Shown in pieces: positions 1 through 64,000 of a stretch of DNA of 64,000 nt. Source of the stretch: Haloferula sp. BvORR071. Lineage in GTDB: Bacteria; Verrucomicrobiota; Verrucomicrobiia; Verrucomicrobiales; Akkermansiaceae. Every line of letters begins with the position of its first letter. Within the stretch, counting starts at the first letter, position 1. The stretch lies in the NCBI RefSeq assembly GCF_000739615.1, contig NZ_BATP01000036.1:1-64000 (forward strand), written 5' to 3'. A model generated the notes under the pieces. That model saw only the letters and a list, made by a program, of their open reading frames with translations. It was not told the origin of the DNA and did no database searches. The translations under genes and the position numbers were made by a program.

Positions 1-1
1 T

Positions 2-142
2 GGTGGCGGCGGCAAGGGCGGCTACGGTGGTGGCGGCGGCGGCAAGGGCGGCTACGGTGGTGGCGGCGGCGGTCGCGGCGGCTACGGTGGTGGTGGCGGC
101 GGCAAGGGCGGCTACGGTGGTGGCGGCGGCGACGACTGGTAA
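2..142 (+). CDS. C-terminal tail of a glycine-rich protein, probably RNA-binding (5' end outside window)
   Basis: The frame is open from the window edge and ends in TAA after four 12-residue units of the form GGKGGYGGGGGG, one with Arg in place of Lys, finishing in Asp-Asp-Trp. Lys/Arg-Gly-Gly-Tyr tails like this are typical of small RRM-type RNA-binding proteins and some DEAD-box helicases, where they add nonspecific RNA affinity. The functional domain is outside the window, so the family cannot be fixed. The 36-bp DNA periodicity suggests unit number can change by slippage. It is followed by an intrinsic terminator. Confidence 0.55.
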   Translation, partial: GGGGKGGYGGGGGGKGGYGGGGGGRGGYGGGGGGKGGYGGGGGDDW

Positions 143-176
143 ACCCGGTCTGCCTCTCAATCCCGGAATTTTCCAG

Positions 177-213
177 AGCCTCGCTTTCCTAACGGGAAGC
201 GGGGCTTTTTTTT
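177..213 (+). terminator. Intrinsic terminator of the glycine-rich gene
   Basis: A GC-rich stem (CCTCGCTTTCC paired with GGGAAGCGGGG around a TAAC loop) is followed directly by eight or nine T. It lies about 35 bases after the stop codon of the upstream gene. Confidence 0.85.
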
Positions 214-262
214 GTTGGGGCGGGCAGCGGGCAGTGGCCCGGGCTTGGATTCTTCGCCTGCT

Positions 263-298
263 CGAATTTGAAATCTCAAATTTGAAACCTGAAATCTC
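263..298. repeat. AT-rich intergenic repeat, copy 1
   Basis: An AT-rich island of short TTTGAAAT/CTCAAAT-type inverted and direct repeats stands out from GC-rich surroundings. A related stretch lies in the opposite orientation at 60049-60086, where TCTCAAATCTGAAATC resembles TCTCAAATTTGAAACC here. It looks like a REP-type dispersed intergenic element; its role is unknown. Confidence 0.4.
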
Positions 299-373
299 TC
301 TAACTCCTGCCTGGATCCCTTCCTCTCTTGAGCTTGCCGCTACCGGAGGAATGCTAGATGCTTCAAGCACCCC

Positions 374-1435
374 ATGGCTCCCGCTTCCGTCAATATAGCG
401 CGCGTTCTCTATCTGCTGGTTTGCGCCGGGGCCGGGTATGCCATTGCGTCGATCACGAAGGGAACTCCCATCGAAGTCTCCACCTTTCAAGGTCTCTGCG
501 GCGGTCTTTTCCTGGGCGGGGTCTTTGTCTGGTTCGAGTTACTCATCAAGCGCTTCAGCCTGCGCGCGTTTTCCACGGCGACCTTCGGGCTGCTGGTCGG
601 GGTGTTTTGCGCCTGGCTGCTGACCCGGCTGCAGATTTTCGATTTGCTGAACATCACGTTCCGGGACCGCTTGAGCACGACGGAGAACGGTGCGGACATC
701 GCCTCCACATTGGCACTGAGCTTGAATCTTCTGCTCTACGCCACCTTGGGCTTCCTCGGTGCGGTGATCGCGCTCCGCAGTAGCCGGGATGATTTTGCCT
801 TCATCATCCCCTACGTCCGCTTCCGCCAGGACAGCAGCACCGGCCAGCCGGTGGTCCTTGACGCTGAATCGGTGATGGATGGGCGCATTCCCGGGGTGGT
901 TCGTGCGGGCTTCCTGACTGGCCGGCTGGTAATCCCGCGTTTCGTCTTGGATGAAATCCAGCTTCTCGCCAATTCCCCCACACCGGCCAAGCGTCAGCGC
1001 GCCGAACGTGGCCTCGCCTGCCTGGAAAACATGCGCGTCGCGAGGGATATTCCTGTCTCGGTGGAGGACGCAGCCGCTACCACGGGTGAAACGATCCACA
1101 GCGGCCTGATCCAAATCGCCCAGCTCCTCGGTGCCCGTCTCCTGACCAGCGATGAGAGCCTCTGCAAGGTCGCCAAGCTCCGCGGGCTCGACGTGCTCAA
1201 CTTGGACGACCTCCTCGATGCTCTGCGGCCCGCCGTCGGCGTCGGTGAAAAGATCCGACTTGCCCTTGTCCGCGGTGGCAAGGACGAGCACCAGGGCGTC
1301 GGCTATTTGCCGGATGGTACGATGATCGTCGTAAATCACGCCGTGAAGAAGATCGGCACCACCCAGGACGTGGTGGTCATCAGCACCCTGCAGACGAATT
1401 CGGGCCTGATGGTCTTCGCCGAGCTGGCGGCGTGA
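374..1435 (+). CDS. Membrane-anchored PIN/TRAM-domain protein (YacL-like)
   Basis: 353 residues. The N-terminal third has four likely membrane segments (about 10-27, 41-57, 68-84, 111-133). A PIN domain follows (about 160-285) with conserved acidic positions, for example D163, D193/E194 and D260 of LLTSDESL. A C-terminal TRAM-like beta domain (about 288-350) includes GVGYLPDGTMIVV. This order matches the YacL/PilT-like PIN-TRAM family, predicted membrane-tethered ribonucleases with an RNA-binding TRAM module. Substrate is unknown. It is a single gene, convergent with the leftward cluster that follows. Confidence 0.85.
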   Translation: MAPASVNIARVLYLLVCAGAGYAIASITKGTPIEVSTFQGLCGGLFLGGVFVWFELLIKRFSLRAFSTATFGLLVGVFCAWLLTRLQIFDLLNITFRDRLSTTENGADIASTLALSLNLLLYATLGFLGAVIALRSSRDDFAFIIPYVRFRQDSSTGQPVVLDAESVMDGRIPGVVRAGFLTGRLVIPRFVLDEIQLLANSPTPAKRQRAERGLACLENMRVARDIPVSVEDAAATTGETIHSGLIQIAQLLGARLLTSDESLCKVAKLRGLDVLNLDDLLDALRPAVGVGEKIRLALVRGGKDEHQGVGYLPDGTMIVVNHAVKKIGTTQDVVVISTLQTNSGLMVFAELAA

Positions 1436-1501
1436 AGCGGGATCGAAGCCAGTTGATCAAGCTGGAGGAAGCGGCACAGCCGCCGGGCTGGCCTCGCCCC
1501 A

Positions 1502-1939
1502 TTAGGCGCTTGGCGGAACCACGATGAGACCGTGCCGGCGCATGATGGTGGCCACCGCCGCGGGATCCGGCGGCCCACCGGCAAACAGCTCGGCCAGTTC
1601 CCGGAAGTAGGCTGCACCCATCCGGGCCGGCGAGAGGACCGCGAGGGTGCGGCTCGTCACCTCACCGGCATTTTCGAAATGATGGATGGCGCCGCGTGGA
1701 ATGAAGCAACGCTCACCCGGACCGATCTCGTTGCACTTGCCATCCACCGTGAAGGAGAGGGTGCCTTCAATCCCGTAGGCGATTTCATCGAACTCCTCAT
1801 GATAGTGCGGAGCTGGGACCCGGGCGCCCGGCGGCACGATGAACTCGAACATCGAAAGCGTCCCGTTCGTATCGTCACCGTCGAGCAGGAAGCGAATCTC
1901 GATCTGGCCGAGCTTGATGATTTCTTTCGGCGTAGCCAT
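1502..1939 (-). CDS. Cupin-domain protein
   Basis: 145 residues from the ATG at 1939; an in-frame GTG at 1960 would add seven residues and seems less likely. A single cupin barrel is visible: motif 1 HYHEEFDE supplies two His and a Glu, and motif 2 includes FIPRGAIHHFEN with the downstream His. These would bind one divalent metal. Small cupins of this kind are dioxygenases, isomerases or sensors, and the sequence does not decide which. It is the last gene of a leftward run of small genes. Confidence 0.75.
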   Translation of the reverse strand: MATPKEIIKLGQIEIRFLLDGDDTNGTLSMFEFIVPPGARVPAPHYHEEFDEIAYGIEGTLSFTVDGKCNEIGPGERCFIPRGAIHHFENAGEVTSRTLAVLSPARMGAAYFRELAELFAGGPPDPAAVATIMRRHGLIVVPPSA

Positions 1940-1987
1940 GGGCTGATTGTTTGATAGCACGCGGCGGGGATCGGTTTCAACCAGCGG

Positions 1988-2515
1988 CTATTCCTCGCCT
2001 GGTGAAAAGGGTCGCACGGCGGATCGGAAAAGCGCGAATCCGACCTTCAACAGCTTCTGGATCCTGTCGATCTCGCCGGCACTCCAGACCGGGTGATACT
2101 CCTCGCTCTTCGGGGTCATTGCCGGAAGATTGCAGCTGCGGAAAACCTTGTCGTAAACCGGATTCAGGGTCTCGTCGAATTCGCGGAAGCTCGCTCCCAA
2201 GGAGGTGTCGAGGCTGTGGGCGAAATCTCCGAATAGGTTCCACGCCTTCAGAATCTCGGGACAATCGAACTGAATGGCGGTGGATTCTCCGGCGAACCGC
2301 TCGGCCGAATCCAAATCATGCAATACCGGCTTCTGAATCGAGATCGGAGCAAGCCCGTGAACCCGGGCATACTCGACCAGCAGGCGATCATCGGGAAAGG
2401 TCGGGGCATATCCAGCTCGGTCGATGTAAACGCCGTCAGGTTCATCCGCATACCAAATCAAATACCGGTCTGCACCTTCGTGGCGAAACGAGCATCCGTA
2501 ATACTCTCGTGGCAT
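1988..2515 (-). CDS. Hypothetical protein, 175 residues
   Basis: An ATG-started frame of 175 residues with no signal peptide or membrane segment, rich in aromatic and acidic residues (the N-terminus contains YGCSFRHEGADRYLIWYADE). I recognise no domain. It has typical codon bias, does not overlap its neighbours, and sits in a leftward series between the cupin and HD-domain genes. A soluble cytoplasmic protein of unknown role. Confidence 0.6.
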   Translation of the reverse strand: MPREYYGCSFRHEGADRYLIWYADEPDGVYIDRAGYAPTFPDDRLLVEYARVHGLAPISIQKPVLHDLDSAERFAGESTAIQFDCPEILKAWNLFGDFAHSLDTSLGASFREFDETLNPVYDKVFRSCNLPAMTPKSEEYHPVWSAGEIDRIQKLLKVGFALFRSAVRPFSPGEE

Positions 2516-2569
2516 TCTTCTGACTGTTGGCAGGGCTGGCGGTCCGCAAGTCGCCTTCGTTGGGACCGC

Positions 2570-2992
2570 TCAGGTCAGGAGGATGGTTAGACCCTTCGCG
2601 TACTTCAGGATCTGCTTCTCGGAGGGCTGATCGCCTAAGTTCGAGAGCATGTCGGCGAGCTTCACCTTCTTCGCCAGCGGATTGGCTTTGATCGCCCGCA
2701 GGTATTCTTCGTAGTCGGCCCCGTCCGGCTTGGTCAGCATCGCGACGGCGGCGATTACTTCTTCCGGAATCCCTTCACTGCGGAGCATCTCTGGTGTGAC
2801 CGCCGTGTCCTCCAAAACGTCATGGAGCCATGCCACAGCTTCAGCCAGCGGATCCCCGGCGACCCGCGCTGCGACCGCTTCAGGATGGCGCACGTAGGGT
2901 GTGGTCCCGTCGCGGCGGAATTGGCCGGCATGGGCCTCGAGCGCGATGGCGGAGGCGCGTTTCACGAAATCGGATGAAATGGATTCTGCCAC
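2570..2992 (-). CDS. HD-domain phosphohydrolase (MESH1/RelA-SpoT hydrolase-like)
   Basis: 140 residues forming a compact HD domain. Visible metal-ligand motifs are RHPEAVA (H36), WLHDVLEDT (H57-D58 and E61-D62) and KLADMLSN (D114, N118). The HDVLEDT signature is that of the SpoT/MESH1 hydrolase branch, which removes the 3' pyrophosphate of (p)ppGpp or related nucleotides. The length matches stand-alone small HD enzymes rather than full RelA/SpoT. Activity on (p)ppGpp is inferred from the motif only. Confidence 0.75.
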   Translation of the reverse strand: MAESISSDFVKRASAIALEAHAGQFRRDGTTPYVRHPEAVAARVAGDPLAEAVAWLHDVLEDTAVTPEMLRSEGIPEEVIAAVAMLTKPDGADYEEYLRAIKANPLAKKVKLADMLSNLGDQPSEKQILKYAKGLTILLT

Positions 2993-3074
2993 GATCTTGC
3001 GTTCCTATGCAGGGCAGAGTGCCGTTGGACCTGCTGCGAAGCGAGAACCAAGTCGGCCGAGAAATGCCGGAGAC

Positions 3075-3305
3075 TCAATCGTCACCCTCTCTCTTGCTCC
3101 CCTTCAGCAAGGCCACGATGGCCATGGCATGGCCGTGACCGAGTTCGAAATCCTCCTTGAGCCAAGCGACGATCGCGTCGGCCTTCACGCCGGGTGCGAG
3201 CTGCCCGTTGCGGGTGAATCCTTTTTGCTCGGCGAGGGCGCGGAACTCCGCGGGGCTCTTTCCGGTCTTGGCCTGAATGTTGGTGAGGTAGGCTTGGAAT
3301 GACAT
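3075..3305 (-). CDS. DUF4287-type small protein
   Basis: 76 residues beginning MSFQAYLTNIQAKTGKSP and containing GVKADAIVAWLKEDFELGHGHAMAI, the pattern of the DUF4287 family. These short helical proteins have no assigned activity and are often found alone or fused to a START-like domain. It lies 30 bases downstream of the DoxX gene on the same strand, so it may be part of the AraC-DoxX transcription unit. Confidence 0.8.
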   Translation of the reverse strand: MSFQAYLTNIQAKTGKSPAEFRALAEQKGFTRNGQLAPGVKADAIVAWLKEDFELGHGHAMAIVALLKGSKREGDD

Positions 3306-3335
3306 GGTGGTGGGAAAGGAGGATCGGCAGCTAGC

Positions 3336-3734
3336 TTACCACTGGCGGAAGAGGATCAGCTTGATGAGCCGCGGCTCGCGCAATACCAGGCCCAGCCAGG
3401 TCAAAAGCCCGAAGGCAACGGAGAAGACCACGGGGAATGTGCCAGCCGCGGCGCGGACGTGAATCGCGGCGGCTCCCCCCAAGTAGGCGGTTAGAAGAAC
3501 TGTTCCGAGGATGGCGGTCTTGGGCACAGAATAAAGGGCAGTGCAGGCGAGCAGCAGCAGGCCGATCGAGGGCAGCGTCTCGGGAGGAATCCCGAGTTTG
3601 GACGATGCCTCCACCACGGGTGCGACCCGGATGAGCTTGGTCACCCCGTCAAAGATCAGGAAAGCGATGATCAGGCCGCTGATGATTCCGCCGGCCCAGA
3701 GGCTTGCGGTGGGAGCTTGGTTTTCGATTGGCAT
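3336..3734 (-). CDS. DoxX-family membrane protein
   Basis: 132 residues from the ATG at 3734 (a GTG six bases upstream is also possible). There are four hydrophobic segments; the first contains GIISGLIIAFLIFDGVTKL, typical of DoxX/DoxX-like proteins, and the C-terminal helix ends in REPRLIKLILFRQW. DoxX-like proteins are small inner-membrane proteins, some linked to redox or thiol stress. It is 18 bases downstream of the AraC-type regulator on the same strand, suggesting co-transcription and control by that regulator. Confidence 0.75.
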   Translation of the reverse strand: MPIENQAPTASLWAGGIISGLIIAFLIFDGVTKLIRVAPVVEASSKLGIPPETLPSIGLLLLACTALYSVPKTAILGTVLLTAYLGGAAAIHVRAAAGTFPVVFSVAFGLLTWLGLVLREPRLIKLILFRQW

Positions 3735-3752
3735 TCCCACGGCATAGAAGAA

Positions 3753-4499
3753 CTACCGTGGCTCCGTATTGTATAAGAACGACAGTTGCTCCTCCGCGCG
3801 GGCGACCTGTGCAGGCGTCTGGCCGATCCAGCGTTTCAGCGAACGCGTGAAGTGCGCCTGATCGTAGTAGCCCGCTTCGAGGCCGGCATCGATCAGCGGC
3901 CTGCCTGCCTTCAGGAGATTGGTGGCGTGGCGGGCTCTCTCGATTTGCTCGATGGTGCCGCGGGTCATGCCCGTGACCTGCACGAAGCGGCGTTGCTCGG
4001 TCCGTGCTGTTAGATCGTTCGGCTCACCACGAAGTATTGAGGCGACCAACGGATCTTCGGCCACCAACCCCTTGCGCACCAGCCGACTCACAAAAGTCTC
4101 CGCATTCTCGAAGTCAGGGTACTCCCAAGCAGAGCCATTCAACCAAAATGCCTTGGAAGAGGCATCGGGTAAGGTCACATCATTCCGGTTCTGAAGCGTC
4201 CCCGGACGAAGCGCCGGCATGAAGGTCCCGAGCTTGAAGCGGATCGCGAACCACTCGCCTCCCGCAGGGCATTCCGCGGTGCTCACCAGGGTCTCCGGTC
4301 CGCGCACAATCATCGAGGTCTTTCCCTCGAAGCGCGAGACCACCATTTCCCAGTGACAAGCCGCGATCGAATGCAATGTGCCTGCACCCTCGCTATGGCT
4401 CCGCCAGATTCTCTCGACGAAGGGCGAGTCGGAGAGCCTTTCCTTGAAGACGAGGAAGGCTGCTCCGGGTGCCGCGGCGTTACTTTGAGGATCGTTCAC
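3753..4499 (-). CDS. AraC-family transcriptional regulator
   Basis: 248 residues with an N-terminal ligand-binding-like region (about 20-150) and a C-terminal AraC double helix-turn-helix, visible as LIDAGLEAGYYDQAHFTRSLKRWIGQTP, split by the usual second-helix pattern. The apparent start is GTG at 4499, which overlaps the TGA of a tiny upstream frame (4496-4531) that has its own strong Shine-Dalgarno. Directly downstream are DoxX and DUF4287 genes, its probable targets. The ligand is unknown. Confidence 0.8.
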   Translation of the reverse strand: MNDPQSNAAAPGAAFLVFKERLSDSPFVERIWRSHSEGAGTLHSIAACHWEMVVSRFEGKTSMIVRGPETLVSTAECPAGGEWFAIRFKLGTFMPALRPGTLQNRNDVTLPDASSKAFWLNGSAWEYPDFENAETFVSRLVRKGLVAEDPLVASILRGEPNDLTARTEQRRFVQVTGMTRGTIEQIERARHATNLLKAGRPLIDAGLEAGYYDQAHFTRSLKRWIGQTPAQVARAEEQLSFLYNTEPR

Positions 4500-4531
4500 G
4501 GATGAGATCTTTTGGAGCGTGATCCATTCAT
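4496..4531 (-). CDS. Putative 11-residue leader ORF upstream of the AraC gene
   Basis: ATG at 4531 is preceded by AAAAAAAGGAGC, the best ribosome-binding site in the area. The frame reads MNGSRSKRSHP and stops with TGA whose GTGA context overlaps the GTG start of the AraC gene. The AraC start has no good Shine-Dalgarno of its own, so ribosomes ending here could restart on it. This is inferred from the layout only. The alternative is that the AraC start is misassigned. Confidence 0.35.
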   Translation of the reverse strand: MNGSRSKRSHP

Positions 4532-4541
4532 GCTCCTTTTT

Positions 4542-4772
4542 TTAGTCCAAGCCTTCATCGCCTCGCCCTGCCTCCAGCATTCGAGCGAATAGATCCCAAG
4601 ACGGCTGATTCGCATTCGATCCTTCTTTCTCCAACCAAGCGGCCATCTGCTGGATGAAGCTGTAAGGCGTATCGCTGGGCCACACCACCGCATCCGCTTC
4701 GTCCATCAGCTTGAACATCAAGGCGAGAAGCTCCTCCTTCGTGGCGATCGGTTTGTGCATGATGTCCCGCAT
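4542..4772 (-). CDS. Hypothetical small acidic protein
   Basis: 76 residues from the ATG at 4772; a second ATG at 4760 is equally possible. The frame can be extended to 4844 but would then overlap the upstream gene. It contains KEELLALMFKLMDEAD and ends MLEAGRGDEGLD, mostly helical and acidic with no signal peptide. No family recognised. The stop is followed within a few bases by the Shine-Dalgarno of the leader ORF. Confidence 0.5.
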   Translation of the reverse strand: MRDIMHKPIATKEELLALMFKLMDEADAVVWPSDTPYSFIQQMAAWLEKEGSNANQPSWDLFARMLEAGRGDEGLD

Positions 4773-4800
4773 GGTTTTCGAGGTGTTGCGCCTATCCCGC

Positions 4801-5250
4801 TCACCGCTTCTTCTTGGGAGGCGGAAGCCTCTGCGGAGAGCCAACCATCATCACAGGACGATTCTCATCTTTGCCGGGCTTGGTCGAAGCCTCGGGAGCC
4901 TGAGCCATCTTGCCGAGTTGCTGGCGTGTGGCACAGGCCGAGAAGAACATGGGCAGAGAAGCCGCCAGGAGTGCCGCGGCGGTTTGCTGGGTGCGCAGGA
5001 GTGGAACACGCAGCCAAGCCCACCGGGATGGCGTCACCATAGAGCCATCATCGCGGACTTCGTAGGCGATGCACGCATGCCCGCCGGATTCAGCCACGAA
5101 CTGATCGCGCTCACGAACTGACATCGCCGAGAGATTGTGGACATGGAGCTGGCAATGCTCACAGAAGCGCCGCTTCGCATCGCCGCTCATGTCGGTCCAC
5201 TTCTTGGGGCATGGACTTGCGATTTGGAGTGGTGGTGGTTCGGGTTTCAT
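4801..5250 (-). CDS. Cys-rich N-terminal domain plus membrane segment, hypothetical
   Basis: 149 residues from the ATG at 5250 (MKPEPPPLQIASPC); an in-frame upstream start at 5271 is less likely. The N-terminal part has a Cys/His pattern that could bind metal: SPCPKKW, then RFCEHCQLHVHNLS, then GGHACIAYE. A hydrophobic stretch follows (TAAALLAASLPMFFSACA) and then a Pro/Lys-rich tail. The spaced CxxC and HxH suggest a small zinc-binding module on a membrane-anchored protein. No function can be assigned. Confidence 0.55.
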   Translation of the reverse strand: MKPEPPPLQIASPCPKKWTDMSGDAKRRFCEHCQLHVHNLSAMSVRERDQFVAESGGHACIAYEVRDDGSMVTPSRWAWLRVPLLRTQQTAAALLAASLPMFFSACATRQQLGKMAQAPEASTKPGKDENRPVMMVGSPQRLPPPKKKR

Positions 5251-5343
5251 GGGCGGGGTGGTGAGGGCCAAGCTGGCTTCCTAGAGTGCTGGAAATGCAA
5301 CATTTGAAGAGGAACTTCAAGTCTCCAGAACGGCCCTGTGAAC

Positions 5344-6822
5344 TTATCGCCGCTGCTCCCTCCAATCCCGCATTGCGCAGCCCAAGTGCTGCACGGTATC
5401 GCTTGCGACACAGATCGGCCCATCCGCCATGCAGAGCTCCGCCGCTCTGCCGCACAGCCATGCCCCGAGTGCCGCGGCATCCACTCCCGCCAAGCCCTGC
5501 CCTAACAGCGCGCCGATCACCCCGGAAAGCACATCGCCCTGTCCTCCGGATGCCATGCCGGCATGCCCGGTTGGATTGAAGCGCACCGCTTCTCCCGGCT
5601 TCCCCACCAAGGTTCGAGCGCCCTTCAGAAGCAGGGTACAGGCATGCCGCTCCGTGAAGGCCTTCACCGCTTCCACCCGCTCCATTCCAGCGAGCTCAGG
5701 AGCCAGTCGCTTGAATTCCCCCGGGTGAGGCGTGATCACATGCTCCTTCCGCAACAGCTCCAGTCGCCCCGAGATCGCCAGCAGGTTCAGCGCGTCCGCA
5801 TCCAGGATCGCCGGCTGTGTGCTGCGTTCCAGCCGCGACAGCAGCGTGGACTGATAGCTCCTCCCGGCATTTCCGATCCCCGGTCCGATCACCAGCGCGT
5901 CGTGCCCGGCGTCGAATGCCTCCTGCACCGGATTTGCCGAGGCCCGGATCATCACCTCCGGCGGCATCGCGGCGGCCAGATGCGGCAGGAAGTTCTCCTC
6001 CACATGCAGGCTCACCAACCCGGCCCCGGCGTGCAGCGCCGCACTGGCGCAGAGCACTGCCGCTCCCGTCATGCCGGGCGAGCCGGCAAGAATTCCGACC
6101 CGCCCCGAGTCACCCTTGTGGAAATCGTGCGGCCGCGGCGTGAGCAGACCGGGGAATGCCTCCGGGCAGAACAACGCTAGATCCGGATCCTCCGTCAGTG
6201 GCAGGTCTTCCAATGGCACCAGGATCACGCGCCCGGACCTTCTCACGCCATTCTCCATCGCCATGCCCCGCTTTGGCGCGCCCACCATGAGCGTCAGGTC
6301 CGCCGTTACGGCGTCGCCTTCGCCCGTGTCGGCATCCAGCCCGGAGGGCAGATCCATGGCCGCGATGATCGCGCCCCTGTTCTCGCGCCAATCCTCCATC
6401 TCGCGAGCCAAGGTGGCCAGCGGCTCCCGCAGGCTGCCGCCCTTCGCACCGATCCCCAGCAGCCCGTCCAGCAGGACCAGGGGGCCGCTCCACGGCACGC
6501 TCAGGTCCGCAGCCCGTACCGGGGCAAGTCCCAGCTCCCGCAGCTTCTTGCGGGGTAGCTCGCCCCATTCCGGCTCCGGCCAAGCGGCCCGCACCGCCAC
6601 TTGCCAGTCCTGCGCCCGCAGATGCCGCAGGGCCACCAGGGCGTCGCCGCCATTATTGCCCTTGCCGACGTAGGCGACCGCCGTTCCCGGCTGGGGAAAC
6701 TGCCCGGCCAAGCGCCGCGCGATTCCCTCGCCGGCCAGATCCATCAAATGCTCTGCCGTGATCCCGCGCGCGAACGCAGCTTCCTCCAGCGACCGCATGG
6801 CCGCACCGGTGACAAAGGACAT
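5344..6822 (-). CDS. nnr: Bifunctional NAD(P)H-hydrate epimerase / ADP-dependent dehydratase
   Basis: 492 residues, the usual length of the fused enzyme that repairs hydrated NADH and NADPH in the cytoplasm. The N-terminal YjeF_N epimerase half (about 1-210) shows YVGKGNNGGDALVALRHL. The C-terminal carbohydrate-kinase-like dehydratase half (about 225-490) shows GRVGILAGSPGMTGAAVL, GPGIGN and the nucleotide-binding TGHAGMASGGQGDVLSG. The start MSFVTGAAMRSLEEA fits the family. Its stop lies near other leftward genes, and it is 17 bases downstream of the amidase gene, so the two may be co-transcribed. Confidence 0.95.
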   Translation of the reverse strand: MSFVTGAAMRSLEEAAFARGITAEHLMDLAGEGIARRLAGQFPQPGTAVAYVGKGNNGGDALVALRHLRAQDWQVAVRAAWPEPEWGELPRKKLRELGLAPVRAADLSVPWSGPLVLLDGLLGIGAKGGSLREPLATLAREMEDWRENRGAIIAAMDLPSGLDADTGEGDAVTADLTLMVGAPKRGMAMENGVRRSGRVILVPLEDLPLTEDPDLALFCPEAFPGLLTPRPHDFHKGDSGRVGILAGSPGMTGAAVLCASAALHAGAGLVSLHVEENFLPHLAAAMPPEVMIRASANPVQEAFDAGHDALVIGPGIGNAGRSYQSTLLSRLERSTQPAILDADALNLLAISGRLELLRKEHVITPHPGEFKRLAPELAGMERVEAVKAFTERHACTLLLKGARTLVGKPGEAVRFNPTGHAGMASGGQGDVLSGVIGALLGQGLAGVDAAALGAWLCGRAAELCMADGPICVASDTVQHLGCAMRDWREQRR

Positions 6823-6839
6823 GCCCGCAGGCTAGCGCA

Positions 6840-7445
6840 TCAGCCCGCGCGGCGGAAGCGCATGATGCCGTCCGCAATGCCCTCGGCCAGCGCCTGGCGG
6901 AACCAAGCCTGCTTCATCCGCTCGCGCTCGCTCGGATTGCTCACGAAGCCGCACTCGCAGAGGATCGCCGGGCAGGTGGTATTGCGGATCACGTAGAAGC
7001 GCGCGGTCTTCACGCCGCGGTTCACGGTCCGTACCTTGGAAGTCATGCCGCTGTGCACGTAGGAGGCCAGCGCCTGGCTCTGCGGCGAGAAGAAGTAGGT
7101 CTCCAAGCCGGAGGCATCCTGCCGCCACGTGTAGTTGGTGTGGATGCTGACGAAAATCGCGTCGGAATAGCGGCTGGCGATCCGGCAGCGCTCCGGCAGG
7201 GAAATGAAGTAGTCGCTGCGGCGGGTCATCACCGTGCGGAAGCCGCGCTTCTTTACCTCAGCCTCCACGCGGGTGGCGATATCGAGAGCCAGGTGCTTCT
7301 CGTAAACGAGGCCCCATTGGCCACCCTTGTCATGGCCGCCGTGGCCCGGGTCGATCACCACGGTCCGGAAATTCCGCGCCTGGGCGGTGGCCCCCGTCAG
7401 GAGGATAGCTAGGAGGGGAAGGAAAAAGCGACGAAGTCTGCTCAT
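6840..7445 (-). CDS. Exported N-acetylmuramoyl-L-alanine amidase
   Basis: 201 residues with a Sec signal peptide (RRFFLPLLAILLTGATAQA). It is a single Amidase_3 domain, which cuts the bond between muramic acid and L-Ala of peptidoglycan. The zinc/catalytic residues are all visible: H35 in VIDPGHGGHD, E49, H102 in SIHTN, and E164 in LCECGFVSN. There is no AMIN or SPOR targeting domain, so it is a minimal periplasmic amidase. The AT-rich gap upstream probably holds its promoter. Confidence 0.9.
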   Translation of the reverse strand: MSRLRRFFLPLLAILLTGATAQARNFRTVVIDPGHGGHDKGGQWGLVYEKHLALDIATRVEAEVKKRGFRTVMTRRSDYFISLPERCRIASRYSDAIFVSIHTNYTWRQDASGLETYFFSPQSQALASYVHSGMTSKVRTVNRGVKTARFYVIRNTTCPAILCECGFVSNPSERERMKQAWFRQALAEGIADGIMRFRRAG

Positions 7446-7552
7446 GTCAGAAAAAGGCTAAAGTGCTTAAGATTTAAGAAAAGTTTATATTTTTTAAGTA
7501 TATACGACCTCCCTGTAAAGGGTAAATCGCCCGGCCTTATCCGCGCTTTTCC
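7446..7552 (-). promoter_or_regulatory. AT-rich gap, probable promoter of the amidase/nnr unit
   Basis: The 107-base gap is markedly AT-rich (about 7460-7505, including TATATTTTTTAAGTATATA) amid GC-rich genes and lies directly upstream of the amidase start. No clean -35/-10 pair with standard spacing was found, so the promoter call rests on composition and position. Confidence 0.3.
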
Positions 7553-8422
7553 TCAATTGTAGACGGCGGTAGGCCGGTCGGAGGCCTTCCGGACCTTGCT
7601 CCGGGCCTCGGCTTCGGCCTTTGGGTCGTAGACAATGCTATTGCCCACCTGCACGCTGCCGTCTTGTGCGGTCATCAGTACCGGATTCCCGCCACCGGGC
7701 GCCTTGTGGAGCTCGCCACCGAGGATTGCCCCGTCGGACGAGATCCGCGCATGGGTCCAAACCGTGGGACCCGTCAGGTAGAGGACGTGCATCACTTGCT
7801 TCTTGTCGATGGTCACCGAGGGCTTGGCGAAGCTCAGGTACTCGCCGAGCTGGTGAGTCTGCAGCGGGGAGCCGGTCTTCAGGTCGACGACCTGGGAGTA
7901 GAGCATGTTCTTGCTACCGTTATTGTAGCTCAGGACACGCATTTCACGGCCCGACTGGCCGCTCACGCCGATGCGCTGGGTCCAGTAGGGGAGCGCGCTG
8001 TCCAAGGTAAAGGCCACCCGGTTGGACATGAAGCCGTCACGGTTCTGCCCTGGCAGCCGGATCACGGCGTATACCGAGTAGTCGCCCCGCTGGGTCAGGG
8101 AGAAGAGCCGGCGCAGGTCGAAGCTGCGGGCCATGGTCTGACCAAGTGGCACCTTCATGCTGCCAAAGGCGGGATCGCCGAACGGGCTCATCGGCACGCC
8201 GCGGCTGGAGGTCACAGTGAAATCGATCCAGCCGGCGCCCTTGCTGCCTTGGAAATTCAAATCCTGGCCGGAGAGGTTGGTGATGCTGACGGTCACCGGC
8301 ACCGATTCACCTGCCACGAAGCTCCTTCTCGCCACTTGCAACGAGACCTGCACTTGGGCTGCCGCAGAGCCGACGAGGGCGCAGAGCGCAAAGAGGCGGA
8401 AAAGAGAGCGGAGTCCAATCAT
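7553..8422 (-). CDS. Exported hypothetical protein with Ig-like N-terminal region
   Basis: 289 residues with a signal peptide (LFRLFALCALVGSAAAQ). The mature N-terminus (VARRSFVAGESVPVTVSITNLSGQDL) reads like a bacterial Ig-like beta-sandwich that describes bonding-type strand repeats, as in BsuPI or alpha-2-macroglobulin-like modules. The remainder contains YSQVVDLKTGSPLQTHQLGEY and HARISSDGAILGGEL, resembling beta-propeller blades. It would act in the periplasm or at the surface. No catalytic motif is seen and the family is not named. Confidence 0.6.
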   Translation of the reverse strand: MIGLRSLFRLFALCALVGSAAAQVQVSLQVARRSFVAGESVPVTVSITNLSGQDLNFQGSKGAGWIDFTVTSSRGVPMSPFGDPAFGSMKVPLGQTMARSFDLRRLFSLTQRGDYSVYAVIRLPGQNRDGFMSNRVAFTLDSALPYWTQRIGVSGQSGREMRVLSYNNGSKNMLYSQVVDLKTGSPLQTHQLGEYLSFAKPSVTIDKKQVMHVLYLTGPTVWTHARISSDGAILGGELHKAPGGGNPVLMTAQDGSVQVGNSIVYDPKAEAEARSKVRKASDRPTAVYN

Positions 8423-8535
8423 GGGGCGCAGGCCTATCCCAGCGGCCCGCCCACGTCAACCCAACGGAGGGGTTAGGCAGTCTAACCGTTGGTGCGGGTT
8501 TTTCCCCGGTCCTGGCTGGATCTTCAATCGTGGAA

Positions 8536-8574
8536 AACAAAAAGGCGGCCCTGCCATTCCAGCAGGGCCGCCCC
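8536..8574 (-). terminator. Intrinsic terminator of leuCD
   Basis: On the minus strand GGCGGCCCTGC pairs with GCAGGGCCGCC around a seven-base loop and is followed by TTTTTGTTTT. It sits 15 bases after the leuD stop codon. Confidence 0.9.
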
Positions 8575-8588
8575 GAAATGGATGAGCC

Positions 8589-9191
8589 TCAGACGTAATT
8601 CAGCGCCTTGGCCGTCTCGGCGATCTTTTCCTCGCGGTCCAAGAGCTCTTGGATCGGGTCCCAGCGGCCCGCCACCAGCGCGTCGCGCGCGGATTCCGGG
8701 ATGCTCAGGGCGAAGTCGTGGCCAGCGGAGGATTTCACGCGCTTGCCGACGAGGTCGATCGTGATCTGGACGGCGGGATCGGCCTCCACCGCTTGGCGCA
8801 GGGCCTCGATCTCAGCCGCCTGCAGGGTCACGCAGGGCATGGCCAAAGTGGTTGAGTTGCCGAAGAAGATCTCTGCGAAGGACTGGGCGATCACGGCCTT
8901 GAAGCCATACTTGCTCAGCGATTGCGGGGCGTGCTCGCGGGAGGAGCCGCAGCCGAAATTCACGCCAGCGAGCAGGATCGTCGCCCCGTCGAAGCGCGAG
9001 TCATTCAGCGGGTGGTTCGTCTTCTCGCCGGTATTGGGGTCGAAGCGCACGTCGTAGAACGCGAACTCCCCGAGACCATCGAAGGTCACGCACTTCATGA
9101 AGCGCGCGGGGATGATGCGGTCGGTATCGATGTCCGCGCCGGGGACGAACACGCCGCGGCCGGTGACTTGGGTGACTTTTTCGAGAGCCAT
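8589..9191 (-). CDS. leuD: 3-isopropylmalate dehydratase small subunit
   Basis: 200 residues, the normal LeuD length. Family motifs include GADIDTDRIIPARFMK near the N-terminus, GVNFGCGSSREHAP and IAQSFAEIFFGNS. With LeuC it isomerises 2- to 3-isopropylmalate in cytoplasmic leucine synthesis, contributing the swivel domain. It lies 25 bases downstream of leuC and ends at a strong terminator, so leuCD form one transcription unit. Confidence 0.97.
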   Translation of the reverse strand: MALEKVTQVTGRGVFVPGADIDTDRIIPARFMKCVTFDGLGEFAFYDVRFDPNTGEKTNHPLNDSRFDGATILLAGVNFGCGSSREHAPQSLSKYGFKAVIAQSFAEIFFGNSTTLAMPCVTLQAAEIEALRQAVEADPAVQITIDLVGKRVKSSAGHDFALSIPESARDALVAGRWDPIQELLDREEKIAETAKALNYV

Positions 9192-9216
9192 GGTGGTCTG
9201 GATTGACGGTTCGGGT

Positions 9217-10641
9217 TCAGGCGACGGCAGCCTCTGGTTCCAGTTCGAAGAGTTCGCGGGCGTCGGCGATGCTGCCTTGGATGGCAGCGGCGGCGACCAT
9301 CACCGGCGACATCAGCACCGTGCGGCCGGTCGGCGAGCCTTGGCGGCCCTTGAAGTTGCGGTTCGAGGAGGACGCGCAGAGCTGGTCACCCACCAGTTTG
9401 TCCGGGTTCATGGCCAGACACATGGAGCAGCCGGCGGCGCGCCATTCGAAGCCCGCGGCGGAGAAGATCTTGTCGATCCCTTCCTGTTCGCACTGGTGGG
9501 CCACGATCTGGGAGCCGGGGACGGCGATCGCCTTTACGCCCGCCGCCACCTTGTGGCCTTGGATGAACTTGGCGACCTCGCGGAAGTCGGAGAGACGGCC
9601 ATTGGTGCAGGAACCGATGAAGGCCACGTCGATCTTCTGGCCCTTGATCGGCGCGCCCGCGGGCAGCTTCATGTAGGCCAGCGCCTCTTCCACCGAGGCC
9701 TTTTCGCCTGGGGTCTGGGCCTTGGCCGGGTCAGGGATGGTCTCGGAGATGGCGATGCCATGGTCCGGCGAGATGCCCCAAGTCACGGTCGGCTCGATGT
9801 CCGCCGCGTCGATCTTCACGATGTCGTCGTAAACGGCATCCGCATCGGAGGCAAAGGACAGCCAGCGCGCGGCGGTGGCGTCGAAGTCACTCATATCCAC
9901 GTAAGGGCGCCCCTGCAGGTAGGCCACCGTCTTGGCGTCCGGATTGACGTAGCCGCAGCGGGCACCGCCTTCGATCGCCATGTTGCAGACGGTCATGCGC
10001 TCTTCCATCGACATCGCATCGAAGACGTCGCCCGCGTATTCGTAGGCGAAGCCGATGCCTCCCTTGGCGCCGAGGATGCGGATGATGTGAAGGGTCACGT
10101 CCTTGGCGTAGACGCCGGGGCGGAGCTTGCCGGTGACCTCGATGCGGCGGACCTTCAGGGGCTCCATGGCCATCGTCTGGGTTGCCAGCACGTCCCGCAC
10201 CTGGGTGGTGCCGATGCCGAAAGCGATCGCGCCGAAGGCACCGTGGGTGGCCGTGTGGGAGTCGCCACAGGCGATGGTGGTGCCTGGCTGGGTGATGCCC
10301 TGCTCAGGGCCCACCACGTGGACGATGCCCTGCTTGCCGGACTTCAGGTCGAAGTAGGTCACGCCGAAGTCGTCGCAATTGCTCTGCAGGGCGGCCATCA
10401 TCTCCGCCGCAAGCGGGTCGACGGGCTGATCCTGATTTTCCGTGGGCACGATGTGGTCAACCGTCGCGAAGGTGCGAGCGGGATATTTCACCGTCAGGCC
10501 GAGATCCCGGAGCATGCCGAAGGCCTGTGGCGAGGTCACCTCGTGAATGAGGTGAGTGCCGATGAAAAGCTGTGTGCGACCGTCGGCCAACTTGCCCACG
10601 GTGTGGGCGTCCCAGACTTTTTGATAGAGGCTCTTGCCCAT
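9217..10641 (-). CDS. leuC: 3-isopropylmalate dehydratase large subunit
   Basis: 474 residues from [11 protein letters not shown]; the frame extends eleven codons upstream but this ATG matches the family start. It carries the [4Fe-4S] cluster ligands in IGSCTNGR and GCSMCLAMN and the [13 protein letters not shown]-like N-terminal motif (here [14 protein letters not shown]), plus [13 protein letters not shown]. It forms the LeuCD heterodimer. No attenuator or T-box was seen upstream. Confidence 0.97.
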
Positions 10642-10744
10642 GGTGTGCACGCCGGAGGTCCGGCGGGCGGGCACCGTGGGTCAGAGGCCGGCGATTGTCA
10701 AAGCGCGATCCCGTGCGCCCCGGCGGGAGAATACTTAGGGCCGC

Positions 10745-10957
10745 CTAGAACAATTGGTAGCACATGACCCCGATCACCCCGAGGAAGCCCACGCTTACAA
10801 GGGTCCAAAGGGCGAAGGTCATGAACTTTCCCTTCGCTTTCTTTTCAGTGTCATTGCCGATCCAGCGGTCCCAAGCCTCGTTCGCGTCGTCCACGCGATG
10901 GCGGTGGTAGTGGCGGCTGGGCGCTTGGAAGCGTACGCGATTATCCGGGGTTTTCAT
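10745..10957 (-). CDS. Small single-pass membrane protein
   Basis: 70 residues. The N-terminal half is basic and His-rich (PSRHYHRHRVDDANEAWDRW) and the C-terminal half is one membrane helix (FALWTLVSVGFLGVIGVMCYQLF) that ends the protein. Topology suggests a cytoplasmic N-terminus. No family is recognised. It stands between leuC and the lipoprotein genes. Confidence 0.55.
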   Translation of the reverse strand: MKTPDNRVRFQAPSRHYHRHRVDDANEAWDRWIGNDTEKKAKGKFMTFALWTLVSVGFLGVIGVMCYQLF

Positions 10958-11056
10958 CTTGGGAGGTTTCTTCGATTACCCGGATAGATTTCATCTGGCA
11001 ATCTCGTAGTGTTAGATCCCCCTCGTGGCTTTACGTAGTAGGCACAAAAGCCACAA

Positions 11057-11089
11057 AAAAACCCCCGCCGGATAAGGGCGGGGGCTTTT
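11057..11089 (-). terminator. Intrinsic terminator after the first small lipoprotein gene
   Basis: On the minus strand GCCCCCGCC pairs with GGCGGGGGT around a short loop and is followed by seven T. On the plus strand the tract is weaker (CTTTTC), so it may work both ways. Confidence 0.85.
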
Positions 11090-11128
11090 CAAAAATCGGA
11101 TTTCCGCGAGCGGATCGCCTATGCCTGA

Positions 11129-11281
11129 TTACTTCGAGTAGTGAACTTCAGGAGCGGCCGGAACTTCTTGGAACTGCGGCAGCGGGCGCAGCGGATGGGC
11201 CTTGGGCTCGCTGGTGCAGCAGCAGGAAGCGGAAACGAAGGCGGAAGCAGTGAGGCAAACAATGGCGATGGCGCGGAACAT
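11129..11281 (-). CDS. Small Cys-rich lipoprotein 1
   Basis: 50 residues starting MFRAIAIVCLTASAFVSA followed by three Cys (SCCCTSEP), a plausible lipobox in which the first Cys would be lipidated. The mature peptide is about 30 residues, Pro-rich, ending VHYSK. The frame extends upstream to 11392 but without a signal-like start. It resembles the neighbouring small lipoprotein (11429-11554) in organisation. It has its own downstream terminator and must be abundantly or separately transcribed. Function unknown. Confidence 0.6.
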   Translation of the reverse strand: MFRAIAIVCLTASAFVSASCCCTSEPKAHPLRPLPQFQEVPAAPEVHYSK

Positions 11282-11333
11282 GGCTGGAGTCAAAAGGGGT
11301 TTTATGGATTTCGCTAGAAAAATGATTGAAGCG

Positions 11334-11375
11334 CAAAAAAAATAGCAGGGTGGACCCGCGGGTGGTCCACCCTGC
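11334..11375 (-). terminator. Intrinsic terminator after the second small lipoprotein gene
   Basis: A perfect 11-bp stem (GCAGGGTGGAC with GTCCACCCTGC) is followed on the minus strand by TATTTTTTTT. It separates the two small lipoprotein genes into independent transcripts. Confidence 0.92.
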
Positions 11376-11428
11376 GTTGAGTCATCATGCAAGGACCTCG
11401 TGGGTCAGTGCAGTCCGACCCAGCCTAC

Positions 11429-11554
11429 TTACTTGGACGGAGCCACGTAGGACGGGGCGGCGGGAGCGGGAGCGGACTTGCTTTCGCAGCAGGAAGCGGC
11501 GAGCAGGGTGCCAAGAGCGGCGGCGGTAAGGGAGACGGCTTTGATGAGCTTCAT
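11429..11554 (-). CDS. Small Cys-rich lipoprotein 2
   Basis: 41 residues: signal MKLIKAVSLTAAALGTLLAAS followed by CCESKSAP and a short Ala/Pro/Ser tail ending YVAPSK. The LLAASC sequence is a good lipobox. It is too short to be an enzyme, and lipopeptides of this size are typically cell-envelope structural or entericidin-like components. Its length, double Cys and Lys terminus parallel the neighbouring lipoprotein 1. Confidence 0.6.
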   Translation of the reverse strand: MKLIKAVSLTAAALGTLLAASCCESKSAPAPAAPSYVAPSK

Positions 11555-11717
11555 GGTAGTTGCTTTCGGTTGGTTATCAGGAGGGCGAAATTTACTCCGC
11601 ACCCAGACCGAGTCTAACGGATCAGATAGGGCGCGCAAGGTAAAAGCCGGAGCCGCCCGCGCACGATTCGGTTGCCAGACCGCACATCCGCCCTACAATT
11701 CGCCGCTCCAAAATATC

Positions 11718-12719
11718 ATGAGCGGACCCAAGCACGTCGCCATCGTCGGTGCCACCGGAGCGGTGGGAGAAGAAATGCGTCTTTGTCTCGAACAGCGGAA
11801 GTTCCCGGTCGGTAAATTGACCGTGCTGGCCTCCGCCCGTTCGGCCGGGAAACGTATTTCCTTCGCGGGCCAAGAGGTGGTCGTGGAGGAGCTGACCCAC
11901 GATAGCTTCGCGGGGGTCGATATCGCGCTGTTCTCTGCCGGCGGCGGGATCTCGAAGGATTTCGGACCCTCGGCCGCCGCCGCCGGTGCCGTCGTGATCG
12001 ACAACTCCTCGGCCTTCCGCATGGACGCGGACGTGCCGCTGGTGGTGCCGGAGATCAACCCGCAGGCGGCCAAGAATCGCCCGCGCGGGATCATCGCGAA
12101 TCCGAACTGCACGACGATCATCTCGCTGATGGCGCTGGCGCCGCTGCACGAGCTCTTCGGCCTGAAGTCGATCATCGCCTCGTCCTACCAGGCGGTCTCC
12201 GGTTCCGGGGCGCAGGGCATCATCGAGCTGGAAGAGCAGGTGAAGGCAATCACTGCCGGCCTGCCCTTCGAGCCGAAGATCTATCCCCGCCAGATCGCCT
12301 TCAACGTGATCCCGCAGGTGGATGTCTTCACCGACAACGGCTACACCAAGGAGGAGATGAAGATGCTCAACGAGGGCCGCAAGATCCTCGGCCACGCCGA
12401 TCTCAAGGTCTCCTGCACCTGTGTCCGCGTGCCGGTCTACCGCTCGCACTCGGTCTCGATCACCGCGCAGTTCGAGAAGCCCGTCGATGTGGAGGCCGCC
12501 CGCGCCGCCTTCGCTGGCAAGCCCGGGGTGAAGGTCGTGGACGATCCGGCGAACAAGGTTTTCCCGGTGCCGCTCGACACCACCGGCAAGGATGATTGCC
12601 TCGTCGGCCGCATCCGCAAGAACCTCGTCCTCGACAACGCCCTCGACCTCTGGGTGGTCGGCGACCAAGTTCGCAAGGGCGCTGCGTTGAATGCCGTGCA
12701 GATCGCTGAGATCCTCTGA
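11718..12719 (+). CDS. asd: Aspartate-semialdehyde dehydrogenase
   Basis: 333 residues from the ATG at 11718, which gives the family start MSGPKHVAIVGATGAVGEEM; the open frame upstream is not homologous. It reduces aspartyl phosphate with NADPH for Lys, Thr, Met and diaminopimelate synthesis. The catalytic Cys is C131 in IANPNCTTI, and H244 in YRSHSVS matches the acid-base His. The NADP-binding GATGAVG is at the N-terminus. It is followed by a repeat-rich gap and then ispA. Confidence 0.97.
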   Translation: MSGPKHVAIVGATGAVGEEMRLCLEQRKFPVGKLTVLASARSAGKRISFAGQEVVVEELTHDSFAGVDIALFSAGGGISKDFGPSAAAAGAVVIDNSSAFRMDADVPLVVPEINPQAAKNRPRGIIANPNCTTIISLMALAPLHELFGLKSIIASSYQAVSGSGAQGIIELEEQVKAITAGLPFEPKIYPRQIAFNVIPQVDVFTDNGYTKEEMKMLNEGRKILGHADLKVSCTCVRVPVYRSHSVSITAQFEKPVDVEAARAAFAGKPGVKVVDDPANKVFPVPLDTTGKDDCLVGRIRKNLVLDNALDLWVVGDQVRKGAALNAVQIAEIL

Positions 12720-12730
12720 GCGGCTATCGA

Positions 12731-12827
12731 AGCGCCAAGACGCCAAGTTGCTTGAGATAACTCAGGAGTACTTGGCGTCCGGTGGACTTCTTTCTTGAGA
12801 AACTTGGCGCACTTGGCGTCTTGGCGG
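12731..12827. repeat. CCAAG-type intergenic repeat with hairpin
   Basis: GCGCCAAGACGCCAAGTTGC (12732-12751) and an inverted copy reading AACTTGGCGCACTTGGCGTCTTGGCG (about 12801-12826) flank a smaller hairpin in which ACGCCAAGT pairs with ACTTGGCGT (12739-12778). The GCCAAGACGCCAAG core is reused several times. It lies between asd and ispA and could act as a transcript-stabilising or terminating structure, but there is no T-tract. Confidence 0.55.
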
Positions 12828-12854
12828 TGAATCACTGCCTTTTACCTGCCGCAT

Positions 12855-13736
12855 ATGGACCTGAAGCAATATCTCGCCGCCCGCGCCACCGAAGTCGATG
12901 CCGCGCTCGATGCCTTCTTGCCGAAGGCCAAGGAGAAGCCGGCCACGATTCACGGCGCGATGCGCTACGCCGTCTTCGCCGGCGGCAAGCGGTTGCGCCC
13001 GATCCTCTGTCTCGCTGCGGCGGAAGCCTGCGGCGGCGATCCGGAGGATGCCTTGGCGCCGGCCTGCGCGGTTGAGGTGCTGCACACTTACTCGCTGGTC
13101 CATGATGACCTGCCCTGCATGGATGATGATGACCTGCGCCGCGGTCGTCCGACCTGCCACAAGGTCTACGGCGAAGGCATGGCCGTGCTCACCGGTGATG
13201 CCCTCTTGACCGAGGCCTTCCTGATGGTCGCCCAGACGCGACCCGCGAAGCGCTACCCGGCTGCGGCCTATGTGGCCGAGCTGGCCCTCGCCGGTAGCTC
13301 GACCAAGCTGATCGGCGGCCAGGTCATGGACTTGGAAGGGGAGGGGAAGAAGCTCACCAAGGCCCAGCTCGTGAAGATCCACGAGGCGAAGACCGCGGCC
13401 CTGCTCACGACTTCCATCCGCCTCGGCGCGATGACCGCGAATGCCACCGAGAAGCAACTCGAAGGCCTCACCGTCTTCGGCCGCGCTCTCGGCCTGGCCT
13501 TCCAGGTGATCGACGACATCCTCGACGTCACCCAATCCACCGAAGTCCTCGGCAAGACCGCTGGCAAGGACGCGGCGGTAGAGAAGGCGACTTATCCCTC
13601 GATCCTTGGTCTTGAGAAGTCGCGCAAGGAAGCGGCGAAGCTCACGCAGGAAGCGATGGATGCGCTGGTGCCCTTCAAGAACAAGGCGCAACGCCTGCGG
13701 GAGATCGCGGAGTATCTGCTGAAGCGGGAGTATTGA
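12855..13736 (+). CDS. ispA: Polyprenyl synthetase, probable farnesyl-diphosphate synthase
   Basis: 293 residues, typical of bacterial type II FPP synthase. The first Asp-rich motif with the bacterial two-residue insertion is LVHDDLPCMDDDDLRRGRP (about 82-100), and the second is FQVIDDILD (about 216-224). GGKRLRP (43-49) binds IPP. The Tyr-Ser preceding HDD matches short-chain (C15) product control, though C20 cannot be excluded. It supplies FPP for quinone, undecaprenyl and other isoprenoid synthesis. Confidence 0.9.
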   Translation: MDLKQYLAARATEVDAALDAFLPKAKEKPATIHGAMRYAVFAGGKRLRPILCLAAAEACGGDPEDALAPACAVEVLHTYSLVHDDLPCMDDDDLRRGRPTCHKVYGEGMAVLTGDALLTEAFLMVAQTRPAKRYPAAAYVAELALAGSSTKLIGGQVMDLEGEGKKLTKAQLVKIHEAKTAALLTTSIRLGAMTANATEKQLEGLTVFGRALGLAFQVIDDILDVTQSTEVLGKTAGKDAAVEKATYPSILGLEKSRKEAAKLTQEAMDALVPFKNKAQRLREIAEYLLKREY

Positions 13737-13876
13737 CGCATCTCGCAGCCCGCGGCAGTTGGATCGGTTCGCTTAACGAGTAAGCTTGTGGCAAGGAACA
13801 CTCTATGGAGAAGATCCGTCAGAGCATTGTTGAAGGCCGACGCAAGGAACTCTGACGGCGCTCCCTTGGGAGCTCT

Positions 13877-14086
13877 TCACAAAAACAAGAAGTACACCGC
13901 CAGCGCGAAGGCTCCGACCCAGACCGCGCCGATGTGCGCGAGGCCGAAGGAACGGGCACCCGGCGTTTCCGCGCGGTGGTCCGCGTGCGGGCCGAAGAGC
14001 GCGCCATGCTTCACCACGAGCCAGCCGCCGACGAAGGTCCAGAAGACGAGGAAGGCGGCGATGAGCAGTTTGATCAACAGGGTCAT
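13877..14086 (-). CDS. Small two-helix membrane protein
   Basis: 69 residues with helices at about 3-24 (LIKLLIAAFLVFWTFVGGWLVV) and 50-69 (HIGAVWVGAFALAVYFLFL), joined by a short basic/acidic loop. It is divergent from the MocR gene across a gap holding the GTACAG operator sites, so it may share that regulation. No family recognised. Confidence 0.55.
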   Translation of the reverse strand: MTLLIKLLIAAFLVFWTFVGGWLVVKHGALFGPHADHRAETPGARSFGLAHIGAVWVGAFALAVYFLFL

Positions 14087-14143
14087 GACAGGTCCGGCAA
14101 TTGCCGTCGGAGCCAGTATGGCGCGGGACCGGGCTGGCGATAG

Positions 14144-14183
14144 GTACAGTCACCAGAAAATCTCCGGAGTACAGAATCTGTAC
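14144..14183 (+). promoter_or_regulatory. Candidate MocR operator: GTACAG half-sites
   Basis: A perfect 15-bp palindrome, GTACAGAATCTGTAC (14169-14183), is preceded 25 bases upstream by a directly repeated half-site GTACAGT (14144-14150). Another CTGTAC occurs at 14264-14269 just inside the MocR gene. Direct-plus-inverted half-sites are how characterised MocR regulators (GabR, PdxR) bind, and the position between divergent genes fits autoregulation. Confidence 0.6.
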
Positions 14184-14245
14184 TGGCCGGAATTCCGCGC
14201 GGCTGTATCTGGAGATGTCGGGCGCCTGCCCCAAGATTGCCAGCC

Positions 14246-15667
14246 ATGGCCACGGCCTTGCCACTGTACCAAGAGCTCGTCGCGAAGCTCTCCGGCCTGA
14301 TCCAGGCGGGGACCTTCCCGCCGGGATCGCGCTTTCCCTCGGTGCGCCACACCAGTCGCGAGCATCGCGTCAGCGTCTCCACGGTGACCGAGGCCTACCG
14401 CCGTCTGGAAGATGAGGGACTGATCGAAGCACGCCCGCGCTCGGGCTACTTCGTTGCGCCGCCGAAGATTGGTGGTGACCGCTTTCCGACTACCGGGGGA
14501 CGGGTCTCGAAGCCGCTGCGGATTCCGCGTGGCTCGATTTTCGAGGAGTTGATGGACCGCGCCGGGGATCCGGGATTCGTGCCCTTTACCACCGCGGCGC
14601 CGGGCGACGGCATCATACCCGCGGCAAAGCTGGCGGTGATCACGCGCGAGGTGCTGCGCAAGCATGGTGCGGCCGCCTATCGCTACACACCGCCGCAGGG
14701 CCGTCGCGAACTCCGTGCTGCACTCTCGCGCCGGCTCTTCGACGTCGGCCTGAACGTCGTGCCGGATGAGATCATCACCACTCAGGGCGGCACAGAAGGC
14801 CTCGCTCTGGCGCTGCGAGCCACGGCCAAGGCGGGTGATCTCGTTGCAGTGGAGTCGCCATCCTACTTCGGCACCCTGCACCTCATCCGCGACCTTGGCC
14901 TGCGGGTGATTGAGATCCCTGTGGATCCTCGCACCGGTATGGTCGTCTCCGCATTGGCTGGCGTGCTCAAGAAGCACCGCATTGCCGCCTGCGTGGTGCA
15001 ACCGAATTTCCAGAATCCGATCGGTGCGCTGATGCCGGATTCCAACAAGCGCGAGCTCGCCAGGCTGGCTGAAGAGCATGACTTCACCCTGATCGAGGAC
15101 GATGTCTATGGCGACCTCTCCCACGATGGCAACCGGCCGCAATCGATCGCGGCGCACAGCCAGCGGGTGATCTACTGTGGCTCGGTGTCGAAGACGATCG
15201 CGCCGGGCCTGCGTGTCGGCTGGCTGGTGCCGGGGCGACATCTCGAAGAGATCCGCCGCCTCAAGGGCATTCAGGCTCCGTGGAATGGCACCTTGTCGGA
15301 GCTGGTCATCGCCGGCTTCCTCGATGCCGGTGGCTACGACCGACACCTGCGCCGGATCCGAGGTCTCTACGCGGAGCAATGCTCCAAGATGCGCGCCGCG
15401 GTGCTGGCCCACTTCCCCGATTGTGCCCGTGTGAACCAACCTTCCGGTGGCTTCGTGCTGTGGGTGGAGATGCCTGTGGGCTTTGATTCACGGGCCTTCG
15501 CCACTGCAGCCTTGGAGAAGAACATCGGCATCTCGCCGGGCCCGATCTTTTCGGCCTCCGGTGGCTTGAATCACTGCTTCCGCCTGAGTTGTGGCTTCGC
15601 CTTCGAAGCCCGCACGCTCGATGCCATCGCCACTCTTGGAAAACTCTCACGCCACTTCCTGCCATGA
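14246..15667 (+). CDS. MocR-type regulator (GntR HTH fused to aminotransferase fold)
   Basis: 473 residues from the ATG at 14246; a TTG three codons upstream is unlikely. The N-terminal winged HTH (about 5-75) includes FPPGSRFPSVRHTSREHRVSVSTV. The rest is a fold-type I aminotransferase domain with the PLP-lysine region YCGSVSKTIAPGLRVGW and the PNFQNPIG motif. MocR proteins use PLP or PLP-amino acid adducts to control amino-acid or vitamin genes. Its stop overlaps the start of an EamA transporter (ATGA), so the exporter is the likely target, translationally coupled. Confidence 0.92.
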   Translation: MATALPLYQELVAKLSGLIQAGTFPPGSRFPSVRHTSREHRVSVSTVTEAYRRLEDEGLIEARPRSGYFVAPPKIGGDRFPTTGGRVSKPLRIPRGSIFEELMDRAGDPGFVPFTTAAPGDGIIPAAKLAVITREVLRKHGAAAYRYTPPQGRRELRAALSRRLFDVGLNVVPDEIITTQGGTEGLALALRATAKAGDLVAVESPSYFGTLHLIRDLGLRVIEIPVDPRTGMVVSALAGVLKKHRIAACVVQPNFQNPIGALMPDSNKRELARLAEEHDFTLIEDDVYGDLSHDGNRPQSIAAHSQRVIYCGSVSKTIAPGLRVGWLVPGRHLEEIRRLKGIQAPWNGTLSELVIAGFLDAGGYDRHLRRIRGLYAEQCSKMRAAVLAHFPDCARVNQPSGGFVLWVEMPVGFDSRAFATAALEKNIGISPGPIFSASGGLNHCFRLSCGFAFEARTLDAIATLGKLSRHFLP

Positions 15668-16587
15668 GCACGCCGGATCCATCATCATCCGCCGCGGCGA
15701 AGGGCATGGCCTTTGGTTTGCTTGCCGTGATGGCCTTCAGCCTCACGCTGCCCGCTACGCGCCTGGCGGTCGCGGCCTTCGATCCGGTGGCGGTCGGGCT
15801 TGGGCGTGCCGTGGTGGCAGCGTTTCCCGCGGCACTACTGCTCTTGTTGACAAAGCAACGCTGGCCCGATGCCTCGCAGCGCAAGCGCCTCGCGATTGTG
15901 GCCTTGGGCGTGATCGTCGGCTTCCCCGTGTGCAGTGCTTGGGCGATGCAGCGGGCTGATGCGTCGCATGGTGCGGTGGTAATGGGCCTGCTGCCCCTGG
16001 CGACTGCGGTGGCGGCCTTTCTCCGCGCGGGAGAGCGACCCGGGTTGCGCTTCTGGTTGTCGAGTATCGCGGGGAGCTGCACCGTGGTGGCCTTCGCCCT
16101 TTCTTCTGGTAGCGGCAAGCTGAGCCCGGCGGATGGCGCCTTGATCCTCGCCATCATGCTCGCGGCAATGGGCTATGCAGAGGGCGGCCGCCTTGCCCGG
16201 GAGATCGGCGGCTGGCAGGTGATCTGTTGGTCCCTAGTGCTCGCGTTTCCCTTCATCCTTGGACCTTTGGTGTGGCTGGTTTCGCAGCATGGATTTGCGG
16301 GTCCGGCTTCAGCCTGGGGTGGATTCGTCTACCTCAGTTTCGTCAGTGCCTTCCTTGGGTTCTTCGCCTGGTATCACGGTCTCGCCCTGGGTGGCGTGGC
16401 GCGGGTTGGGCAGCTTCAGTTGCTCCAGCCCTTCTTCACCTTCGTAGCCGCGGCCTCATTTCTCGGCGAGCGCTTCGGCTGGAAGCCTGTCGCCTGTGCG
16501 GCATTGGTCGCGCTCTTCATCCTGACAGGGCGAGGCAAGCCCTTGCGGAGTCCGTGGTTCCGGCGTGAACCCAGGGTGGCGGCGTGA
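15664..16587 (+). CDS. EamA/DMT-family transporter
   Basis: 307 residues from the ATG at 15664 overlapping the MocR stop in ATGA. Ten hydrophobic segments in two repeated EamA halves, beginning GMAFGLLAVMAFSLTLPATRLAV and with the second half near LIWVISQHGF-like helices and LLQPFFTFVAAASFLGERF. EamA proteins are drug/metabolite exporters, commonly of amino acids or metabolites. The coupling to a MocR regulator suggests export of an amino acid or a related PLP-pathway metabolite. Confidence 0.88.
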   Translation: MSTPDPSSSAAAKGMAFGLLAVMAFSLTLPATRLAVAAFDPVAVGLGRAVVAAFPAALLLLLTKQRWPDASQRKRLAIVALGVIVGFPVCSAWAMQRADASHGAVVMGLLPLATAVAAFLRAGERPGLRFWLSSIAGSCTVVAFALSSGSGKLSPADGALILAIMLAAMGYAEGGRLAREIGGWQVICWSLVLAFPFILGPLVWLVSQHGFAGPASAWGGFVYLSFVSAFLGFFAWYHGLALGGVARVGQLQLLQPFFTFVAAASFLGERFGWKPVACAALVALFILTGRGKPLRSPWFRREPRVAA

Positions 16588-16653
16588 ATCGAGGATCCCG
16601 ATCCTAACCCATGAAGCCGAGGGCGCGGGCAGCGAACTTCTCGTCATGCCCCT

Positions 16654-16926
16654 TCATGCGGATTCCTTTGGACCCGGGGCATCAGGGAAGCGGCGCTTCT
16701 CGTAGATATACCACGCTTCGACCCGCTCCCGCGCCCATGGCGTCTTGCGCAGGAAGGTCAGGCTCGACTTGATACTCGGGTTCTCGTTGAAGCAGCGGAC
16801 CCGGATCTTCCGCCCCATCTCTTCCCAGCCGTGACGCTCCTGCAAGGTGCGCAGGATCGTCTCCAAGGTCACGCCGTGCAGCGGATCCCTTGGGTGCTGT
16901 TGTGGCTTTGGCTCTCCTTCGCTCAT
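16654..16926 (-). CDS. VF530-family (DUF2132) DNA-binding-like protein
   Basis: 90 residues containing DPLHGVTLETILRTLQERHGW and RCFNENPSIKSSLTFLRKTPWARERVEAWY, which are the hallmarks of the VF530 family, a small fold with structural resemblance to DNA-binding proteins. The cellular role is not established. Its start overlaps the stop of the upstream DUF5069 gene by four bases, so both are translated from one mRNA. Confidence 0.9.
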   Translation of the reverse strand: MSEGEPKPQQHPRDPLHGVTLETILRTLQERHGWEEMGRKIRVRCFNENPSIKSSLTFLRKTPWARERVEAWYIYEKRRFPDAPGPKESA

Positions 16927-17339
16927 GACCTACGGCCTTCGTCGTACTCGTAGAAGTCGAACATCGTCAGCAACTCCGCCTTGTCGTTGAAGCCATGATC
17001 GGCCTTGGCCTTCGCGAGGAAATCGGAGCCGCCGTCCTCATCGCGCCAGCCGCGCTTCCGCGCGAAGCCATTCCAGACGAGGTAGTCGATATCGTTCAGT
17101 CCGCGCCCCTTCTCGAGGCACCAGGCCAGCACTTCTTCATCGCTTTTGCCGGAGAGCACCTGGGCCTTCACATCTTCATAATTCACCCGCAAGTAGGCGC
17201 ACATGCGGCCATCGAAGCCCTTGCCCACGAAGTCGTGGTAGGCCTCCGGCAACTGGCCTTTGTCGTGCAGGCGGATCTTTTCGCACATGCGCGGGAAATA
17301 CACGAGACCACCGGTTTGATCGTAGGCGCTGCGGGGCAT
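16923..17339 (-). CDS. DUF5069-family protein
   Basis: 138 residues from MPRSAYDQTGGLVYFPRM; the frame runs on to 17432 but that part is not family-like. The YFPRMCEKIRLHDKGQLPEAYHDFVGKGFDG stretch is that of the DUF5069 family of unknown function, found widely in Verrucomicrobiota and Planctomycetes. The C-terminal region has WNGFARKRGWRDED. It is the first gene of a two-gene unit with the VF530-like gene. Confidence 0.8.
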   Translation of the reverse strand: MPRSAYDQTGGLVYFPRMCEKIRLHDKGQLPEAYHDFVGKGFDGRMCAYLRVNYEDVKAQVLSGKSDEEVLAWCLEKGRGLNDIDYLVWNGFARKRGWRDEDGGSDFLAKAKADHGFNDKAELLTMFDFYEYDEGRRS

Positions 17340-17452
17340 GGCGCGAGTCTGACCGGAATCTTGTCCGGTGCAACGGGTGAGTTTTTGGCGTAAAAGCATC
17401 AAATTTGTATGATGAATTGAGGAAAACGCCACGTTTTGATAGGCTCTACACC

Positions 17453-20035
17453 ATGCGTCTCGTCTCCGTCCTATTCCTCGCCTCCATTGCCCTGCTCCGC
17501 GGCGAAACCCCGGCTGACCTCGCCGCGGCTGACCTGATCAAGCGCGTCGTGCCAGCCCAAGCCGCGAACTTCATGGTCGATACTGCGCTGCCCAAGAGCG
17601 AGGGGCACGATGTCTTCACCGTCTCCGACTCTCCCGATGGCAAGATCCTCCTCCGTGGCAGCGATGGAGTCGCCGTGGCATCCGCGCTGAACTGGTATCT
17701 CAAGAACCGCTGCCACGCGCATCTCTCCTGGTGCGGCGATCAGATGGCGCTTCCAAATCCGCTGCCCAAGGTCGGCGAAAGCTTCGCCACCACCACGCCG
17801 CATCGCCACCGGATCTACTTCAACTACTGCACGCTCTCCTACTCCGCCGCGTGGTGGGATTGGGAGCGTTGGCAGCGCGAGATCGACTTCATGGCGATGC
17901 AGGGGGTCAATACCCCGCTCTCGGTCGTCGGCCTGGAGGGGGCGTGGTATCACACCTTGCTCAAGCACGGCTTCAGCGATGAGGAGGCGCGGGACTATCT
18001 GGTCGGTCCCGCCTACTTCGCCTGGCAATGGATGACTAACATCGAGTCGCACGCGGGCCCGCTGCCGAAGTCGTGGATCGATTCACACATCGATCTCGGC
18101 CGCCGCATCCTCGAACGCCAGCGCGCGCTGGGCATGACGCCGATCCAGCAAGGCTTCTCCGGCTGCGTGCCGCGCCTGATGGCGAAGAAATTCCCCACCG
18201 CCGCGATCAAGAATGGCCCGGCTTGGTGTAGCTTCCCCGGCACCGCCCAACTCGATCCACTCGATCCTCTCTTTGCCAAGCTCGGCAAGACCTTTCTCGA
18301 AGAGCAGCAGCGGCTCTTCGGCACCTCGCACCTCTACGGGTGCGATCCTTTCCATGAAGGCGCACCACCAAGCGAGGCACCCGAGTATCTCGCAAAGGTG
18401 GGAGCGGAGATCCAGCGCCTGCTGGATGAGCACGACCCGAAGTCCACTTGGGTCATGCAATCGTGGTCGATCCGCAAGCCCATTGCTACCGCGGTACCGA
18501 AGGACCGGCTATTGGTCGTCGATCTCGGCGGAGCGAAACATACCTCCACCGATGCCTTCTGGGGCTATCCCTTCGTCTCGGGGCGCCTGCACAACTTCGG
18601 CAATCGCATTAACCTTCACGGCGACATGCGCCAGCTCGCGGCGAATCCTTTCGCGGGCATCGCCCAAAAGTATCCGAACTCCGCAGGCATGGGCCTGTTC
18701 ATGGAAGGCATCATCCAGAATCCGGCCTACTATGACCTCGCCTTCGATAGCATCTGGCGCAGCGAAGCGGTCGATCCCGTGGCGTGGCTGCACGACTATG
18801 CCCGCCGCCGCTACGGTGCGGACTCGGCCAAAGCCCGAGAGGCTTGGGAGATCCTCTTGGACACGGCTTACAAGCCCGGCACTGATGGGGTGGAAAATTC
18901 CTCCATCATCTGTGCCCGCCCGGCGATCAATGTGAAGAAGTCGGGCCCTAACAACGGCTTCAAGATTCCCTATGATCCGGCACGTCTGCTCCAGGCTTGG
19001 GCCCTGCTGCTGGAGGATGCCGATCAGCTCAAGTCATCCGATGCCTATCGCTATGACATCGTGGACATCGGTCGACAAGTCCTCTCGAACCACGGCCAGC
19101 TTCTCCAGAAGCGCATTCAGACGGCCTTTACCGCCAAGGATGTCGCGGCCTTCGACAAGGCCTCGCAGGACTTCCTCCAATTGCTCTCTGACGTGGATGC
19201 CTTGCTCGCGCCCCGCCCGGAACTCTCCCTCGGCAAATGGGTGAACGATGCTCGTGCCCAAGGCACGACTCAGGCCGAAAAGGATCTCTACGAGCTGAAT
19301 GCCCGCGAGCTCGTGACTCTTTGGGGCCCGATCGATAATCCTTCGATCTTCGACTACTCGTGGCGAGAGTGGCACGGCCTGATTGGCAGCTATTACAAGG
19401 TCCGCTGGGAGAAGTTCCTGTCCTATGTCTCCACACGCCTGAAAAGCGGCGAGGGCTACTCCGAGGAGAAGCTGCCGCAGCAGTACGGACGCGAGGCCTG
19501 GCGCGCGAATGACTTCTACCGCGAGCTCGCCGACTGGGAGCGTGCCTGGGTGAGCACGCCCGCCCCGATCACGAAGGAGCCGGAAGGCGATGCCGTGGCC
19601 TTGGCCCGCGGATTCCTCGTGAAGTATCGCGATGCCATCGCCGCCGGCTCTCCTGCTGGAGATGCCATTGATCTGGCGAAGCTCGGCAAGGCGGTGGGCG
19701 AGTGGAGCCCTGCTACCGCCACCACCCAGTCGAAGGTGCATCAGATCGATATCGCTCCGCACCTTGATGGCGATGGCCGCTATGCGATCACCTTTCTCTA
19801 CAGCTCCGGCCGCGCACGCCTCGATATCCAGTCCGCCGAACTGCTCGCCAATGGCCAGGTGATCGCCAGCGATGTGCACGACGGTCGCACCGGCAATGAG
19901 CACAAGGACAACACCTACACCTTGAATCTGCCCGAGCACGCCTTCGGCACCAGCTATCAGCTGCGCTACAGCGCCCGCACTCATGGCGGCTCGACCGATT
20001 CCACGGGCACGGTCTACTTGCGCAAGTTGCCTTGA
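17453..20035 (+). CDS. Exported alpha-N-acetylglucosaminidase (GH89)
   Basis: 860 residues with a signal peptide (MRLVSVLFLASIALLRGE). The order is N-terminal beta domain, (beta/alpha)8 catalytic barrel and C-terminal helical domain, as in human NAGLU. The acid/base Glu is in YGCDPFHEGAPPS and the nucleophile Glu in GLFMEGIIQNPAYYDL. GH89 enzymes release terminal alpha-GlcNAc from glycosaminoglycans or mucin-type glycans. It would act in the periplasm or outside the cell. About 100 extra C-terminal residues form a beta-rich module. A small exported protein follows 49 bases later. Confidence 0.93.
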   Translation: MRLVSVLFLASIALLRGETPADLAAADLIKRVVPAQAANFMVDTALPKSEGHDVFTVSDSPDGKILLRGSDGVAVASALNWYLKNRCHAHLSWCGDQMALPNPLPKVGESFATTTPHRHRIYFNYCTLSYSAAWWDWERWQREIDFMAMQGVNTPLSVVGLEGAWYHTLLKHGFSDEEARDYLVGPAYFAWQWMTNIESHAGPLPKSWIDSHIDLGRRILERQRALGMTPIQQGFSGCVPRLMAKKFPTAAIKNGPAWCSFPGTAQLDPLDPLFAKLGKTFLEEQQRLFGTSHLYGCDPFHEGAPPSEAPEYLAKVGAEIQRLLDEHDPKSTWVMQSWSIRKPIATAVPKDRLLVVDLGGAKHTSTDAFWGYPFVSGRLHNFGNRINLHGDMRQLAANPFAGIAQKYPNSAGMGLFMEGIIQNPAYYDLAFDSIWRSEAVDPVAWLHDYARRRYGADSAKAREAWEILLDTAYKPGTDGVENSSIICARPAINVKKSGPNNGFKIPYDPARLLQAWALLLEDADQLKSSDAYRYDIVDIGRQVLSNHGQLLQKRIQTAFTAKDVAAFDKASQDFLQLLSDVDALLAPRPELSLGKWVNDARAQGTTQAEKDLYELNARELVTLWGPIDNPSIFDYSWREWHGLIGSYYKVRWEKFLSYVSTRLKSGEGYSEEKLPQQYGREAWRANDFYRELADWERAWVSTPAPITKEPEGDAVALARGFLVKYRDAIAAGSPAGDAIDLAKLGKAVGEWSPATATTQSKVHQIDIAPHLDGDGRYAITFLYSSGRARLDIQSAELLANGQVIASDVHDGRTGNEHKDNTYTLNLPEHAFGTSYQLRYSARTHGGSTDSTGTVYLRKLP

Positions 20036-20084
20036 GTTAAGCGAATACTTGCAAAGCCGTGGCGGCGTGCTTGCGTGGCACAGC

Positions 20085-20672
20085 ATGAAAGCGCTTGTTC
20101 TTGTCAGTCTCGTCGGGGTCATGGGTCTCACGGCGCGTGCCGATGAAGCCGCTGACCTCGCGGCGATCCGCGAACGCTACGCCAAGATTGGCCAAGCGAA
20201 GGAGGTCAAGACCGAGACCATCAAGTTCGAGATGGAGAGCGGGCCGCTTGATGGCACACTGACCCGCCGCAGCTACGAAGGGGGATTGTCCGCCGTGCAA
20301 CTCAGCTATTCCGAAGGGGACCACGGTGGCACGGACGAGAACTACTACTTCTCCGAAGGGAAACTCTTCTTCATCCTGGTCAAGGACTCGAGCTGGCAAT
20401 TCGCGCCGGGATCCACCGACGACAAGCCCAAGACGATCGATACTCTGACCGAGTCCCGCTACTATGTGAACAAGGGCGCGATCGTCCAGGTGTTGCGGCG
20501 CAGCCTGACTGCGGAGGGTAGCAAGAAGCTCGAGGGCTCGATCGCCAAGGTCGAGAACAAGAAGGTCACCGACGACGAGATGGGGAGGATCTACCTGAAG
20601 CGCGCCGCCGTCTTGCTGACTCTGAAGACGAAGGAAGAAGTGGAGAAGATGTTCGCGGCGGAGGAGTCGTGA
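20085..20672 (+). CDS. Exported hypothetical protein
   Basis: 195 residues from the ATG at 20085 (MKALVLVSLVGVMGLTARA signal peptide). The mature part is alpha/beta, with IRERYAKIGQAKEVKTETIKFE, a Tyr/Phe-rich central part (DENYYFSEGKLFFILVKDSSW) and a helical Lys/Glu-rich end. No family recognised. It lies directly after the GH89 gene on the same strand and may be co-transcribed. It converges with the MNIO cassette with a 15-base gap. Confidence 0.6.
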   Translation: MKALVLVSLVGVMGLTARADEAADLAAIRERYAKIGQAKEVKTETIKFEMESGPLDGTLTRRSYEGGLSAVQLSYSEGDHGGTDENYYFSEGKLFFILVKDSSWQFAPGSTDDKPKTIDTLTESRYYVNKGAIVQVLRRSLTAEGSKKLEGSIAKVENKKVTDDEMGRIYLKRAAVLLTLKTKEEVEKMFAAEES

Positions 20673-20687
20673 AGCAGGGCGGGGTCT

Positions 20688-21572
20688 TCACTCGTCCATC
20701 GCCATCGCTTGCGAGGCCATCTCCGCCACGCCGCTCCAGTCCTCGTTGTCGCCCACCTTCAGCTCGATCACCTCGCTGCCGCGGGTCGTGATCCAGCCGC
20801 GCGATTGCCACTCTGCGAACCACTCCTGCACTTCTTCGGGAGTTGGCTCTGTCGCCATTGGCTTCGCAAAGAGCTCCTCCAAGGTGCCACCTTCACGCAT
20901 CCGCAGCAGCAGTTCATGCTCCAGCGCATCCAGCCGCACCATGTGTGCTCCATTGCTGCCGCGCCACACCGCGACGCAAGTGGCCTCATCTTCAACCGGC
21001 TCGAACTCACCCCAGCCGTGGCAGAGATGCGCTGGCACCGGCAAGGAGACCAAGCGCACGTGCGGTTGAAGCTCCAGCTCCGCGACCGCCAGTTGCTCCG
21101 GTGGCAAGGGCTCGCGTTCTGCCGCCTCGAAGGCCTCCATCGCCGCGTACTCCAGCTCCGCCAGCGCGCCAAACCAGCGCCGCCGCGTTTCGTCCAAGCC
21201 TGGCCACTTCGCCACGAAGCCCGCCACCCGCGAGCCCAGATGCCGCAGCGTGTAGCTGCGCGAGGGATGCATCAGCAGGTAGGCTTCTAGCAGCTCCCAG
21301 AACTTCTCCTCGCCCGCCATCCGTCGCAGCACCGGAAAGTCATCTGCCAGCGAGTCCAGCACGCGGAACCAGTATTGCCGGTGGTAGAGCTCCAGCCGCT
21401 CCGCGGAGGACAGATTGTCCCCCGCCGCCATCAGCTCCTCGGCCCTTGTTAGGAATTCTTCCGAGTGTCCTTCATCGCTCGGCGGCAGATCCGTGCTGGC
21501 ACGGCTGGTCCCGCGCAGAGGCATCTGCAAAGCCGCGAAGAAGGCCTTCTGGGTTTCTTCAAGCGGCCGCAT
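20688..21572 (-). CDS. MNIO partner protein, HvfC/BufC-like (DUF2063)
   Basis: 294 residues. The N-terminus (ETQKAFFAALQMPL) and the region LSSAERLELYHRQYWFRVLDSLADDFPVLRRMAGEEKFWEL are the DUF2063 signature of the HvfC/BufC/MbnC-type partner proteins that bring RiPP precursors to DUF692 enzymes. The C-terminal 110 residues are an extra alpha/beta region resembling a winged-helix (VRLDALEHELLLRMREGGTLEELF). It overlaps the MNIO gene by 14 bases. Role in the cassette is precursor recognition and formation of the active complex. Confidence 0.85.
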   Translation of the reverse strand: MRPLEETQKAFFAALQMPLRGTSRASTDLPPSDEGHSEEFLTRAEELMAAGDNLSSAERLELYHRQYWFRVLDSLADDFPVLRRMAGEEKFWELLEAYLLMHPSRSYTLRHLGSRVAGFVAKWPGLDETRRRWFGALAELEYAAMEAFEAAEREPLPPEQLAVAELELQPHVRLVSLPVPAHLCHGWGEFEPVEDEATCVAVWRGSNGAHMVRLDALEHELLLRMREGGTLEELFAKPMATEPTPEEVQEWFAEWQSRGWITTRGSEVIELKVGDNEDWSGVAEMASQAMAMDE

Positions 21573-22422
21573 TTTCCTGTCTCTTGGCGATCGCAGCAGC
21601 GCGCCAGGTTTCCGATTTCTTCGCCTCGGACCACACTTCGTCGAAGGAGGGGATCCGCCCGTCCCATTCTAACAGCGTGGCCACGTGCCCGCAGCGCTCG
21701 ATCGCCCGCTCGTAGAGCTTCCACACTGGATCGATCACCGGGTGGTCGTGCGTATCGACGACGAAGCGCTTGTAGTGCGAGTGCCCGGCGATGTGGATCT
21801 GCGCCACCCGCTCCGGCGGCACGAAGTTCACATACTCCATCGGGTCGAAGCCGTTGTTGATGGAGGACACGTAGATGTTGTTCACGTCGAGCAAGATCCC
21901 GGTGTCCGCCAGCTCGCAAACCTCCGCGAGGAACTGCCACTCGGTCATCTGGTTATCCTTGAACTCGCCGTAGCTGCTGACGTTTTCCATCGCCAACGGC
22001 ACTTCCAGAAAGTCCTGCGCGATCCGCAGGTTCTCGGCGGTCTTCTTCGCCGCCTCGAAGGTGAAGGGAATCGGCAGCAGGTCATGGCTCATGCTGCCAT
22101 CCACGCTGCCCCAGCACAGGTGATCGGAGATCCACGGCGTCTTCGTCCGCCGCACCAGCCGCTTCAGTCGCCGCAGGTGGTCGAACTTAATTCCGCCCGC
22201 ATCGCCGGGATACATCCCCACGCCATGCTGGACCACCGTGTATTGATCGAGAATCCGGTCGAGCACCGCGAGCGAGCGCCCGCCCTCGACCATGTAGTTC
22301 TCCGAGATGATCTCAAACCAGCCGACCGCCGGCTTCTCGGATAGGATGTGATTGTAGTGCGGCACCCGCAGGCCGATGCCTGTGGCCAATTCAACACCTG
22401 AGGTGAACCGTGGATCGCTCAT
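21559..22422 (-). CDS. MNIO-family (DUF692) multinuclear iron oxidase, HvfB/BufB-like
   Basis: 287 residues forming one TIM-barrel DUF692 domain. All the expected metal-ligand positions are visible: E41 (SENYM), H66 (VQHGVG), D100-H101 (SDHL), H113, E146-N147 (AMENVSS), D179-N181 (LDVNN), H210/H214 (HIAGHSH), D223-H227 (DTHDH) and E252. MNIOs use two or three irons and O2 to rearrange Cys (or Asp) of peptide precursors, giving oxazolone/thioamide, thiooxazole or related groups. Upstream lies a repetitive Cys precursor and downstream its partner, so it is predicted active on that peptide. Confidence 0.9.
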   Translation of the reverse strand: MSDPRFTSGVELATGIGLRVPHYNHILSEKPAVGWFEIISENYMVEGGRSLAVLDRILDQYTVVQHGVGMYPGDAGGIKFDHLRRLKRLVRRTKTPWISDHLCWGSVDGSMSHDLLPIPFTFEAAKKTAENLRIAQDFLEVPLAMENVSSYGEFKDNQMTEWQFLAEVCELADTGILLDVNNIYVSSINNGFDPMEYVNFVPPERVAQIHIAGHSHYKRFVVDTHDHPVIDPVWKLYERAIERCGHVATLLEWDGRIPSFDEVWSEAKKSETWRAAAIAKRQENAAA

Positions 22423-22458
22423 CGCTCGCTCCTTGCCGCACTCCTGCTCAAAGGACGG

Positions 22459-22490
22459 AAAAACCCCGCGGCACCAAGTTGGCCGCGGGG
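22459..22490 (-). terminator. Terminator/attenuator between precursor and MNIO gene
   Basis: On the minus strand CCCCGCGGC pairs with GCCGCGGGG around a nine-base loop, followed by TTTTT (plus-strand AAAAA at 22459-22463). It lies after the precursor stop and before the MNIO start, so most transcripts should end after the precursor and only read-through would supply the enzymes. This is common where a peptide must greatly exceed its modifying enzyme. Confidence 0.85.
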
Positions 22491-22515
22491 CGATCCGAAA
22501 ATTGCGGTGGAACGA

Positions 22516-23050
22516 TCAGAGGATCGCTACCAGTTCCTTTTCCTTCTTCTTGTCCTTATCCGGGCAGTCTTCCTTGTCCTTCTTCTTCTCGTCGGCAGCA
22601 AGGGTCACTTCCTTTTCCTTCTTCTTGTCCTTATCCGGGCAGTCTTCCTTGTCCTTCTTCTTCTCGTCGGCAGCAAGGGTCACTTCCTTCTCCTTCTTCT
22701 TGTCCTTGTCCGGGCAGTCCTCCTTGTCCTTCTTCTTCTCGTCGGCGACGAGGATTACTTCCTTCTCCTTCTTCTTGTCCTTGTCCGGGCAGTCCTCCTT
22801 GTCCTTCTTCTTCTCGTCGGCAACGAGGATCACTTCCTTCTCCTTCTTCTTGTCCTTGTCCGGGCAGTCCTCCTTGTCCTTCTTCTTTTCGTCGGCGACG
22901 AGGATCACTTCCTTCTCCTTCTTCTTGTCCTTGTCCGGGCAGTCGTCCTTATCCTTCTCCTTTTTCTCGGCGAGGATCATCTCCTTCTTCTCCTTGTCCT
23001 TGCCGGGGCAGTCATCCTTCTCCTTGTCCTTGCCGGCGAGGCGAGGAGCG
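22516..23050. repeat. 75-bp in-frame tandem repeat array inside the precursor
   Basis: The GGGCA of the Cys-Pro codons recurs on the plus strand at about 22562, 22637, 22712, 22787, 22862, 22937 and 23006: five spacings of exactly 75 and one of 69. The units are near-identical in DNA and differ mainly at the VILVA/VTLAA hydrophobic patch, where two units share one version and three the other, which points to recent unit duplication. Unit copy number probably varies among strains. Confidence 0.9.
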
Positions 23051-23121
23051 GCGTGAGCGAAGGGAGCGGCAGCAAAGGCGCCGGCGATAGCGGCGGCCAC
23101 GAGTGCGTTCGAGGCTTTCAT
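22516..23121 (-). CDS. Exported repetitive Cys-peptide: candidate MNIO RiPP precursor
   Basis: 201 residues. MKASNALVAAAIAGAFAAAPFAHA is a Sec signal peptide with AHA cleavage. The mature 177 residues hold seven Cys, every one in an Asp-Cys-Pro motif. They are spaced by one 23-residue and five 25-residue units of the form DCPDKDKKKEKE, VILVA or VTLAA, DEKKKDKE. Each 25-mer has nine Lys and nine Asp/Glu, so it is a charge-balanced polyampholyte with one short hydrophobic patch. A signal peptide as leader, Cys repeats and the next two genes (MNIO, DUF2063) define it as the cassette's substrate. The core motif is not one I know from bufferins (DUF2282) or EGKCG-type HvfA. It ends ELVAIL. Confidence 0.75.
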   Translation of the reverse strand: MKASNALVAAAIAGAFAAAPFAHAAPRLAGKDKEKDDCPGKDKEKKEMILAEKKEKDKDDCPDKDKKKEKEVILVADEKKKDKEDCPDKDKKKEKEVILVADEKKKDKEDCPDKDKKKEKEVILVADEKKKDKEDCPDKDKKKEKEVTLAADEKKKDKEDCPDKDKKKEKEVTLAADEKKKDKEDCPDKDKKKEKELVAIL

Positions 23122-23157
23122 TGGGTTGCGTCGTTTGGTGGTTTTGGTTCGTCACAG

Positions 23158-23215
23158 GGAACCTCTCGGGTTCCGAGCGCTTCCGGTAGGATTCTCCGCC
23201 GCTTGGAATATTCCA
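23158..23215. promoter_or_regulatory. Palindrome and hairpin between precursor and GNAT genes
   Basis: TGGAATATTCCA (23204-23215) is a perfect 12-bp palindrome, and GGAACC/GGTTCC (23158-23174) is a second short inverted repeat nearer the precursor start. They lie in the 173-base divergent region that must hold the promoter of the RiPP cassette, so the palindrome is a candidate operator for a metal or stress sensor. No regulator gene is adjacent. Confidence 0.4.
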
Positions 23216-23294
23216 GCAGTTTTCACAGCATCGTTCGGATGGGGGTATCCGGGTATGAGCTAAAAACTCGTGGCTCCCGCGGCAATCCGCCGCC

Positions 23295-24215
23295 ATGCTC
23301 CCTCGCATGACCGTCCGGCCCATGAAATCCGGTGAGGAAGCCGAGATCGCCGCCCTCATCTACCGCTCCACCAACTCTTGGTATCAGTCCAAGCTCGGTC
23401 ACGAAATCTTCACCGGGAAGCCGGAGGACTGCCGCATTTTCGTCGATACCTACGAGATCCTCGACCCCGGCTGCTGTTTGGTGGCGGAAGGGGAGGATGG
23501 CAAAATCGCCGGGTCCTGCTTCTACCACCCGCGCGAGACCCACGTCGGCCTCGGCATCATGAATGTCGTCCCGGACCAGACCGGCAAGGGCGTGGCCAAG
23601 GCTCTCTTGGCGGAAGTCATTGAAAAGGCCGGGGATCTCCCGGTCCGCCTGCTCTCCAGCGCCCTCAATCTCGAATCCTTCTCGCTCTACACCCGGGCGG
23701 GCTTCGGCCCCGTCTCCGTCTATCACGACATGCGCTTCCCGGTGGACCACAAGCTGCCGCCGCCGCCGATTGGTCCTGGTGTGGTGAGACTGGCAAATAC
23801 CGAGCACCTCTTCGGCATGGTCGATCTGGAGGAGGAGATCGCCGGCATCCGCCGCAGCAAAGACCTCTCCTACTTCCTCCGCAGCCAAGGCGGACACTGG
23901 ACCACCTTCGTCCATCTCGATCCTTCGGGAAAAATCGACGGTTGGCTCGCCTCGGTCGACCACCCGGGCTGCCGGATGCTCGGCCCCGGCGTCATGCGGG
24001 ATGAGAACGCTGCGCTGGCCCTGATCCACATGCAGCTCAGCCAAGCCCGTGGCGGCACCCCGGTCTTCCTGATCCAGACCCACGAGTCCTGGTTGGTCGC
24101 GGAACTCTACAAGTGGGGTGCCCGCAATGTGGAACTCCACTTCGCCCAAGTTCGCGGATCCTTCTCCCAGCCCCAGGGCATCATCATGCCCAGCTTCCTG
24201 CCGGAGAGCGGCTGA
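23295..24215 (+). CDS. GNAT-family N-acetyltransferase, two-domain
   Basis: 306 residues. The N-terminal half is a GNAT domain with the acetyl-CoA motif IMNVVPDQTGKGVAKALLAE and the tail LESFSLYTRAGF. The C-terminal half (about 150-300) looks like a second degenerate GNAT-type domain, including WTTFVHLDPSGKIDGWLASV and HESWLVAELYKWGARNVELHF. The substrate is unknown. It is divergent from the RiPP precursor, so a functional link is possible but not shown. Confidence 0.8.
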   Translation: MLPRMTVRPMKSGEEAEIAALIYRSTNSWYQSKLGHEIFTGKPEDCRIFVDTYEILDPGCCLVAEGEDGKIAGSCFYHPRETHVGLGIMNVVPDQTGKGVAKALLAEVIEKAGDLPVRLLSSALNLESFSLYTRAGFGPVSVYHDMRFPVDHKLPPPPIGPGVVRLANTEHLFGMVDLEEEIAGIRRSKDLSYFLRSQGGHWTTFVHLDPSGKIDGWLASVDHPGCRMLGPGVMRDENAALALIHMQLSQARGGTPVFLIQTHESWLVAELYKWGARNVELHFAQVRGSFSQPQGIIMPSFLPESG

Positions 24216-24303
24216 GCGAGGAAGCTATGTTATGTGAAAAATTCGCCGGTTTTTCCGGGGATCTTGCTTTGGCGGTGTCCTAGTGGGAGGAAGCACCGTT
24301 GGA

Positions 24304-25887
24304 ATGAAGAAACCCGTCCTGATCTCGACTCATCTCTTGGCCCTCGGAGCTGGCTGGCTGGCCTTCCAGGCTGCGGGCTCCGCGCAAGATGGCGGCAGTT
24401 CCTCTAGCGGAGGCGAGCACGCAAGCCGCAGCGAGCGCCGTGACGGGCAGGCTGAGGGCCGCCGCCTGCTCTCCGAAATGCGCAAGTCCTGGCGCGCGGA
24501 GGAAGCCGCCATCGACAAGAGCCGCACCTTTGCACCGGAACCCCCAAGCCCAAGTTCCCCGGAGGCCATCCAACAAGAGCGGGAGCAGCAGCAGGCCCAC
24601 GAAAAGAAAGTCTTCGATCTGGCTGCCAGCCTCAGCCTGCCCGCCGACCCAGCAGCCGAACTCAAGAAGCTGATGGAGAACGGCTTGGTGGACGATGCCA
24701 GCGCTCTGGTCATCGCCTGGCTGCGCCGCGATCCGACGGCTGCGATGCGGGCCTTGAACGGTGAAGAACTGTTCCGACACGATTCCTGCACGGACGAGGG
24801 CGTCCGGCTGTGGAGCCGGGAAGCCACCGCGCAGGCGCTTCTAGGTCTCATGGAGGCAGCCGCCGAGTGGCGTCCCCTTCTTACCGAGCTAGCTCTCCAA
24901 AAGGTCGTGGCCACGGATTTTTCCGCGCTCGGAGCCACGATCGAGTCACTGGAAGGTCTGATGGATCGCTCGGCGCTCCTGAGCACCGCCTTCGAGAATC
25001 TGCCTGCCGATCGTCGCGCTGCGGCACTCGACTGGATCTTCGCCAATCTCAAAGGCCAAGAGGCTGCCCGCGTGGTCCAGACCGCGGCCTTCGACATGCA
25101 GACCAGCCAGAGCGATCCCTTGGGGGCCAAGGCCTTCCTCAAGGACGCGATCGATCGCTTGGACGCAGAAGGCAAGGAAAGGATGAGCGGCTGGGCCAAT
25201 GCCAAGGACATCCTGAGCTTCGGCGTGGGACCCGACTCGCCGATCGATGAGCGCATTGACCTCGCGCTCATGGCGGAGGCCCGCGGGCAAACTCCGGAAG
25301 AGCAGCGCGCCAATGCCCGCGCGTCGATCGTCTCTAACGACTTGCGGAATTGGTTCGATGCTGGCCAATGGGACTTGGCCCTTCAGGCCCGCAGCGTTTC
25401 TCCGGCGGAACTGTGGGCCGAGGCGAAGGAGGCCTTCCCTCAGTTCGACCAAACAACGGACCAAGACAACATGCTCCGGCTGATCTTCATGCGCAGTGCT
25501 CTCAGCGACCCGCAAGCGGCCATCGCGCTGCTGAGAGCAGAGGGCAAGCAAGACCAGCTTGGCAAGTACGCCTCCTTTGCGGTGGGTGAAGGCTGGAGCA
25601 ATCAGTTGGAGGGGACCCTCGCCTTGGTCAATACCCTGCCCGGCGAAGTCTTCCGCGAGAACCTTTCCTCCTTCGACCGCTCTTACAGTTACCTCGTGGA
25701 GCGCGAAGTCACCGCGCGCGGCTCCTTTTGGCTCGATTGGGTCAAGCAGCAGCCCCCCGGTTTGAGCCGGGACCTGCTCTACCACTACACCGCGCGCGGG
25801 CTCTACCAGCAGGGCAGGGAAGCCGAGGCGGAGGCCTTCAGGGCCGCGGTCCAAGACCCCAAGGTGAAGGCCTACCCCAAGCTCTAA
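24304..25887 (+). CDS. Membrane-anchored or exported hypothetical protein, paralog 1
   Basis: 527 residues from the ATG at 24304. An N-terminal hydrophobic segment (PVLISTHLLALGAGWLAFQ) is followed by a Ser/Gly/Arg-rich linker and a long helical body of about 430 residues with repeat-like units such as LLGLMEAAAEWRPLLTELAL. It resembles the next gene in N-terminal arrangement and size class, so the pair probably arose by duplication. No catalytic motif seen. A tetratricopeptide-like helical scaffold is a guess. Confidence 0.5.
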   Translation: MKKPVLISTHLLALGAGWLAFQAAGSAQDGGSSSSGGEHASRSERRDGQAEGRRLLSEMRKSWRAEEAAIDKSRTFAPEPPSPSSPEAIQQEREQQQAHEKKVFDLAASLSLPADPAAELKKLMENGLVDDASALVIAWLRRDPTAAMRALNGEELFRHDSCTDEGVRLWSREATAQALLGLMEAAAEWRPLLTELALQKVVATDFSALGATIESLEGLMDRSALLSTAFENLPADRRAAALDWIFANLKGQEAARVVQTAAFDMQTSQSDPLGAKAFLKDAIDRLDAEGKERMSGWANAKDILSFGVGPDSPIDERIDLALMAEARGQTPEEQRANARASIVSNDLRNWFDAGQWDLALQARSVSPAELWAEAKEAFPQFDQTTDQDNMLRLIFMRSALSDPQAAIALLRAEGKQDQLGKYASFAVGEGWSNQLEGTLALVNTLPGEVFRENLSSFDRSYSYLVEREVTARGSFWLDWVKQQPPGLSRDLLYHYTARGLYQQGREAEAEAFRAAVQDPKVKAYPKL

Positions 25888-25906
25888 CAGCTCTGTCCCG
25901 CCGACC

Positions 25907-27190
25907 ATGAAGCGTGCCCTGATCTTAGCGTTCTCGCATCTCGTCCTCATCGGCGGCGGCTACTTGCTCCACCGTTCCATCGCCCCGCCGGCGCGGGCCG
26001 CCGCAGCCCCGGCCAAGTCACCGGAATCCAAGCCTACACCGGTTTCATCATCCGCAGCCGACGGCAAGCCCAGCTATAGCGGTGGCGAGTACCGCAAAGC
26101 CTGGCGGGCCAGTGCCGGAGCCAAGCTTTCGCCCCAAGAGTTGGCGCAAGTCCGCGAGAAGCTGTGGAACGAATGGCTCGAAAAGGATCCTCGCAGTGCT
26201 CTGATCACCCTTGCGGAGGAGGGCACGATCTCCACCCATACGAATCGCAGGATCTTCGGCGAGTGGTTCAAGGGCCGCGAGGAAGAGATGCTCGATTGGA
26301 TCCTCGCCGGTGATTTCGGCATTGATGGCTCCGCGCTGCTGCAACTCTGGTCCGAGCGGGTCGGCGACAATCCCGACCTCCTGCTCAGCTTCCTTCCCAA
26401 GCTGCCGGCGGATTCGCGGAATAGTTCGATCAAGAAGCTCTTCGGCGGTCCGGTTGATCGCACGGCCCTGGACAACCGGCTGGCCCGGATCAGCGCCATG
26501 CCCGGCGAACGGGATCGCGAGCTTGCATGGAACACGCTGCTGGAAGGCGTCATCAAGAGCAACCCGATCAACCACTACGAGGATCTCTTTCCCGAGTTGA
26601 TGGCGCGTCCTGACCTGCCACCCGCCGTGCGTGAAGCCGCCTTGGGCACCTTCAGTTCCCGCCTATTCCAGAATCGCGATTCGGCCAAGGCGCTGGAGGA
26701 TTTCCGCAAGCTCGCGCCGGAAGGCCAATCCTTCCTGGTCCCGAAGTTATTGGCAGCCTCCAAGGAGTCCGCCTGGTCCTATCAATCCGGCGTCACCAAC
26801 GCGCTCACGATGCTGGCCGAGCACGGTGACTGGGAGATCATCGCCAAGGACGGTGCCGACGCGATCGAGTATCTCTACAAGAACGGCCAGCCGAACGCGG
26901 ATTCTGTTAGTCGCTGGGCCCTGGAACTGCCAGCTCGCGACGAAACCGTGACCACTTACCGGCGCGCCGTCGCCGGTCGTTTCCGCGAGGATCTAGCAGG
27001 TGGCAGCGACTGGGCCGCCTCCCTGCCGGAAGGCTGGTACCGCGATCAAGCCTACGCCCAGCTCGCGATGACTGCGGACGCGCATCACAAGGACCCCGCC
27101 GCCCGCGACCAAGCCATTTCCGCAATCACGGATCCCACCATCCGCCAAGAGCTGGAGCAATGGCGCAACCGTGAGGCGAAGGCGCGGTGA
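25907..27190 (+). CDS. Membrane-anchored or exported hypothetical protein, paralog 2
   Basis: 427 residues starting MKRALILAFSHLVLIGGGYLLHRSIAPPARA, the same N-terminal arrangement as the upstream paralog (hydrophobic segment, low-complexity linker, helical body with short Trp/Leu-rich units). It starts 19 bases after the previous gene, so both are one transcription unit. The repeated patterns GEWFKGREEEMLDWIL and LAWNTLLEGVIKSNP suggest alpha-solenoid packing. No function assigned. Confidence 0.5.
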   Translation: MKRALILAFSHLVLIGGGYLLHRSIAPPARAAAAPAKSPESKPTPVSSSAADGKPSYSGGEYRKAWRASAGAKLSPQELAQVREKLWNEWLEKDPRSALITLAEEGTISTHTNRRIFGEWFKGREEEMLDWILAGDFGIDGSALLQLWSERVGDNPDLLLSFLPKLPADSRNSSIKKLFGGPVDRTALDNRLARISAMPGERDRELAWNTLLEGVIKSNPINHYEDLFPELMARPDLPPAVREAALGTFSSRLFQNRDSAKALEDFRKLAPEGQSFLVPKLLAASKESAWSYQSGVTNALTMLAEHGDWEIIAKDGADAIEYLYKNGQPNADSVSRWALELPARDETVTTYRRAVAGRFREDLAGGSDWAASLPEGWYRDQAYAQLAMTADAHHKDPAARDQAISAITDPTIRQELEQWRNREAKAR

Positions 27191-27204
27191 CGGTATAGCA
27201 AGAC

Positions 27205-27789
27205 TTACTTGAAATCGACCCGAGCGTACAAGTCAGACAGCGAGAGTTCCGCACCGACTTCGGGAAGCGGAATGACCTCATCCTCCCCTGAATACTCCTC
27301 GGCTTCGAAACCGCCTTGGCCGCTTCTGCGGAATGCACTGACACGACGGCTGTCCGTCTCGACCAGCAGGAGCACCTTGAGCGAAGAAATCGTCAGGTAG
27401 GCATCCTTCTTCTCACCCATGTCAGTCCGCCGCGTCGATTCACTCAAGACTTCGACTACCACAATGGGCTGTTCTTGGAAGCGTTGGTCCCCGGGGCTCG
27501 GTTGGCAAACGATCTGCAGGTCAGGGTAGTAGAAGCGGGTTTGGTGGGGAAGCTCGACCCTCAGCTTGGCGTCGCTCCCGAATGGCTCACACGGCTTGCC
27601 CCGGAGTTGGCTTCCGAGAGAGATCGCTGCGTTCATCGCGATCCGGGCGTGATTGGTGGTCCCGCCGGACATCGCGTGGACTTCGCCACCCAGATACTCG
27701 TGCTTGACCTCGGAGACTTCCTCGCCAGCGAGATATTCTTCCACCGAGACGAGCTGTGGCTTCTTGAGCGCTGTCACAATTTCATCCAT
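27205..27789 (-). CDS. Uma2-family endonuclease-like protein (DUF820)
   Basis: 194 residues from the ATG at 27789. The PD-(D/E)XK-type Uma2/DUF820 signature is visible: GEEVSEVKHEYLGGEVHAMSGG, then YYPDLQIVC and PIVVVEVLSESTRRTDMGEKKDAY with the Glu-Val-Leu-Ser motif. This family is very expanded in cyanobacteria and Verrucomicrobiota and is of uncertain role. It converges with the paralog pair with only 14 bases between stops. Confidence 0.88.
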   Translation of the reverse strand: MDEIVTALKKPQLVSVEEYLAGEEVSEVKHEYLGGEVHAMSGGTTNHARIAMNAAISLGSQLRGKPCEPFGSDAKLRVELPHQTRFYYPDLQIVCQPSPGDQRFQEQPIVVVEVLSESTRRTDMGEKKDAYLTISSLKVLLLVETDSRRVSAFRRSGQGGFEAEEYSGEDEVIPLPEVGAELSLSDLYARVDFK

Positions 27790-27836
27790 AGGCCGCCGCC
27801 CGCTTGAAAGCAAGGCGGCGGAAGCTCACGCTCCCC

Positions 27837-28805
27837 TCAAGCGCACAGCGGCGCGCACAGCCTCATGATCGACGGGTCGATCTGGTACTTCGAGTCCACC
27901 ACCGTATGGATCGGCAGATGTCCGAAGGTCCCGTCCCGATAGACCATGATCGCATTCGTTGCGCCGGCTTCCAGCGAGTCGACCGCCGCCACCGCGAACT
28001 TGTAGGCCATGATCCGGTCATGAACAGTCGGGGAGCCACCGCGCTGGACGTGGCCCAGCACCGTCAGCCGCGCTTCCATCCCGATCGCGTCATTGATGTA
28101 GCGCGTCGTGTAGTCCGCCATCTTGGTGCCCTCTGCCACGATCGCGATGATGTGGTTGCGGCCCTCGTGCTTGATCTCGTGCTTCAGCTTCGCGCCGATC
28201 TTCTCAAGGTCGTAAGGGATCTCAGTGGTCAGGCAGAGCTCGGCTCCACAGGCCAGCGCGCTGACCATCGCCAGATAGCCGCAGTGGCGGCCCATCACTT
28301 CGATCACGAAGGCGCGAGAGAATGAGGTCGCCGTGTCGCGGATCGAGTCCACCGACTGCCGGATCATGTTCAGCGCGGTATCCACCCCCAGGCAGTAGTC
28401 GGTGCCGGCGATGTCGTTGTCGATCGTTGCGGGAATCCCGGCGAAGGGTACGCCGAAGTCCGCATAGAATTGGTTCAGCGCGCGGAAGGAACCATCACCG
28501 CCGATCACGATCAGCTTGTTGATCCCGCGTTTCTGCAGGTTCTCCAGCGCTTGGCGCCGGAACTCGATGTCGAAGAAGCGCTTCGAGCGCGACGAGCGCA
28601 GGAAGGTGCCGCCACGGTGCAGGATCCCGGAGACCAACTCGCTGGTCGCCTCCACGATCTTGTCGTCGATCAGCCCGCGCAGGCCGTCGTAGACCAGCCA
28701 GGGCTTGAAGCCGCGGCTGGCCGCGTAATCGGCGGCGCATTTGATTGCGGGGTTCATGCCCGCTGCGTCGCCGCCGGATGTAAGAATTGCGATGCCTTCG
28801 CTCAT
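27837..28805 (-). CDS. pfkA: ATP-dependent 6-phosphofructokinase
   Basis: 322 residues from MSEGIAILTSGGDAAGMNPAIK. It phosphorylates fructose 6-phosphate in glycolysis. GGDGSFRAL keeps the Gly that favours ATP, whereas PPi-dependent enzymes have Asp there. The catalytic TIDNDIAGTD and the substrate motif VEVMGRHCGY-like (here VIEVMGRHCGYLAM) are present. The frame extends upstream to 28889 but the ATG at 28805 matches family starts. Confidence 0.95.
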   Translation of the reverse strand: MSEGIAILTSGGDAAGMNPAIKCAADYAASRGFKPWLVYDGLRGLIDDKIVEATSELVSGILHRGGTFLRSSRSKRFFDIEFRRQALENLQKRGINKLIVIGGDGSFRALNQFYADFGVPFAGIPATIDNDIAGTDYCLGVDTALNMIRQSVDSIRDTATSFSRAFVIEVMGRHCGYLAMVSALACGAELCLTTEIPYDLEKIGAKLKHEIKHEGRNHIIAIVAEGTKMADYTTRYINDAIGMEARLTVLGHVQRGGSPTVHDRIMAYKFAVAAVDSLEAGATNAIMVYRDGTFGHLPIHTVVDSKYQIDPSIMRLCAPLCA

Positions 28806-29037
28806 GGTGCCGGGCGGAAAAAAGGGGACCGTCCGCAGGGACGCAAGCACGGGATGTGCCGCAGAACCGTGCAGGATGCAATCGCGCAACTTGCAATGGG
28901 CGCAGCTTGCACCGCAAAAACCCGGCTGCTGCCGCCATTCCTAGCTGCTAGATCACTGAAAATCAATCGTTTGAGCTAAGTGGACAGTCTTGGCCGGGAT
29001 CTTGCAAGATAAACTCCCGAAACAACCCAATACCACC

Positions 29038-29208
29038 ATGCTTCATTGGACTATTACCTTCCTCATTCTCGCGCTGGTGGCGGGATTACTCGGCTTCACC
29101 GCAGTAGCGGGGACTTCCTTTGCTATTGCGAAGGTTCTTTTCTTCGTCTTCCTCGTCCTTCTGCTCGTTTCCTTCTTCTCTAACGCCCTGCGTGGCAAGG
29201 CTCCGTGA
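29038..29208 (+). CDS. DUF1328 small membrane protein
   Basis: 56 residues with two membrane helices: [48 protein letters not shown], the DUF1328/YtjA pattern. These proteins are common, tiny and of unknown function, often linked to envelope stress. Upstream in-frame codons back to 28990 are not family-like. It is divergent from pfkA. Confidence 0.88.
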
Positions 29209-29594
29209 CGGATCCGCCAAGAATGGAAAAAGATTGAAATTTTATCCTTTCGCTCCGAGCGAACAAACGTATGATTCCCCCTGCCTGAGGCGCGTTTCTA
29301 AAGTCCTTCAACCCAAGAGGGAAAAAGAAAACCGGCAGAAAAGCCGTTTGACGACGTTAGAGAAGTAGCTGAGAGGCACTAGGCAGAACCCGGCAGATTC
29401 GAAGAACCGGCCAAGCCATACACAACAGATTTGCTGCGGGTAATACCGTGGCGGGGCGGGCGCTCGGGGAGGGGTGCCCGCCCCAACTTTTTTTGGGGGG
29501 GAGCGGCTTTGGATGCCGCAAGAACAGCTGCTTTCAGAGATACGGCCGAGTGCTTCCGAATTGCATGACTCGGTGCGCCGTGCATCTTCCGGAA
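29209..29594 (+). terminator. Gap with one strong hairpin (29453-29494)
   Basis: In 386 bases of gap the only clear structure is GGGGCGGGC (29453-29461) pairing with GCCCGCCCC (29476-29484) followed by AACTTTTTTT. This is a rightward terminator, 245 bases after the DUF1328 stop. No gene was found in the rest of the gap. The DNA from about 29340 to 29450 is ordinary sequence that could hold the promoter of the next gene. Confidence 0.6.
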
Positions 29595-30905
29595 ATGACC
29601 GGAGTCCCCCGCCTCGCCATCGGATTGTTAGGCCTCGCGCTCGCGCAGCCCATGGCCGCGGACGAGACTGCCGACCTCAAGGCTGAGAATGTCCGTCTGC
29701 ATGCTTTGGTTCGCCAGCATGCCACCGGCATGTTCTTCGACGAGGTGAAGACCAAGTCCGGGGATGCCACTTACCGCGACGTGGTGATCAAGCAGGTGAC
29801 CGGGAAGTCTGTGCGCTTCCGCCATGCCGGTGGGGAAGGGGAGATTGCCGCGGCGGACAGCCCGCCACTGTGGACCGATCTCTTCGGCTTCGAAGCCGCC
29901 AAGGAGAGTCCCGCGGAAAAGCCGAAGGCGGAAGAGCCGAAGCCGACGATGGTCAGCCGCTCCGAAGTCTCTCCAGCCGAAGCGATCGCAGTGGTCGAAG
30001 GCGACCGCTCGAGTGGTACCGGTTTCTTCTGCCGCTCCGGTGACCAAGTGTATCTCTATACCGCCGCCCACGTGATTTCCGGAAATGCCAAACTCCAGGT
30101 GAAGCTTCGCAGCGGCACGGTGGTGCGGAAGTTCGGCGATCTCGAGGCTGCGGAGGGCGCGGATCTGGTCCGCCTCCCGGTGCAGGAGCAAATCACCAAT
30201 GCCCTCGAAATCGCGCCAGAGAGCGGCTTGGCCAAGGTGGATGAAGAGGTGCTTGCCTCCGGCAATGCCGCGGGTGCAGGCACCGTCGGCTTTGAAAAGG
30301 GCAAGATCCTTGGCGTCGGTCCTACCTCCATTGAGATTGATGCCCAAGTCATCCAAGGCAACAGCGGCGGGCCGATCCTGGATGCTGCCAGCGGCCGTGC
30401 TCTGGGCGTGGTCACCCATCTCACTGCCGGCCGCGATGACCGCTGGGCAAAGGATACCCGCTTCTCCACCATCCGCCGCTTCGGCTGCCGCCTCGACCGC
30501 AGCTGGGAGTGGAAGAAGGTGTCGGTCGAGGGTTTCCTCAAGGAGGGCAAGGCCGTCCTCGCGGTGCAGGATCAATCGGAACTCATGATTGCCGCCCTCC
30601 AGCCGGAACAGTGGAAGAGTGAAGTCTTCCGTCGTCTCGCCACCAATCCACTCGCGCGCGACATCACCGCTCTGGATTCGTGGATCGAGGAACAGCGCCA
30701 GGGCGGCCAGCGCTTCAGTGAGAATGACCGCAAGAAGCGCCTTCGCGGTGTCCTCGATAGCGCCCGCCATCGCTCGAAAAGCCAAATCGCCAGCTTCAAC
30801 GCCGGTGGCTTCACCTGGTTCCACCGCGACCTCGCCGACAAGGAGATCACCAAGCGCGACGAGATCGACAAGGTCTACGAGAGTACCCTCCTCGACCTTC
30901 GCTGA
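29595..30905 (+). CDS. Exported trypsin-like serine protease
   Basis: 436 residues from the ATG at 29595 (VPRLAIGLLGLALAQPMAA signal). A coiled-coil/linker region precedes a trypsin-like domain with the triad visible: His in YLYTAAHVISG, Asp in AEGADLVRLP, and Ser in VIQGNSGGPILD. A C-terminal helical region of about 130 residues follows (ALDSWIEEQRQGGQRF). No PDZ domain is seen, so it is not DegP-like. It is probably a periplasmic protease. The frame can be extended upstream to 29448 but the signal peptide argues for this start. Confidence 0.82.
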   Translation: MTGVPRLAIGLLGLALAQPMAADETADLKAENVRLHALVRQHATGMFFDEVKTKSGDATYRDVVIKQVTGKSVRFRHAGGEGEIAAADSPPLWTDLFGFEAAKESPAEKPKAEEPKPTMVSRSEVSPAEAIAVVEGDRSSGTGFFCRSGDQVYLYTAAHVISGNAKLQVKLRSGTVVRKFGDLEAAEGADLVRLPVQEQITNALEIAPESGLAKVDEEVLASGNAAGAGTVGFEKGKILGVGPTSIEIDAQVIQGNSGGPILDAASGRALGVVTHLTAGRDDRWAKDTRFSTIRRFGCRLDRSWEWKKVSVEGFLKEGKAVLAVQDQSELMIAALQPEQWKSEVFRRLATNPLARDITALDSWIEEQRQGGQRFSENDRKKRLRGVLDSARHRSKSQIASFNAGGFTWFHRDLADKEITKRDEIDKVYESTLLDLR

Positions 30906-31231
30906 GGGCACCCATAGGCCCGACGCACGCCTTCTTGCTAGATCCGCCCGTTTGCGGCGCTGTTGCTAGCGGAGTGCGTGCGAGTATCGCCGCTTTGAGG
31001 GGCGAGGCTGAGCTTCAAGGCGCCGGACAAGTTCCAGACAGGCCCGTCCCAACCGAATAGGGAGCGCGGCTTCAAAACGGCGTGAGCTTTCTTCCGCCTG
31101 CGCCCATGCCAACCCATCCATCGATTTCATCAATGAATCCATCGGCTGAATCAATGCAGTAAATCCCGTCTAAGCGCCAGTATCGGAGCCTGATGCAAGT
31201 CCAACCCTAAACTCTTACCCCATATCCTCCT
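30906..31231. other. 326-base gap with no recognised gene
   Basis: Frames of 60-odd codons on the minus strand are not supported by composition or homology patterns. The sequence is mixed and includes GATTTCATCAATGAATCC-like direct repeats around 31120-31160 (ATCAATGAATCCATCGGCTGAATCAATG). No terminator or promoter consensus could be supported. Confidence 0.4.
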
Positions 31232-31984
31232 ATGGACTCACGCGCTTTCGAATGTTTCGGCGTTTCCCACTGGTTCGCCATCATCTGCACCGCTTTGGCA
31301 GCGGCTGGCATGATCTGGCTGAACCGCTCGCCCCATGTGCCGCAGTCCCGCAAGCAGCAGGCGAATACCGCCCTGGCGGTGATCCTGGTGCTCGCGGTTT
31401 CCGCCGATCCTCTCCTCACCTGGCTCCGCTACCGCGGCTCGGATCAAGTTGGCCTTGCCGGCAAACTCGTCCGTGACACGGCCCTGCCCTTCTACCTTTG
31501 CGATGTCGTCTCGCTCGTCCTTGCCGTCGCCTTGATCACCCGGCGTTCACGCTGGGTCGAAATCGGCTACCTCTGGGGCATGGGTGGCACCATGCAGGGC
31601 CTGCTCACCCCCACGCTCTACTTCGATTGGAACACGCCGGAGTACTACGCCTTCTTCCTCCAGCACGGCGGTGTGCCAGTCGCGGCGCTGGCCTTGGTCT
31701 TCGGCGCACGCATTACCCCGCAGCCCGGGACTTTCCGCCGCGCAGTGTTCTGGAGCTGGGTCTACATGGGCAGCGTGATGCTGCTGAACTTCTTGCTGGG
31801 TGCCAACTACGGCTTCCTGAACGGCAAGCCGAATGTGCCCACCATGTTCGACCACATGGGGGACTACCCATATTACCTGATCACGCTCCAAGCCGTGGCC
31901 TTCACCCTCTATGGCCTCCTGCTCCTGCCATTCTCCCGCGGGGGACGGGAACTCAAGATCGCCGGCGCGAATCCGGCTTTGTGA
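31232..31984 (+). CDS. TIGR02206-family membrane protein (YwaF-like)
   Basis: 250 residues with six or seven membrane helices. The pattern FECFGVSHWFAIICTALAAAGMIWL at the N-terminus, the central LPFYLCDVVSLVLAVALITR and the conserved GGTMQGLLTPTL are those of the TIGR02206/YwaF family, integral membrane proteins of unknown function. The gene is followed by a bidirectional terminator facing the giant minus-strand gene. Confidence 0.85.
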   Translation: MDSRAFECFGVSHWFAIICTALAAAGMIWLNRSPHVPQSRKQQANTALAVILVLAVSADPLLTWLRYRGSDQVGLAGKLVRDTALPFYLCDVVSLVLAVALITRRSRWVEIGYLWGMGGTMQGLLTPTLYFDWNTPEYYAFFLQHGGVPVAALALVFGARITPQPGTFRRAVFWSWVYMGSVMLLNFLLGANYGFLNGKPNVPTMFDHMGDYPYYLITLQAVAFTLYGLLLLPFSRGGRELKIAGANPAL

Positions 31985-32025
31985 AGTTCCCTCCACAGCG
32001 CGGGCGAAGATCCCCGGAAAACAAA

Positions 32026-32060
32026 AACGCCCGGGACCCTAACGGGATCCCGGGCGTTTC
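32026..32060. terminator. Bidirectional terminator
   Basis: ACGCCCGGGA pairs with TCCCGGGCGT around an 11-base loop (32028-32058), with A-rich sequence on the left and T on the right. It lies between two convergent genes and can end both. Confidence 0.88.
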
Positions 32061-32081
32061 ATGAATCAATCAATCACCTCG

Positions 32082-35000
32082 TTACGGGCTCGCCAGCGGA
32101 TCGAAGATCAAGCGGAAGTAGCCAGATCCGTTCGCCACCTTTGGAAGATCGACACCGTAGCTGCTGCGCTGCGCCGGGCTCATCGCCTCGATCTGCGCCC
32201 GGGTCAGCGTGTTGATCCGCGATGCGACGTTGTTGATGTCGATCAGACTGGTGCTGTAGTGGAGGTAGTAGTTACCCGCCGGCTTCAAGACTGGATACGC
32301 CACGTGGATGTTTGCACCTTGCGGCTGCACCACCACTTGGAAGTTCCGGTCGTCGTGATGATCGGTCGGGTTCATCTCAAGGTAATACTCGGTCAGATTG
32401 TCCACGCCACCGTGATCGGAGTCCGCGTTGGTCTGGCCACTCAGCTCGTATTGCTCAAGCCACTCCTGGAAGCCGTAGGTATCCACATCCAGGACCGCGG
32501 CGGCCGAAAGGTTGCCCGCTTGGTCGACTGCCTTGACCTCGTAGTGGTAGGTTGTGTCGCGTTCCAAGCCGGTATCATTGAAGCTTAGGCCCGCCACGGT
32601 CGTTACCAGATTGCCGCCCCGGAAGACCTTGTAGCCGGTCACCGCCACGTTGTCGTCAGCCGCACTCCAGCTCAGCGCCACGTTGCGGAAGTCGGGCACG
32701 CCATGCAGGTTGCCCGGAGCCCCCGGAGCTTGCGTATCCGGCAGCGTGATCATGTTGACTGAGGCCAGCGGCGAGGCATTGCCTTTCGCATCCACTGCGG
32801 CCAGCTGGTAGTGATACGTGGTATTCGGCAGCAGACCGGAGTCCACATAGCTGAGCCCCGGCACGGTGGTGACAAGCTGCCCGTCGCGCAGCAAGCGGTA
32901 ACCCGTCACACCCAGATTGTCGGTGGAGGCGGTCCAGCTCAAATCCACGCTCTTCATCGCGGGCGTGCCATTGAAGTTACCCGGTGTCGTCGGTGGCGAC
33001 GAGTCGGCCAAGGTCGTCGTAGAGACAGAGGCGGGATCTGAGGCATTTCCCGCCGCATCAAGCGCACGCACCTGATAGGAATAGAGCGTCTCGGCCTCGA
33101 GATCGTTGTCGGTATAGCCCGGACCCGGCACCGTTGCCACGGTCACACCATTGCGCTTCACCTGATAGCCGGTCACGCCGAGGTTGTCGGTCGAGGCTTG
33201 CCAGGTCAGTTGCACCGAGGCCAGGCCCGGCGTGCCCGCGAAGTTCCCCGGAGCGGTCGGCGCGGTCGTATCGGCCAGCGTGCTGATCGAGAGCGTAGCT
33301 GCCGCGGAGGCATTGCCCTTCGCGTCGAGCGCCACCACGCCGTAGTCGTACTGTGTGTTGATCGTCCGGTCATTGTCCGTGTAGCCCGGGCTCGGCACCG
33401 TCGCGATCAGCGTGCCGTTGCGCCACACTTGGTAGCCGGTGACGCCGAGGTTATCGCTCGAAGGACTCCAGGAGAGTTGGATCGAGAACAAGCTCGGCGT
33501 CCCGCTGAGATTGGCCGGGGTCGTCGGGGCCTGCGTATCGGCCAGCGTGGTCACGCTTACCGCCGCAGGTGCGGACGAATTGCCCAGTCCATCACGGGCG
33601 ATCACCTGGTACTGATACTGGGTCTCCACCGCCACGCTGTTGTCGGTGTAGCTCAGGCCCGGCACCGTCGCGATCAGCGCGCCGCCACGCCATACCTGGT
33701 ATTCGGTCACGCCGATGTTGTCGCTGGAGGCCGTCCACGCCAGTTGCACTGAGAACAGGCCCGGCGTGCCCTGAAGGCTTCCCGGGCTGGTCGGCGGCTG
33801 TGAGTCCGCCGCGATCACCACGTTCAGTGTTTGTGAGGCCAAGGTGCCCTTGGACGCGGCCAAGCTGCCCAGCGGGTCCGGCACCGCGGCATTCGCCGGG
33901 ATCGATACACTCACTTGGGAGGCTCCAGGTGCGGGTGAAATACTGGCCACGTAGTAGTAGCCGGAGCCCCGGAGTGCCGTCACCGTGCCATTTAGCACCG
34001 TGAAGTCCGTGGTGGTGAAGTCCGTCACATCCTGGTCGAAGACCACGGTGACGTCGAAGCTCCCGTCCACGGGGGTCACCGGTCCGGCCAATTGCGTGCG
34101 CGCGGCGCGCTTGTTGTAGCCGGGAGCGTAGGTCGTCGGATCGGTGGTGGTGAGTGACCAAGTGCCCTGATCGAAGGTCGTCCAGTTCACATAATCCTCG
34201 CTGATCAGGATCTGGTAGTTGGCGATCCGGCCGTCACCGTTCGAATTGTACCGCGGATAGTAGACATAGCCTCCCAGCTCCCGGACCGATCCCATGTCGA
34301 TCGTGACCTGGTGCGGGTGGGTCGGGCTGCTGGCAGACTGCCAGAGGTTGGAGGTCCCCACGCTGCCATCGATGATCTTCGCGGCGACATTCGTCGTCCC
34401 CGACTCGCTATCGACATCCTTGATGCTGAGCTGGCCGAATGGGATCACCACACCTGTCCCATCCAGCACCTGGAATTCCCGGATCGCGGCGAAGGTCCGG
34501 TTGCCAGTGAGCGATTTGACCCGCACGTAGCGCGCCTTCGGCGGGGCGGTGACGTTGAATTCGGTGGGATTCAGGCCACTGATGTAGGTCTGCAGGGCGG
34601 AGATGCCCGCGGTGTGCGCCAGATTCTTGGCAAGCGGCGGCATTGCGTCGCCATTACCCACCGCGCCGGCCCGGGTATAGATCGCGGAGAGGGATGTGTT
34701 CCCGGGCTTGATGTAGCGGCCATCGGGTCCGAGCGCCTCGTAGCGTTCCGGAATGCCGTTGATGATATTCTGTGAAGCGAGCGGTATCCCCAGGCGCGCA
34801 TCGTAGCCTGCTCCCGCGCCATTCGGCTGGTGGCAGTGCGAGCAGTTGGTGGCGAGATAGGAGCGGATCCGGTGCTCCAGTGGTGCCGTCTGGTCGGTCA
34901 AGGGCCGGGATTCGGTTGCGTTGTCCATCTGCGCCGCCGTCAACGTGACGTTGAAGGCCCCCAGCGCATTGAAGGTCTCAAGCTGGTTGGCCGTCCGCCC

Positions 35001-36989
35001 TGTCGATGGGTAGGTGAACTTCGATGCGAAGGTCGAGGTCCTTACCCCGAGCGCTTGGCCGGACACATCATTGTGGCAGATCATACAGTCCCCGCGCGAG
35101 GGATAGCTCCAAGTCCGCTGCTCGGTGCCACCGCCGCTGGCGGTGTAGGTGTAATTTTCCGAGGCACCGGTGTGCAGCAGCTCGGCATCGGTGCCAGCCG
35201 CGTTCCACTTGTAGGTGAAGCCATACTTGCCGCCATTCGCGGTGCAGATCAGGAATCGCGTCTCCAGCCGCTTGATCGCGTTCGGATTGCTCGCGTTCGT
35301 GTTGGTTTCGAAGTGCTTCACAAACACCGTCCCGGCCGGGAAGGTCCAGTTGCCTTCGTCGCTGAAGACGATGTCTTCCGCGGCGGTGTCGAAAGTTCCG
35401 TTGTTGGGCAGGATGATCCAGCGCTTCTTGGCGGCCGCATCGGACCACAGCGGGTTCGGCACATCGTAAGGGATCACGCCCGCCGCCGTCGCCAGCGTGG
35501 TCAGATTGGTGAAGACGCCCGTTTGGGAGAGGAATTGCGGTGGCTCCGCGGAGACCGCCGGCACCGCCAGCTTCATGATCTTGCCAGTCGGGTTGTTGGT
35601 CCCGGCTAGGTCCATGATGTAGATCTCACCAGCGCTATCGGTGAAGAAACCGCAGAGGCCCTTCTTGTAGCCCGTCTCGAAGCTGGAAAACATCTCCGTG
35701 ATCACCGGCGCGCCGCTCGCGGGCACCGTGGCATTCCAGATCTTGCCGCGCACGTGGTCGCCGAAGATCACCTTGCCCACCAGGCTGGCCCACTTGGCAC
35801 CGCGGTAGCGCGGGCCGGTGATGATGGCGTTCCCCACCGTGTGGTCGTACTCCCAAAGCGGCGGTTGGTCGAAGCCCGTCAGCGGGTTCGGCTTGTTCTT
35901 GGAGGTCGCACGCGTCGCTTCCAGATAGGACCACTGGCAGTTGGCGCCCTTGGTGACTTTGGTCAGTTCCTCGCGGTTGCCCTCGCCCACATCGCCGACC
36001 CAGATGTCGCCGGTCAACGCGTCAAGCTGCGCGGAGTGCGGGCTGCGCAGGCCGATCGCATAAAATTCTTCCAGAATGCCGCCACCCGTATCCAGAAAGG
36101 GATTGTCGTTTGGAATCCCGTAACCCTGGGTGTAGCTCGCTGGCCAATCCGCCGGTTTCTCCAGGATGACTCCCGGATTGTCCAGCCACCACGCCGGATT
36201 GTCGACTGGCTGCCGGCGGATGGCGTGGGATTTCGCCGGATTGTTGTCCACGTCGATCCGCAGAAGCCCCCCAAAGAGACCAATGTTGGTCTTCTGGGAA
36301 TTGCTGAAACCATCGCCACCCAGTCCGCCGTCACCGTTGGAGACGTAGTAGAAGCCGTCGCTGCCGAAGAAGGCCGAGCCTCCGTTGTGGAAGCGGTGGG
36401 GATCATACTGTGAGATCAGGATCGACTCGCTGTTAGGATCGATCGTTCCGGTCGCTGGCACCCAGGTAAAGCGGGAGACCGTCCAGTAGCTCCGGTCATT
36501 GTCATCGACTCCTGAGACCGCGCGGCGGTTGTAGCAGACGTAGACCTTGTTCTCCCCCGCGGAGCCGCTCACCGCGAATTGAGGGTGGAAGGCCAGGCTG
36601 TACATACCCTGATCCTCGGAAGTCTCGACCTTCGCGGTGTGATCCAAGACCACGACCTTCTGGGCCGCAGTCGGATTGGTCTTCGGGAAGCGCCAGATCT
36701 GGCCGTTCTTGCCCACCACCAGAAACTGGGTCGGCGACCCCGAGGCCACAGGGATCTCCTGCAGGGTCATCGGGTCCGTGAAGCTCAGGTTCGGAAACGC
36801 ATTCTCCACCGCCCAACCCGAAGGGTCACCCGGTGGGGATGTTGGAAAGACGCCATTGAAATAGGCACCCACGGGCTCGGGTTGATCGAGTCCAGGAGTG
36901 GAAGAGCCCCATGCCAAATGAGCGGATGTTAACAGGGAGAATCCGTACAGGCACAGGCGTACTGGGTGCAGCAGTCGGGGGGAATGCAC
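32082..36989 (-). CDS. Giant exported sugar-dehydrogenase-like / diheme / FN3 protein
   Basis: 1635 residues with a signal peptide (PVRLCLYGFSLLTSAHLAWG). In order: a PQQ-sugar-dehydrogenase-like beta-propeller (about 45-480, with YFVSNGDGGLGG-like blades); an SO2930-type domain (about 490-800) with two c-type heme sites, CMICHNDVSG (about 633) and CSHCHQPNG (about 715); a discoidin/F5-8C-like carbohydrate-binding domain (about 815-965); an Ig-like domain; five FN3 repeats (about 1066-1505); and a C-terminal thrombospondin-type-3/sorting-like tail. It would be a surface enzyme with glycan targeting and possible electron transfer. No PEP-CTERM tail is present. Confidence 0.85.
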   Translation of the reverse strand: MHSPRLLHPVRLCLYGFSLLTSAHLAWGSSTPGLDQPEPVGAYFNGVFPTSPPGDPSGWAVENAFPNLSFTDPMTLQEIPVASGSPTQFLVVGKNGQIWRFPKTNPTAAQKVVVLDHTAKVETSEDQGMYSLAFHPQFAVSGSAGENKVYVCYNRRAVSGVDDNDRSYWTVSRFTWVPATGTIDPNSESILISQYDPHRFHNGGSAFFGSDGFYYVSNGDGGLGGDGFSNSQKTNIGLFGGLLRIDVDNNPAKSHAIRRQPVDNPAWWLDNPGVILEKPADWPASYTQGYGIPNDNPFLDTGGGILEEFYAIGLRSPHSAQLDALTGDIWVGDVGEGNREELTKVTKGANCQWSYLEATRATSKNKPNPLTGFDQPPLWEYDHTVGNAIITGPRYRGAKWASLVGKVIFGDHVRGKIWNATVPASGAPVITEMFSSFETGYKKGLCGFFTDSAGEIYIMDLAGTNNPTGKIMKLAVPAVSAEPPQFLSQTGVFTNLTTLATAAGVIPYDVPNPLWSDAAAKKRWIILPNNGTFDTAAEDIVFSDEGNWTFPAGTVFVKHFETNTNASNPNAIKRLETRFLICTANGGKYGFTYKWNAAGTDAELLHTGASENYTYTASGGGTEQRTWSYPSRGDCMICHNDVSGQALGVRTSTFASKFTYPSTGRTANQLETFNALGAFNVTLTAAQMDNATESRPLTDQTAPLEHRIRSYLATNCSHCHQPNGAGAGYDARLGIPLASQNIINGIPERYEALGPDGRYIKPGNTSLSAIYTRAGAVGNGDAMPPLAKNLAHTAGISALQTYISGLNPTEFNVTAPPKARYVRVKSLTGNRTFAAIREFQVLDGTGVVIPFGQLSIKDVDSESGTTNVAAKIIDGSVGTSNLWQSASSPTHPHQVTIDMGSVRELGGYVYYPRYNSNGDGRIANYQILISEDYVNWTTFDQGTWSLTTTDPTTYAPGYNKRAARTQLAGPVTPVDGSFDVTVVFDQDVTDFTTTDFTVLNGTVTALRGSGYYYVASISPAPGASQVSVSIPANAAVPDPLGSLAASKGTLASQTLNVVIAADSQPPTSPGSLQGTPGLFSVQLAWTASSDNIGVTEYQVWRGGALIATVPGLSYTDNSVAVETQYQYQVIARDGLGNSSAPAAVSVTTLADTQAPTTPANLSGTPSLFSIQLSWSPSSDNLGVTGYQVWRNGTLIATVPSPGYTDNDRTINTQYDYGVVALDAKGNASAAATLSISTLADTTAPTAPGNFAGTPGLASVQLTWQASTDNLGVTGYQVKRNGVTVATVPGPGYTDNDLEAETLYSYQVRALDAAGNASDPASVSTTTLADSSPPTTPGNFNGTPAMKSVDLSWTASTDNLGVTGYRLLRDGQLVTTVPGLSYVDSGLLPNTTYHYQLAAVDAKGNASPLASVNMITLPDTQAPGAPGNLHGVPDFRNVALSWSAADDNVAVTGYKVFRGGNLVTTVAGLSFNDTGLERDTTYHYEVKAVDQAGNLSAAAVLDVDTYGFQEWLEQYELSGQTNADSDHGGVDNLTEYYLEMNPTDHHDDRNFQVVVQPQGANIHVAYPVLKPAGNYYLHYSTSLIDINNVASRINTLTRAQIEAMSPAQRSSYGVDLPKVANGSGYFRLIFDPLASP

Positions 36990-37582
36990 AGGCGTATTAT
37001 TTTAGAATAATGACGGTCAGGCAAGCCAATTGTCGGTCGCCGAGGGGTGCGGCGGAGGCAACTGGCAAGGGGGGGGACGAGCCTCTTGTCAGCGCAAAGT
37101 GTGCCGGAATCAAGTGCTCAATTGTGACGCGATCACGTAAGTGTAGTAAGCCGGAGAATGATATTTCGTGCCATCCGTCACCCACTCGCGGCTGATAAGA
37201 TCAAGGCTCCCACCACGTTTCTGCCGCGTTGAACCTTTGGATTGGTTACGGAAATGACGACTAACTCCTCGAAAAAAGGCTGGTCCATCGGGCCTCGCTT
37301 TTTTAAAAGCCTCCGCGAACGTCCTCGTGGCCGCGCATACGTGGGGGAGCTTATCCGCGGCACACATTGAGATTTTCTGGTCCGTAGATCCCCCTTGGAC
37401 TTCACCGGTCCAAGCAGGAACCCTGCGGGCCTTGGTTATGGTTCCATATCCTGATTCATGACTCCCCTCCCATGATCTGCTCCCTCCCCCAGCATAGTTC
37501 GCCGCCGCCCCCGTTCTTGGCGTGATCCGTGCTTCCTGACACATGGCTTGAAGGTTCGCCTGCCCCCCAGTCCGAGTCCCGA
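36990..37582. other. 593-base divergent gap
   Basis: The gap separates the starts of the giant minus-strand gene and the first FG-GAP gene and must hold both promoters. A frame of 161 codons on the minus strand (37110-37595) crosses the FG-GAP start and shows no family pattern, so it was not called. Apart from short inverted repeats such as GGACTTCACCGGTCC near 37390-37410 and a G-run at 37070, nothing was recognised. Confidence 0.4.
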
Positions 37583-40500
37583 ATGTCCCGGTCATCCCCC
37601 CTCTCTCCGTTCTCTCGTGTGATCGGCGTCCTCGCTTGGACAGTCGTTGGCGCAGGGATCTTGCACGCGCAGGTGCCGGACACCTTGCGCTACTCCTTCT
37701 TCGCGCCCAAGACCCTGCCCCAGCAATCCGAGCAGCAAGGGACTTGCCTGGCGGTCTCGGGCAGCGTCGCCGTGGTCGGTTCTCCGGCTTACAATTTCGA
37801 TGCGCTCAGTGGCTTGGACTGCGGCGCGGTGAAGATCTACGACACCGCCACCGGCAAGCTGCTCCACCGCTTGGAGAATCCCGCCGCCGAGCCCTTCGGC
37901 GAGTTCGGCACCAGTGTCGCGATCTCTGGCCCGATCGTTGCCGTTGGCTCCTGCAACACGGTCGCAGGCCAGCGAGCCGCTGGCTGCGTTTATATCTACG
38001 ATCTGTCTTCGCAGACTCCCGCCGTCCCGCTCTTCACCTTGGAGAATCCGAACCCCGCGGGGCACGACCAGTTCGGTCATTCGGTCGCCGTGTCCGGGAA
38101 TACCGTGGTGGTCGGTGCTTGGATGGATGACTCTACCGCGGCCAATTCCGGCACCGTTTACGTTTACAATCTTGGCTCAGGACAGCCGGCGCAGCCGCAA
38201 CTGACCCTGCCGAACCCGACTCCCGCGGATGATGATAACTTCGGCGCCGCCGTGGCCGTCTCCGGCAACCGCGTCGCCGTGTGCGCCTACCGCGATGACA
38301 CCGGCGCCACCAATGCCGGCCGCGTCTATATCTTCAATCTCAATTCCGGCACCCCGACCATTCCTCAGTACTCCTTCGGCAAGACCTCACCGGCGGACAA
38401 CGACTGCCTCGGCAATGCCTTGGCGATGGACGGCAATCTCGTCGCTGTCGGCGTGGAGTGCGCGGACTCGGCCGTCCTCAATTCCGGCAGCGTGATCGTC
38501 TACGATCTCTCCCTGCCGGATCCCAATGTGCCGCGCCTGAGTCTCGTCCCACCGGTAGCCCACGCGAACGACTACTTCGGCACCGCCGTGGCACTATCCG
38601 GGAACCGCCTCGCCGTTGGTTGCTACCGGGACGACGCCGCCGCGGAGAACGCCGGCACCGCCTTCGTCTACGATCTCGCCGGCGGCACTCCGGCTGTCCC
38701 GGTCGCCTCGCCGGACAAGCCGCTGCCCGCCGCCGCCGACTACTTTGGGAACGCCGTGGCCATTTCCGGCACCACTGTCCTGGTCGCCGCCTGGCACGAT
38801 GACAAGGGCGACCTCGAGTCCGGTGCGACCTACATTTACAGCCTCACCTCGCCGACTCCGGATACCTCTCTGCTGGCCTTGGACAGCCCGGTCGCCGGCT
38901 CCGTGGATCGCTTTGGTGCCGCAGTTGCGGTCGATGGCAACCTGATGCTGATCGGTTCTCCAGGCACCGATGCGGGCGCCTCCGGTGCCGGCCGTGTCCG
39001 CGTCCACGACCTCGCCGCCTCCAAGCCCACCAATGTGCTGGCGACCTTGGAAGACCCCGCGCCTGACATGGATGAGAATTTCGGCGCCGCCGTGGCCATC
39101 TCGGGTACCATCGTGGTCGTCGGCGGCCCGGGTGAGGACTCAGGGGCCGAAGGCGCCGGGCGGGTCTACGTTTACGACCTCGCCCATCTGCCGGACACCT
39201 CGCCGATCCTGGTCATCTCCAACCCCGCGCCCGGGGTGGGGGACCGCTTCGGCAGCGCGGTCTCCATCTCCGGTAGCACCATCGTCGTCGGCTGCGAGAG
39301 CGATGATGCGGGGGCCACCGACTCCGGCACCGTCTATGTTTACAAACTGAATCCCCCGAACTCCGGGCTGCCGGTCTACACGATTCCCAATCCCAGCCCC
39401 GCGGCGGACGACCACTTCGGCAGCGCGCTGGCGATCTCGGGAAACCGCATCGTGATCGGCGCAGTGAAGGATGACTCCGCTGCCACGGATGCGGGTATCG
39501 CCTATGTCTTCGATCTGGCCGGGGCTAGCCCTACCGTGCCGCTCTATGTTTTGGCCAATCCCACTCCGGTCGCGGACGATGGCTTCGGCAATGCGGTCGG
39601 CATCTCCGGCAATACCGTGGCCGTGGCGGCCAGCGGCAAGGACACCGGCGCGGTCAATGCCGGCGTGGTCTATGTCTACAATCTCGCCGGTGGCACGCCG
39701 ACAGCTCCGCTCTACACGCTTCTGAATCCCGATCCCTCCGGGGATGACCGCTTTGGCAATGCCGTCGCCGTTTCCGAACCGCGCGTGGTTGTCGGCTGCT
39801 ATCTCGACAACTCGCCCACTGACTCCGGCCGCGCTTATTCCTTCAACATGAGTTCGCCGACTCCCACGGTCTCGTCGGCGACCCAGAAGAAGAGCACCGC
39901 CACCGGCGGTGACCAGTTCGGTGCCGCGGTCGCAGTCTCCGGCCTCACCGTCCTAGTTGGTTGCCCCTCGGACAATCGCACTGCCAATGACAAGGGCGCG
40001 GCCTACGTCTTCGGCCCGGCAGCTCCGGAAATCGCCGTCGAAATTTCCGGCCAGGAAATCCTCACCGGGGAATCGACCAGCCTCGGTCCGGTCCCCATGG
40101 GCCCGGGTGGCGGCGGCAGCATCACCGTCAATGTCCTCAACACCGGCATCACCAGTCTGAACCTCTCCAGTATCACGGTCGTGGGGGGTAATGCCGCCGA
40201 CTTCTCGATCAGCACCTCTGGCATGAGCTCGAATGTCGCGGCGGATGACGATACCCATTTCACCGTCACCTTGAATCCCTCCGCCTCCGGGCTCCGCAGC
40301 ACCACCCTGCGCATCCAGAACAGTGACTTCGATGAAGGGATCTTCCTGATCCAGCTCTCAGGACGGGCGCTCTCCGTCACTGAGGATACTGATGGTGATG
40401 GCCTCAATGATGTTTCCGAATTCCGCATGGCCGGGCTTGGCTTCGACTGGCAGGTGCCGAACCCCGCACTCGTCGCCGCCTACCAGAGTTACTTCAACAG

Positions 40501-40735
40501 CGGCAGCCTCTTTGAGCCCAATCGCGTCCAGGCCCTGCGCATGAAAGCACCCGAGTTCACCCGCAATTCCACGACCGGCCAAGCCAAGCTCACGATGTCT
40601 CTCCAGAAATCGACGGACCTGCAGACCTACCAAGCTCTGGTCTTGCCGACGCCCGTGATCAATTCCGCCGGCGAGCTGGAGTTCCAATTTCCCGTTTCTG
40701 ACAACGCCGCCTTCTACCGCTTGGAGATGAAGTAA
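37583..40735 (+). CDS. Exported FG-GAP/choice-of-anchor D protein, tandem paralog 1
   Basis: 1050 residues from the ATG at 37583. Signal peptide SRVIGVLAWTVVGAGILHAQ, then about 14 FG-GAP-type beta-propeller repeats of 55-65 residues (typical core FGAAVAVSGNRVAVCAYRDD, with YVYNL edges), then a choice-of-anchor D-like domain (about 832-945; AADFSISTSGMSS), then a D-rich calcium site (DTDGDGLNDVSEF) and a C-terminal YRLEMK sorting-like tail. Paralog 2 begins 17 bases later, so the pair is a recent tandem duplication. Likely surface adhesin or scaffold. Confidence 0.85.
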   Translation: MSRSSPLSPFSRVIGVLAWTVVGAGILHAQVPDTLRYSFFAPKTLPQQSEQQGTCLAVSGSVAVVGSPAYNFDALSGLDCGAVKIYDTATGKLLHRLENPAAEPFGEFGTSVAISGPIVAVGSCNTVAGQRAAGCVYIYDLSSQTPAVPLFTLENPNPAGHDQFGHSVAVSGNTVVVGAWMDDSTAANSGTVYVYNLGSGQPAQPQLTLPNPTPADDDNFGAAVAVSGNRVAVCAYRDDTGATNAGRVYIFNLNSGTPTIPQYSFGKTSPADNDCLGNALAMDGNLVAVGVECADSAVLNSGSVIVYDLSLPDPNVPRLSLVPPVAHANDYFGTAVALSGNRLAVGCYRDDAAAENAGTAFVYDLAGGTPAVPVASPDKPLPAAADYFGNAVAISGTTVLVAAWHDDKGDLESGATYIYSLTSPTPDTSLLALDSPVAGSVDRFGAAVAVDGNLMLIGSPGTDAGASGAGRVRVHDLAASKPTNVLATLEDPAPDMDENFGAAVAISGTIVVVGGPGEDSGAEGAGRVYVYDLAHLPDTSPILVISNPAPGVGDRFGSAVSISGSTIVVGCESDDAGATDSGTVYVYKLNPPNSGLPVYTIPNPSPAADDHFGSALAISGNRIVIGAVKDDSAATDAGIAYVFDLAGASPTVPLYVLANPTPVADDGFGNAVGISGNTVAVAASGKDTGAVNAGVVYVYNLAGGTPTAPLYTLLNPDPSGDDRFGNAVAVSEPRVVVGCYLDNSPTDSGRAYSFNMSSPTPTVSSATQKKSTATGGDQFGAAVAVSGLTVLVGCPSDNRTANDKGAAYVFGPAAPEIAVEISGQEILTGESTSLGPVPMGPGGGGSITVNVLNTGITSLNLSSITVVGGNAADFSISTSGMSSNVAADDDTHFTVTLNPSASGLRSTTLRIQNSDFDEGIFLIQLSGRALSVTEDTDGDGLNDVSEFRMAGLGFDWQVPNPALVAAYQSYFNSGSLFEPNRVQALRMKAPEFTRNSTTGQAKLTMSLQKSTDLQTYQALVLPTPVINSAGELEFQFPVSDNAAFYRLEMK

Positions 40736-40752
40736 GCTCCCCGCCGCTTGTG

Positions 40753-43700
40753 ATGTCCTCCTCCCTCCGCCAGCCGCTGTACCGTGTCGCCTCAGGATGC
40801 TTCCTGGGAGCCTTGGCTGCATGCAGTCTGTTGCAGGCCGCGCCGATTCCTTATTCACTTGAGAATACCTTCCTGTCACCGGCTACCGCCCGCCAGCTCA
40901 ACACCCAGTTGGGCTATTCGGTGGCAGTGGACGGCAGCTATCTGGTGATTGCCTCGCCTTTCGATGACACCGGCGGGGAAGACAGCGGCATCGTCGGCAT
41001 CTACAGCTCCACCACCGGTGCCCTGATTTACAGTCTCGCCAATCCCGAGCCTTCTACCCAAGCGGTCTTCGGCTGGTCCGTTGCGGTGTCTGGCAACTAC
41101 GTCGTCATCGGCGTGAAGGATGACGATACCGGGGCGGGGGACACTGGCATCGTCTATGTCTACAACATGGCCTCGGCCACGCCCGCCGTTCCGGCCTTTG
41201 TCCTGCAGAATCCGGACCCCAAGGAGAATGACTCCTTCGGCTACGCGGTGGCCATCTCGGGCAACCGGGTGCTGGTCGGAGCCCCCTATGGTGATGTCGG
41301 CAATGCCGACTTGGGCAAGGCCTATGTCTTCGATCTCTCCTCCGGCACTCCCGCCCAGCCGGTCCTGTCTTTGCAGAACCCGCTCGCATCGGGCCTGAAC
41401 TTCGGCCTGGCGGTGGCCATCTCGGGAAGCCGGGTGGTGATCGGTGCCCCGCAGGATACGCTCGCAAGCGGCGATCTCAGCCGCGCCTACGTCTATGACC
41501 TGAGCTCCGGCACGCCCCAGACTCCTCTGGCCAGCTATGCCGATGGCAGCCCGGCCAGCAACGAGCGTTTCGGTTGGGCCGTGGCGGCCGCTGGCAACCG
41601 CGTGGCGATCAGTGCCCCGCAGCACGATGCCGGCGCCGACAATGCCGGCGCTTGCTATCTCTACGACTTCGCCTCCGGCACACCGGCTGTGCCCGCCGCC
41701 GCCATTACCAATCCCAATCCCGGCCTCGCCGACGAGTTCGGCTTCTCGGTCTCGATGTCCGGCAACCGCTTGGTGCTCGGCAATCACTTGGATGACCAGA
41801 ACAACGCCGACTCCGGCCGGGTCTATGTCTATGACTTGGCTTCAGGTTGGCCGGTGTTGATCTCCACACTGGAAAATCCAACTCCCCAGAGTGGTGATAA
41901 CTTCGGTCGCTCGGTCTGCGTCTCAGGCAGCAAGTTGCTCACCGCGGCCCATGGTGACAACACCGGTGGCAGCGATGTCGGCACGGCCTACCTTTTCGAT
42001 TTCTCGGGTTCCCCGCCCACGGCTCCGGCCCTCTCCATCAATACCCCCAGCATCTCCTCGGAGGAGGAGTTCGCCACCGCCACCGCTATCTGGGGCTCGA
42101 TCATCGTGGTCGGTGCCCACCATGACGACAAGGGCAGCAATTCCAACTGCGGCACCGTCTACATCTACGACCGTCTCTCGCCCACGCCGAATGTCCCGAC
42201 CCTGATCATCGACAACCCGGCACCCAATACCAACGACTACTTCGGAGCGGCCGTCGCGATCGATGGCAACCGGGTGGTGGTCGGTGCCTATCAGGACGAT
42301 GTTCCCACGACCAACTCCGGCGTCGTCTATGTCTACGACCGCAGCTCCGCCACGCCCGGCACGCCGGTGCTGACCATCCTCAATCCTTCTCCCGCGGCGC
42401 AGGACCAGTTCGGCAACGCCTTGGCCTTGTCTGGATCGCGGCTGGTGGTGGGCTGTGCCCGCAATGACATCGGTGCCGTCTCCGATGCCGGCAGCGCCTA
42501 CGTCTATGAGTTGGCTTCCGGCACTCCCACGCAGCCCATCGCCGTCCTCGATAATCCCGCACCGGCTGTGGAAGATCTCTTCGGCTACTCGGTTGCCGTC
42601 TGTGGCTCCCAGGTTCTGGTGGGCGCGTATAACAACGACACCGGCGCGCCCAATGCCGGCAGTGCCTATCTCTACGATCTATCGAGCGCCAACCCCTTGG
42701 TGCCCATCGCCACCTTCGACAATCCCGCCCCCACCACGGATGACTTCTTCGGCCACGCCGTGGGCTTGTCCGTGGATTGGGCAGTGATCGGCGCGCATCT
42801 CAATGACACTGGAGCCCGCGATGCCGGTAGCGCCTATGTCTACTCGCTGGCGGATCTGCCCGGCACCTCTCCCTTCCTCGTGCTCCATAACCCCGATCCT
42901 AATCCCGAGGACACCTTCGGCTTCTCTGTCGCCATTTCCGGTTCTCGCATCGCGATCGGCGGCCCGGAGATTGACGATGGCGCTGTCGATTCCGGCGGCG
43001 TCTATGTCTACGATATGACCTCGGCTACTCCGGCTGTACCCGTCGACGTGCTCGACTGTTTGGACCATCGGGCTGGCGATCTCTTCGGCTTCAATGTCGC
43101 CGTTTATAACGATAACATTGTCGTCGGCGCGCCCTTGGATGACGGCGCCAGCTTTGACCGTGGCGCTGCTTATTTCTTCGATCCGGATCCGCCCTCACCG
43201 CAGATGCAGGTCGAGCAACCGCCCGGCACCGGTCTGATCAGTGGCTCGGCCAGCATCCACTTTGGCAATGCTCCCGTGAACCAGCCTGGCGATACCCAGA
43301 CCGTGGTCCTCCGCAACGTCGGCACCGCCCCGATGACCGTTACCGGCATCCAGTTGCTGTCGGGCGATACCGCGGACTTCTCCGTCCAGCGTCCCGGCTT
43401 GCCGCGGACGCTGATGGTGGATGAGACCGCAGCCTTTGATGTCGGCTTCGTCCCGCAGGCCGTTGGCAGCCGCCTCGCCGTGCTGCGGATCACCGGCAAT
43501 GCCACCAACCATCCTTCCTTCGATGTCACCCTCACCGGCCAATCGCTGGGACTCGACCACGACACCGATGGCGATGGCCTGAACGACGTGCTCGAACTCC
43601 AGCTCTCCTCACTTGGCTTCGACTGGCAGGTCAACGATGAGGAGCTCGTGGCCATCCTCCAGGCCGGCGCAAACGTCACGGGCGTCTATTCAGTGGCCCA

Positions 43701-43917
43701 GCTCCAGGCCATGCATCCCGGCATGCCACTGGTCCCGGTCAATCTAAGCAGCCACCAGCTCAAGCTCACCGTGGGCATCAAGAAATTCACCGGTCTGTCC
43801 CCCTTGCAGCTCCTGCCGGTTGTCGCCGGCCAAGCCGTCATCAACGGCCAGGGTAAGCTTGAGTTCACCTTCCCGTCCCCCGAGCGCGCGGCCTTCTATC
43901 AGCTCGATCCACGCTGA
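40753..43917 (+). CDS. Exported FG-GAP/choice-of-anchor D protein, tandem paralog 2
   Basis: 1054 residues from the ATG at 40753, with signal SGCFLGALAACSLLQAAPIP. The domain order repeats paralog 1: FG-GAP blades (FGWSVAVSGNYVVIGVKDDD pattern), a choice-of-anchor D-like domain (about 815-930; DTADFSVQRPG), the calcium motif DTDGDGLNDVLELQLSSLGFDWQV shared almost exactly with paralog 1, and an AAFYQLDPR end. Divergence is greatest in the blades, as expected for a duplicated adhesin. Confidence 0.85.
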   Translation: MSSSLRQPLYRVASGCFLGALAACSLLQAAPIPYSLENTFLSPATARQLNTQLGYSVAVDGSYLVIASPFDDTGGEDSGIVGIYSSTTGALIYSLANPEPSTQAVFGWSVAVSGNYVVIGVKDDDTGAGDTGIVYVYNMASATPAVPAFVLQNPDPKENDSFGYAVAISGNRVLVGAPYGDVGNADLGKAYVFDLSSGTPAQPVLSLQNPLASGLNFGLAVAISGSRVVIGAPQDTLASGDLSRAYVYDLSSGTPQTPLASYADGSPASNERFGWAVAAAGNRVAISAPQHDAGADNAGACYLYDFASGTPAVPAAAITNPNPGLADEFGFSVSMSGNRLVLGNHLDDQNNADSGRVYVYDLASGWPVLISTLENPTPQSGDNFGRSVCVSGSKLLTAAHGDNTGGSDVGTAYLFDFSGSPPTAPALSINTPSISSEEEFATATAIWGSIIVVGAHHDDKGSNSNCGTVYIYDRLSPTPNVPTLIIDNPAPNTNDYFGAAVAIDGNRVVVGAYQDDVPTTNSGVVYVYDRSSATPGTPVLTILNPSPAAQDQFGNALALSGSRLVVGCARNDIGAVSDAGSAYVYELASGTPTQPIAVLDNPAPAVEDLFGYSVAVCGSQVLVGAYNNDTGAPNAGSAYLYDLSSANPLVPIATFDNPAPTTDDFFGHAVGLSVDWAVIGAHLNDTGARDAGSAYVYSLADLPGTSPFLVLHNPDPNPEDTFGFSVAISGSRIAIGGPEIDDGAVDSGGVYVYDMTSATPAVPVDVLDCLDHRAGDLFGFNVAVYNDNIVVGAPLDDGASFDRGAAYFFDPDPPSPQMQVEQPPGTGLISGSASIHFGNAPVNQPGDTQTVVLRNVGTAPMTVTGIQLLSGDTADFSVQRPGLPRTLMVDETAAFDVGFVPQAVGSRLAVLRITGNATNHPSFDVTLTGQSLGLDHDTDGDGLNDVLELQLSSLGFDWQVNDEELVAILQAGANVTGVYSVAQLQAMHPGMPLVPVNLSSHQLKLTVGIKKFTGLSPLQLLPVVAGQAVINGQGKLEFTFPSPERAAFYQLDPR

Positions 43918-43944
43918 ACACGAGGCGCAGCCGCCCCACTCCAC

Positions 43945-44103
43945 CTAGATCCTCAAAAAGACCTTGGTCTTACCCGTGGAGGCGAAGGTTGTAGTCGGCG
44001 GCGTGAGATCGGTTGATTGCTGGAGCGCACCAATGGCCTTTTGGAGCGGAGGTGCAGTGGAAGAATAGGCTAGGATGCCGGTCTTTACGTAGATTTTCGC
44101 ACA
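43945..44103 (-). pseudogene. C-terminal gene fragment, no start
   Basis: A 52-codon open stretch ends in TAG at 43945 and is cut upstream by an in-frame TGA. It reads VKTGILAYSSTAPPL..., then LQQSTDLTPPTTTFASTGKTKVFLRI. The end resembles the C-terminal sorting-like tails of local surface proteins (compare SLQKSTDLQTY in paralog 1). It looks like a decayed or recombination-derived scrap of a surface protein gene. It abuts repeat copy A. Confidence 0.35.
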
Positions 44104-44110
44104 TCAAGGG

Positions 44111-44575
44111 GTGGGGGACTTCATGAAAAGTACTCAAGACTTTGAATAAAGTATTGGCCGTTGACCCCTCTGCGTTTCTTCGGTTTCCGATGGTGTGTTC
44201 CTCACCGGAAGAAGCTTCATCCCGTTAGAAAAGAAAACCCGCGATGACCATTCACTCCACCAAGTGCCCGCTCAATCCAACATCGCCCATTGCGGGCTTG
44301 TCCGCGTCTCATTCGTGAGGTGGGCACGGCGCAAACGATCGCTTATTCAGACCACCTCACAGATGCCTTCGATTCCCAAGATTCGCGCTCTTGAGCGCAG
44401 ACCCTCTTCTCCGGGAAAGCTCCCGGGAAGCCCGTAAGGGTATAGCACAATGGAGCCCGTGATGGTAAACCCCTTGGGAGGGGGGGAACATCACGGGCTT
44501 CAATGGGCTCTTTTCCTCCAACATCAGCTGAAAGGAATAGTCTCCAGGATTCAGAGGATTCTACGAACAAGATCT
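44111..44575 (+). repeat. Long intergenic repeat, copy A
   Basis: About 465 bases similar throughout to copy B (52106-52570), with nearly constant spacing: the shared TTCATGAA is at 44120 and 52123, the hairpin-3 GAGCCCG at 44454 and 52454. Three stems are conserved: GTGAGGTGG/CCACCTCAC (44315-44360), CTTCTCCGGGA/TCCCGGGAAG (44406-44430), and GAGCCCGTGATG/CATCACGGGCTTC (44453-44501). In copy B the third stem reads CCGTGGTGG/CCATCACGG, with a G-U-compatible change. It lies 138 bases upstream of a PEP-CTERM gene. Confidence 0.8.
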
Positions 44576-44712
44576 CCCTTTGGATATCTCGTCCTTAAGC
44601 AGGGCGGCGCACGACTTTCTTTAAAGTGCTGATCATATTTTAATCGTCACTCTTATTCGATGGCGATGCCAACCTGCGCCACCAAGCCGACATCACCCCA
44701 CCCCTCAATAAC

Positions 44713-45585
44713 ATGAAAGCAACCCACATTCTATCCACCTTTGTTACAGCTCTTTTGTTCGCTTCGCACGCGTCCGGAGCTACCACCTACCAGACCTCGA
44801 CCACCGGCTCGCCCGTCTGGGCTCAGATGGATACCGGTGGCGGAATTACTCCGCCGAACTGGAGCGTGGATTTCGGTGCCCGCGGCACTGGCACAGTGAC
44901 CTTCTCGGGCTTGGGTGGGAACGGATCTGCAGCTTTTTTATCTTCAGGCAGCGGTCTTGTCGCGGGCACTTACGGTCTGAGCGGTGGCGACAGCCTCATC
45001 GTGGGACAATATACCAACCCCGACAACGCCAGCTTCACGTCCACTGACGGCTTCACCGCCAGCCTCATGGGACCGTCCGGAATTTCTGGTCCCTATTACG
45101 CCACTCTGATGATCACGCTCGACTCGGGCTCATTCCAGGCCGGTGATCTCTTCATCGTTGGCAATCTGGCCCGCCAAAACGACATTGCGGGTGCGATCGT
45201 GCTCGGCTCCATCTTCGACGCCCCGGGTGCAGGAGACCCATTTATTCCAAACGGCGGCTATAATAGCACTTTCGGAGTCTGGGGTCAGGACGGTGGTGGC
45301 AATGACATCTACGCGGTCAATGACAACGCCGCCGTTCCCTTGGGCTACCAGAACAAGTCTTCTGGGGGAGTTTTCAGATTCAATCAGAGTGTCTCCCAGT
45401 TTTCGGTGCAGCTTCTCCTCGGCAATTACGGCGTCAGCGGGCAGGGCGGGAATGGCATTACCCCATTCGCTGCAACCGCCACTCCATTTAGTTTTGTCGT
45501 TGCCACGCCGGTGCCGGAGCCTTCGGAAGCGGTCCTCGCGACCATCGCTGGTGGCATGGTTCTACTTCGCCGTCGCCGGCGCTGA
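44713..45585 (+). CDS. PEP-CTERM surface protein
   Basis: 290 residues: signal peptide (LSTFVTALLFASHASGA), a Gly/Ser/Thr-rich beta-type body without recognisable enzyme motif, and a C-terminal VPEP sorting signal (TPVPEPSEAVLATIAGGMVLLRRRRR). Such proteins are cut and anchored or released by exosortases. The body shares the pattern GTGTVTFSGLGG and VTLDSGSFQAGDLFIVGNLARQN with the PEP-CTERM protein at 54487-55248. Preceded by repeat copy A. Confidence 0.88.
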   Translation: MKATHILSTFVTALLFASHASGATTYQTSTTGSPVWAQMDTGGGITPPNWSVDFGARGTGTVTFSGLGGNGSAAFLSSGSGLVAGTYGLSGGDSLIVGQYTNPDNASFTSTDGFTASLMGPSGISGPYYATLMITLDSGSFQAGDLFIVGNLARQNDIAGAIVLGSIFDAPGAGDPFIPNGGYNSTFGVWGQDGGGNDIYAVNDNAAVPLGYQNKSSGGVFRFNQSVSQFSVQLLLGNYGVSGQGGNGITPFAATATPFSFVVATPVPEPSEAVLATIAGGMVLLRRRRR

Positions 45586-45620
45586 GTTGTGCCGCGTCAG
45601 CATTCATTTTCCCGATAATC

Positions 45621-46556
45621 ATGGCAACGTCACCCGTCACTAAAGGGTTGCTAACCGCGGTCTCCGCCTGTCTTTCGACAAGCGGAGATTTCGCCTATGG
45701 CGTGCTGTTTGCCACTTCTGGAGATCCGGCCTATCACACCACGGCGCCGGATGGCGAACAGGCCGGGGCGGGGTGGCAGTATGAGGGAGTTTTCGGCACG
45801 GTCCTGGGAACCGCTATCTCACCCTCTCACTTCATCACAGCGGCTCATGCGGATATCCCATGGAGCCAATTTGTCTATCAGGGTTCCACTTATTCCATCA
45901 CTTCCAAGTCATTCATTCCGGGAACCGATCTAATGATCGCCGAGGTGAGTGGAACGTTCGCTGAGTGGGCGCAGCTCTATACCGGTGCCGCACCTGTCGG
46001 AATGGAAGTGGTTACCATGGGCATGGGTGGCCCGCGTGGAGCGGAGATTCTCGATTCCGGAGGCAATCTTCAAGGATGGCGGAACGGCACAAGTGACGGT
46101 GTGAAACGATGGGGCTCCCAGGAAATCGAGGGCGTCGCAACGATCGGGACACTCGGAGATTTTCTATTTTCCAGTTTCGGTGGCGGCTCAGATCAATCGG
46201 GGCTCAGCGCTTTCGATTCCGGAGGCGGCACCTTCGTGCTCGACGTGGACAATATCTGGAAGCTGGCCGGGATCAACTACGGGGGAGACACATTCGCCCT
46301 GAATGCCTCTGGAGTTGGCGCGTTCAACGCAGCGCTTTTTGATCCGTCCGGTTACTACCGGCTTGAGGATGGTGCCTGGACCCTGCAAGGCCCCGCTGAT
46401 TCGGGCACCAGATACTATTTCAGTAGTATCTCGGCTTCCGCCGACGCGATAGCGGCCATCACTGGCGTGCCGGAGCCGTCGGCTGCGGCTCTGGCGGGGC
46501 TTTCATCCTTCCTGCTGCTCACCCGCCGCCGGTCCCATCCCATCTGGACCGCTTGA
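45621..46556 (+). CDS. PEP-CTERM trypsin-like serine protease
   Basis: 311 residues from the ATG at 45621, 35 bases after the previous stop. A weak signal (TAVSACLSTSGDFAYG) precedes a trypsin-like domain: His in HFITAAHAD, Asp in PGTDLMIAEV, and Ser in SAFDSGGGTFV (GDSGG altered to FDSGG). The C-terminus is a PEP-CTERM signal, VPEPSAAALAGLSSFLLLTRRRSH. It would be an exosortase-anchored surface protease, possibly processing its neighbours. The start could be slightly later. Confidence 0.85.
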   Translation: MATSPVTKGLLTAVSACLSTSGDFAYGVLFATSGDPAYHTTAPDGEQAGAGWQYEGVFGTVLGTAISPSHFITAAHADIPWSQFVYQGSTYSITSKSFIPGTDLMIAEVSGTFAEWAQLYTGAAPVGMEVVTMGMGGPRGAEILDSGGNLQGWRNGTSDGVKRWGSQEIEGVATIGTLGDFLFSSFGGGSDQSGLSAFDSGGGTFVLDVDNIWKLAGINYGGDTFALNASGVGAFNAALFDPSGYYRLEDGAWTLQGPADSGTRYYFSSISASADAIAAITGVPEPSAAALAGLSSFLLLTRRRSHPIWTA

Positions 46557-47167
46557 CGGAGGTATCGCTCTGCGGGCCGGATTCCCATCCAAGCTGCCGT
46601 TTTCCGTGGAGGCGGTGGCCTCTGAAGCGTCCCCAATCTCGCGCTGACGGCCCGCTAATTCTTATGCTGGAAACCCCGGGATCGAAAAAATGGTGTTTCC
46701 TGCGATCCAGCCGGTGGCTCGGGATTGCGTGCCCAGATAGCTGCAGAAGAACAGGATCATCAGCGGGCCGTGGCCCAGTCCTTGCGGTAGGCAAGGGCCA
46801 GTCCGGGGGAGCCAGCGGCAGTGGCAATATGGGGAGAATGCTTCGCCATGATCCGCAAGAGTGGCTGAGGCAATACGGGAGATCTGCATCCATCCTTGGA
46901 AACCGAATCGCGGATTTTTCCACGTCGTCGGCACCCTGCCCGGTCCCGATGGATTCTTCTCCCACGAAAAGGGGAGAAAATGCAGGGGGCTGCCTCCTGC
47001 GAAGTCACAAAGCCTAGAAAATTCGTCTAGATAATGACATTTGCATAAATTTCCACTTGAAATCCCGGCTGGCCGAAACCATCTGTCGCCCGCCTTCGTG
47101 AATTCACATGATGAATACATTGTGAGGCCATTTTAACCCTCGTTCGTTTCCCAAAACCCACCGGTAA
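46557..47167. other. 611-base gap, no supported gene
   Basis: Frames of about 150 codons on both strands have no recognisable pattern and overlap each other. One minus-strand stretch with LMILFFCSYLGTQSRATGW could be a decayed membrane-protein end but cannot be supported. The last 120 bases are AT-rich (TAGATAATGACATTTGCATAAATTT) and probably contain the promoter of the XylR-type regulator. Confidence 0.4.
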
Positions 47168-48394
47168 ATGTGCCAGCGCTCCATCGACTCGAGCAAAAAT
47201 TCTGCCCTGAAACTGGGTGTCGTCGTCCGCGAAAGCTACCTCAGGAGCCGCTTCAGCGTGTTCGAGGGGGTGATGGACTACTGCCTGGAAAATACCGGAC
47301 TGAAGGCGTTTCTGATCCCTCTGCAAGAAGGATATGGGCCCGCTCCCGACGCCCTGGCGGAGGTGGCGGGGGTAGTGACCTGGGTCGCTCCTAGCGACGG
47401 CGAATGGGTTTTGCCACTGTGGGAAAGAGGTGTCCCGGTGGTGAGCTGCAACAATGCCTTCACCGGGCAAGTGCCGACGGTTTCGGCCGGCCAGCCCTAT
47501 GAGCTGGCCTATCAGTATCTTCTCAGCCTGCAACGGCAGACGATCGGTTTCGTAACCCGGCCGGAGATCGACGAGGAATGCAGGGTACGGTTCAAGGGCC
47601 GCATCGATTCGGATGAGCGGGAGGCAAGAATCTTCAAGGGCGTGCGCAAGGATCCCGGCCGTTTTCCTGAGCACTTGCTCGCAGGAACGGACGAACACGA
47701 ACTCGAACGTTTCCTCGTCAGCCTCCCGAAACCAGCCGCCCTCTGGTGCATCCACGATGAGATGGCAGCGCTTGTCTGGCGCAAGGCCGAGGAACTCGGC
47801 ATCAGCGTGCCGGACGAACTCGCGCTGCTGGGAATGGGTGACCATCCATGTGCCGTCCACAGCACGCCGGGGATCTCCACGGTGAGAATTCCCGGCATCC
47901 AGCTCGGTCAAGCAGCGGCCCGGCTACTGCACGGGCACCTGTTTGGCTCCACCATGCTGACCCGCGATTTGACCTTCCACACCGAGCAGAAGGCCCTACT
48001 GGTGGAGCGACTGTCCACAGGTGGTTCGAATCCGATCAATCGCGGCATCCAGAGAGCGTGGCGGCTGCTGGAGAACTACCCTGCGGAGGGACTGACGGTG
48101 GACTGCCTGATCGAGAAATCCCGGGCGTCCCGGGCCACTTTCTACAAGGAGTTCGAGCGGGCCTTCAACATGTCACCGGGCAAGGCGATCCGCCTCTTCC
48201 GAACGAAAAAGGCCAAGGAACACCTTCTCAGCACGGACCTGCCGATTTCCCAGATCGGCCGCTTGTGCGGGTTCTCGGGAGAGAGCGACTTCTCGAACTT
48301 CTTCAAGCGGGAGACGGCCCAGACCCCGAAGGAGTGGAGGAGGTCGCGACAGTTGGATGACAGCAGCTGCTCCGACGGCGACGAGCGGATATAG
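47168..48394 (+). CDS. XylR/LacI-type regulator with C-terminal AraC HTH
   Basis: 408 residues. The N-terminal 280 residues are a periplasmic-binding-protein-like (LacI/GalR) sensor (KLGVVVRESYLRSRFSVFEGV, ELALLGMGDHPCAVHSTPGISTVRIP). The C-terminal 120 residues are an AraC DNA-binding domain (LISQIGRLCGFSGESDFSNFFKRETAQTPKEWR). This is the XylR architecture, usually sugar-responsive. Sitting among PEP-CTERM genes, it may regulate them or a sugar pathway. The inducer is unknown. Confidence 0.88.
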   Translation: MCQRSIDSSKNSALKLGVVVRESYLRSRFSVFEGVMDYCLENTGLKAFLIPLQEGYGPAPDALAEVAGVVTWVAPSDGEWVLPLWERGVPVVSCNNAFTGQVPTVSAGQPYELAYQYLLSLQRQTIGFVTRPEIDEECRVRFKGRIDSDEREARIFKGVRKDPGRFPEHLLAGTDEHELERFLVSLPKPAALWCIHDEMAALVWRKAEELGISVPDELALLGMGDHPCAVHSTPGISTVRIPGIQLGQAAARLLHGHLFGSTMLTRDLTFHTEQKALLVERLSTGGSNPINRGIQRAWRLLENYPAEGLTVDCLIEKSRASRATFYKEFERAFNMSPGKAIRLFRTKKAKEHLLSTDLPISQIGRLCGFSGESDFSNFFKRETAQTPKEWRRSRQLDDSSCSDGDERI

Positions 48395-48562
48395 AATCGA
48401 AAAAGTTCGATACTTCAGGCCCGTTGATGGGCAACTCAACCCAAGTTAGGAACCATCCAAGCTTCGTTCGGCCACCCCACCGGGCAGCAGTAGTTTACCC
48501 AAACCGCCCCCCCAGGTCATGAAGCTACTGCTGTCCGGACGGTCCCGATGAATCCCATGAGT

Positions 48563-48594
48563 GCCCCGGAGCCGTCGTGTGTGCGGCTCCGGGC
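48563..48594. other. Strong GC hairpin
   Basis: CCCCGGAGCCG pairs with CGGCTCCGGG around TCGTGTGTG. No T-run follows in either direction (GGGCATGATTGG), so this is a structure, possibly a Rho-type or mRNA-end stem for the regulator, rather than a proven terminator. Confidence 0.5.
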
Positions 48595-48623
48595 ATGATT
48601 GGTCAGATGTGACGGAGGCCACA

Positions 48624-49010
48624 ATGACCCGCGACGATAAACCTATGGAACGGAGTCAGCTTCTCTGTCGCATTCTTGGGATGGGCATTCTGGCAAGATT
48701 CTTGTTCGGCGCGAATGCCAAACCACTGGCAAACATTGATTTCACTGCGTTGCCAGCAATCTCCGACTGGGTCGATCCCAGCTCCTGCTTGCGGTTGGAT
48801 TTCCATTCACGAACAGGCGAGGGGACCCTTGCTTCCAGGAAGGGGAAGGAAGGGGAACCCAATCATCACCCGGGAGGTGTCGCGCACACCCTCGCCACTC
48901 CAACCACTGTCCCGGAGCCAGGGCTCGTGTTGTTCCTGCCGCTCGGATTGTTCCTGCTGCTGCGGCGCCGGATGCGTTGTTCCCGGCCCGGTGTCGAAAA
49001 ATTGGGGTAA
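48624..49010 (+). CDS. Short PEP-CTERM-like protein, possibly degenerate
   Basis: 128 residues from the ATG at 48624. A weak N-terminal signal (LLCRILGMGILARFLFGANA) leads to only about 60 residues of body and then a PEP-CTERM-like segment TTVPEPGLVLFLPLGLFLLLRRRMR. Twelve extra residues (CSRPGVEKLG) follow the Arg cluster, which real PEP-CTERM proteins usually lack. It may be a minimal exosortase substrate or the 3' end of a larger gene that lost most of its body. Confidence 0.5.
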   Translation: MTRDDKPMERSQLLCRILGMGILARFLFGANAKPLANIDFTALPAISDWVDPSSCLRLDFHSRTGEGTLASRKGKEGEPNHHPGGVAHTLATPTTVPEPGLVLFLPLGLFLLLRRRMRCSRPGVEKLG

Positions 49011-49309
49011 TTGGGCCGGAACTTCGAGGGCGGACATGTCGGCAAGCTCCGGTCACCTCCCGGCATTCCGCAGATCCGCAGGGATGGAGGCTTCTCGTGG
49101 CGTGTTGAGCGCGCCTGTCCCCGCGGCCTGCGCTGCTTCACAGGTTCCAATCTAACAAATCTGCAAAAACTCGATGATCGCGTTTCACATCATCATCCAA
49201 GTTGCATGGCTCGCAGCCACCGCACTAGTCCTGCTGAAGTGCCACCGCTGAATTCTAGCGGAGATTCGCCCTTCTTCGAGTGCGAGAACCTGTCGGAATC
49301 GACGACTGG
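49011..49309. other. 299-base gap with one tiny frame
   Basis: Only a 25-codon frame at 49174-49251 (MIAFHIIIQVAWLAATALVLL, a single membrane helix) stands out, with no clear Shine-Dalgarno. The region ends at the 3' end of the minus-strand gene that follows. No terminator or promoter consensus was found. Confidence 0.3.
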
Positions 49310-50176
49310 TCAATCGGTGGACAGTGGGCGGACCGACACGGCGCGGAAGAAGGTGCGCGGACCGGTCGGGAAGGCGAGCGAGCGGGTGGTGCTCGCCCCG
49401 GCGTCCGGGACGATGGTCCCGAGCGACGACTGGGTCCAGGGGCCCGCCAGGTTTGCGGCGTATTCGAGCCGGTAGAGACGGCGCGGGCTGCTGCTCCAGC
49501 TCAGTTGGTTGCTGTTGACCGCGGCATTGAGCGATTGGCTGAGGATGCGGAAGCGGCTCGTGGCATCGGACGGAAGCGTGTCGAACCCGTATTCCGCCGC
49601 GTCTGATTGGCCGTCGTGATCGGCGTCGCTGGTAGCGTTGGCCGCGTTGAGATTGCCGAAGCGGGCGAACTCCCAGGCATCCGCAATGCCGTCGCCATCG
49701 CTGTCCGCGTAGTGGATGGAGGAGGTTTTCAGGAGGCCGCCGCCGAGATTGAGCCAGCCGAGATTGGGAGACCATGCGTAGCCGGAAAACTCGCCGGTGA
49801 GCAGGTCGATGCGCGGGCGGTTGCTGTCGTTGGCCGTGGCCCAGCCGAAATGAATCCAGCCGGTGTTGGCCGACCAGGCGTAGCCACCGAGGTTGCCCTG
49901 GCCGTCGTGATTCACGCCGCAATCGGTTGCGCTGTTGTTAGCGTAGGCATAGCCATTGGCGGGCGAGCCGTCGCCGAAGTGGATCCAGCCGAAATTCGCG
50001 GCATAGGCGTACCCCGACAGGAAGGCCTCGTCCACGACGACGCCATCAGCCGCCGAAGGGCGGAAATTCACCCATCCGGCATTGGCCGCGTAGGCGCTTG
50101 CTTGAGCCGGGGCGATGGTGGACTGCGCGGCCACCGGCATGGCCGTGGCGAGGATCAGGAAATGGAAAACGCGCAT
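49310..50176 (-). CDS. Exported protein with GW(I/V)HFG repeats
   Basis: 288 residues from the ATG at 50176 (MRVFHFLILATAMPVAAQ signal). The body holds repeats such as GYAYAANFGWIHFGDGSP, GGYAWSANTGWIHFGW and GYAWSPNLGWLNLGGG, about 30 residues apart. The C-terminal half has a calcium-type DSDGDGIADAWEFARFG motif and a sorting-like tail with a YRLEY pattern. It looks like a beta-type surface protein. It lies 93 bases downstream of the beta-helix gene on the same strand. Confidence 0.65.
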   Translation of the reverse strand: MRVFHFLILATAMPVAAQSTIAPAQASAYAANAGWVNFRPSAADGVVVDEAFLSGYAYAANFGWIHFGDGSPANGYAYANNSATDCGVNHDGQGNLGGYAWSANTGWIHFGWATANDSNRPRIDLLTGEFSGYAWSPNLGWLNLGGGLLKTSSIHYADSDGDGIADAWEFARFGNLNAANATSDADHDGQSDAAEYGFDTLPSDATSRFRILSQSLNAAVNSNQLSWSSSPRRLYRLEYAANLAGPWTQSSLGTIVPDAGASTTRSLAFPTGPRTFFRAVSVRPLSTD

Positions 50177-50269
50177 GGTGATCACAGGATCAGGATGTTG
50201 CCGGGTTGCTTGAAGGAGATGAAGGGATCGACATCAGGGACAAAGCCTTTGCCGCCAGCAGCGCACCGC

Positions 50270-51631
50270 TCAGGGGATAGCCGGACTGGCTGTGTCCGCT
50301 AGCGAGTTGAGGATCTTTCCGCCGCTCCAGGCGATGCCGACGGCGACATAACCTCCGGCTGTCTTGTCGTTTAGGAAAGCCCGGCAATTGGAAATGACCG
50401 AGCCGATGCCGCGGATGCCGTCGTCACCGTTGTTATCAGCCACGCAGTCCGAGATCGACGAGCTGTCGCAGTAAACGCCGGCCCCGCCGTTGCTGGACGC
50501 CTTGGCACCGCGGATGGTGGTGTTGGCTCCCACGATACCGTGCGAGCCATTGGAATTGAGCATGGCGCCATCCACGGAACAACCCGCGCCGCTGATGCCT
50601 TGGCTGGTGTTGCTGGTCGCTGTGACGTTGCGGTAGCTGTTGCTGTCGCCGTTGAATCCGCTGCCGGCGTTGGCGTGGGCAGTCGTTCCTGAGACGGTAT
50701 TCCGGGTTCCGTTGAGCCCGTGCGAGCGGTTGTTGCAGAGCGAGGCTTCAACGACGATGGAGCCTGTGACTGCCAGACCATTGTCGGCTCCAGTGACATT
50801 CAACTGGGCAATGTTGTGCTGGACGCCGCCCATTCCGTTCGAACCGATCCACCGCATGTTGACCGCGCGGACCGTGTTGAGGTCGCCGGCGATCCCGACG
50901 CCCCCGGCCCGTTCGATCATGACGCGCTCAATGACGTTGTTACTGCCCTCGATGCCCTGCGTGCCGACCTGGCTGATGCTACAGCCGCTGATAACCGACG
51001 CGCGGCAACGGATACCGATCTCCCCAATGTTGATGAACGAGCAGTTGGAGATGACCGATCGTCCGGTCTCTCCATCGTAGGGGTAATCCAAGCTGATGCC
51101 GGCGAAGCCCCAGTTCCTGACGGTGAGATTCTCAAACCTCATCGTCGGCACGCTAACGCTGGAACCTTGGCTCTTGATGTAGATGCCTTGGGTCGAGGCC
51201 TCGCTGAAGGTGCCCTGCCCGACGCTGCCGCCGCTTGACCTCACCGTGGGGCCGACGATCGTGCCGTTCCGCACCACGAGATTCGCGACCGCCGGGATCG
51301 AGGCGAAGATGCCATTGGTGAAATTGGAGGCAGATGTGTTGGTTTGCGTGATCGTGAAGCCATTCAAGTCGAGCGTCACGTTGGAGCTGGTGATGTAAAT
51401 GACCCCACTGAATGAGGTGGATGAGCTGACGTTTTCGGTCAGGTAATAGCTGCCCGGCTCACTGATGCTATAGTAACCGTTCGCCGGGATGTCGGCTTGG
51501 GAGATCGGGCGGCGCGGCTCGATCTGGTTGAGTGATTTCATGGTGGGCGCCGGTGCCCCGGGCGGGGTAAGCGGGCCTTGGGCGAAAACGGTCGGAGCCG
51601 CCAGGAGCAACAGGAATGCGATGGTTTTCAT
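50270..51631 (-). CDS. Exported right-handed parallel beta-helix protein
   Basis: 453 residues: signal MKTIAFLLLLAAPTVFAQ, then the motif GPLTPPGAPAPTMKSLNQIEPRRP common to this family, then a parallel beta-helix of short coils (for example NVTLDLNGFTITQT, SVISNCSFINIGEIGIRC, GIVGANTTIRGAKAS). Such folds in pectate lyase-like proteins act on polysaccharides or as adhesins. No catalytic residues were identified with confidence, so it is called structurally. It is the upstream gene of a two-gene minus-strand unit. Confidence 0.8.
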   Translation of the reverse strand: MKTIAFLLLLAAPTVFAQGPLTPPGAPAPTMKSLNQIEPRRPISQADIPANGYYSISEPGSYYLTENVSSSTSFSGVIYITSSNVTLDLNGFTITQTNTSASNFTNGIFASIPAVANLVVRNGTIVGPTVRSSGGSVGQGTFSEASTQGIYIKSQGSSVSVPTMRFENLTVRNWGFAGISLDYPYDGETGRSVISNCSFINIGEIGIRCRASVISGCSISQVGTQGIEGSNNVIERVMIERAGGVGIAGDLNTVRAVNMRWIGSNGMGGVQHNIAQLNVTGADNGLAVTGSIVVEASLCNNRSHGLNGTRNTVSGTTAHANAGSGFNGDSNSYRNVTATSNTSQGISGAGCSVDGAMLNSNGSHGIVGANTTIRGAKASSNGGAGVYCDSSSISDCVADNNGDDGIRGIGSVISNCRAFLNDKTAGGYVAVGIAWSGGKILNSLADTASPAIP

Positions 51632-52020
51632 GGACTAGGGTGAAGTGGCGATGAGGAGGTCAGGGTGTGCCGGGATGCCTGGAGAACGAAAGGATGGTGC
51701 CGTATCAGTTGCATCTGATCCAAGATGGCATTGGGGCCATGACGGTTCCGCTCACCCCTTATCCATGGCGGCCACTGTCGGTTCTAGTGATCCGCATGAC
51801 GCAGGGGCTGACGGACGCATTGCACAGCGTTGTCCGCATGGATGCCAGCGCCGCTGGCGGGCAGACACCTCTGAATAAATGTTAGGTATTTGCTTTTTGC
51901 GCGTGAATGGAACCGGTGTTCCTTTTACCGGATTTCCGATCTCCCGGAAGAGAATTCTCGTTGGCCGGAAAGCCGCAGCGACCGTATCCGAGCCACGGCA
52001 ATCTGAAATTCCTTGGTATC

Positions 52021-52070
52021 AATCCCTAGCCACAGGGATTCGACTTGGGGCGATCAGCAGCATGATCGCC
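52021..52070. other. Two tandem perfect hairpins
   Basis: AATCCCT/AGGGATT (52021-52040) and GGCGATC/GATCGCC (52049-52070) are 7-bp perfect stems with 6- and 8-base loops in a row, about 35 bases before repeat copy B. There is no downstream T-run. They are not tRNA arms (no acceptor pairing or anticodon arm). Confidence 0.55.
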
Positions 52071-52105
52071 TCAGACGCGTTGTTCGAAAGCGCCCGGAAG
52101 GCCAG

Positions 52106-52570
52106 ACCAACAGGTGGTGAAGTTCATGAAACGTATTCAAGACTTTGAATAAGGTATTGGCCATTGACCCGGCTCCGCTCCTGCGATTTCCCATAGCGTG
52201 ATCCGCATCGGACCAAGCTCTCCCCCCGATCGAAAACCCACCATGATCCTGCATTCATCCAAGCGCCTTCTCTACCTAGAATCGCTCATTGCGGCCTTGT
52301 CAGGATCCCCTTTGTGAGGTCCGCGCCGTGCAAACGATCGTCTATTCAGACAACCTCACAGATGCCTTCAATTTCCAAGATCCGCGCTCCTAAGCGCAGA
52401 CCCTCTTCTCCGGGATAACTCCCGGGAAGGTCCGAAAGGGTTCAGCATACCGGAGCCCGTGGTGGTAAAAACCTCTGGGGGGCCATCACGGGCTTCAACG
52501 GGCCACTTCCCCCTCCAATGCATCAACCGAAAAGAACAGCTTCCAAGGCTCCGAGGAGATCCTGTTAGGA
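52106..52570 (+). repeat. Long intergenic repeat, copy B
   Basis: About 465 bases collinear with copy A, including the same three stems: GTGAGGT/ACCTCAC (52314-52359), CTTCTCCGGGA/TCCCGGGAAG (52405-52429) and GAGCCCGTGGTGG/CCATCACGGGCTTC (52453-52496). In stem 3 the A of copy A's GTGATG is G here opposite T, still pairable. It lies upstream of a small membrane ORF and, farther, a PEP-CTERM gene. Confidence 0.8.
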
Positions 52571-52829
52571 CGGTCACAATCCCGGAGTCTCCCCTGAAAT
52601 AAGTTCGAAATCTCTCACCTTCCTGTTCCCCGTCTCTCCCCATCCTCCGGCCTCGTCCGACGAATCTTCAAGGCGCCCAATCGTCTGAGCCAGATTCTAG
52701 CCGCAACATATATAGATTCTTTTTCACAAGAAACATCATGGCCGCTCACCCCAAAACACTTTGCGCGCGCAACAAATAAACAGAATGATTTTGGCACCTG
52801 CGGTGACAATATTGGACTGATCGGGAAAA

Positions 52830-52952
52830 ATGCCTGAAGAGGACTCCGCCTATGAACGCGCTGCCCGCCGCTTGCTCTATGCGGTGATCAGCGGAATTCT
52901 AGTTTTGGCCTGGATTGTTATATTGATAGTTGATGGATGCGTCCATCGCTAA
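52830..52952 (+). CDS. Small single-pass membrane peptide, 40 residues
   Basis: A frame starting ATG at 52830 and ending TAA at 52952 encodes PEEDSAYERAARRLL followed by one helix (YAVISGILVLAWIVILIVDG) and CVHR. The charged cytoplasmic N-terminus and single helix look like a real protein. The same frame stays open for 51 more codons after the TAA (next feature), so it could be the 5' part of a broken gene instead. Confidence 0.4.
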   Translation: MPEEDSAYERAARRLLYAVISGILVLAWIVILIVDGCVHR

Positions 52953-53108
52953 GCCTCATCCCGAGGCAGAACGAATCTGCAAGCCCTTGGCGCGTTTCCA
53001 CTCGCAGTCAATGTCCAACTTGGCTCCTTGCCGAAGCTACGAAGTGACCTCTACAGCGGCGATACCAAGGCCCGCTGGAGCTTCACTCTCGGGTGCGCGG
53101 TGAGGTAA
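52953..53108 (+). pseudogene. Open in-frame continuation after the small ORF
   Basis: Directly after the TAA the frame continues without stop for 51 codons as RTNLQALGAFPLAVNVQLGS, then LPKLRSDLYSGDTKARWSFTLG, ending in TAA at 53106-53108. The stretch reads like a genuine protein C-terminus but no family is recognised and there is no start. It may be a fragment, or evidence that the TAA at 52950 disrupts one longer gene. Confidence 0.35.
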
Positions 53109-53325
53109 GTGTAGAATACTCGATGGGATAACTCCCTCAATTAATTAACAGACGGACAAAAAATCCGTTGCGTCTCACTTCCGCCACTCCAACCAACAAA
53201 TTCCACTCTACTGCTTAGCCCCAATCTCCTTTGCGAGCCCCGCATACCTGTGCGCTACGCAACGCGTTTCCCATAGACCCAAATCCAATTGAACCCCAGC
53301 GAAATCACCCCTGATCATTGTTGCT

Positions 53326-54009
53326 ATGAATGAACCCAAATCACCCATCGTGCTGGCAGCTGCACTACTGGCTTCCGCTCCCCAGTTGCACGCTCAACTC
53401 AGCTTCTTTACCTCTCCTAATCAAACTGTTGAGCTCTCCGGCATGCCGGTTGGATCGACTGATGTGGACACGACCACTATCTTGCTCGGCGGAGTATCCA
53501 CCGAAAGGACCCTAACCGGAACAATCACCACCGGCGTAGTCCCAATAAGTGTCTCAGGCTATTTGTTTGATGGCCTTTTTGGCCTTGATCTAGGCACTGG
53601 AGATCGCGCCGACCTCGTGCTGGAATGGGGTGCTGGGGCCGAGATGAATCTCAACCTATTAAGCCAGGGGGACAATTTTTCATTTACCCATTGGCTGAAC
53701 GACGGCGTCACCGGCAGCACGGTCGAAATCACTGTCTGGAACGGAGCCACCTCCTTCACCGCCCCAACAACCACTTTGACACACGGATCCTTTGGGGGCC
53801 CCGCTACCACCTACGATTATCTAGTCCCGTTTTCCTCTTTTTCGGGTGCCGATTTCACCGACATTGATCGGGTTTCGCTGACTCTTCATGGAAACACTTC
53901 AGCTGATGTAGCACTTAGTAATTTTAGTGTCGTCCCCGAGCCCTCTGCCGCATTGCTCATCGGATTCAGCGGATCACTGGCACTCTTCCGCCGGAGACGC
54001 CGCTGCTGA
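53326..54009 (+). CDS. PEP-CTERM surface protein
   Basis: 227 residues: signal peptide (IVLAAALLASAPQLHAQ), a Gly/Thr-rich beta body (LVLEWGAGAEMNLNLLSQGD, SLTLHGNTSADVALSNFSV), and the sorting signal VVPEPSAALLIGFSGSLALFRRRRRC. It is the only complete PEP-CTERM gene here not directly preceded by a full repeat copy (copy B is 756 bases upstream). The body family is not recognised. Confidence 0.85.
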   Translation: MNEPKSPIVLAAALLASAPQLHAQLSFFTSPNQTVELSGMPVGSTDVDTTTILLGGVSTERTLTGTITTGVVPISVSGYLFDGLFGLDLGTGDRADLVLEWGAGAEMNLNLLSQGDNFSFTHWLNDGVTGSTVEITVWNGATSFTAPTTTLTHGSFGGPATTYDYLVPFSSFSGADFTDIDRVSLTLHGNTSADVALSNFSVVPEPSAALLIGFSGSLALFRRRRRC

Positions 54010-54065
54010 TCCCCGATGTGAATTATCCTCCCTACGCCACAGATCGAACAAGGCAGTCATGAGAA

Positions 54066-54088
54066 AGAAGGAGGGCGTCTGCCCTCCC
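54066..54088 (-). terminator. Terminator belonging to the mnmE fragment
   Basis: On the minus strand GGAGGGC, loop, GCCCTCC is followed by TTCTTTCTCA. It directly follows the stop of the mnmE fragment, as a native downstream terminator would. It points leftward, away from the PEP-CTERM gene at 53326-54009. Confidence 0.65.
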
Positions 54089-54089
54089 T

Positions 54090-54152
54090 CTACTTTCCGA
54101 TGCAGAACCGGCCGAAGATGGCGCCGAGAATTTCCCCGGGATGGACTGGCAT
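54090..54152 (-). pseudogene. mnmE: Orphan 3' end of mnmE (tRNA modification GTPase)
   Basis: The minus strand reads HPGEILGAIFGRFCIGK followed by TAG: the invariant C-terminus of MnmE, whose last Cys acts in tRNA-wobble modification. Homology fades about 20 residues upstream, so this is a scrap, not a gene. The last 18 bases, TTCTGCATCGGAAAGTAG, correspond to the att position used by SGI1-type islands at trmE/mnmE ends. It abuts repeat copy C. Confidence 0.7.
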
Positions 54153-54184
54153 CCATGCCGCATTGCTGGATCTAGCCCTCTGGA

Positions 54185-54386
54185 GACCGACAGGTGGTGA
54201 AGTTCATGAAACGTATTCAAGACTTTGAATAAGGTATTGGCCATTGACCCGGCACTGCTCCTGCGATTTCCCCTAGCGTGATCCGCATCGGACCAAGCTC
54301 TCCCCTGATCGAAAACCCACCATGATCCTGCAGTCCTCCAGGCATCTGCTCTACACGTTATCACTCCTCACGGCCTTGTCCTGATC
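54185..54386 (+). repeat. Long intergenic repeat, copy C (5' part only)
   Basis: About 200 bases nearly identical to the 5' part of copies A/B, from GACAGGTGGTGAAGTTCATGAAACG through GGTATTGGCCATTGACCC to the AAAACCCACCATGATCCTGC region. Identity stops before the three hairpins. It begins just after the mnmE fragment and ends 100 bases before a PEP-CTERM gene. Confidence 0.8.
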
Positions 54387-54486
54387 CCCTTTGGATAGAG
54401 ACAGAACGCAAGGGCGGTTCGATCCCGCTTGTATTCCCTCACGGGCGAGATCGTTTTTCAAACACATAGATGTAATATATATAAAT

Positions 54487-55248
54487 ATGTCCTGCCGTCC
54501 CTTCAGATCCCTCCCCGTCATTGCCACGATGCTCTCCGCACCTGCGACGGGTTCCGCTGCCGTCACTCTCACGAGCATCGACTACACCGCTCAGGAAGGC
54601 ACCAGTTGGGGCAACAGCACCGTCCGCCTGAACTTCGGTTCACTAGGCATGGGCACCGTTACGTTCACCTCCGTGAACTCCGGCTACTACTCCATCGTCG
54701 CAGCAAACGCCGCCTACAATGCCGCGCCCTACAGCAGCTACTCCGGGCCCACTACCCTCAGCAACGGCGACATCTACGCCCCCGGCACCGAGGTCATTTT
54801 TGCTATCGAGCCCGGCTCTACAGGCGGATTCGCAGGTGTCACCATGACCGTCACCCTGGACAATGGCATTTTCACCCCCGGCTCCGTCTTCGGAGTTCGC
54901 AGCCTCGGCCAAAATGCCTCTGGTAACTACCAGACCATGGCCATCAATTCCGGCCTCACCGCCATCGGCACAACCCAACTCCCCACCGATGACCTTTGGG
55001 GTCCCCCGCCGAATTTCGTCGAGACCTTCGTGGGCTCCGGCATCTACCGTGCCGATGCAGCAGGCAGCAATGCCAAGGGTCGGGCCTTCGCCATCTCCGG
55101 TAACTCCTTTTCCATCACCCTCACCGGGGACTATCGTGGTGGTGGCGAAGCCTTCAGTATTGTCACTCCTATCCCCGAACCCGGCGCCCCTCTTCTTCTT
55201 TCGCTCGCCGGCAGCATTGCTCTGATGAATCGCCGCAATCGCGCCTGA
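54487..55248 (+). CDS. PEP-CTERM surface protein
   Basis: 253 residues from the ATG at 54487, preceded by an AT-rich stretch (ATAGATGTAATATATATAAAT). Signal region LPVIATMLSAPATGSAA, a Ser/Gly-rich body sharing the GMGTVTF...VTLDNGIFTPGSVFGVRSLGQNAS pattern with 44713-45585, then IPEPGAPLLLSLAGSIALMNRRNR. It is therefore the nearest paralog of that gene, and both follow repeat copies, suggesting duplication of gene plus upstream element. Confidence 0.85.
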   Translation: MSCRPFRSLPVIATMLSAPATGSAAVTLTSIDYTAQEGTSWGNSTVRLNFGSLGMGTVTFTSVNSGYYSIVAANAAYNAAPYSSYSGPTTLSNGDIYAPGTEVIFAIEPGSTGGFAGVTMTVTLDNGIFTPGSVFGVRSLGQNASGNYQTMAINSGLTAIGTTQLPTDDLWGPPPNFVETFVGSGIYRADAAGSNAKGRAFAISGNSFSITLTGDYRGGGEAFSIVTPIPEPGAPLLLSLAGSIALMNRRNRA

Positions 55249-55358
55249 GCCCATCGAAAGGAAGCCGGTACCTTCTTCCCATCACCCACGAACAGAGGCA
55301 ATCCATGATGCCCGCGTTGCGAAGAAGCCCAGGCATCGTAGACTCAAACGCGTGAAAA

Positions 55359-55778
55359 ATGTCTGAACTCCCTGCTCGATCTGAACTCCACCAGGTCGGA
55401 GAGGTCGGCGCTTCTGGAAGAAAGCGCGCGGCCCCGGCAACCCTTACTTCCACAGCAAAGATCAAGCAGGCAGAGAGCTACTTGGAATTGGGAATGATCT
55501 TGGAGGCTTGGGAGACTCTTGAAGAGCTTCCTTGGGAGGAGTGCCAAAGAGCGTCTTGTTTGCGAGTGCGGCTTGCGTGCTGCCCTTACGTTGGGGCATG
55601 GGAGCGGGGCGCGAAGATAGCGGAACTGCTACGTGAGGGCAGCGACGCCGACAGGCAGGCAATTGCGCGGTTTTACCAAGAACTCGCCAGATATTTTCGA
55701 GCATGCGGGGCCCGCGGCGCAGCCGCTCACGTGATCCGGGTAGCCATGCAGGTTTGGCCCGTTCCCTTGAAGCTGTAG
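55359..55778 (+). CDS. TPR-like helical protein
   Basis: 139 residues. The part AKIKQAESYLELGMILEAWETLEELPWEECQRASCLRVRLACC is the helical, TPR-like pattern seen in short verrucomicrobial proteins that frequently sit near EPS and exosortase genes. Pairs of helices continue to the end. There is no signal peptide. It probably binds another protein. It is separated from the beta-barrel gene by 306 bases without recognised features except GC-rich sequence. Confidence 0.6.
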   Translation: MSELPARSELHQVGEVGASGRKRAAPATLTSTAKIKQAESYLELGMILEAWETLEELPWEECQRASCLRVRLACCPYVGAWERGAKIAELLREGSDADRQAIARFYQELARYFRACGARGAAAHVIRVAMQVWPVPLKL

Positions 55779-56084
55779 CTACGGCGATGAATGCCGAGGT
55801 CGGACGCTGATGGACTCAAATGCAAGACCTCCAGGGCGCCTGGGGCTGCTAGGATCCCACCGCCGGTCCATCCCAGCCGCTTTTTTTGAACGGCCGGCTC
55901 CCTCCAGCCCTCCAACTGTTGGACCGCGCGAGCGGCTTGTTCTGGTGGGGATTTCAGCCTTTCTGACACCCGCGATCGCGTGGTCTCCAAGTGCCGTTTC
56001 GAATTGACTTCTCTAGCAAAAATCAAAAAAGATCATCTAGTTCACCCAGACTCCGTTAGAATGTTCACCCCCCCTCTACATTCC

Positions 56085-57290
56085 ATGGAGAGAGCCGTTG
56101 CCGCCGCTTTGCTGGCGCTTGTCCTTCTCCCCACTACCTCCCCGGCCGAGGACTTTTCGCTGCGTGTCGCTGATGGCAACCGCGCCCTTGCCGACGAAGG
56201 CTTCTTTCCGTCGCCCGTCGAGGCCCTTGGCGGGGTCAAGGGCGGCTTCTACTTCGGGGTTGAGGCCGAGGCCACCTACGACTCGAACTTTTTCATCACT
56301 CAGGATTACCCGGAGAGCGAGGTCACTGCCGATCTCACGCCTTGGATCACTTACCGCACCGATCCGGAAGGCGGCGCGCTGTGGTCCTTCGAAGCGCGCT
56401 ATGCCCCGACCCTCCATACCTACTGGAACAACTCCTACCTCAACGGTGTCGACCACTCCGCCGACATGCGGCTGAAGTTCAATGGTGCCCGCACCAACGT
56501 CGAACTCTTCGCCAGCTACGACGAAGTCTCGTCCGCGGATCGTCTGGCCGGCGGCTTCATCGAGGGCTCGATCTTCAACTACGGCATCCGGGGCTCCTAT
56601 CAGGTCGCGCCACGCACCAAGCTGCTCGCCGCGTGGACCGCCTCGCAGTCCGACTACAGCTCGGGTGCCCGCAGCGGTTCCGACATCTACACCTCGCAGA
56701 TCTCCGGCCTCTGGGACGCAACCGAACGCATCAGCATCGGTCCGGTGCTCCGCCACACGCTGACCCGCTCGGACACGACCGGTGAGCGCGACGCGATTGC
56801 GACCTTGGTGGACCTCCGCTACAAGTGGGGTGAGCGCTTCTTCTTCGATGCCGCGGCCGGTGTGGAGTTTGCCAAGAACTCCCGTCAGGGTGGCGGCCGC
56901 GATGCCGGCTTCACCGGTGGCTTGGACGTCCAGTACGTCATGAACGAGCGCTGGACCTGGCAGGGTGGGGTGCACTACGTCACCGTGCCTTCGCCGGTGA
57001 ACCTGAACTACATGGTCGAGGATCTGTCCTTCGATACCTCCGTGATTCGCACCTTCGAGCGCGGCTCCTTGGAATTCGGCCTCGGCTTCAGCTTCTCGCA
57101 GTATGAGCCGGTCGGCCTGATCGCGGTCAACCGCGAGGACGACGACTTCCTGCACGCCTTCGTGACCTACCGTCGCAAGATCTACAACGACCGCATCCTC
57201 TGGACCAGCACCCTGCGGGTGGCGGAGAACAACGGCCAGAAGGACTATTCGCAGTGCCAGCTCTCCACCGGGCTCTCCTTCGAATACTGA
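56085..57290 (+). CDS. Outer-membrane beta-barrel protein of the EPS locus
   Basis: 401 residues from the ATG at 56085 (MERAVAAALLALVLLPTTSPA signal); an ATG at 56061 would add eight residues. Alternating hydrophobic/aromatic strands (YFGVEAEATYDSNFFITQDY, FEARYAPTLHTYWNNSY, FGLGFSFSQYEPVGL) and a C-terminal aromatic (LSFEY) indicate a barrel with 14-16 strands. It is similar in position to EpsL-type outer-membrane proteins of exosortase EPS loci, though the sequence pattern alone does not prove it. It ends at a good terminator. Confidence 0.8.
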   Translation: MERAVAAALLALVLLPTTSPAEDFSLRVADGNRALADEGFFPSPVEALGGVKGGFYFGVEAEATYDSNFFITQDYPESEVTADLTPWITYRTDPEGGALWSFEARYAPTLHTYWNNSYLNGVDHSADMRLKFNGARTNVELFASYDEVSSADRLAGGFIEGSIFNYGIRGSYQVAPRTKLLAAWTASQSDYSSGARSGSDIYTSQISGLWDATERISIGPVLRHTLTRSDTTGERDAIATLVDLRYKWGERFFFDAAAGVEFAKNSRQGGGRDAGFTGGLDVQYVMNERWTWQGGVHYVTVPSPVNLNYMVEDLSFDTSVIRTFERGSLEFGLGFSFSQYEPVGLIAVNREDDDFLHAFVTYRRKIYNDRILWTSTLRVAENNGQKDYSQCQLSTGLSFEY

Positions 57291-57326
57291 GACGCAGCTG
57301 GACTCAGCCCCACCTTTAAAACCCAG

Positions 57327-57363
57327 CGGCGGGTCTGTCCTTTTCGGGCGGCCCGCCGTTTTT
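57327..57363 (+). terminator. Terminator of the beta-barrel gene
   Basis: CGGCGGG (57327-57333) pairs with CCCGCCG (57352-57358), then TTTTTCG follows. The stem is shorter than others here and has a large loop, but it lies 37 bases after the stop codon. Confidence 0.65.
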
Positions 57364-58006
57364 CGTGCGGCGAGTTTCGCGAATCGAAACGTCACGGATG
57401 GATTGATCTCACGAGCCGGAAGATCATTCGCATTGCTTGTCTTGGCATAACCCCTGCTGCCTTGTCAGGCATGACTCTCGTCCTCCTCTGCATTGGCAAC
57501 CACAAGTCCGTAAGGGATTTGTTGCGAGATGCCTGCTGCGAATTTTTCCAATTTTGGCCTCAGAAAATGCTGTTTACCGGCGAAACCGGCCGCTCAAGAC
57601 CGGGATCTTGCAAATTTGTCATTCGGGCATACGTAGATCTTCCAATAATTGCTTGAGGTTCACCCTCATTCTGATAGAAAGAGCCGCTGTTCGTTCCACC
57701 CCCAGCAAATCTCCCCCCATCTGAGATCCCCCGACGAGTCCCCCGCGTCACTCACCCGCTTCCCGTTTCTCGAAGCAGACGCGCCTGACAAGTCTCTCAG
57801 GGCCCTCACCTGTGAGGAGGTCACTCCCTGACTGTCGCCTTCACGGGTTTTGGCGTTGAGAGACGCCATACGACCACGGGCGGCAGCTTGAATCCATAAG
57901 CCCCAAGGACGGAACGCTCACCAAACCCACGCACGATCCCCAAAAGCCAGACCACGCCCTGAACTCTCCCGACCTCGTCAATCCATTCCCCCCCCACCCC
58001 CCCCGG
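57364..58006. other. About 640-base gap before the sugar transferase
   Basis: Apart from the sigma-54-like site at 57442, frames of up to 95 codons (57437-57724) have no recognisable features. The last 100 bases contain a C-tract (CCCCCCCACCCCCCCC near 57990) that could be a slippage-prone region just before the start codon at 58007. Confidence 0.4.
57442..57458 (+). promoter_or_regulatory. Candidate sigma-54 promoter upstream of the EPS genes
   Basis: TTGGCATAACCCCTGCT matches the -24/-12 consensus TGGCA...TGC with the required ten bases between GG and GC. The distal T and the last T-A choices deviate from the best consensus. It lies 549 bases before the sugar-transferase gene, so either a long leader or a missed gene would intervene. 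Confidence 0.4.
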
Positions 58007-58876
58007 ATGACAACTCCCACGAAGGAACGGCGAAGCCTTGCATTTGCTCCTCTGCAACGGTCGCATTCTTCAACGCTTCGCCTAGAGCGCCCTCGATACC
58101 GGGCACCCCACCACCTGCGGCGCACTCAGCGCGCGGGACGTGAAGCCTCGTTTCACGAGGTGCTGGCTCCGATCAAGACCGGGCCGACATCACGGTGGAA
58201 ACGCTGGTCGGATGTGGCCTGCGTACTGGCCGCGCTGCCGCTGGCCATTCCCCTGATTCTCTGCGTTGCCGTCTGGATCCGCTTGGTTTCCCGCGGCCCG
58301 GCACTGTTCCGCCAGGAGCGCATCGGCTTCGGCGGCCGGCCCTTTACGCTCTACAAGTTCCGCAGCATGCGGCACGGCTCCTCGACCAAGGATCACGAAG
58401 TTCACGTCGGGCGCTTGGTCGAGTCCGACCAGCCGATGGTGAAGCTCGACACCTTGGGTGACTCGCGGCTGATCCCCGGCGGTTGCCTGCTACGTACCAC
58501 CGGTCTCGACGAGCTGCCGCAGTTGCTCAACGTGCTCCTTGGTGAGATGAGCTTGGTGGGTCCGCGCCCCTGCTTGCTGAACGAGTATGACTTCTTCTCC
58601 GCCAGTCAACGCGAGCGCTTCAGCGTCCTACCCGGCATCACCGGCCTGTGGCAGGTGATGGGCAAGAACCGCGCGACCTTCCGCGAGATGAACGCCATGG
58701 ACGTTCACTACGCCCGCAACTCCTCGCTGCTGCTCGATCTCTGGATCATCCTGCGCACGCCACTGGCACTGCTCGGCCAGATGAGCGACTGCATGGTGGC
58801 CAACCGCCGTCGCCGCCGCGAGGCGGCCGCTGCGGTGAGCTACCCGGCCCACGCGGACGAGACTGTTCTCGGTTGA
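58007..58876 (+). CDS. Undecaprenyl-phosphate sugar phosphotransferase
   Basis: 289 residues. One membrane segment (DVACVLAALPLAIPLILCVAVWIRL) precedes a WbaP/WcaJ-like catalytic domain: RFRSMRH-type motif (here FTLYKFRSMRHG), DELPQLLNVLLGEMSLVGPRPCL, and LPGITGLWQVMGKN. It starts EPS repeat-unit assembly by moving a sugar-1-phosphate onto undecaprenyl phosphate. The N-terminal 55 residues are Arg-rich and unlike a family domain; the start could be later (e.g. near residue 61). Confidence 0.92.
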   Translation: MTTPTKERRSLAFAPLQRSHSSTLRLERPRYRAPHHLRRTQRAGREASFHEVLAPIKTGPTSRWKRWSDVACVLAALPLAIPLILCVAVWIRLVSRGPALFRQERIGFGGRPFTLYKFRSMRHGSSTKDHEVHVGRLVESDQPMVKLDTLGDSRLIPGGCLLRTTGLDELPQLLNVLLGEMSLVGPRPCLLNEYDFFSASQRERFSVLPGITGLWQVMGKNRATFREMNAMDVHYARNSSLLLDLWIILRTPLALLGQMSDCMVANRRRRREAAAAVSYPAHADETVLG

Positions 58877-58953
58877 TTGGATGCGGGCCGGAAAGGCCCG
58901 GACTGGGTCCTCCTGAAGGCCCGGTTTGAGCGGAAAAAAGCCCGCCTTTTGCC

Positions 58954-60048
58954 ATGAAGAAGGCCTTGAACATCGGGATTGCCGGTTGTGGCTACTGGGG
59001 GCCGAATCTTGCCCGTAATTTCAGCGCCCATCCAGCGGCGGAAGTTACCGCGCTCTGCGATCCGGATCCGGAGCGTTTGGCCCACATGCGGGGGCTTTAT
59101 CCGCAGGCGGCTCTCTTCGAGGACTTCGCGCGGATGCTGCGCGATGCCGCCCTTGATGCGGTGGTGGTCGCGACGCCGGTGCGCACCCACTTCGTCTTGG
59201 CAAGGGCGGCGCTGCTGGCTGGCAAACATGTGCTGATCGAGAAGCCGATGGCGTCTTCCTCGGAAGAATGCGAGGAGCTGATCGCTCTGGCTGCGGCTCG
59301 CGGGCTGACCCTGATGGTCGGCCACACCTATCTCTACTCGGAGCCGGTCCGGAAAATCGCCGAGATCATCCGCTCCGGTGGCATCGGCGAGCTGAAGTAC
59401 ATCAACTGCCAGCGCCTGAATCTCGGGCTGTTCCAGAAGGACATCAACGTCGCCTGGGATCTCGCGCCGCACGACCTCTCGATCATTCTGCATGTGATGG
59501 GGGAGTGCCCGCAACTGGTGAACTGCCAGGGGAACGCGCACATTCACCCGGGGATCGAGGATGTCACCAACCTGTCGCTGACCTTCCGCAAGCACCGCTT
59601 CGCCACCGTGCAAAGCAGTTGGCTGGAGCCGCGCAAGGTGCGGCAGATGACCTTTGTGGGCACGCACAAGATGATCGTTTACGATGATCTGCAGCCGCTC
59701 GAGAAGATCCGGATCTACGACGTGCGGGTCGAGTGCCCGCCGCACTACGACAACTTCGCGGAGTTCCAGTATTCGTATCACTATGGCGATTGCTACCTGC
59801 CGCGGATCAAGCAGAGCGAGCCGCTGAAAAATATGTGCGCTCACTTCGTGGATTGTGTCTGCGACGGCACGAGACCGCTGAGCTGCGGAGTCCGCGGCTT
59901 GGAGATGGTGCGGATCCTGGAGGCGAGTTCGGAATCCCTGCTGGCCCAAGGCGGACCGGTGCCCTTTGCAAGCGGCCGGCTTGAGGCATTGTCCGGGGAG
60001 CCGGAGGCTCTGGACGAGGGGCTGCCGAGCTTGAGCGGAGTGCTTTGA
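58954..60048 (+). CDS. Gfo/Idh/MocA-family oxidoreductase (WbpB/WlbA-like)
   Basis: 364 residues. The Rossmann domain begins LNIGIAGCGYWGPNLARNF, with a C-terminal alpha/beta substrate domain that includes the EKPMASSSEECEEL and GHTYLYSEP motifs. Next to a hexapeptide acetyltransferase, this suggests UDP-sugar-acid oxidation of the UDP-GlcNAcA type, although the aminotransferase expected between them is not seen. NAD is the likely cofactor (GAGxWG-like). Confidence 0.88.
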   Translation: MKKALNIGIAGCGYWGPNLARNFSAHPAAEVTALCDPDPERLAHMRGLYPQAALFEDFARMLRDAALDAVVVATPVRTHFVLARAALLAGKHVLIEKPMASSSEECEELIALAAARGLTLMVGHTYLYSEPVRKIAEIIRSGGIGELKYINCQRLNLGLFQKDINVAWDLAPHDLSIILHVMGECPQLVNCQGNAHIHPGIEDVTNLSLTFRKHRFATVQSSWLEPRKVRQMTFVGTHKMIVYDDLQPLEKIRIYDVRVECPPHYDNFAEFQYSYHYGDCYLPRIKQSEPLKNMCAHFVDCVCDGTRPLSCGVRGLEMVRILEASSESLLAQGGPVPFASGRLEALSGEPEALDEGLPSLSGVL

Positions 60049-60086
60049 GATCCGGAATTTGAATTTCGGATTTCAGATTTGAGAAT
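60049..60086. repeat. AT-rich intergenic repeat, copy 2
   Basis: GGAATTTGAATTTCGGATTT and TCAGATTTGAGAATC form the same class of AT-rich inverted repeat as at 263-298 (opposite orientation), filling the gap between the oxidoreductase and acetyltransferase genes. Confidence 0.4.
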
Positions 60087-60117
60087 CGAGGGCCCGGATT
60101 TGCGATTGGGCGATTGG

Positions 60118-60615
60118 ATGATGGACGAGCCGACTTGCACGCTGCGGATTGCGCCGGATGTGAAGCTCGGCGAGCGGGTGAAGATGCATGCCTTCGTGAA
60201 CCTGTATGGCTGTACGATCGGGGATGACACCAGCATCGGCACCTTCGTCGAGATCCAAAAAGGCGCGAGCATCGGTGCGCGCTGCAAGATTTCCAGCCAC
60301 ACATTCATCTGCGAGGGCGTGAGCCTCGGTGACGGCGTCTTTGTCGGCCACAATGTCAGCTTCATCAATGACCGCTATCCCCGTGCGACCAATACGGATG
60401 GCAGCAAGCAAGGCGAGGCCGACTGGCTGTGCCAGCAGACCGTCGTCGCAGACGGCGCCTCGATTGGCACCGGCAGCACGATCCTCGGCGGGCTGCGGAT
60501 CGGTGCTGGCGCAATGATTGGCGCCGGCAGTGTGGTGACCCGCGACGTGCCGCCTGGAGCGGTGGTGGCGGGAAATCCGGCCCGGCCGCTCGCAGACCGG
60601 TCGATCTCACCCTGA
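60118..60615 (+). CDS. Hexapeptide (left-handed beta-helix) acyltransferase, WbpD-like
   Basis: 165 residues from the ATG at 60118 (60121 equally possible). Hexapeptide repeats such as VNLYGCTIGDDTSIGTFVEI, CKISSHTFICEGVSLGDGVFVG and TILGGLRIGAGAMIGAGSVV build the beta-helix. The HTFICEGV and NVSFINDRYPRA segments match WbpD-type N-acetyltransferases for UDP-2,3-diamino-sugar acids. With the upstream oxidoreductase it would modify an EPS precursor. The substrate cannot be fixed. Confidence 0.85.
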   Translation: MMDEPTCTLRIAPDVKLGERVKMHAFVNLYGCTIGDDTSIGTFVEIQKGASIGARCKISSHTFICEGVSLGDGVFVGHNVSFINDRYPRATNTDGSKQGEADWLCQQTVVADGASIGTGSTILGGLRIGAGAMIGAGSVVTRDVPPGAVVAGNPARPLADRSISP

Positions 60616-60830
60616 AAAACGCGGAAAATCCGTTTCAACCTACGCGAACGCGGGTAGAAATTTGGTGCGGAAGATGCGGTAATCCGCCGGTCGTCCCCCC
60701 CGGGCTTTCTCCCTCCCTCCCCCTGTCTCCCTGCTGTTTTCCCTCCCTTATCCATTCGATCTAACCGGTCGAATGGTTCTTGGATTTCGCCAATTCAGGA
60801 TTTATAACGCAACTACCCCCACCCCCCGAA

Positions 60831-63092
60831 ATGCAAAAGTCTGATCCCCGCGGTGCCAAACCGTCCTTTGGCTTCCAGGATGTTCTGTACGTGCTATTCA
60901 AGCACAAGTGGAAGATCATGGTATCCAGCGCCCTCGGTCTCGGAGCGGCCGCGACGCTATATGCCACCCGCAAACCGCTGTTCGAATCGACCGCGGAGCT
61001 CGCGATCAACTCGGTCTTGCAGCGCGATATCGTGGAGGGCGACGAGACCAAACAAATCGTCGGCGGGCGTGGCACCGAGCAACTGGTCAACACCGAGATG
61101 TTGATCTTGCGCAGCGGTGACTTGGCAAAGGAAGTGGCGGCTGCCATCGGACCGGACCGCTTGCTTCCCGAAGTTGCCCAGCCGCGCGTGGAAGATGCCG
61201 CGTGGGTGGTGCAGAACGGGCTTGAGGTGCAGACCGCCCTGAAGGGCAGCAATGTGGTGCAGGTGATCTACCGTCACCCGAATCCACAGCTCACCGTGGA
61301 TGTGCTGAACGAGGTGGTGAAGCGCTACTATCAGAAGCACCTCAAGATTCACCGCTCGGTCGATTCCCTGGATGCGGTGGCCAAGCAGGTTGAGCAGGTC
61401 GGCACCAAGTTGCGTGCAACCGAGGCCGAGCTGAACAAGATGAAGTCGGACGCAGGGATCATTTCCTTGGACGACGAAAAGCTCTCGCTGTCCTCGCAAC
61501 GCGAGCGGACCAAGCAGGAGCTGAACTCAGCCAAAGCGGAGCGTGCTCAGCAGGCGACCTTGGTGGATCGCCTTGAGCAGCACGTTTCTGAACTGGCCGG
61601 CAGTTCAATCTCCCCGATCGGCTCTCAAGCGAAGTCGGCACCGGCACTGCCTGCCGCGCCGACCGCTGCGGAGATCGACACCTATCAGACGCTGAACAAG
61701 CGGATCGAGTTCCTGCAGCAACGCGACTTCGAACTGAGCGCGAAATTCGCCGCCGGTGACAGCCAGGTTGTCGGCACCCGCAAGGAGCTGAGCAAGGCCC
61801 GCGCCGAGAAGCAGCAGATGCTGGAGAAGACTCCGGGGCTGGTGGTGCAAGCTGCCGTGGCGCCGGGTGCGCCAGCGGCTGATCCTGCCGCGGAACTGAA
61901 GGTGCAGAAAGACAAGCTGGCCGGCTTGGATGCGCGGATCGCTTCCTACAGCAAGGATCTGGAAACCTGCGGCAGCCGGCTTACCCAACTGGCGGTCGTC
62001 GGTCCGAAGATCGTGGATCTTGAGCGCAAACGCGACACGGAAGACACGGAGTTCCGCAGCTTCGAGAAGAGCCTGAAGCAGGCCCAGATCGATGGCACGC
62101 TGGACCAAGCGACGATGGGTGACATCCGCGTGGTGGATCAGCCGTCGCCTCCGATCAAGACCTTCAGCGAGGTGATGAAGAAGATCATCATTGGCCTTGC
62201 CGGAGCTGGCGTGGGCATCGGCGTGGGCATTGCCTTCCTCCTGGAACTGGTGATCGACCGCCGGATCAAGCGCCCGACCGAAATCGAGTCGCGCCTGCAA
62301 CTGCCACTGATGCTGTCGATTCCCTTCGTGCGGCCGAAGAACCGCGGCGCGCTGCTGATCTCGAACGATCGCGGGGCCGAAGGGGAAGGGGAGCGCCCTG
62401 CGCTGCCCGCGGTGCGCGGTAACAATGGTTTCAACTCCTACCCGCCGAAGACCGACCATTTCATCCACCCGTATTCGGAAGCTATCCGCGACCGCATCGT
62501 GTTCAACTTCCAGGTCAACAACATGACCCACAAGCCGAAGCTGATGGCGGTGGCCGGCCTGTCTGCAGGTGCTGGCGCCTCGACCATCGCGGCGGGCTTG
62601 GCCAAGGCCTTCTCCGAAGTGAATGGCGCGAAGGTGCTGTTGGTGGACCTGAGCTCCGATCTGCCGGATGACAATCCGATGTTCGGCAACAAGCCGCTGC
62701 ACTCGTTGGTGGGTGCCCTGCAAGCTGCTCGCAACACCCGCTTCAAAGAGGGTTCGCAGAACCTCTACCTAGCGAGCGCGGCGTCCCGGAAGAGCGGCGA
62801 AGCCAACGGTGCGGCCTTCGGCCCGATGCACCTCTACGAACTGCTGCCGCACTTCCGCGCCAGCGAGTTCGACTACATCATCTTCGACATGCCGGCGCTG
62901 GCGCAGACCAGCCCGACCCTGGCGATGGCCGGTCTGATGGACAAGGTGCTGCTGGTGGTCGATGGCGAGGACACCAACCGCGAGACCCTGAAGTGGGGTT
63001 ACTCGGAATTGGTGAAGGGTCGAGCCGACGTCTCCTGTATCTACAACAAGGCCCGGTCGCATGCGCCGAACTGGGTCCAAAGCGAAGTCTGA
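60831..63092 (+). CDS. Wzz/BY-kinase-like EPS protein with degenerate Walker A
   Basis: 753 residues from the ATG at 60831. An N-terminal Wzz/GumC-type chain-length domain has one membrane segment near 27-45 and a second near 445-468, with coiled-coil between (TKQELNSAKAERAQQATLV). The C-terminal 240 residues resemble a bacterial tyrosine kinase (BY-kinase/CpsD). However, the Walker A reads GLSAGAGAST rather than GxxxGxGKST, so the ATP-binding lysine is Ala. Walker B-like DYIIFDMPAL is present, and no C-terminal Tyr cluster is seen. It is probably a catalytically dead chain-length regulator. Confidence 0.8.
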   Translation: MQKSDPRGAKPSFGFQDVLYVLFKHKWKIMVSSALGLGAAATLYATRKPLFESTAELAINSVLQRDIVEGDETKQIVGGRGTEQLVNTEMLILRSGDLAKEVAAAIGPDRLLPEVAQPRVEDAAWVVQNGLEVQTALKGSNVVQVIYRHPNPQLTVDVLNEVVKRYYQKHLKIHRSVDSLDAVAKQVEQVGTKLRATEAELNKMKSDAGIISLDDEKLSLSSQRERTKQELNSAKAERAQQATLVDRLEQHVSELAGSSISPIGSQAKSAPALPAAPTAAEIDTYQTLNKRIEFLQQRDFELSAKFAAGDSQVVGTRKELSKARAEKQQMLEKTPGLVVQAAVAPGAPAADPAAELKVQKDKLAGLDARIASYSKDLETCGSRLTQLAVVGPKIVDLERKRDTEDTEFRSFEKSLKQAQIDGTLDQATMGDIRVVDQPSPPIKTFSEVMKKIIIGLAGAGVGIGVGIAFLLELVIDRRIKRPTEIESRLQLPLMLSIPFVRPKNRGALLISNDRGAEGEGERPALPAVRGNNGFNSYPPKTDHFIHPYSEAIRDRIVFNFQVNNMTHKPKLMAVAGLSAGAGASTIAAGLAKAFSEVNGAKVLLVDLSSDLPDDNPMFGNKPLHSLVGALQAARNTRFKEGSQNLYLASAASRKSGEANGAAFGPMHLYELLPHFRASEFDYIIFDMPALAQTSPTLAMAGLMDKVLLVVDGEDTNRETLKWGYSELVKGRADVSCIYNKARSHAPNWVQSEV

Positions 63093-63176
63093 TCACCCCG
63101 ACGAGCTCCCCCCAAGACAAGCAACTCCTCTGGTTGCACCCGCCGCAGGTACCTCCTCCCCCAGATGCCGCGACCC

Positions 63177-64000
63177 ATGGCTCCCTCGTATGAGGCGACA
63201 TCGGGCAGTCCCCCCGGACTGCTCACCCGGGCCTACTTCCGGATCAAACCGTTCATCCCCCGGTCCTTGCGGCTGGCGGTGCGGCGCGGTCGTGCGCGCG
63301 GCATCTTCAAGCAGTGCGCCGGCACTTGGCCGATCAACGAATCGGCTGGGGACAAGCCGCAGGGCTGGAAGGGCTGGCCGGAAGGGAAGGACTTCGCCGT
63401 GGTCTTCACGCATGACGTGGAGTCCCCGAGCGGGCTGACGAGGGTCCGTGAGCTGGCGGAGATGGAAATCTCCTACGGGCTGTGCTCCTCCTTCAACTTC
63501 ATCCCCGAAGGGACCTACGATGATCCCGTGGCGCTCCGTGAATGGCTGGAGGCCAAGGGCTTTGAAGTGGGCGTCCACGACCTGAACCACGATGGCAGGC
63601 TCTACGGCTCCCGCGAGGGATTCCGCGAAAAGGCACGCCGCATCAACCACTACCTCGCGGCCTGGGGTGCGGTGGGCTTCCGCTCCGGCTTCATGCTCCG
63701 GCAACTCGATTGGATCCACGATTTGAACGTGCTCTACGACGCATCCACCTTCGATACCGATCCCTTCGAGCCGCAGCCGGAAGGCTCGCACACGATCTTC
63801 CCTTTCCGGGTGGCACCTGGCGGGCTGGAGGCGGGCCCTGGCTACGTTGAGCTGCCCTACACGCTGCCCCAGGATTCCACCCTGTTCCTGATCCTTGGCG
63901 AAGAGTCGCCGATGATCTGGCAGGAGAAGCTCGACTGGATCGCCGAACACGGCGGCCTCGCGCTGGTGAACATCCACCCCGACTACATCGACTTTTCCGG
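63177..64000 (+). CDS. Polysaccharide deacetylase-like protein (3' end outside window)
   Basis: The frame is open from ATG at 63177 (an in-frame ATG at 63165 is possible) to the window end, at least 274 codons. It has a NodB-like catalytic pattern: FTHDVESPSG (metal Asp), GVHDLNHDGRLYG (His-rich metal site) and VGFRSGFML. Such carbohydrate esterases remove N-acetyl or O-acetyl groups from polysaccharides, and this one would tailor the EPS. No signal peptide is visible at the start, which is Pro/Ser-rich. Confidence 0.75.
   Translation, partial: MAPSYEATSGSPPGLLTRAYFRIKPFIPRSLRLAVRRGRARGIFKQCAGTWPINESAGDKPQGWKGWPEGKDFAVVFTHDVESPSGLTRVRELAEMEISYGLCSSFNFIPEGTYDDPVALREWLEAKGFEVGVHDLNHDGRLYGSREGFREKARRINHYLAAWGAVGFRSGFMLRQLDWIHDLNVLYDASTFDTDPFEPQPEGSHTIFPFRVAPGGLEAGPGYVELPYTLPQDSTLFLILGEESPMIWQEKLDWIAEHGGLALVNIHPDYIDFS

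Follow-up and report, generated by a model that had tools for sequence, protein, structure and literature searches.

Does a peptide in which every cysteine is followed by proline, encoded beside an MNIO gene, represent a new type of RiPP or an offshoot of a known one, and how might such cysteines be modified? The question is raised by three same-strand genes in bufABC order within the window, a 64,000-nucleotide stretch of Haloferula sp. BvORR071, where the open reading frames described in a first-pass annotation are present as follows:

23187..23215, minus strand: conserved ECF-like promoter element (TGGAATAWTCC ... GAATCNTA), upstream of A
23050..23121, minus strand: predicted signal peptide of gene A (MKASNALVAAAIAGAFAAAPFAHA), read by eye; MKxxNALVAAAxAG-like start in the nearest relatives
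22516..23121, minus strand: gene A, predicted exported precursor (201 aa, ATG start), with seven Asp-Cys-Pro modules and a C-terminal Ile-Leu
22534..23025, minus strand: 75-bp tandem repeat in gene A; module order patch, Lys/acid arm, DCP, Lys/acid arm, patch
21559..22422, minus strand: gene B, BufB-type MNIO (287 aa)
20688..21572, minus strand: gene C, DUF2063 and RRE-like partner protein (PME type 1; 294 aa), overlapping gene B by 14 bp

The predicted signal peptide of A comprises 24 residues by eye and ends in AHA; together with the similar starts of the nearest relatives it agrees with the Sec export proposed earlier and, taken as the cleavage point, yields the 177-residue mature part of the annotation. 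Counting recovers the seven Asp-Cys-Pro motifs, at residues 37, 60, 85, 110, 135, 160 and 185, with the annotated 23/25 periodicity (spacings of 23, 25, 25, 25, 25 and 25). The mature chain has seven Cys, and its reported balance of Lys and acidic residues is exact (61 versus 61, the latter being 34 Asp and 27 Glu), whereas the single VILVA patch reported with it gives way to a set of variants: VILVA in three units, VTLAA in two and MILA in the first. In the DNA of gene A a 75-bp unit recurs in tandem 6.6 times, with a score (739) well above chance, and pairwise comparison of its five full 25-mers gives 2–6 synonymous changes (over ~12 sites) against 0–2 non-synonymous ones (over ~63 sites); because the differences between units are mostly synonymous, it is the protein sequence of A that is kept. 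An AlphaFold model of A alone (mean pLDDT 41.5, with no secondary structure) would fit a disordered chain, although, being a single-sequence run, it shows little.

The two enzyme genes are more readily placed. B scores 329.6 bits against PF05114 and 325.9 bits against the NCBI bufferin maturase model NF050167, above the curated cut-off of 310 that defines BufB, and falls below the cut-offs of other MNIO models (HvfB-type, 228.6 against 360 bits; MbnB, 32 against 325). In an alignment to 3BWW, TglH and MbnB chains, through which the ligand list of VcMbnB was mapped (PMC8888699), all metal ligands claimed for this enzyme are in place (H66, H101, E146, D179, N182, H210, D223, H225 and E252), as is the catalytic base, D254, so that B has the iron-ligand and catalytic Asp positions of the MNIO superfamily; the base is followed by Gly255, at the position named as a substrate-selectivity site in PMC13097082. 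C, rightly called a DUF2063 partner, scores 56.3 bits against PF09836 (cut-off 27.2) and stays under the cut-offs for NGO1945_C (20 against 27 bits) and HvfC NF050145 (48 against 142). Its structure model (pLDDT 85.8, built from 26 sequences) finds 3DEE (E 1.5e-6, TM(target) 0.73) and TglI (8hci and 8hi7) as best PDB matches in Foldseek, which suggests that C shares the fold of known MNIO partner proteins; a DUF2063 domain with such an NGO1945-like predicted fold is that of a type 1 PME.

The origin of A can be read upstream of orthologous MNIOs in the host's family, where the precursors, which were picked by a motif rule that may consequently miss unusual ones, run from CKGKDGCKGKDGCKG clusters, by way of CNGKDGCPGKD, to cores with a single DDCPGK, behind similar signal peptides. 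At one end of the series, the precursors of genus g10 carry CKGKDGCKGKDGCKGE-like clusters, in operons where three genes, one DoxX-like, one ECF-like and a small one with CxxC, separate the precursor from the MNIO; the four g10 loci with long flanks (L061–L064, from five genomes with an MNIO) read precursor, DoxX-like, ECF-like, MNIO and DUF2063, with the DoxX and sigma domains verified by Pfam in L063. Locus L013 has CKGKEGCKGK, L011 has both CNGKDGCPGK and CNGKDGCEGK, and the cores of L014 (EGCPGKDGCPGK) and L015 (EGCPGKDGCKGK) mix CPGK, CKGK and CSGK within one peptide; at the other end, Cys-Pro is the sole form in L003–L006 and L008 (g1; DDCPGK/DDCPDK) and in L009, L010 and L012 (g13). Since neighbouring species thus bridge CKGK-type and DCP-type precursors at orthologous loci, ABC is to be seen as an offshoot of the Buf2 (Cys-Lys) branch of bufferins/captophorins, particular to this lineage and diverged inside one Verrucomicrobiota family. 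The annotation's "new RiPP type" was, in view of this bridging, an overstatement, and is set aside also because B passes the BufB cut-off and the model of C matches 3DEE and TglI.

The same clade is set apart by its precursors. Cys is followed by Pro at 36 of 95 Cys inside it against 0 of 429 in 73 distinct related precursors outside it, where Lys is the commonest next residue (316/429); L024, whose picked frame is spurious, and L025 are excluded from these counts and from the tree. A C-terminal Ile-Leu ends 18 of the 19 distinct clade precursors and none of the 73 others, and a hydrophobic patch lies between Cys groups in 17 of the 19, the exceptions being L021 and L022. One Cys per patch interval is found throughout L003, L004, L005, L006 and L008, and not in L009, L010, L012 and L011; the measure of module alternation was partly built by our own rule, which merges Cys without an intervening patch, and for this reason the internal-patch share and the C-terminus are the figures reported. 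If the CKGK clusters are ancestral, as may be supposed on a tree with a midpoint root, the Cys groups fell from three–five to one per module while the modules multiplied.

Relatives of B (E <= 1e-20) occur in 25 of 195 family genomes, four of them distant (30–47% identity), and homologues of A (E <= 0.001) in 11, all of which are among the 25; precursor homologues in genomes devoid of an MNIO, which the annotation had named as evidence against its proposal, were therefore absent from this set. B is present in 7/18 genomes of the window's genus, with 85–93% identity across the six others, and A, B and C adjoin each other in the relatives read. Among loci of the same family there are MNIOs with exact matches in records named as Luteolibacter pohnpeiensis and Akkermansiaceae bacteria, which places the host near these. 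Farther afield, homologues of A were found in 10 of 288 genomes at the level of the order and in 9 of 337 at that of the phylum, the latter consisting of five clear genus or family members, L148, whose Cys-Lys-type precursor directly before an MNIO is the sole credible match outside the family, and three weak matches (L149, L150 and L151) that were dropped as charged stretches unlike a precursor, with 0, 1 and 0 Cys. A DNA pattern for D-C-P-[GDE]-K-D-K hit 5 of 286 class genomes, every one in the window's genus, and a direct contig search with A returned 226 stretches that fitted a search pattern, none of which was confirmed as a relative.

The window's own genome, a 7.8-Mb draft, has two MNIO genes. 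The second belongs to a canonical Buf2-type set (L001) made of DoxX, a six-Cys CKGK precursor, an MNIO 65% identical to B and a DUF2063 protein; next to the window cluster itself, reading of the ORFs and Pfam found neither a DoxX nor a regulator gene. Separate stand-alone exported arrays, with unit EKCKDGEKCKDKDKEKGTLAGNDG, were observed in L066 and L067 (g13), both from genomes whose MNIO lies elsewhere, and are flanked by genes that we take from their sequence to be tgt-like and NUDIX-like. Stand-alone bufferin genes have been reported (PMC12452194).

Another conserved feature is the 29-bp element upstream of A (TGGAATATTCC...GAATCCTA). TGGAAT stands at the aligned place in all 12 upstream regions chosen from 26 extracted (an alignment that excludes g10, second-cluster and orphan regions) and anywhere in 14 of the 26, with L055 and L067 having it off the aligned place and L054 lacking it; the 29-bp pattern, derived from genus sequences, has a single match genome-wide with up to three mismatches allowed. 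Its two-block form resembles that of ECF promoters, a reading in line with the ECF-like gene of the g10 operons; the ECF of L063 found no match in the window genome at E <= 1e-8, in a search run without a positive control.

The central difficulty is chemical. Proline has no backbone N-H, so that the enzyme of this clade either works differently or leaves its peptide unmodified. The oxazolone-thioamide chemistry of methanobactin would draw on the N-H directly after Cys, presumably through the nitrogen that takes part in the β-lactam step of that route. Since that proposed step would need an N-H which Pro lacks, oxazolone-thioamide formation is unlikely at the Cys-Pro sites of A; by our own chemical reasoning, it is the preceding carbonyl, and not the N-H after Cys, that a 5-thiooxazole requires, alone in this among the known MNIO chemistries considered here. 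The β-lactam step has been proposed for the oxazolone-thioamide route, and in MbnB a hydrogen bond links the catalytic Asp to the amide N of whichever residue follows Cys (PMC8888699). Modification of Cys-Pro is not to be assumed, because FonBC, which is intolerant of Pro at every site of its repeat, left Pro variants unprocessed (PMC13097082). The joint conservation of A, B and C favours modification. For bufferin 1, oxazolin and fontiphorin, 5-thiooxazoles and copper binding are reported (PMC13097082, PMC13419390, PMC12452194). Some MNIO product structures have recently been disputed between oxazolone-thioamide and 5-thiooxazole (PMC13097082). The makers of bufferin 1, oxazolin and fontiphorin are close BufB/HvfB relatives. 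A natural substrate with Pro after every Cys is a clean test of MNIO chemistry: with Pro barred from methanobactin's proposed β-lactam route, finding the product modified would speak for an enzyme that can do without the N-H after Cys.

The enzyme's own selectivity site offers a possible counterpart to this change of substrate. The residue after the catalytic Asp, which is Phe in Lys-Cys enzymes and Asp in Cys-Lys enzymes, bears on the residues flanking Cys (PMC13097082); here it is mostly Asp in canonical relatives, Ala or Gly in the window's clade, and Gly in all eight entries with mostly Cys-Pro precursors. Across 109 loci, of which 107 have an MNIO frame (none was obtained for L026 and L027) and 97 also a motif-picked precursor (10 lack one), Lys does or does not follow at least half of the Cys in 64 and 3 cases when this residue is Asp, 8 and 8 when it is Ala, and 3 and 8 when it is Gly, with duplicate genomes counted twice; Glu, Gln and Asn occur at one locus each, all three in the group in which Lys does follow. 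The g10 enzymes have Ala after the base, yet their substrates are still Cys-Lys, and Gly accompanies a mostly Cys-Lys substrate in three entries that represent two distinct precursors (L013, identical to L073, and L068); on a tree built by a quick method, loss of the Asp maps to the family clade as a whole, some of whose members still have Cys-Lys substrates. Once kinship was allowed for, a coupling between loss of Asp and loss of Lys had no support (three independent pairs on starred branches of the tree, none concordant). Given this failure and the double counting of genomes, the table is not counted as evidence of enzyme–substrate co-adaptation, an idea that was set aside, and loss of the Asp after the base is at most a permissive change.

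Taken together, these data make it probable that ABC is a Buf2-branch operon whose peptide, modified by B and C, is a periplasmic buffer of copper or another soft metal. While A is still cytoplasmic, B with C would carry out a four-electron oxidation of the Cys in every module, giving a heterocycle that binds copper and is most likely a 5-thiooxazole; the modified peptide would then be exported by Sec and act as a soluble, highly charged and largely unstructured buffer with one site per module. Metal buffering was also the likeliest role according to the annotation, with which we agree, the identity of the metal being our inference. The hydrophobic patch of each module may serve the partner protein as a docking strand; with a patch of its own in every module, the enzyme could process chains of whatever length, and modules could duplicate freely. 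A stress-responsive promoter of the ECF type probably turns on expression. More tentatively, and with more doubt than conviction, each 25-residue unit might combine its own recognition strand with a single Cys-Pro core in a chain extendable by tandem duplication, served by an enzyme that dispenses with the MbnB-type contact, has a reshaped site, where Gly adjoins the base, and possibly makes an undescribed product.

These readings compete with others that turn on the same Pro. A could be exported unmodified and, in the manner of a metallothionein of the periplasm, use free thiols and carboxylates to bind metal, with B and C acting on another precursor or being relics: Pro blocks the MNIO that was studied (FonBC), the complete second cluster with its canonical CKGK precursor (L001) could make A dispensable, and repeat precursors stand alone, away from any MNIO gene, in two genomes. 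However, B is as conserved across six other genus genomes as its 85–93% identity indicates, its catalytic positions are kept, A, B and C stay together in the relatives read, and 11 of the 11 family genomes with a precursor also have an MNIO, so that we regard this explanation as unlikely. It is rather improbable, too, that B turns Cys-Pro into something other than a 5-thiooxazole by a new MNIO reaction, the tertiary amide removing the Asp contact to N-H and fixing the backbone. That the MbnB-type contact to an amide N-H is impossible with Pro (PMC8888699), that FonBC did not tolerate Pro, that B has Gly after the base rather than Phe or Asp, and that none of 429 Cys in 73 distinct related precursors precedes Pro all speak for such a reaction, but a 5-thiooxazole calls, by our reasoning, for the carbonyl before Cys and not the following N-H, and the occurrence of Cys-Lys and Cys-Pro within one peptide (L014 and L015) suggests a common reaction.

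A last alternative denies that the repeat ORF is a gene and takes an antisense, Leu/Val-rich ORF (22507–23310, plus strand) as the real product. A 267-aa open frame does exist on that strand, but the mostly synonymous differences between repeats in the frame of A, the homologues that retain this frame, signal peptide and C-terminus while their Cys pattern varies, and the conserved element upstream of A rule against it, leaving it a negligible chance. The cluster is of value for testing ideas on MNIO chemistry and on modular RiPP evolution, and copper binders could perhaps be designed from soluble tandem modules.

Compared with known systems, ABC resembles Buf2/BufA2 (NF050166; "Cys-Lys" captophorins) in its predicted Sec signal peptide, Lys-rich precursor, precursor-MNIO-DUF2063 order and BufB-type MNIO and, in the linking relatives of A, in CxGK-type Cys motifs. 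Unlike Buf2, with its Cys-Lys pairs and a single domain of six (or twelve) conserved Cys, A has Cys-Pro, seven single-Cys modules of 23–25 residues, a hydrophobic patch per module and a C-terminal Ile-Leu; it does not match the NF050166 profile, against which the canonical CKGK precursors tried (8/8) themselves score 28–44, under the cut-off of 60, nor any BufA family among the Pfam and NCBI profiles. With oxazolin/fontiphorin (EGKCG, "Lys-Cys" captophorins), whose studied members bind copper through 5-thiooxazoles (PMC13097082), it shares short one-Cys repeats, many sites and an MNIO with PME1, whereas their unit has 5 residues with Gly after Cys, that of A has 25 with Pro after Cys and no EGKCG, and the residue next to the base is Phe in their MNIO and Gly in B. 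Buf1 (DUF2282) likewise has an exported MNIO product, which buffers copper (PMC12452194), as is predicted of A for export; A lacks its four-Cys domain and has no DUF2282 or other Pfam match at E 0.1. The annotation was thus correct that the substrate differs from both DUF2282 bufferins and EGKCG repeats, and missed the third branch, Buf2/Cys-Lys. Methanobactin (MbnABC) has an enzyme of the same superfamily with the same metal ligands as B, and its precursor lacks a Sec signal, unlike the one predicted for A.

PMC12452194 describes Buf1, Buf2, EGKCG and CxxxxC families and regards hundreds of small signal-peptide ORFs (1–18 Cys) before MNIO genes as probable further precursors, its first collection being of signal-peptide precursors of <200 residues, against 201 in A. 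In the literature searched, titles and abstract openings pointed to neither a Cys-Pro MNIO substrate nor the gene A precursor, and Table S2 of that paper may include A. In summary, ABC pairs a Cys precursor with an MNIO and a PME1, as captophorin loci do, and a captophorin product with 5-thiooxazoles that buffers periplasmic copper is the best, if unproven, reading of A. Enzyme, partner, gene order and ancestry place the cluster inside the known bufferin frame, while the sequence of A appears to lie outside every named precursor group tested; what is new here is the substrate, which in the window's genus mostly has one Cys, followed by Pro, between recurring hydrophobic patches.

The cluster encoding the exported precursor A, the MNIO enzyme B and the DUF2063 partner C is flanked on both sides by genes that recur to different extents in the window's genus:

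23295-24215, + strand: GNAT acetyltransferase gene, divergent, upstream of A
20085-20672, + strand: protein of 195 aa, convergent with C, whose start resembles a signal peptide and which falls into no family

The acetyltransferase gene is present upstream of A in all four congeneric loci with full flanks (L048-L051), and the 195-aa protein lies near the cluster in two of four. Elsewhere in the window, two FG-GAP repeat proteins, each of >1000 aa, are encoded side by side (37529-43917, +).

Within the host's family, the MNIO in operons L061-L064 of another genus is preceded by the precursor, one DoxX-like and one ECF-like gene, and a small CxxC gene that possibly encodes an anti-sigma factor. 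In two loci of a further genus, exported Cys-Lys repeat arrays are solitary, with no MNIO adjacent and a GGGAATATTTTTCA element upstream:

L066 1677-2174, minus strand: KCKDGEKCKDKDKEKGTLAGNDGE-like array
L067 2035-2493, minus strand: KCKDGEKCKDKDKEKGTLAGNDGE-like array

Outside the family, in the same class, locus L148 (G520) places a Cys-Lys-type repeat precursor (CKGKDGCKGK...) immediately before an MNIO whose base site, the catalytic Asp and its following residue, is Asp-Asp.

The canonical-cluster MNIO match at L029 (G064:C4:312314-313162) carries one in-frame TGA as listed; because a shorter open frame was also read, this may be a mere end effect. The host genome also has a second cluster, a canonical one of Buf2 type:

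G000:C60, about 101-104 kb (L001): DoxX, six-Cys CKGK precursor, MNIO, DUF2063
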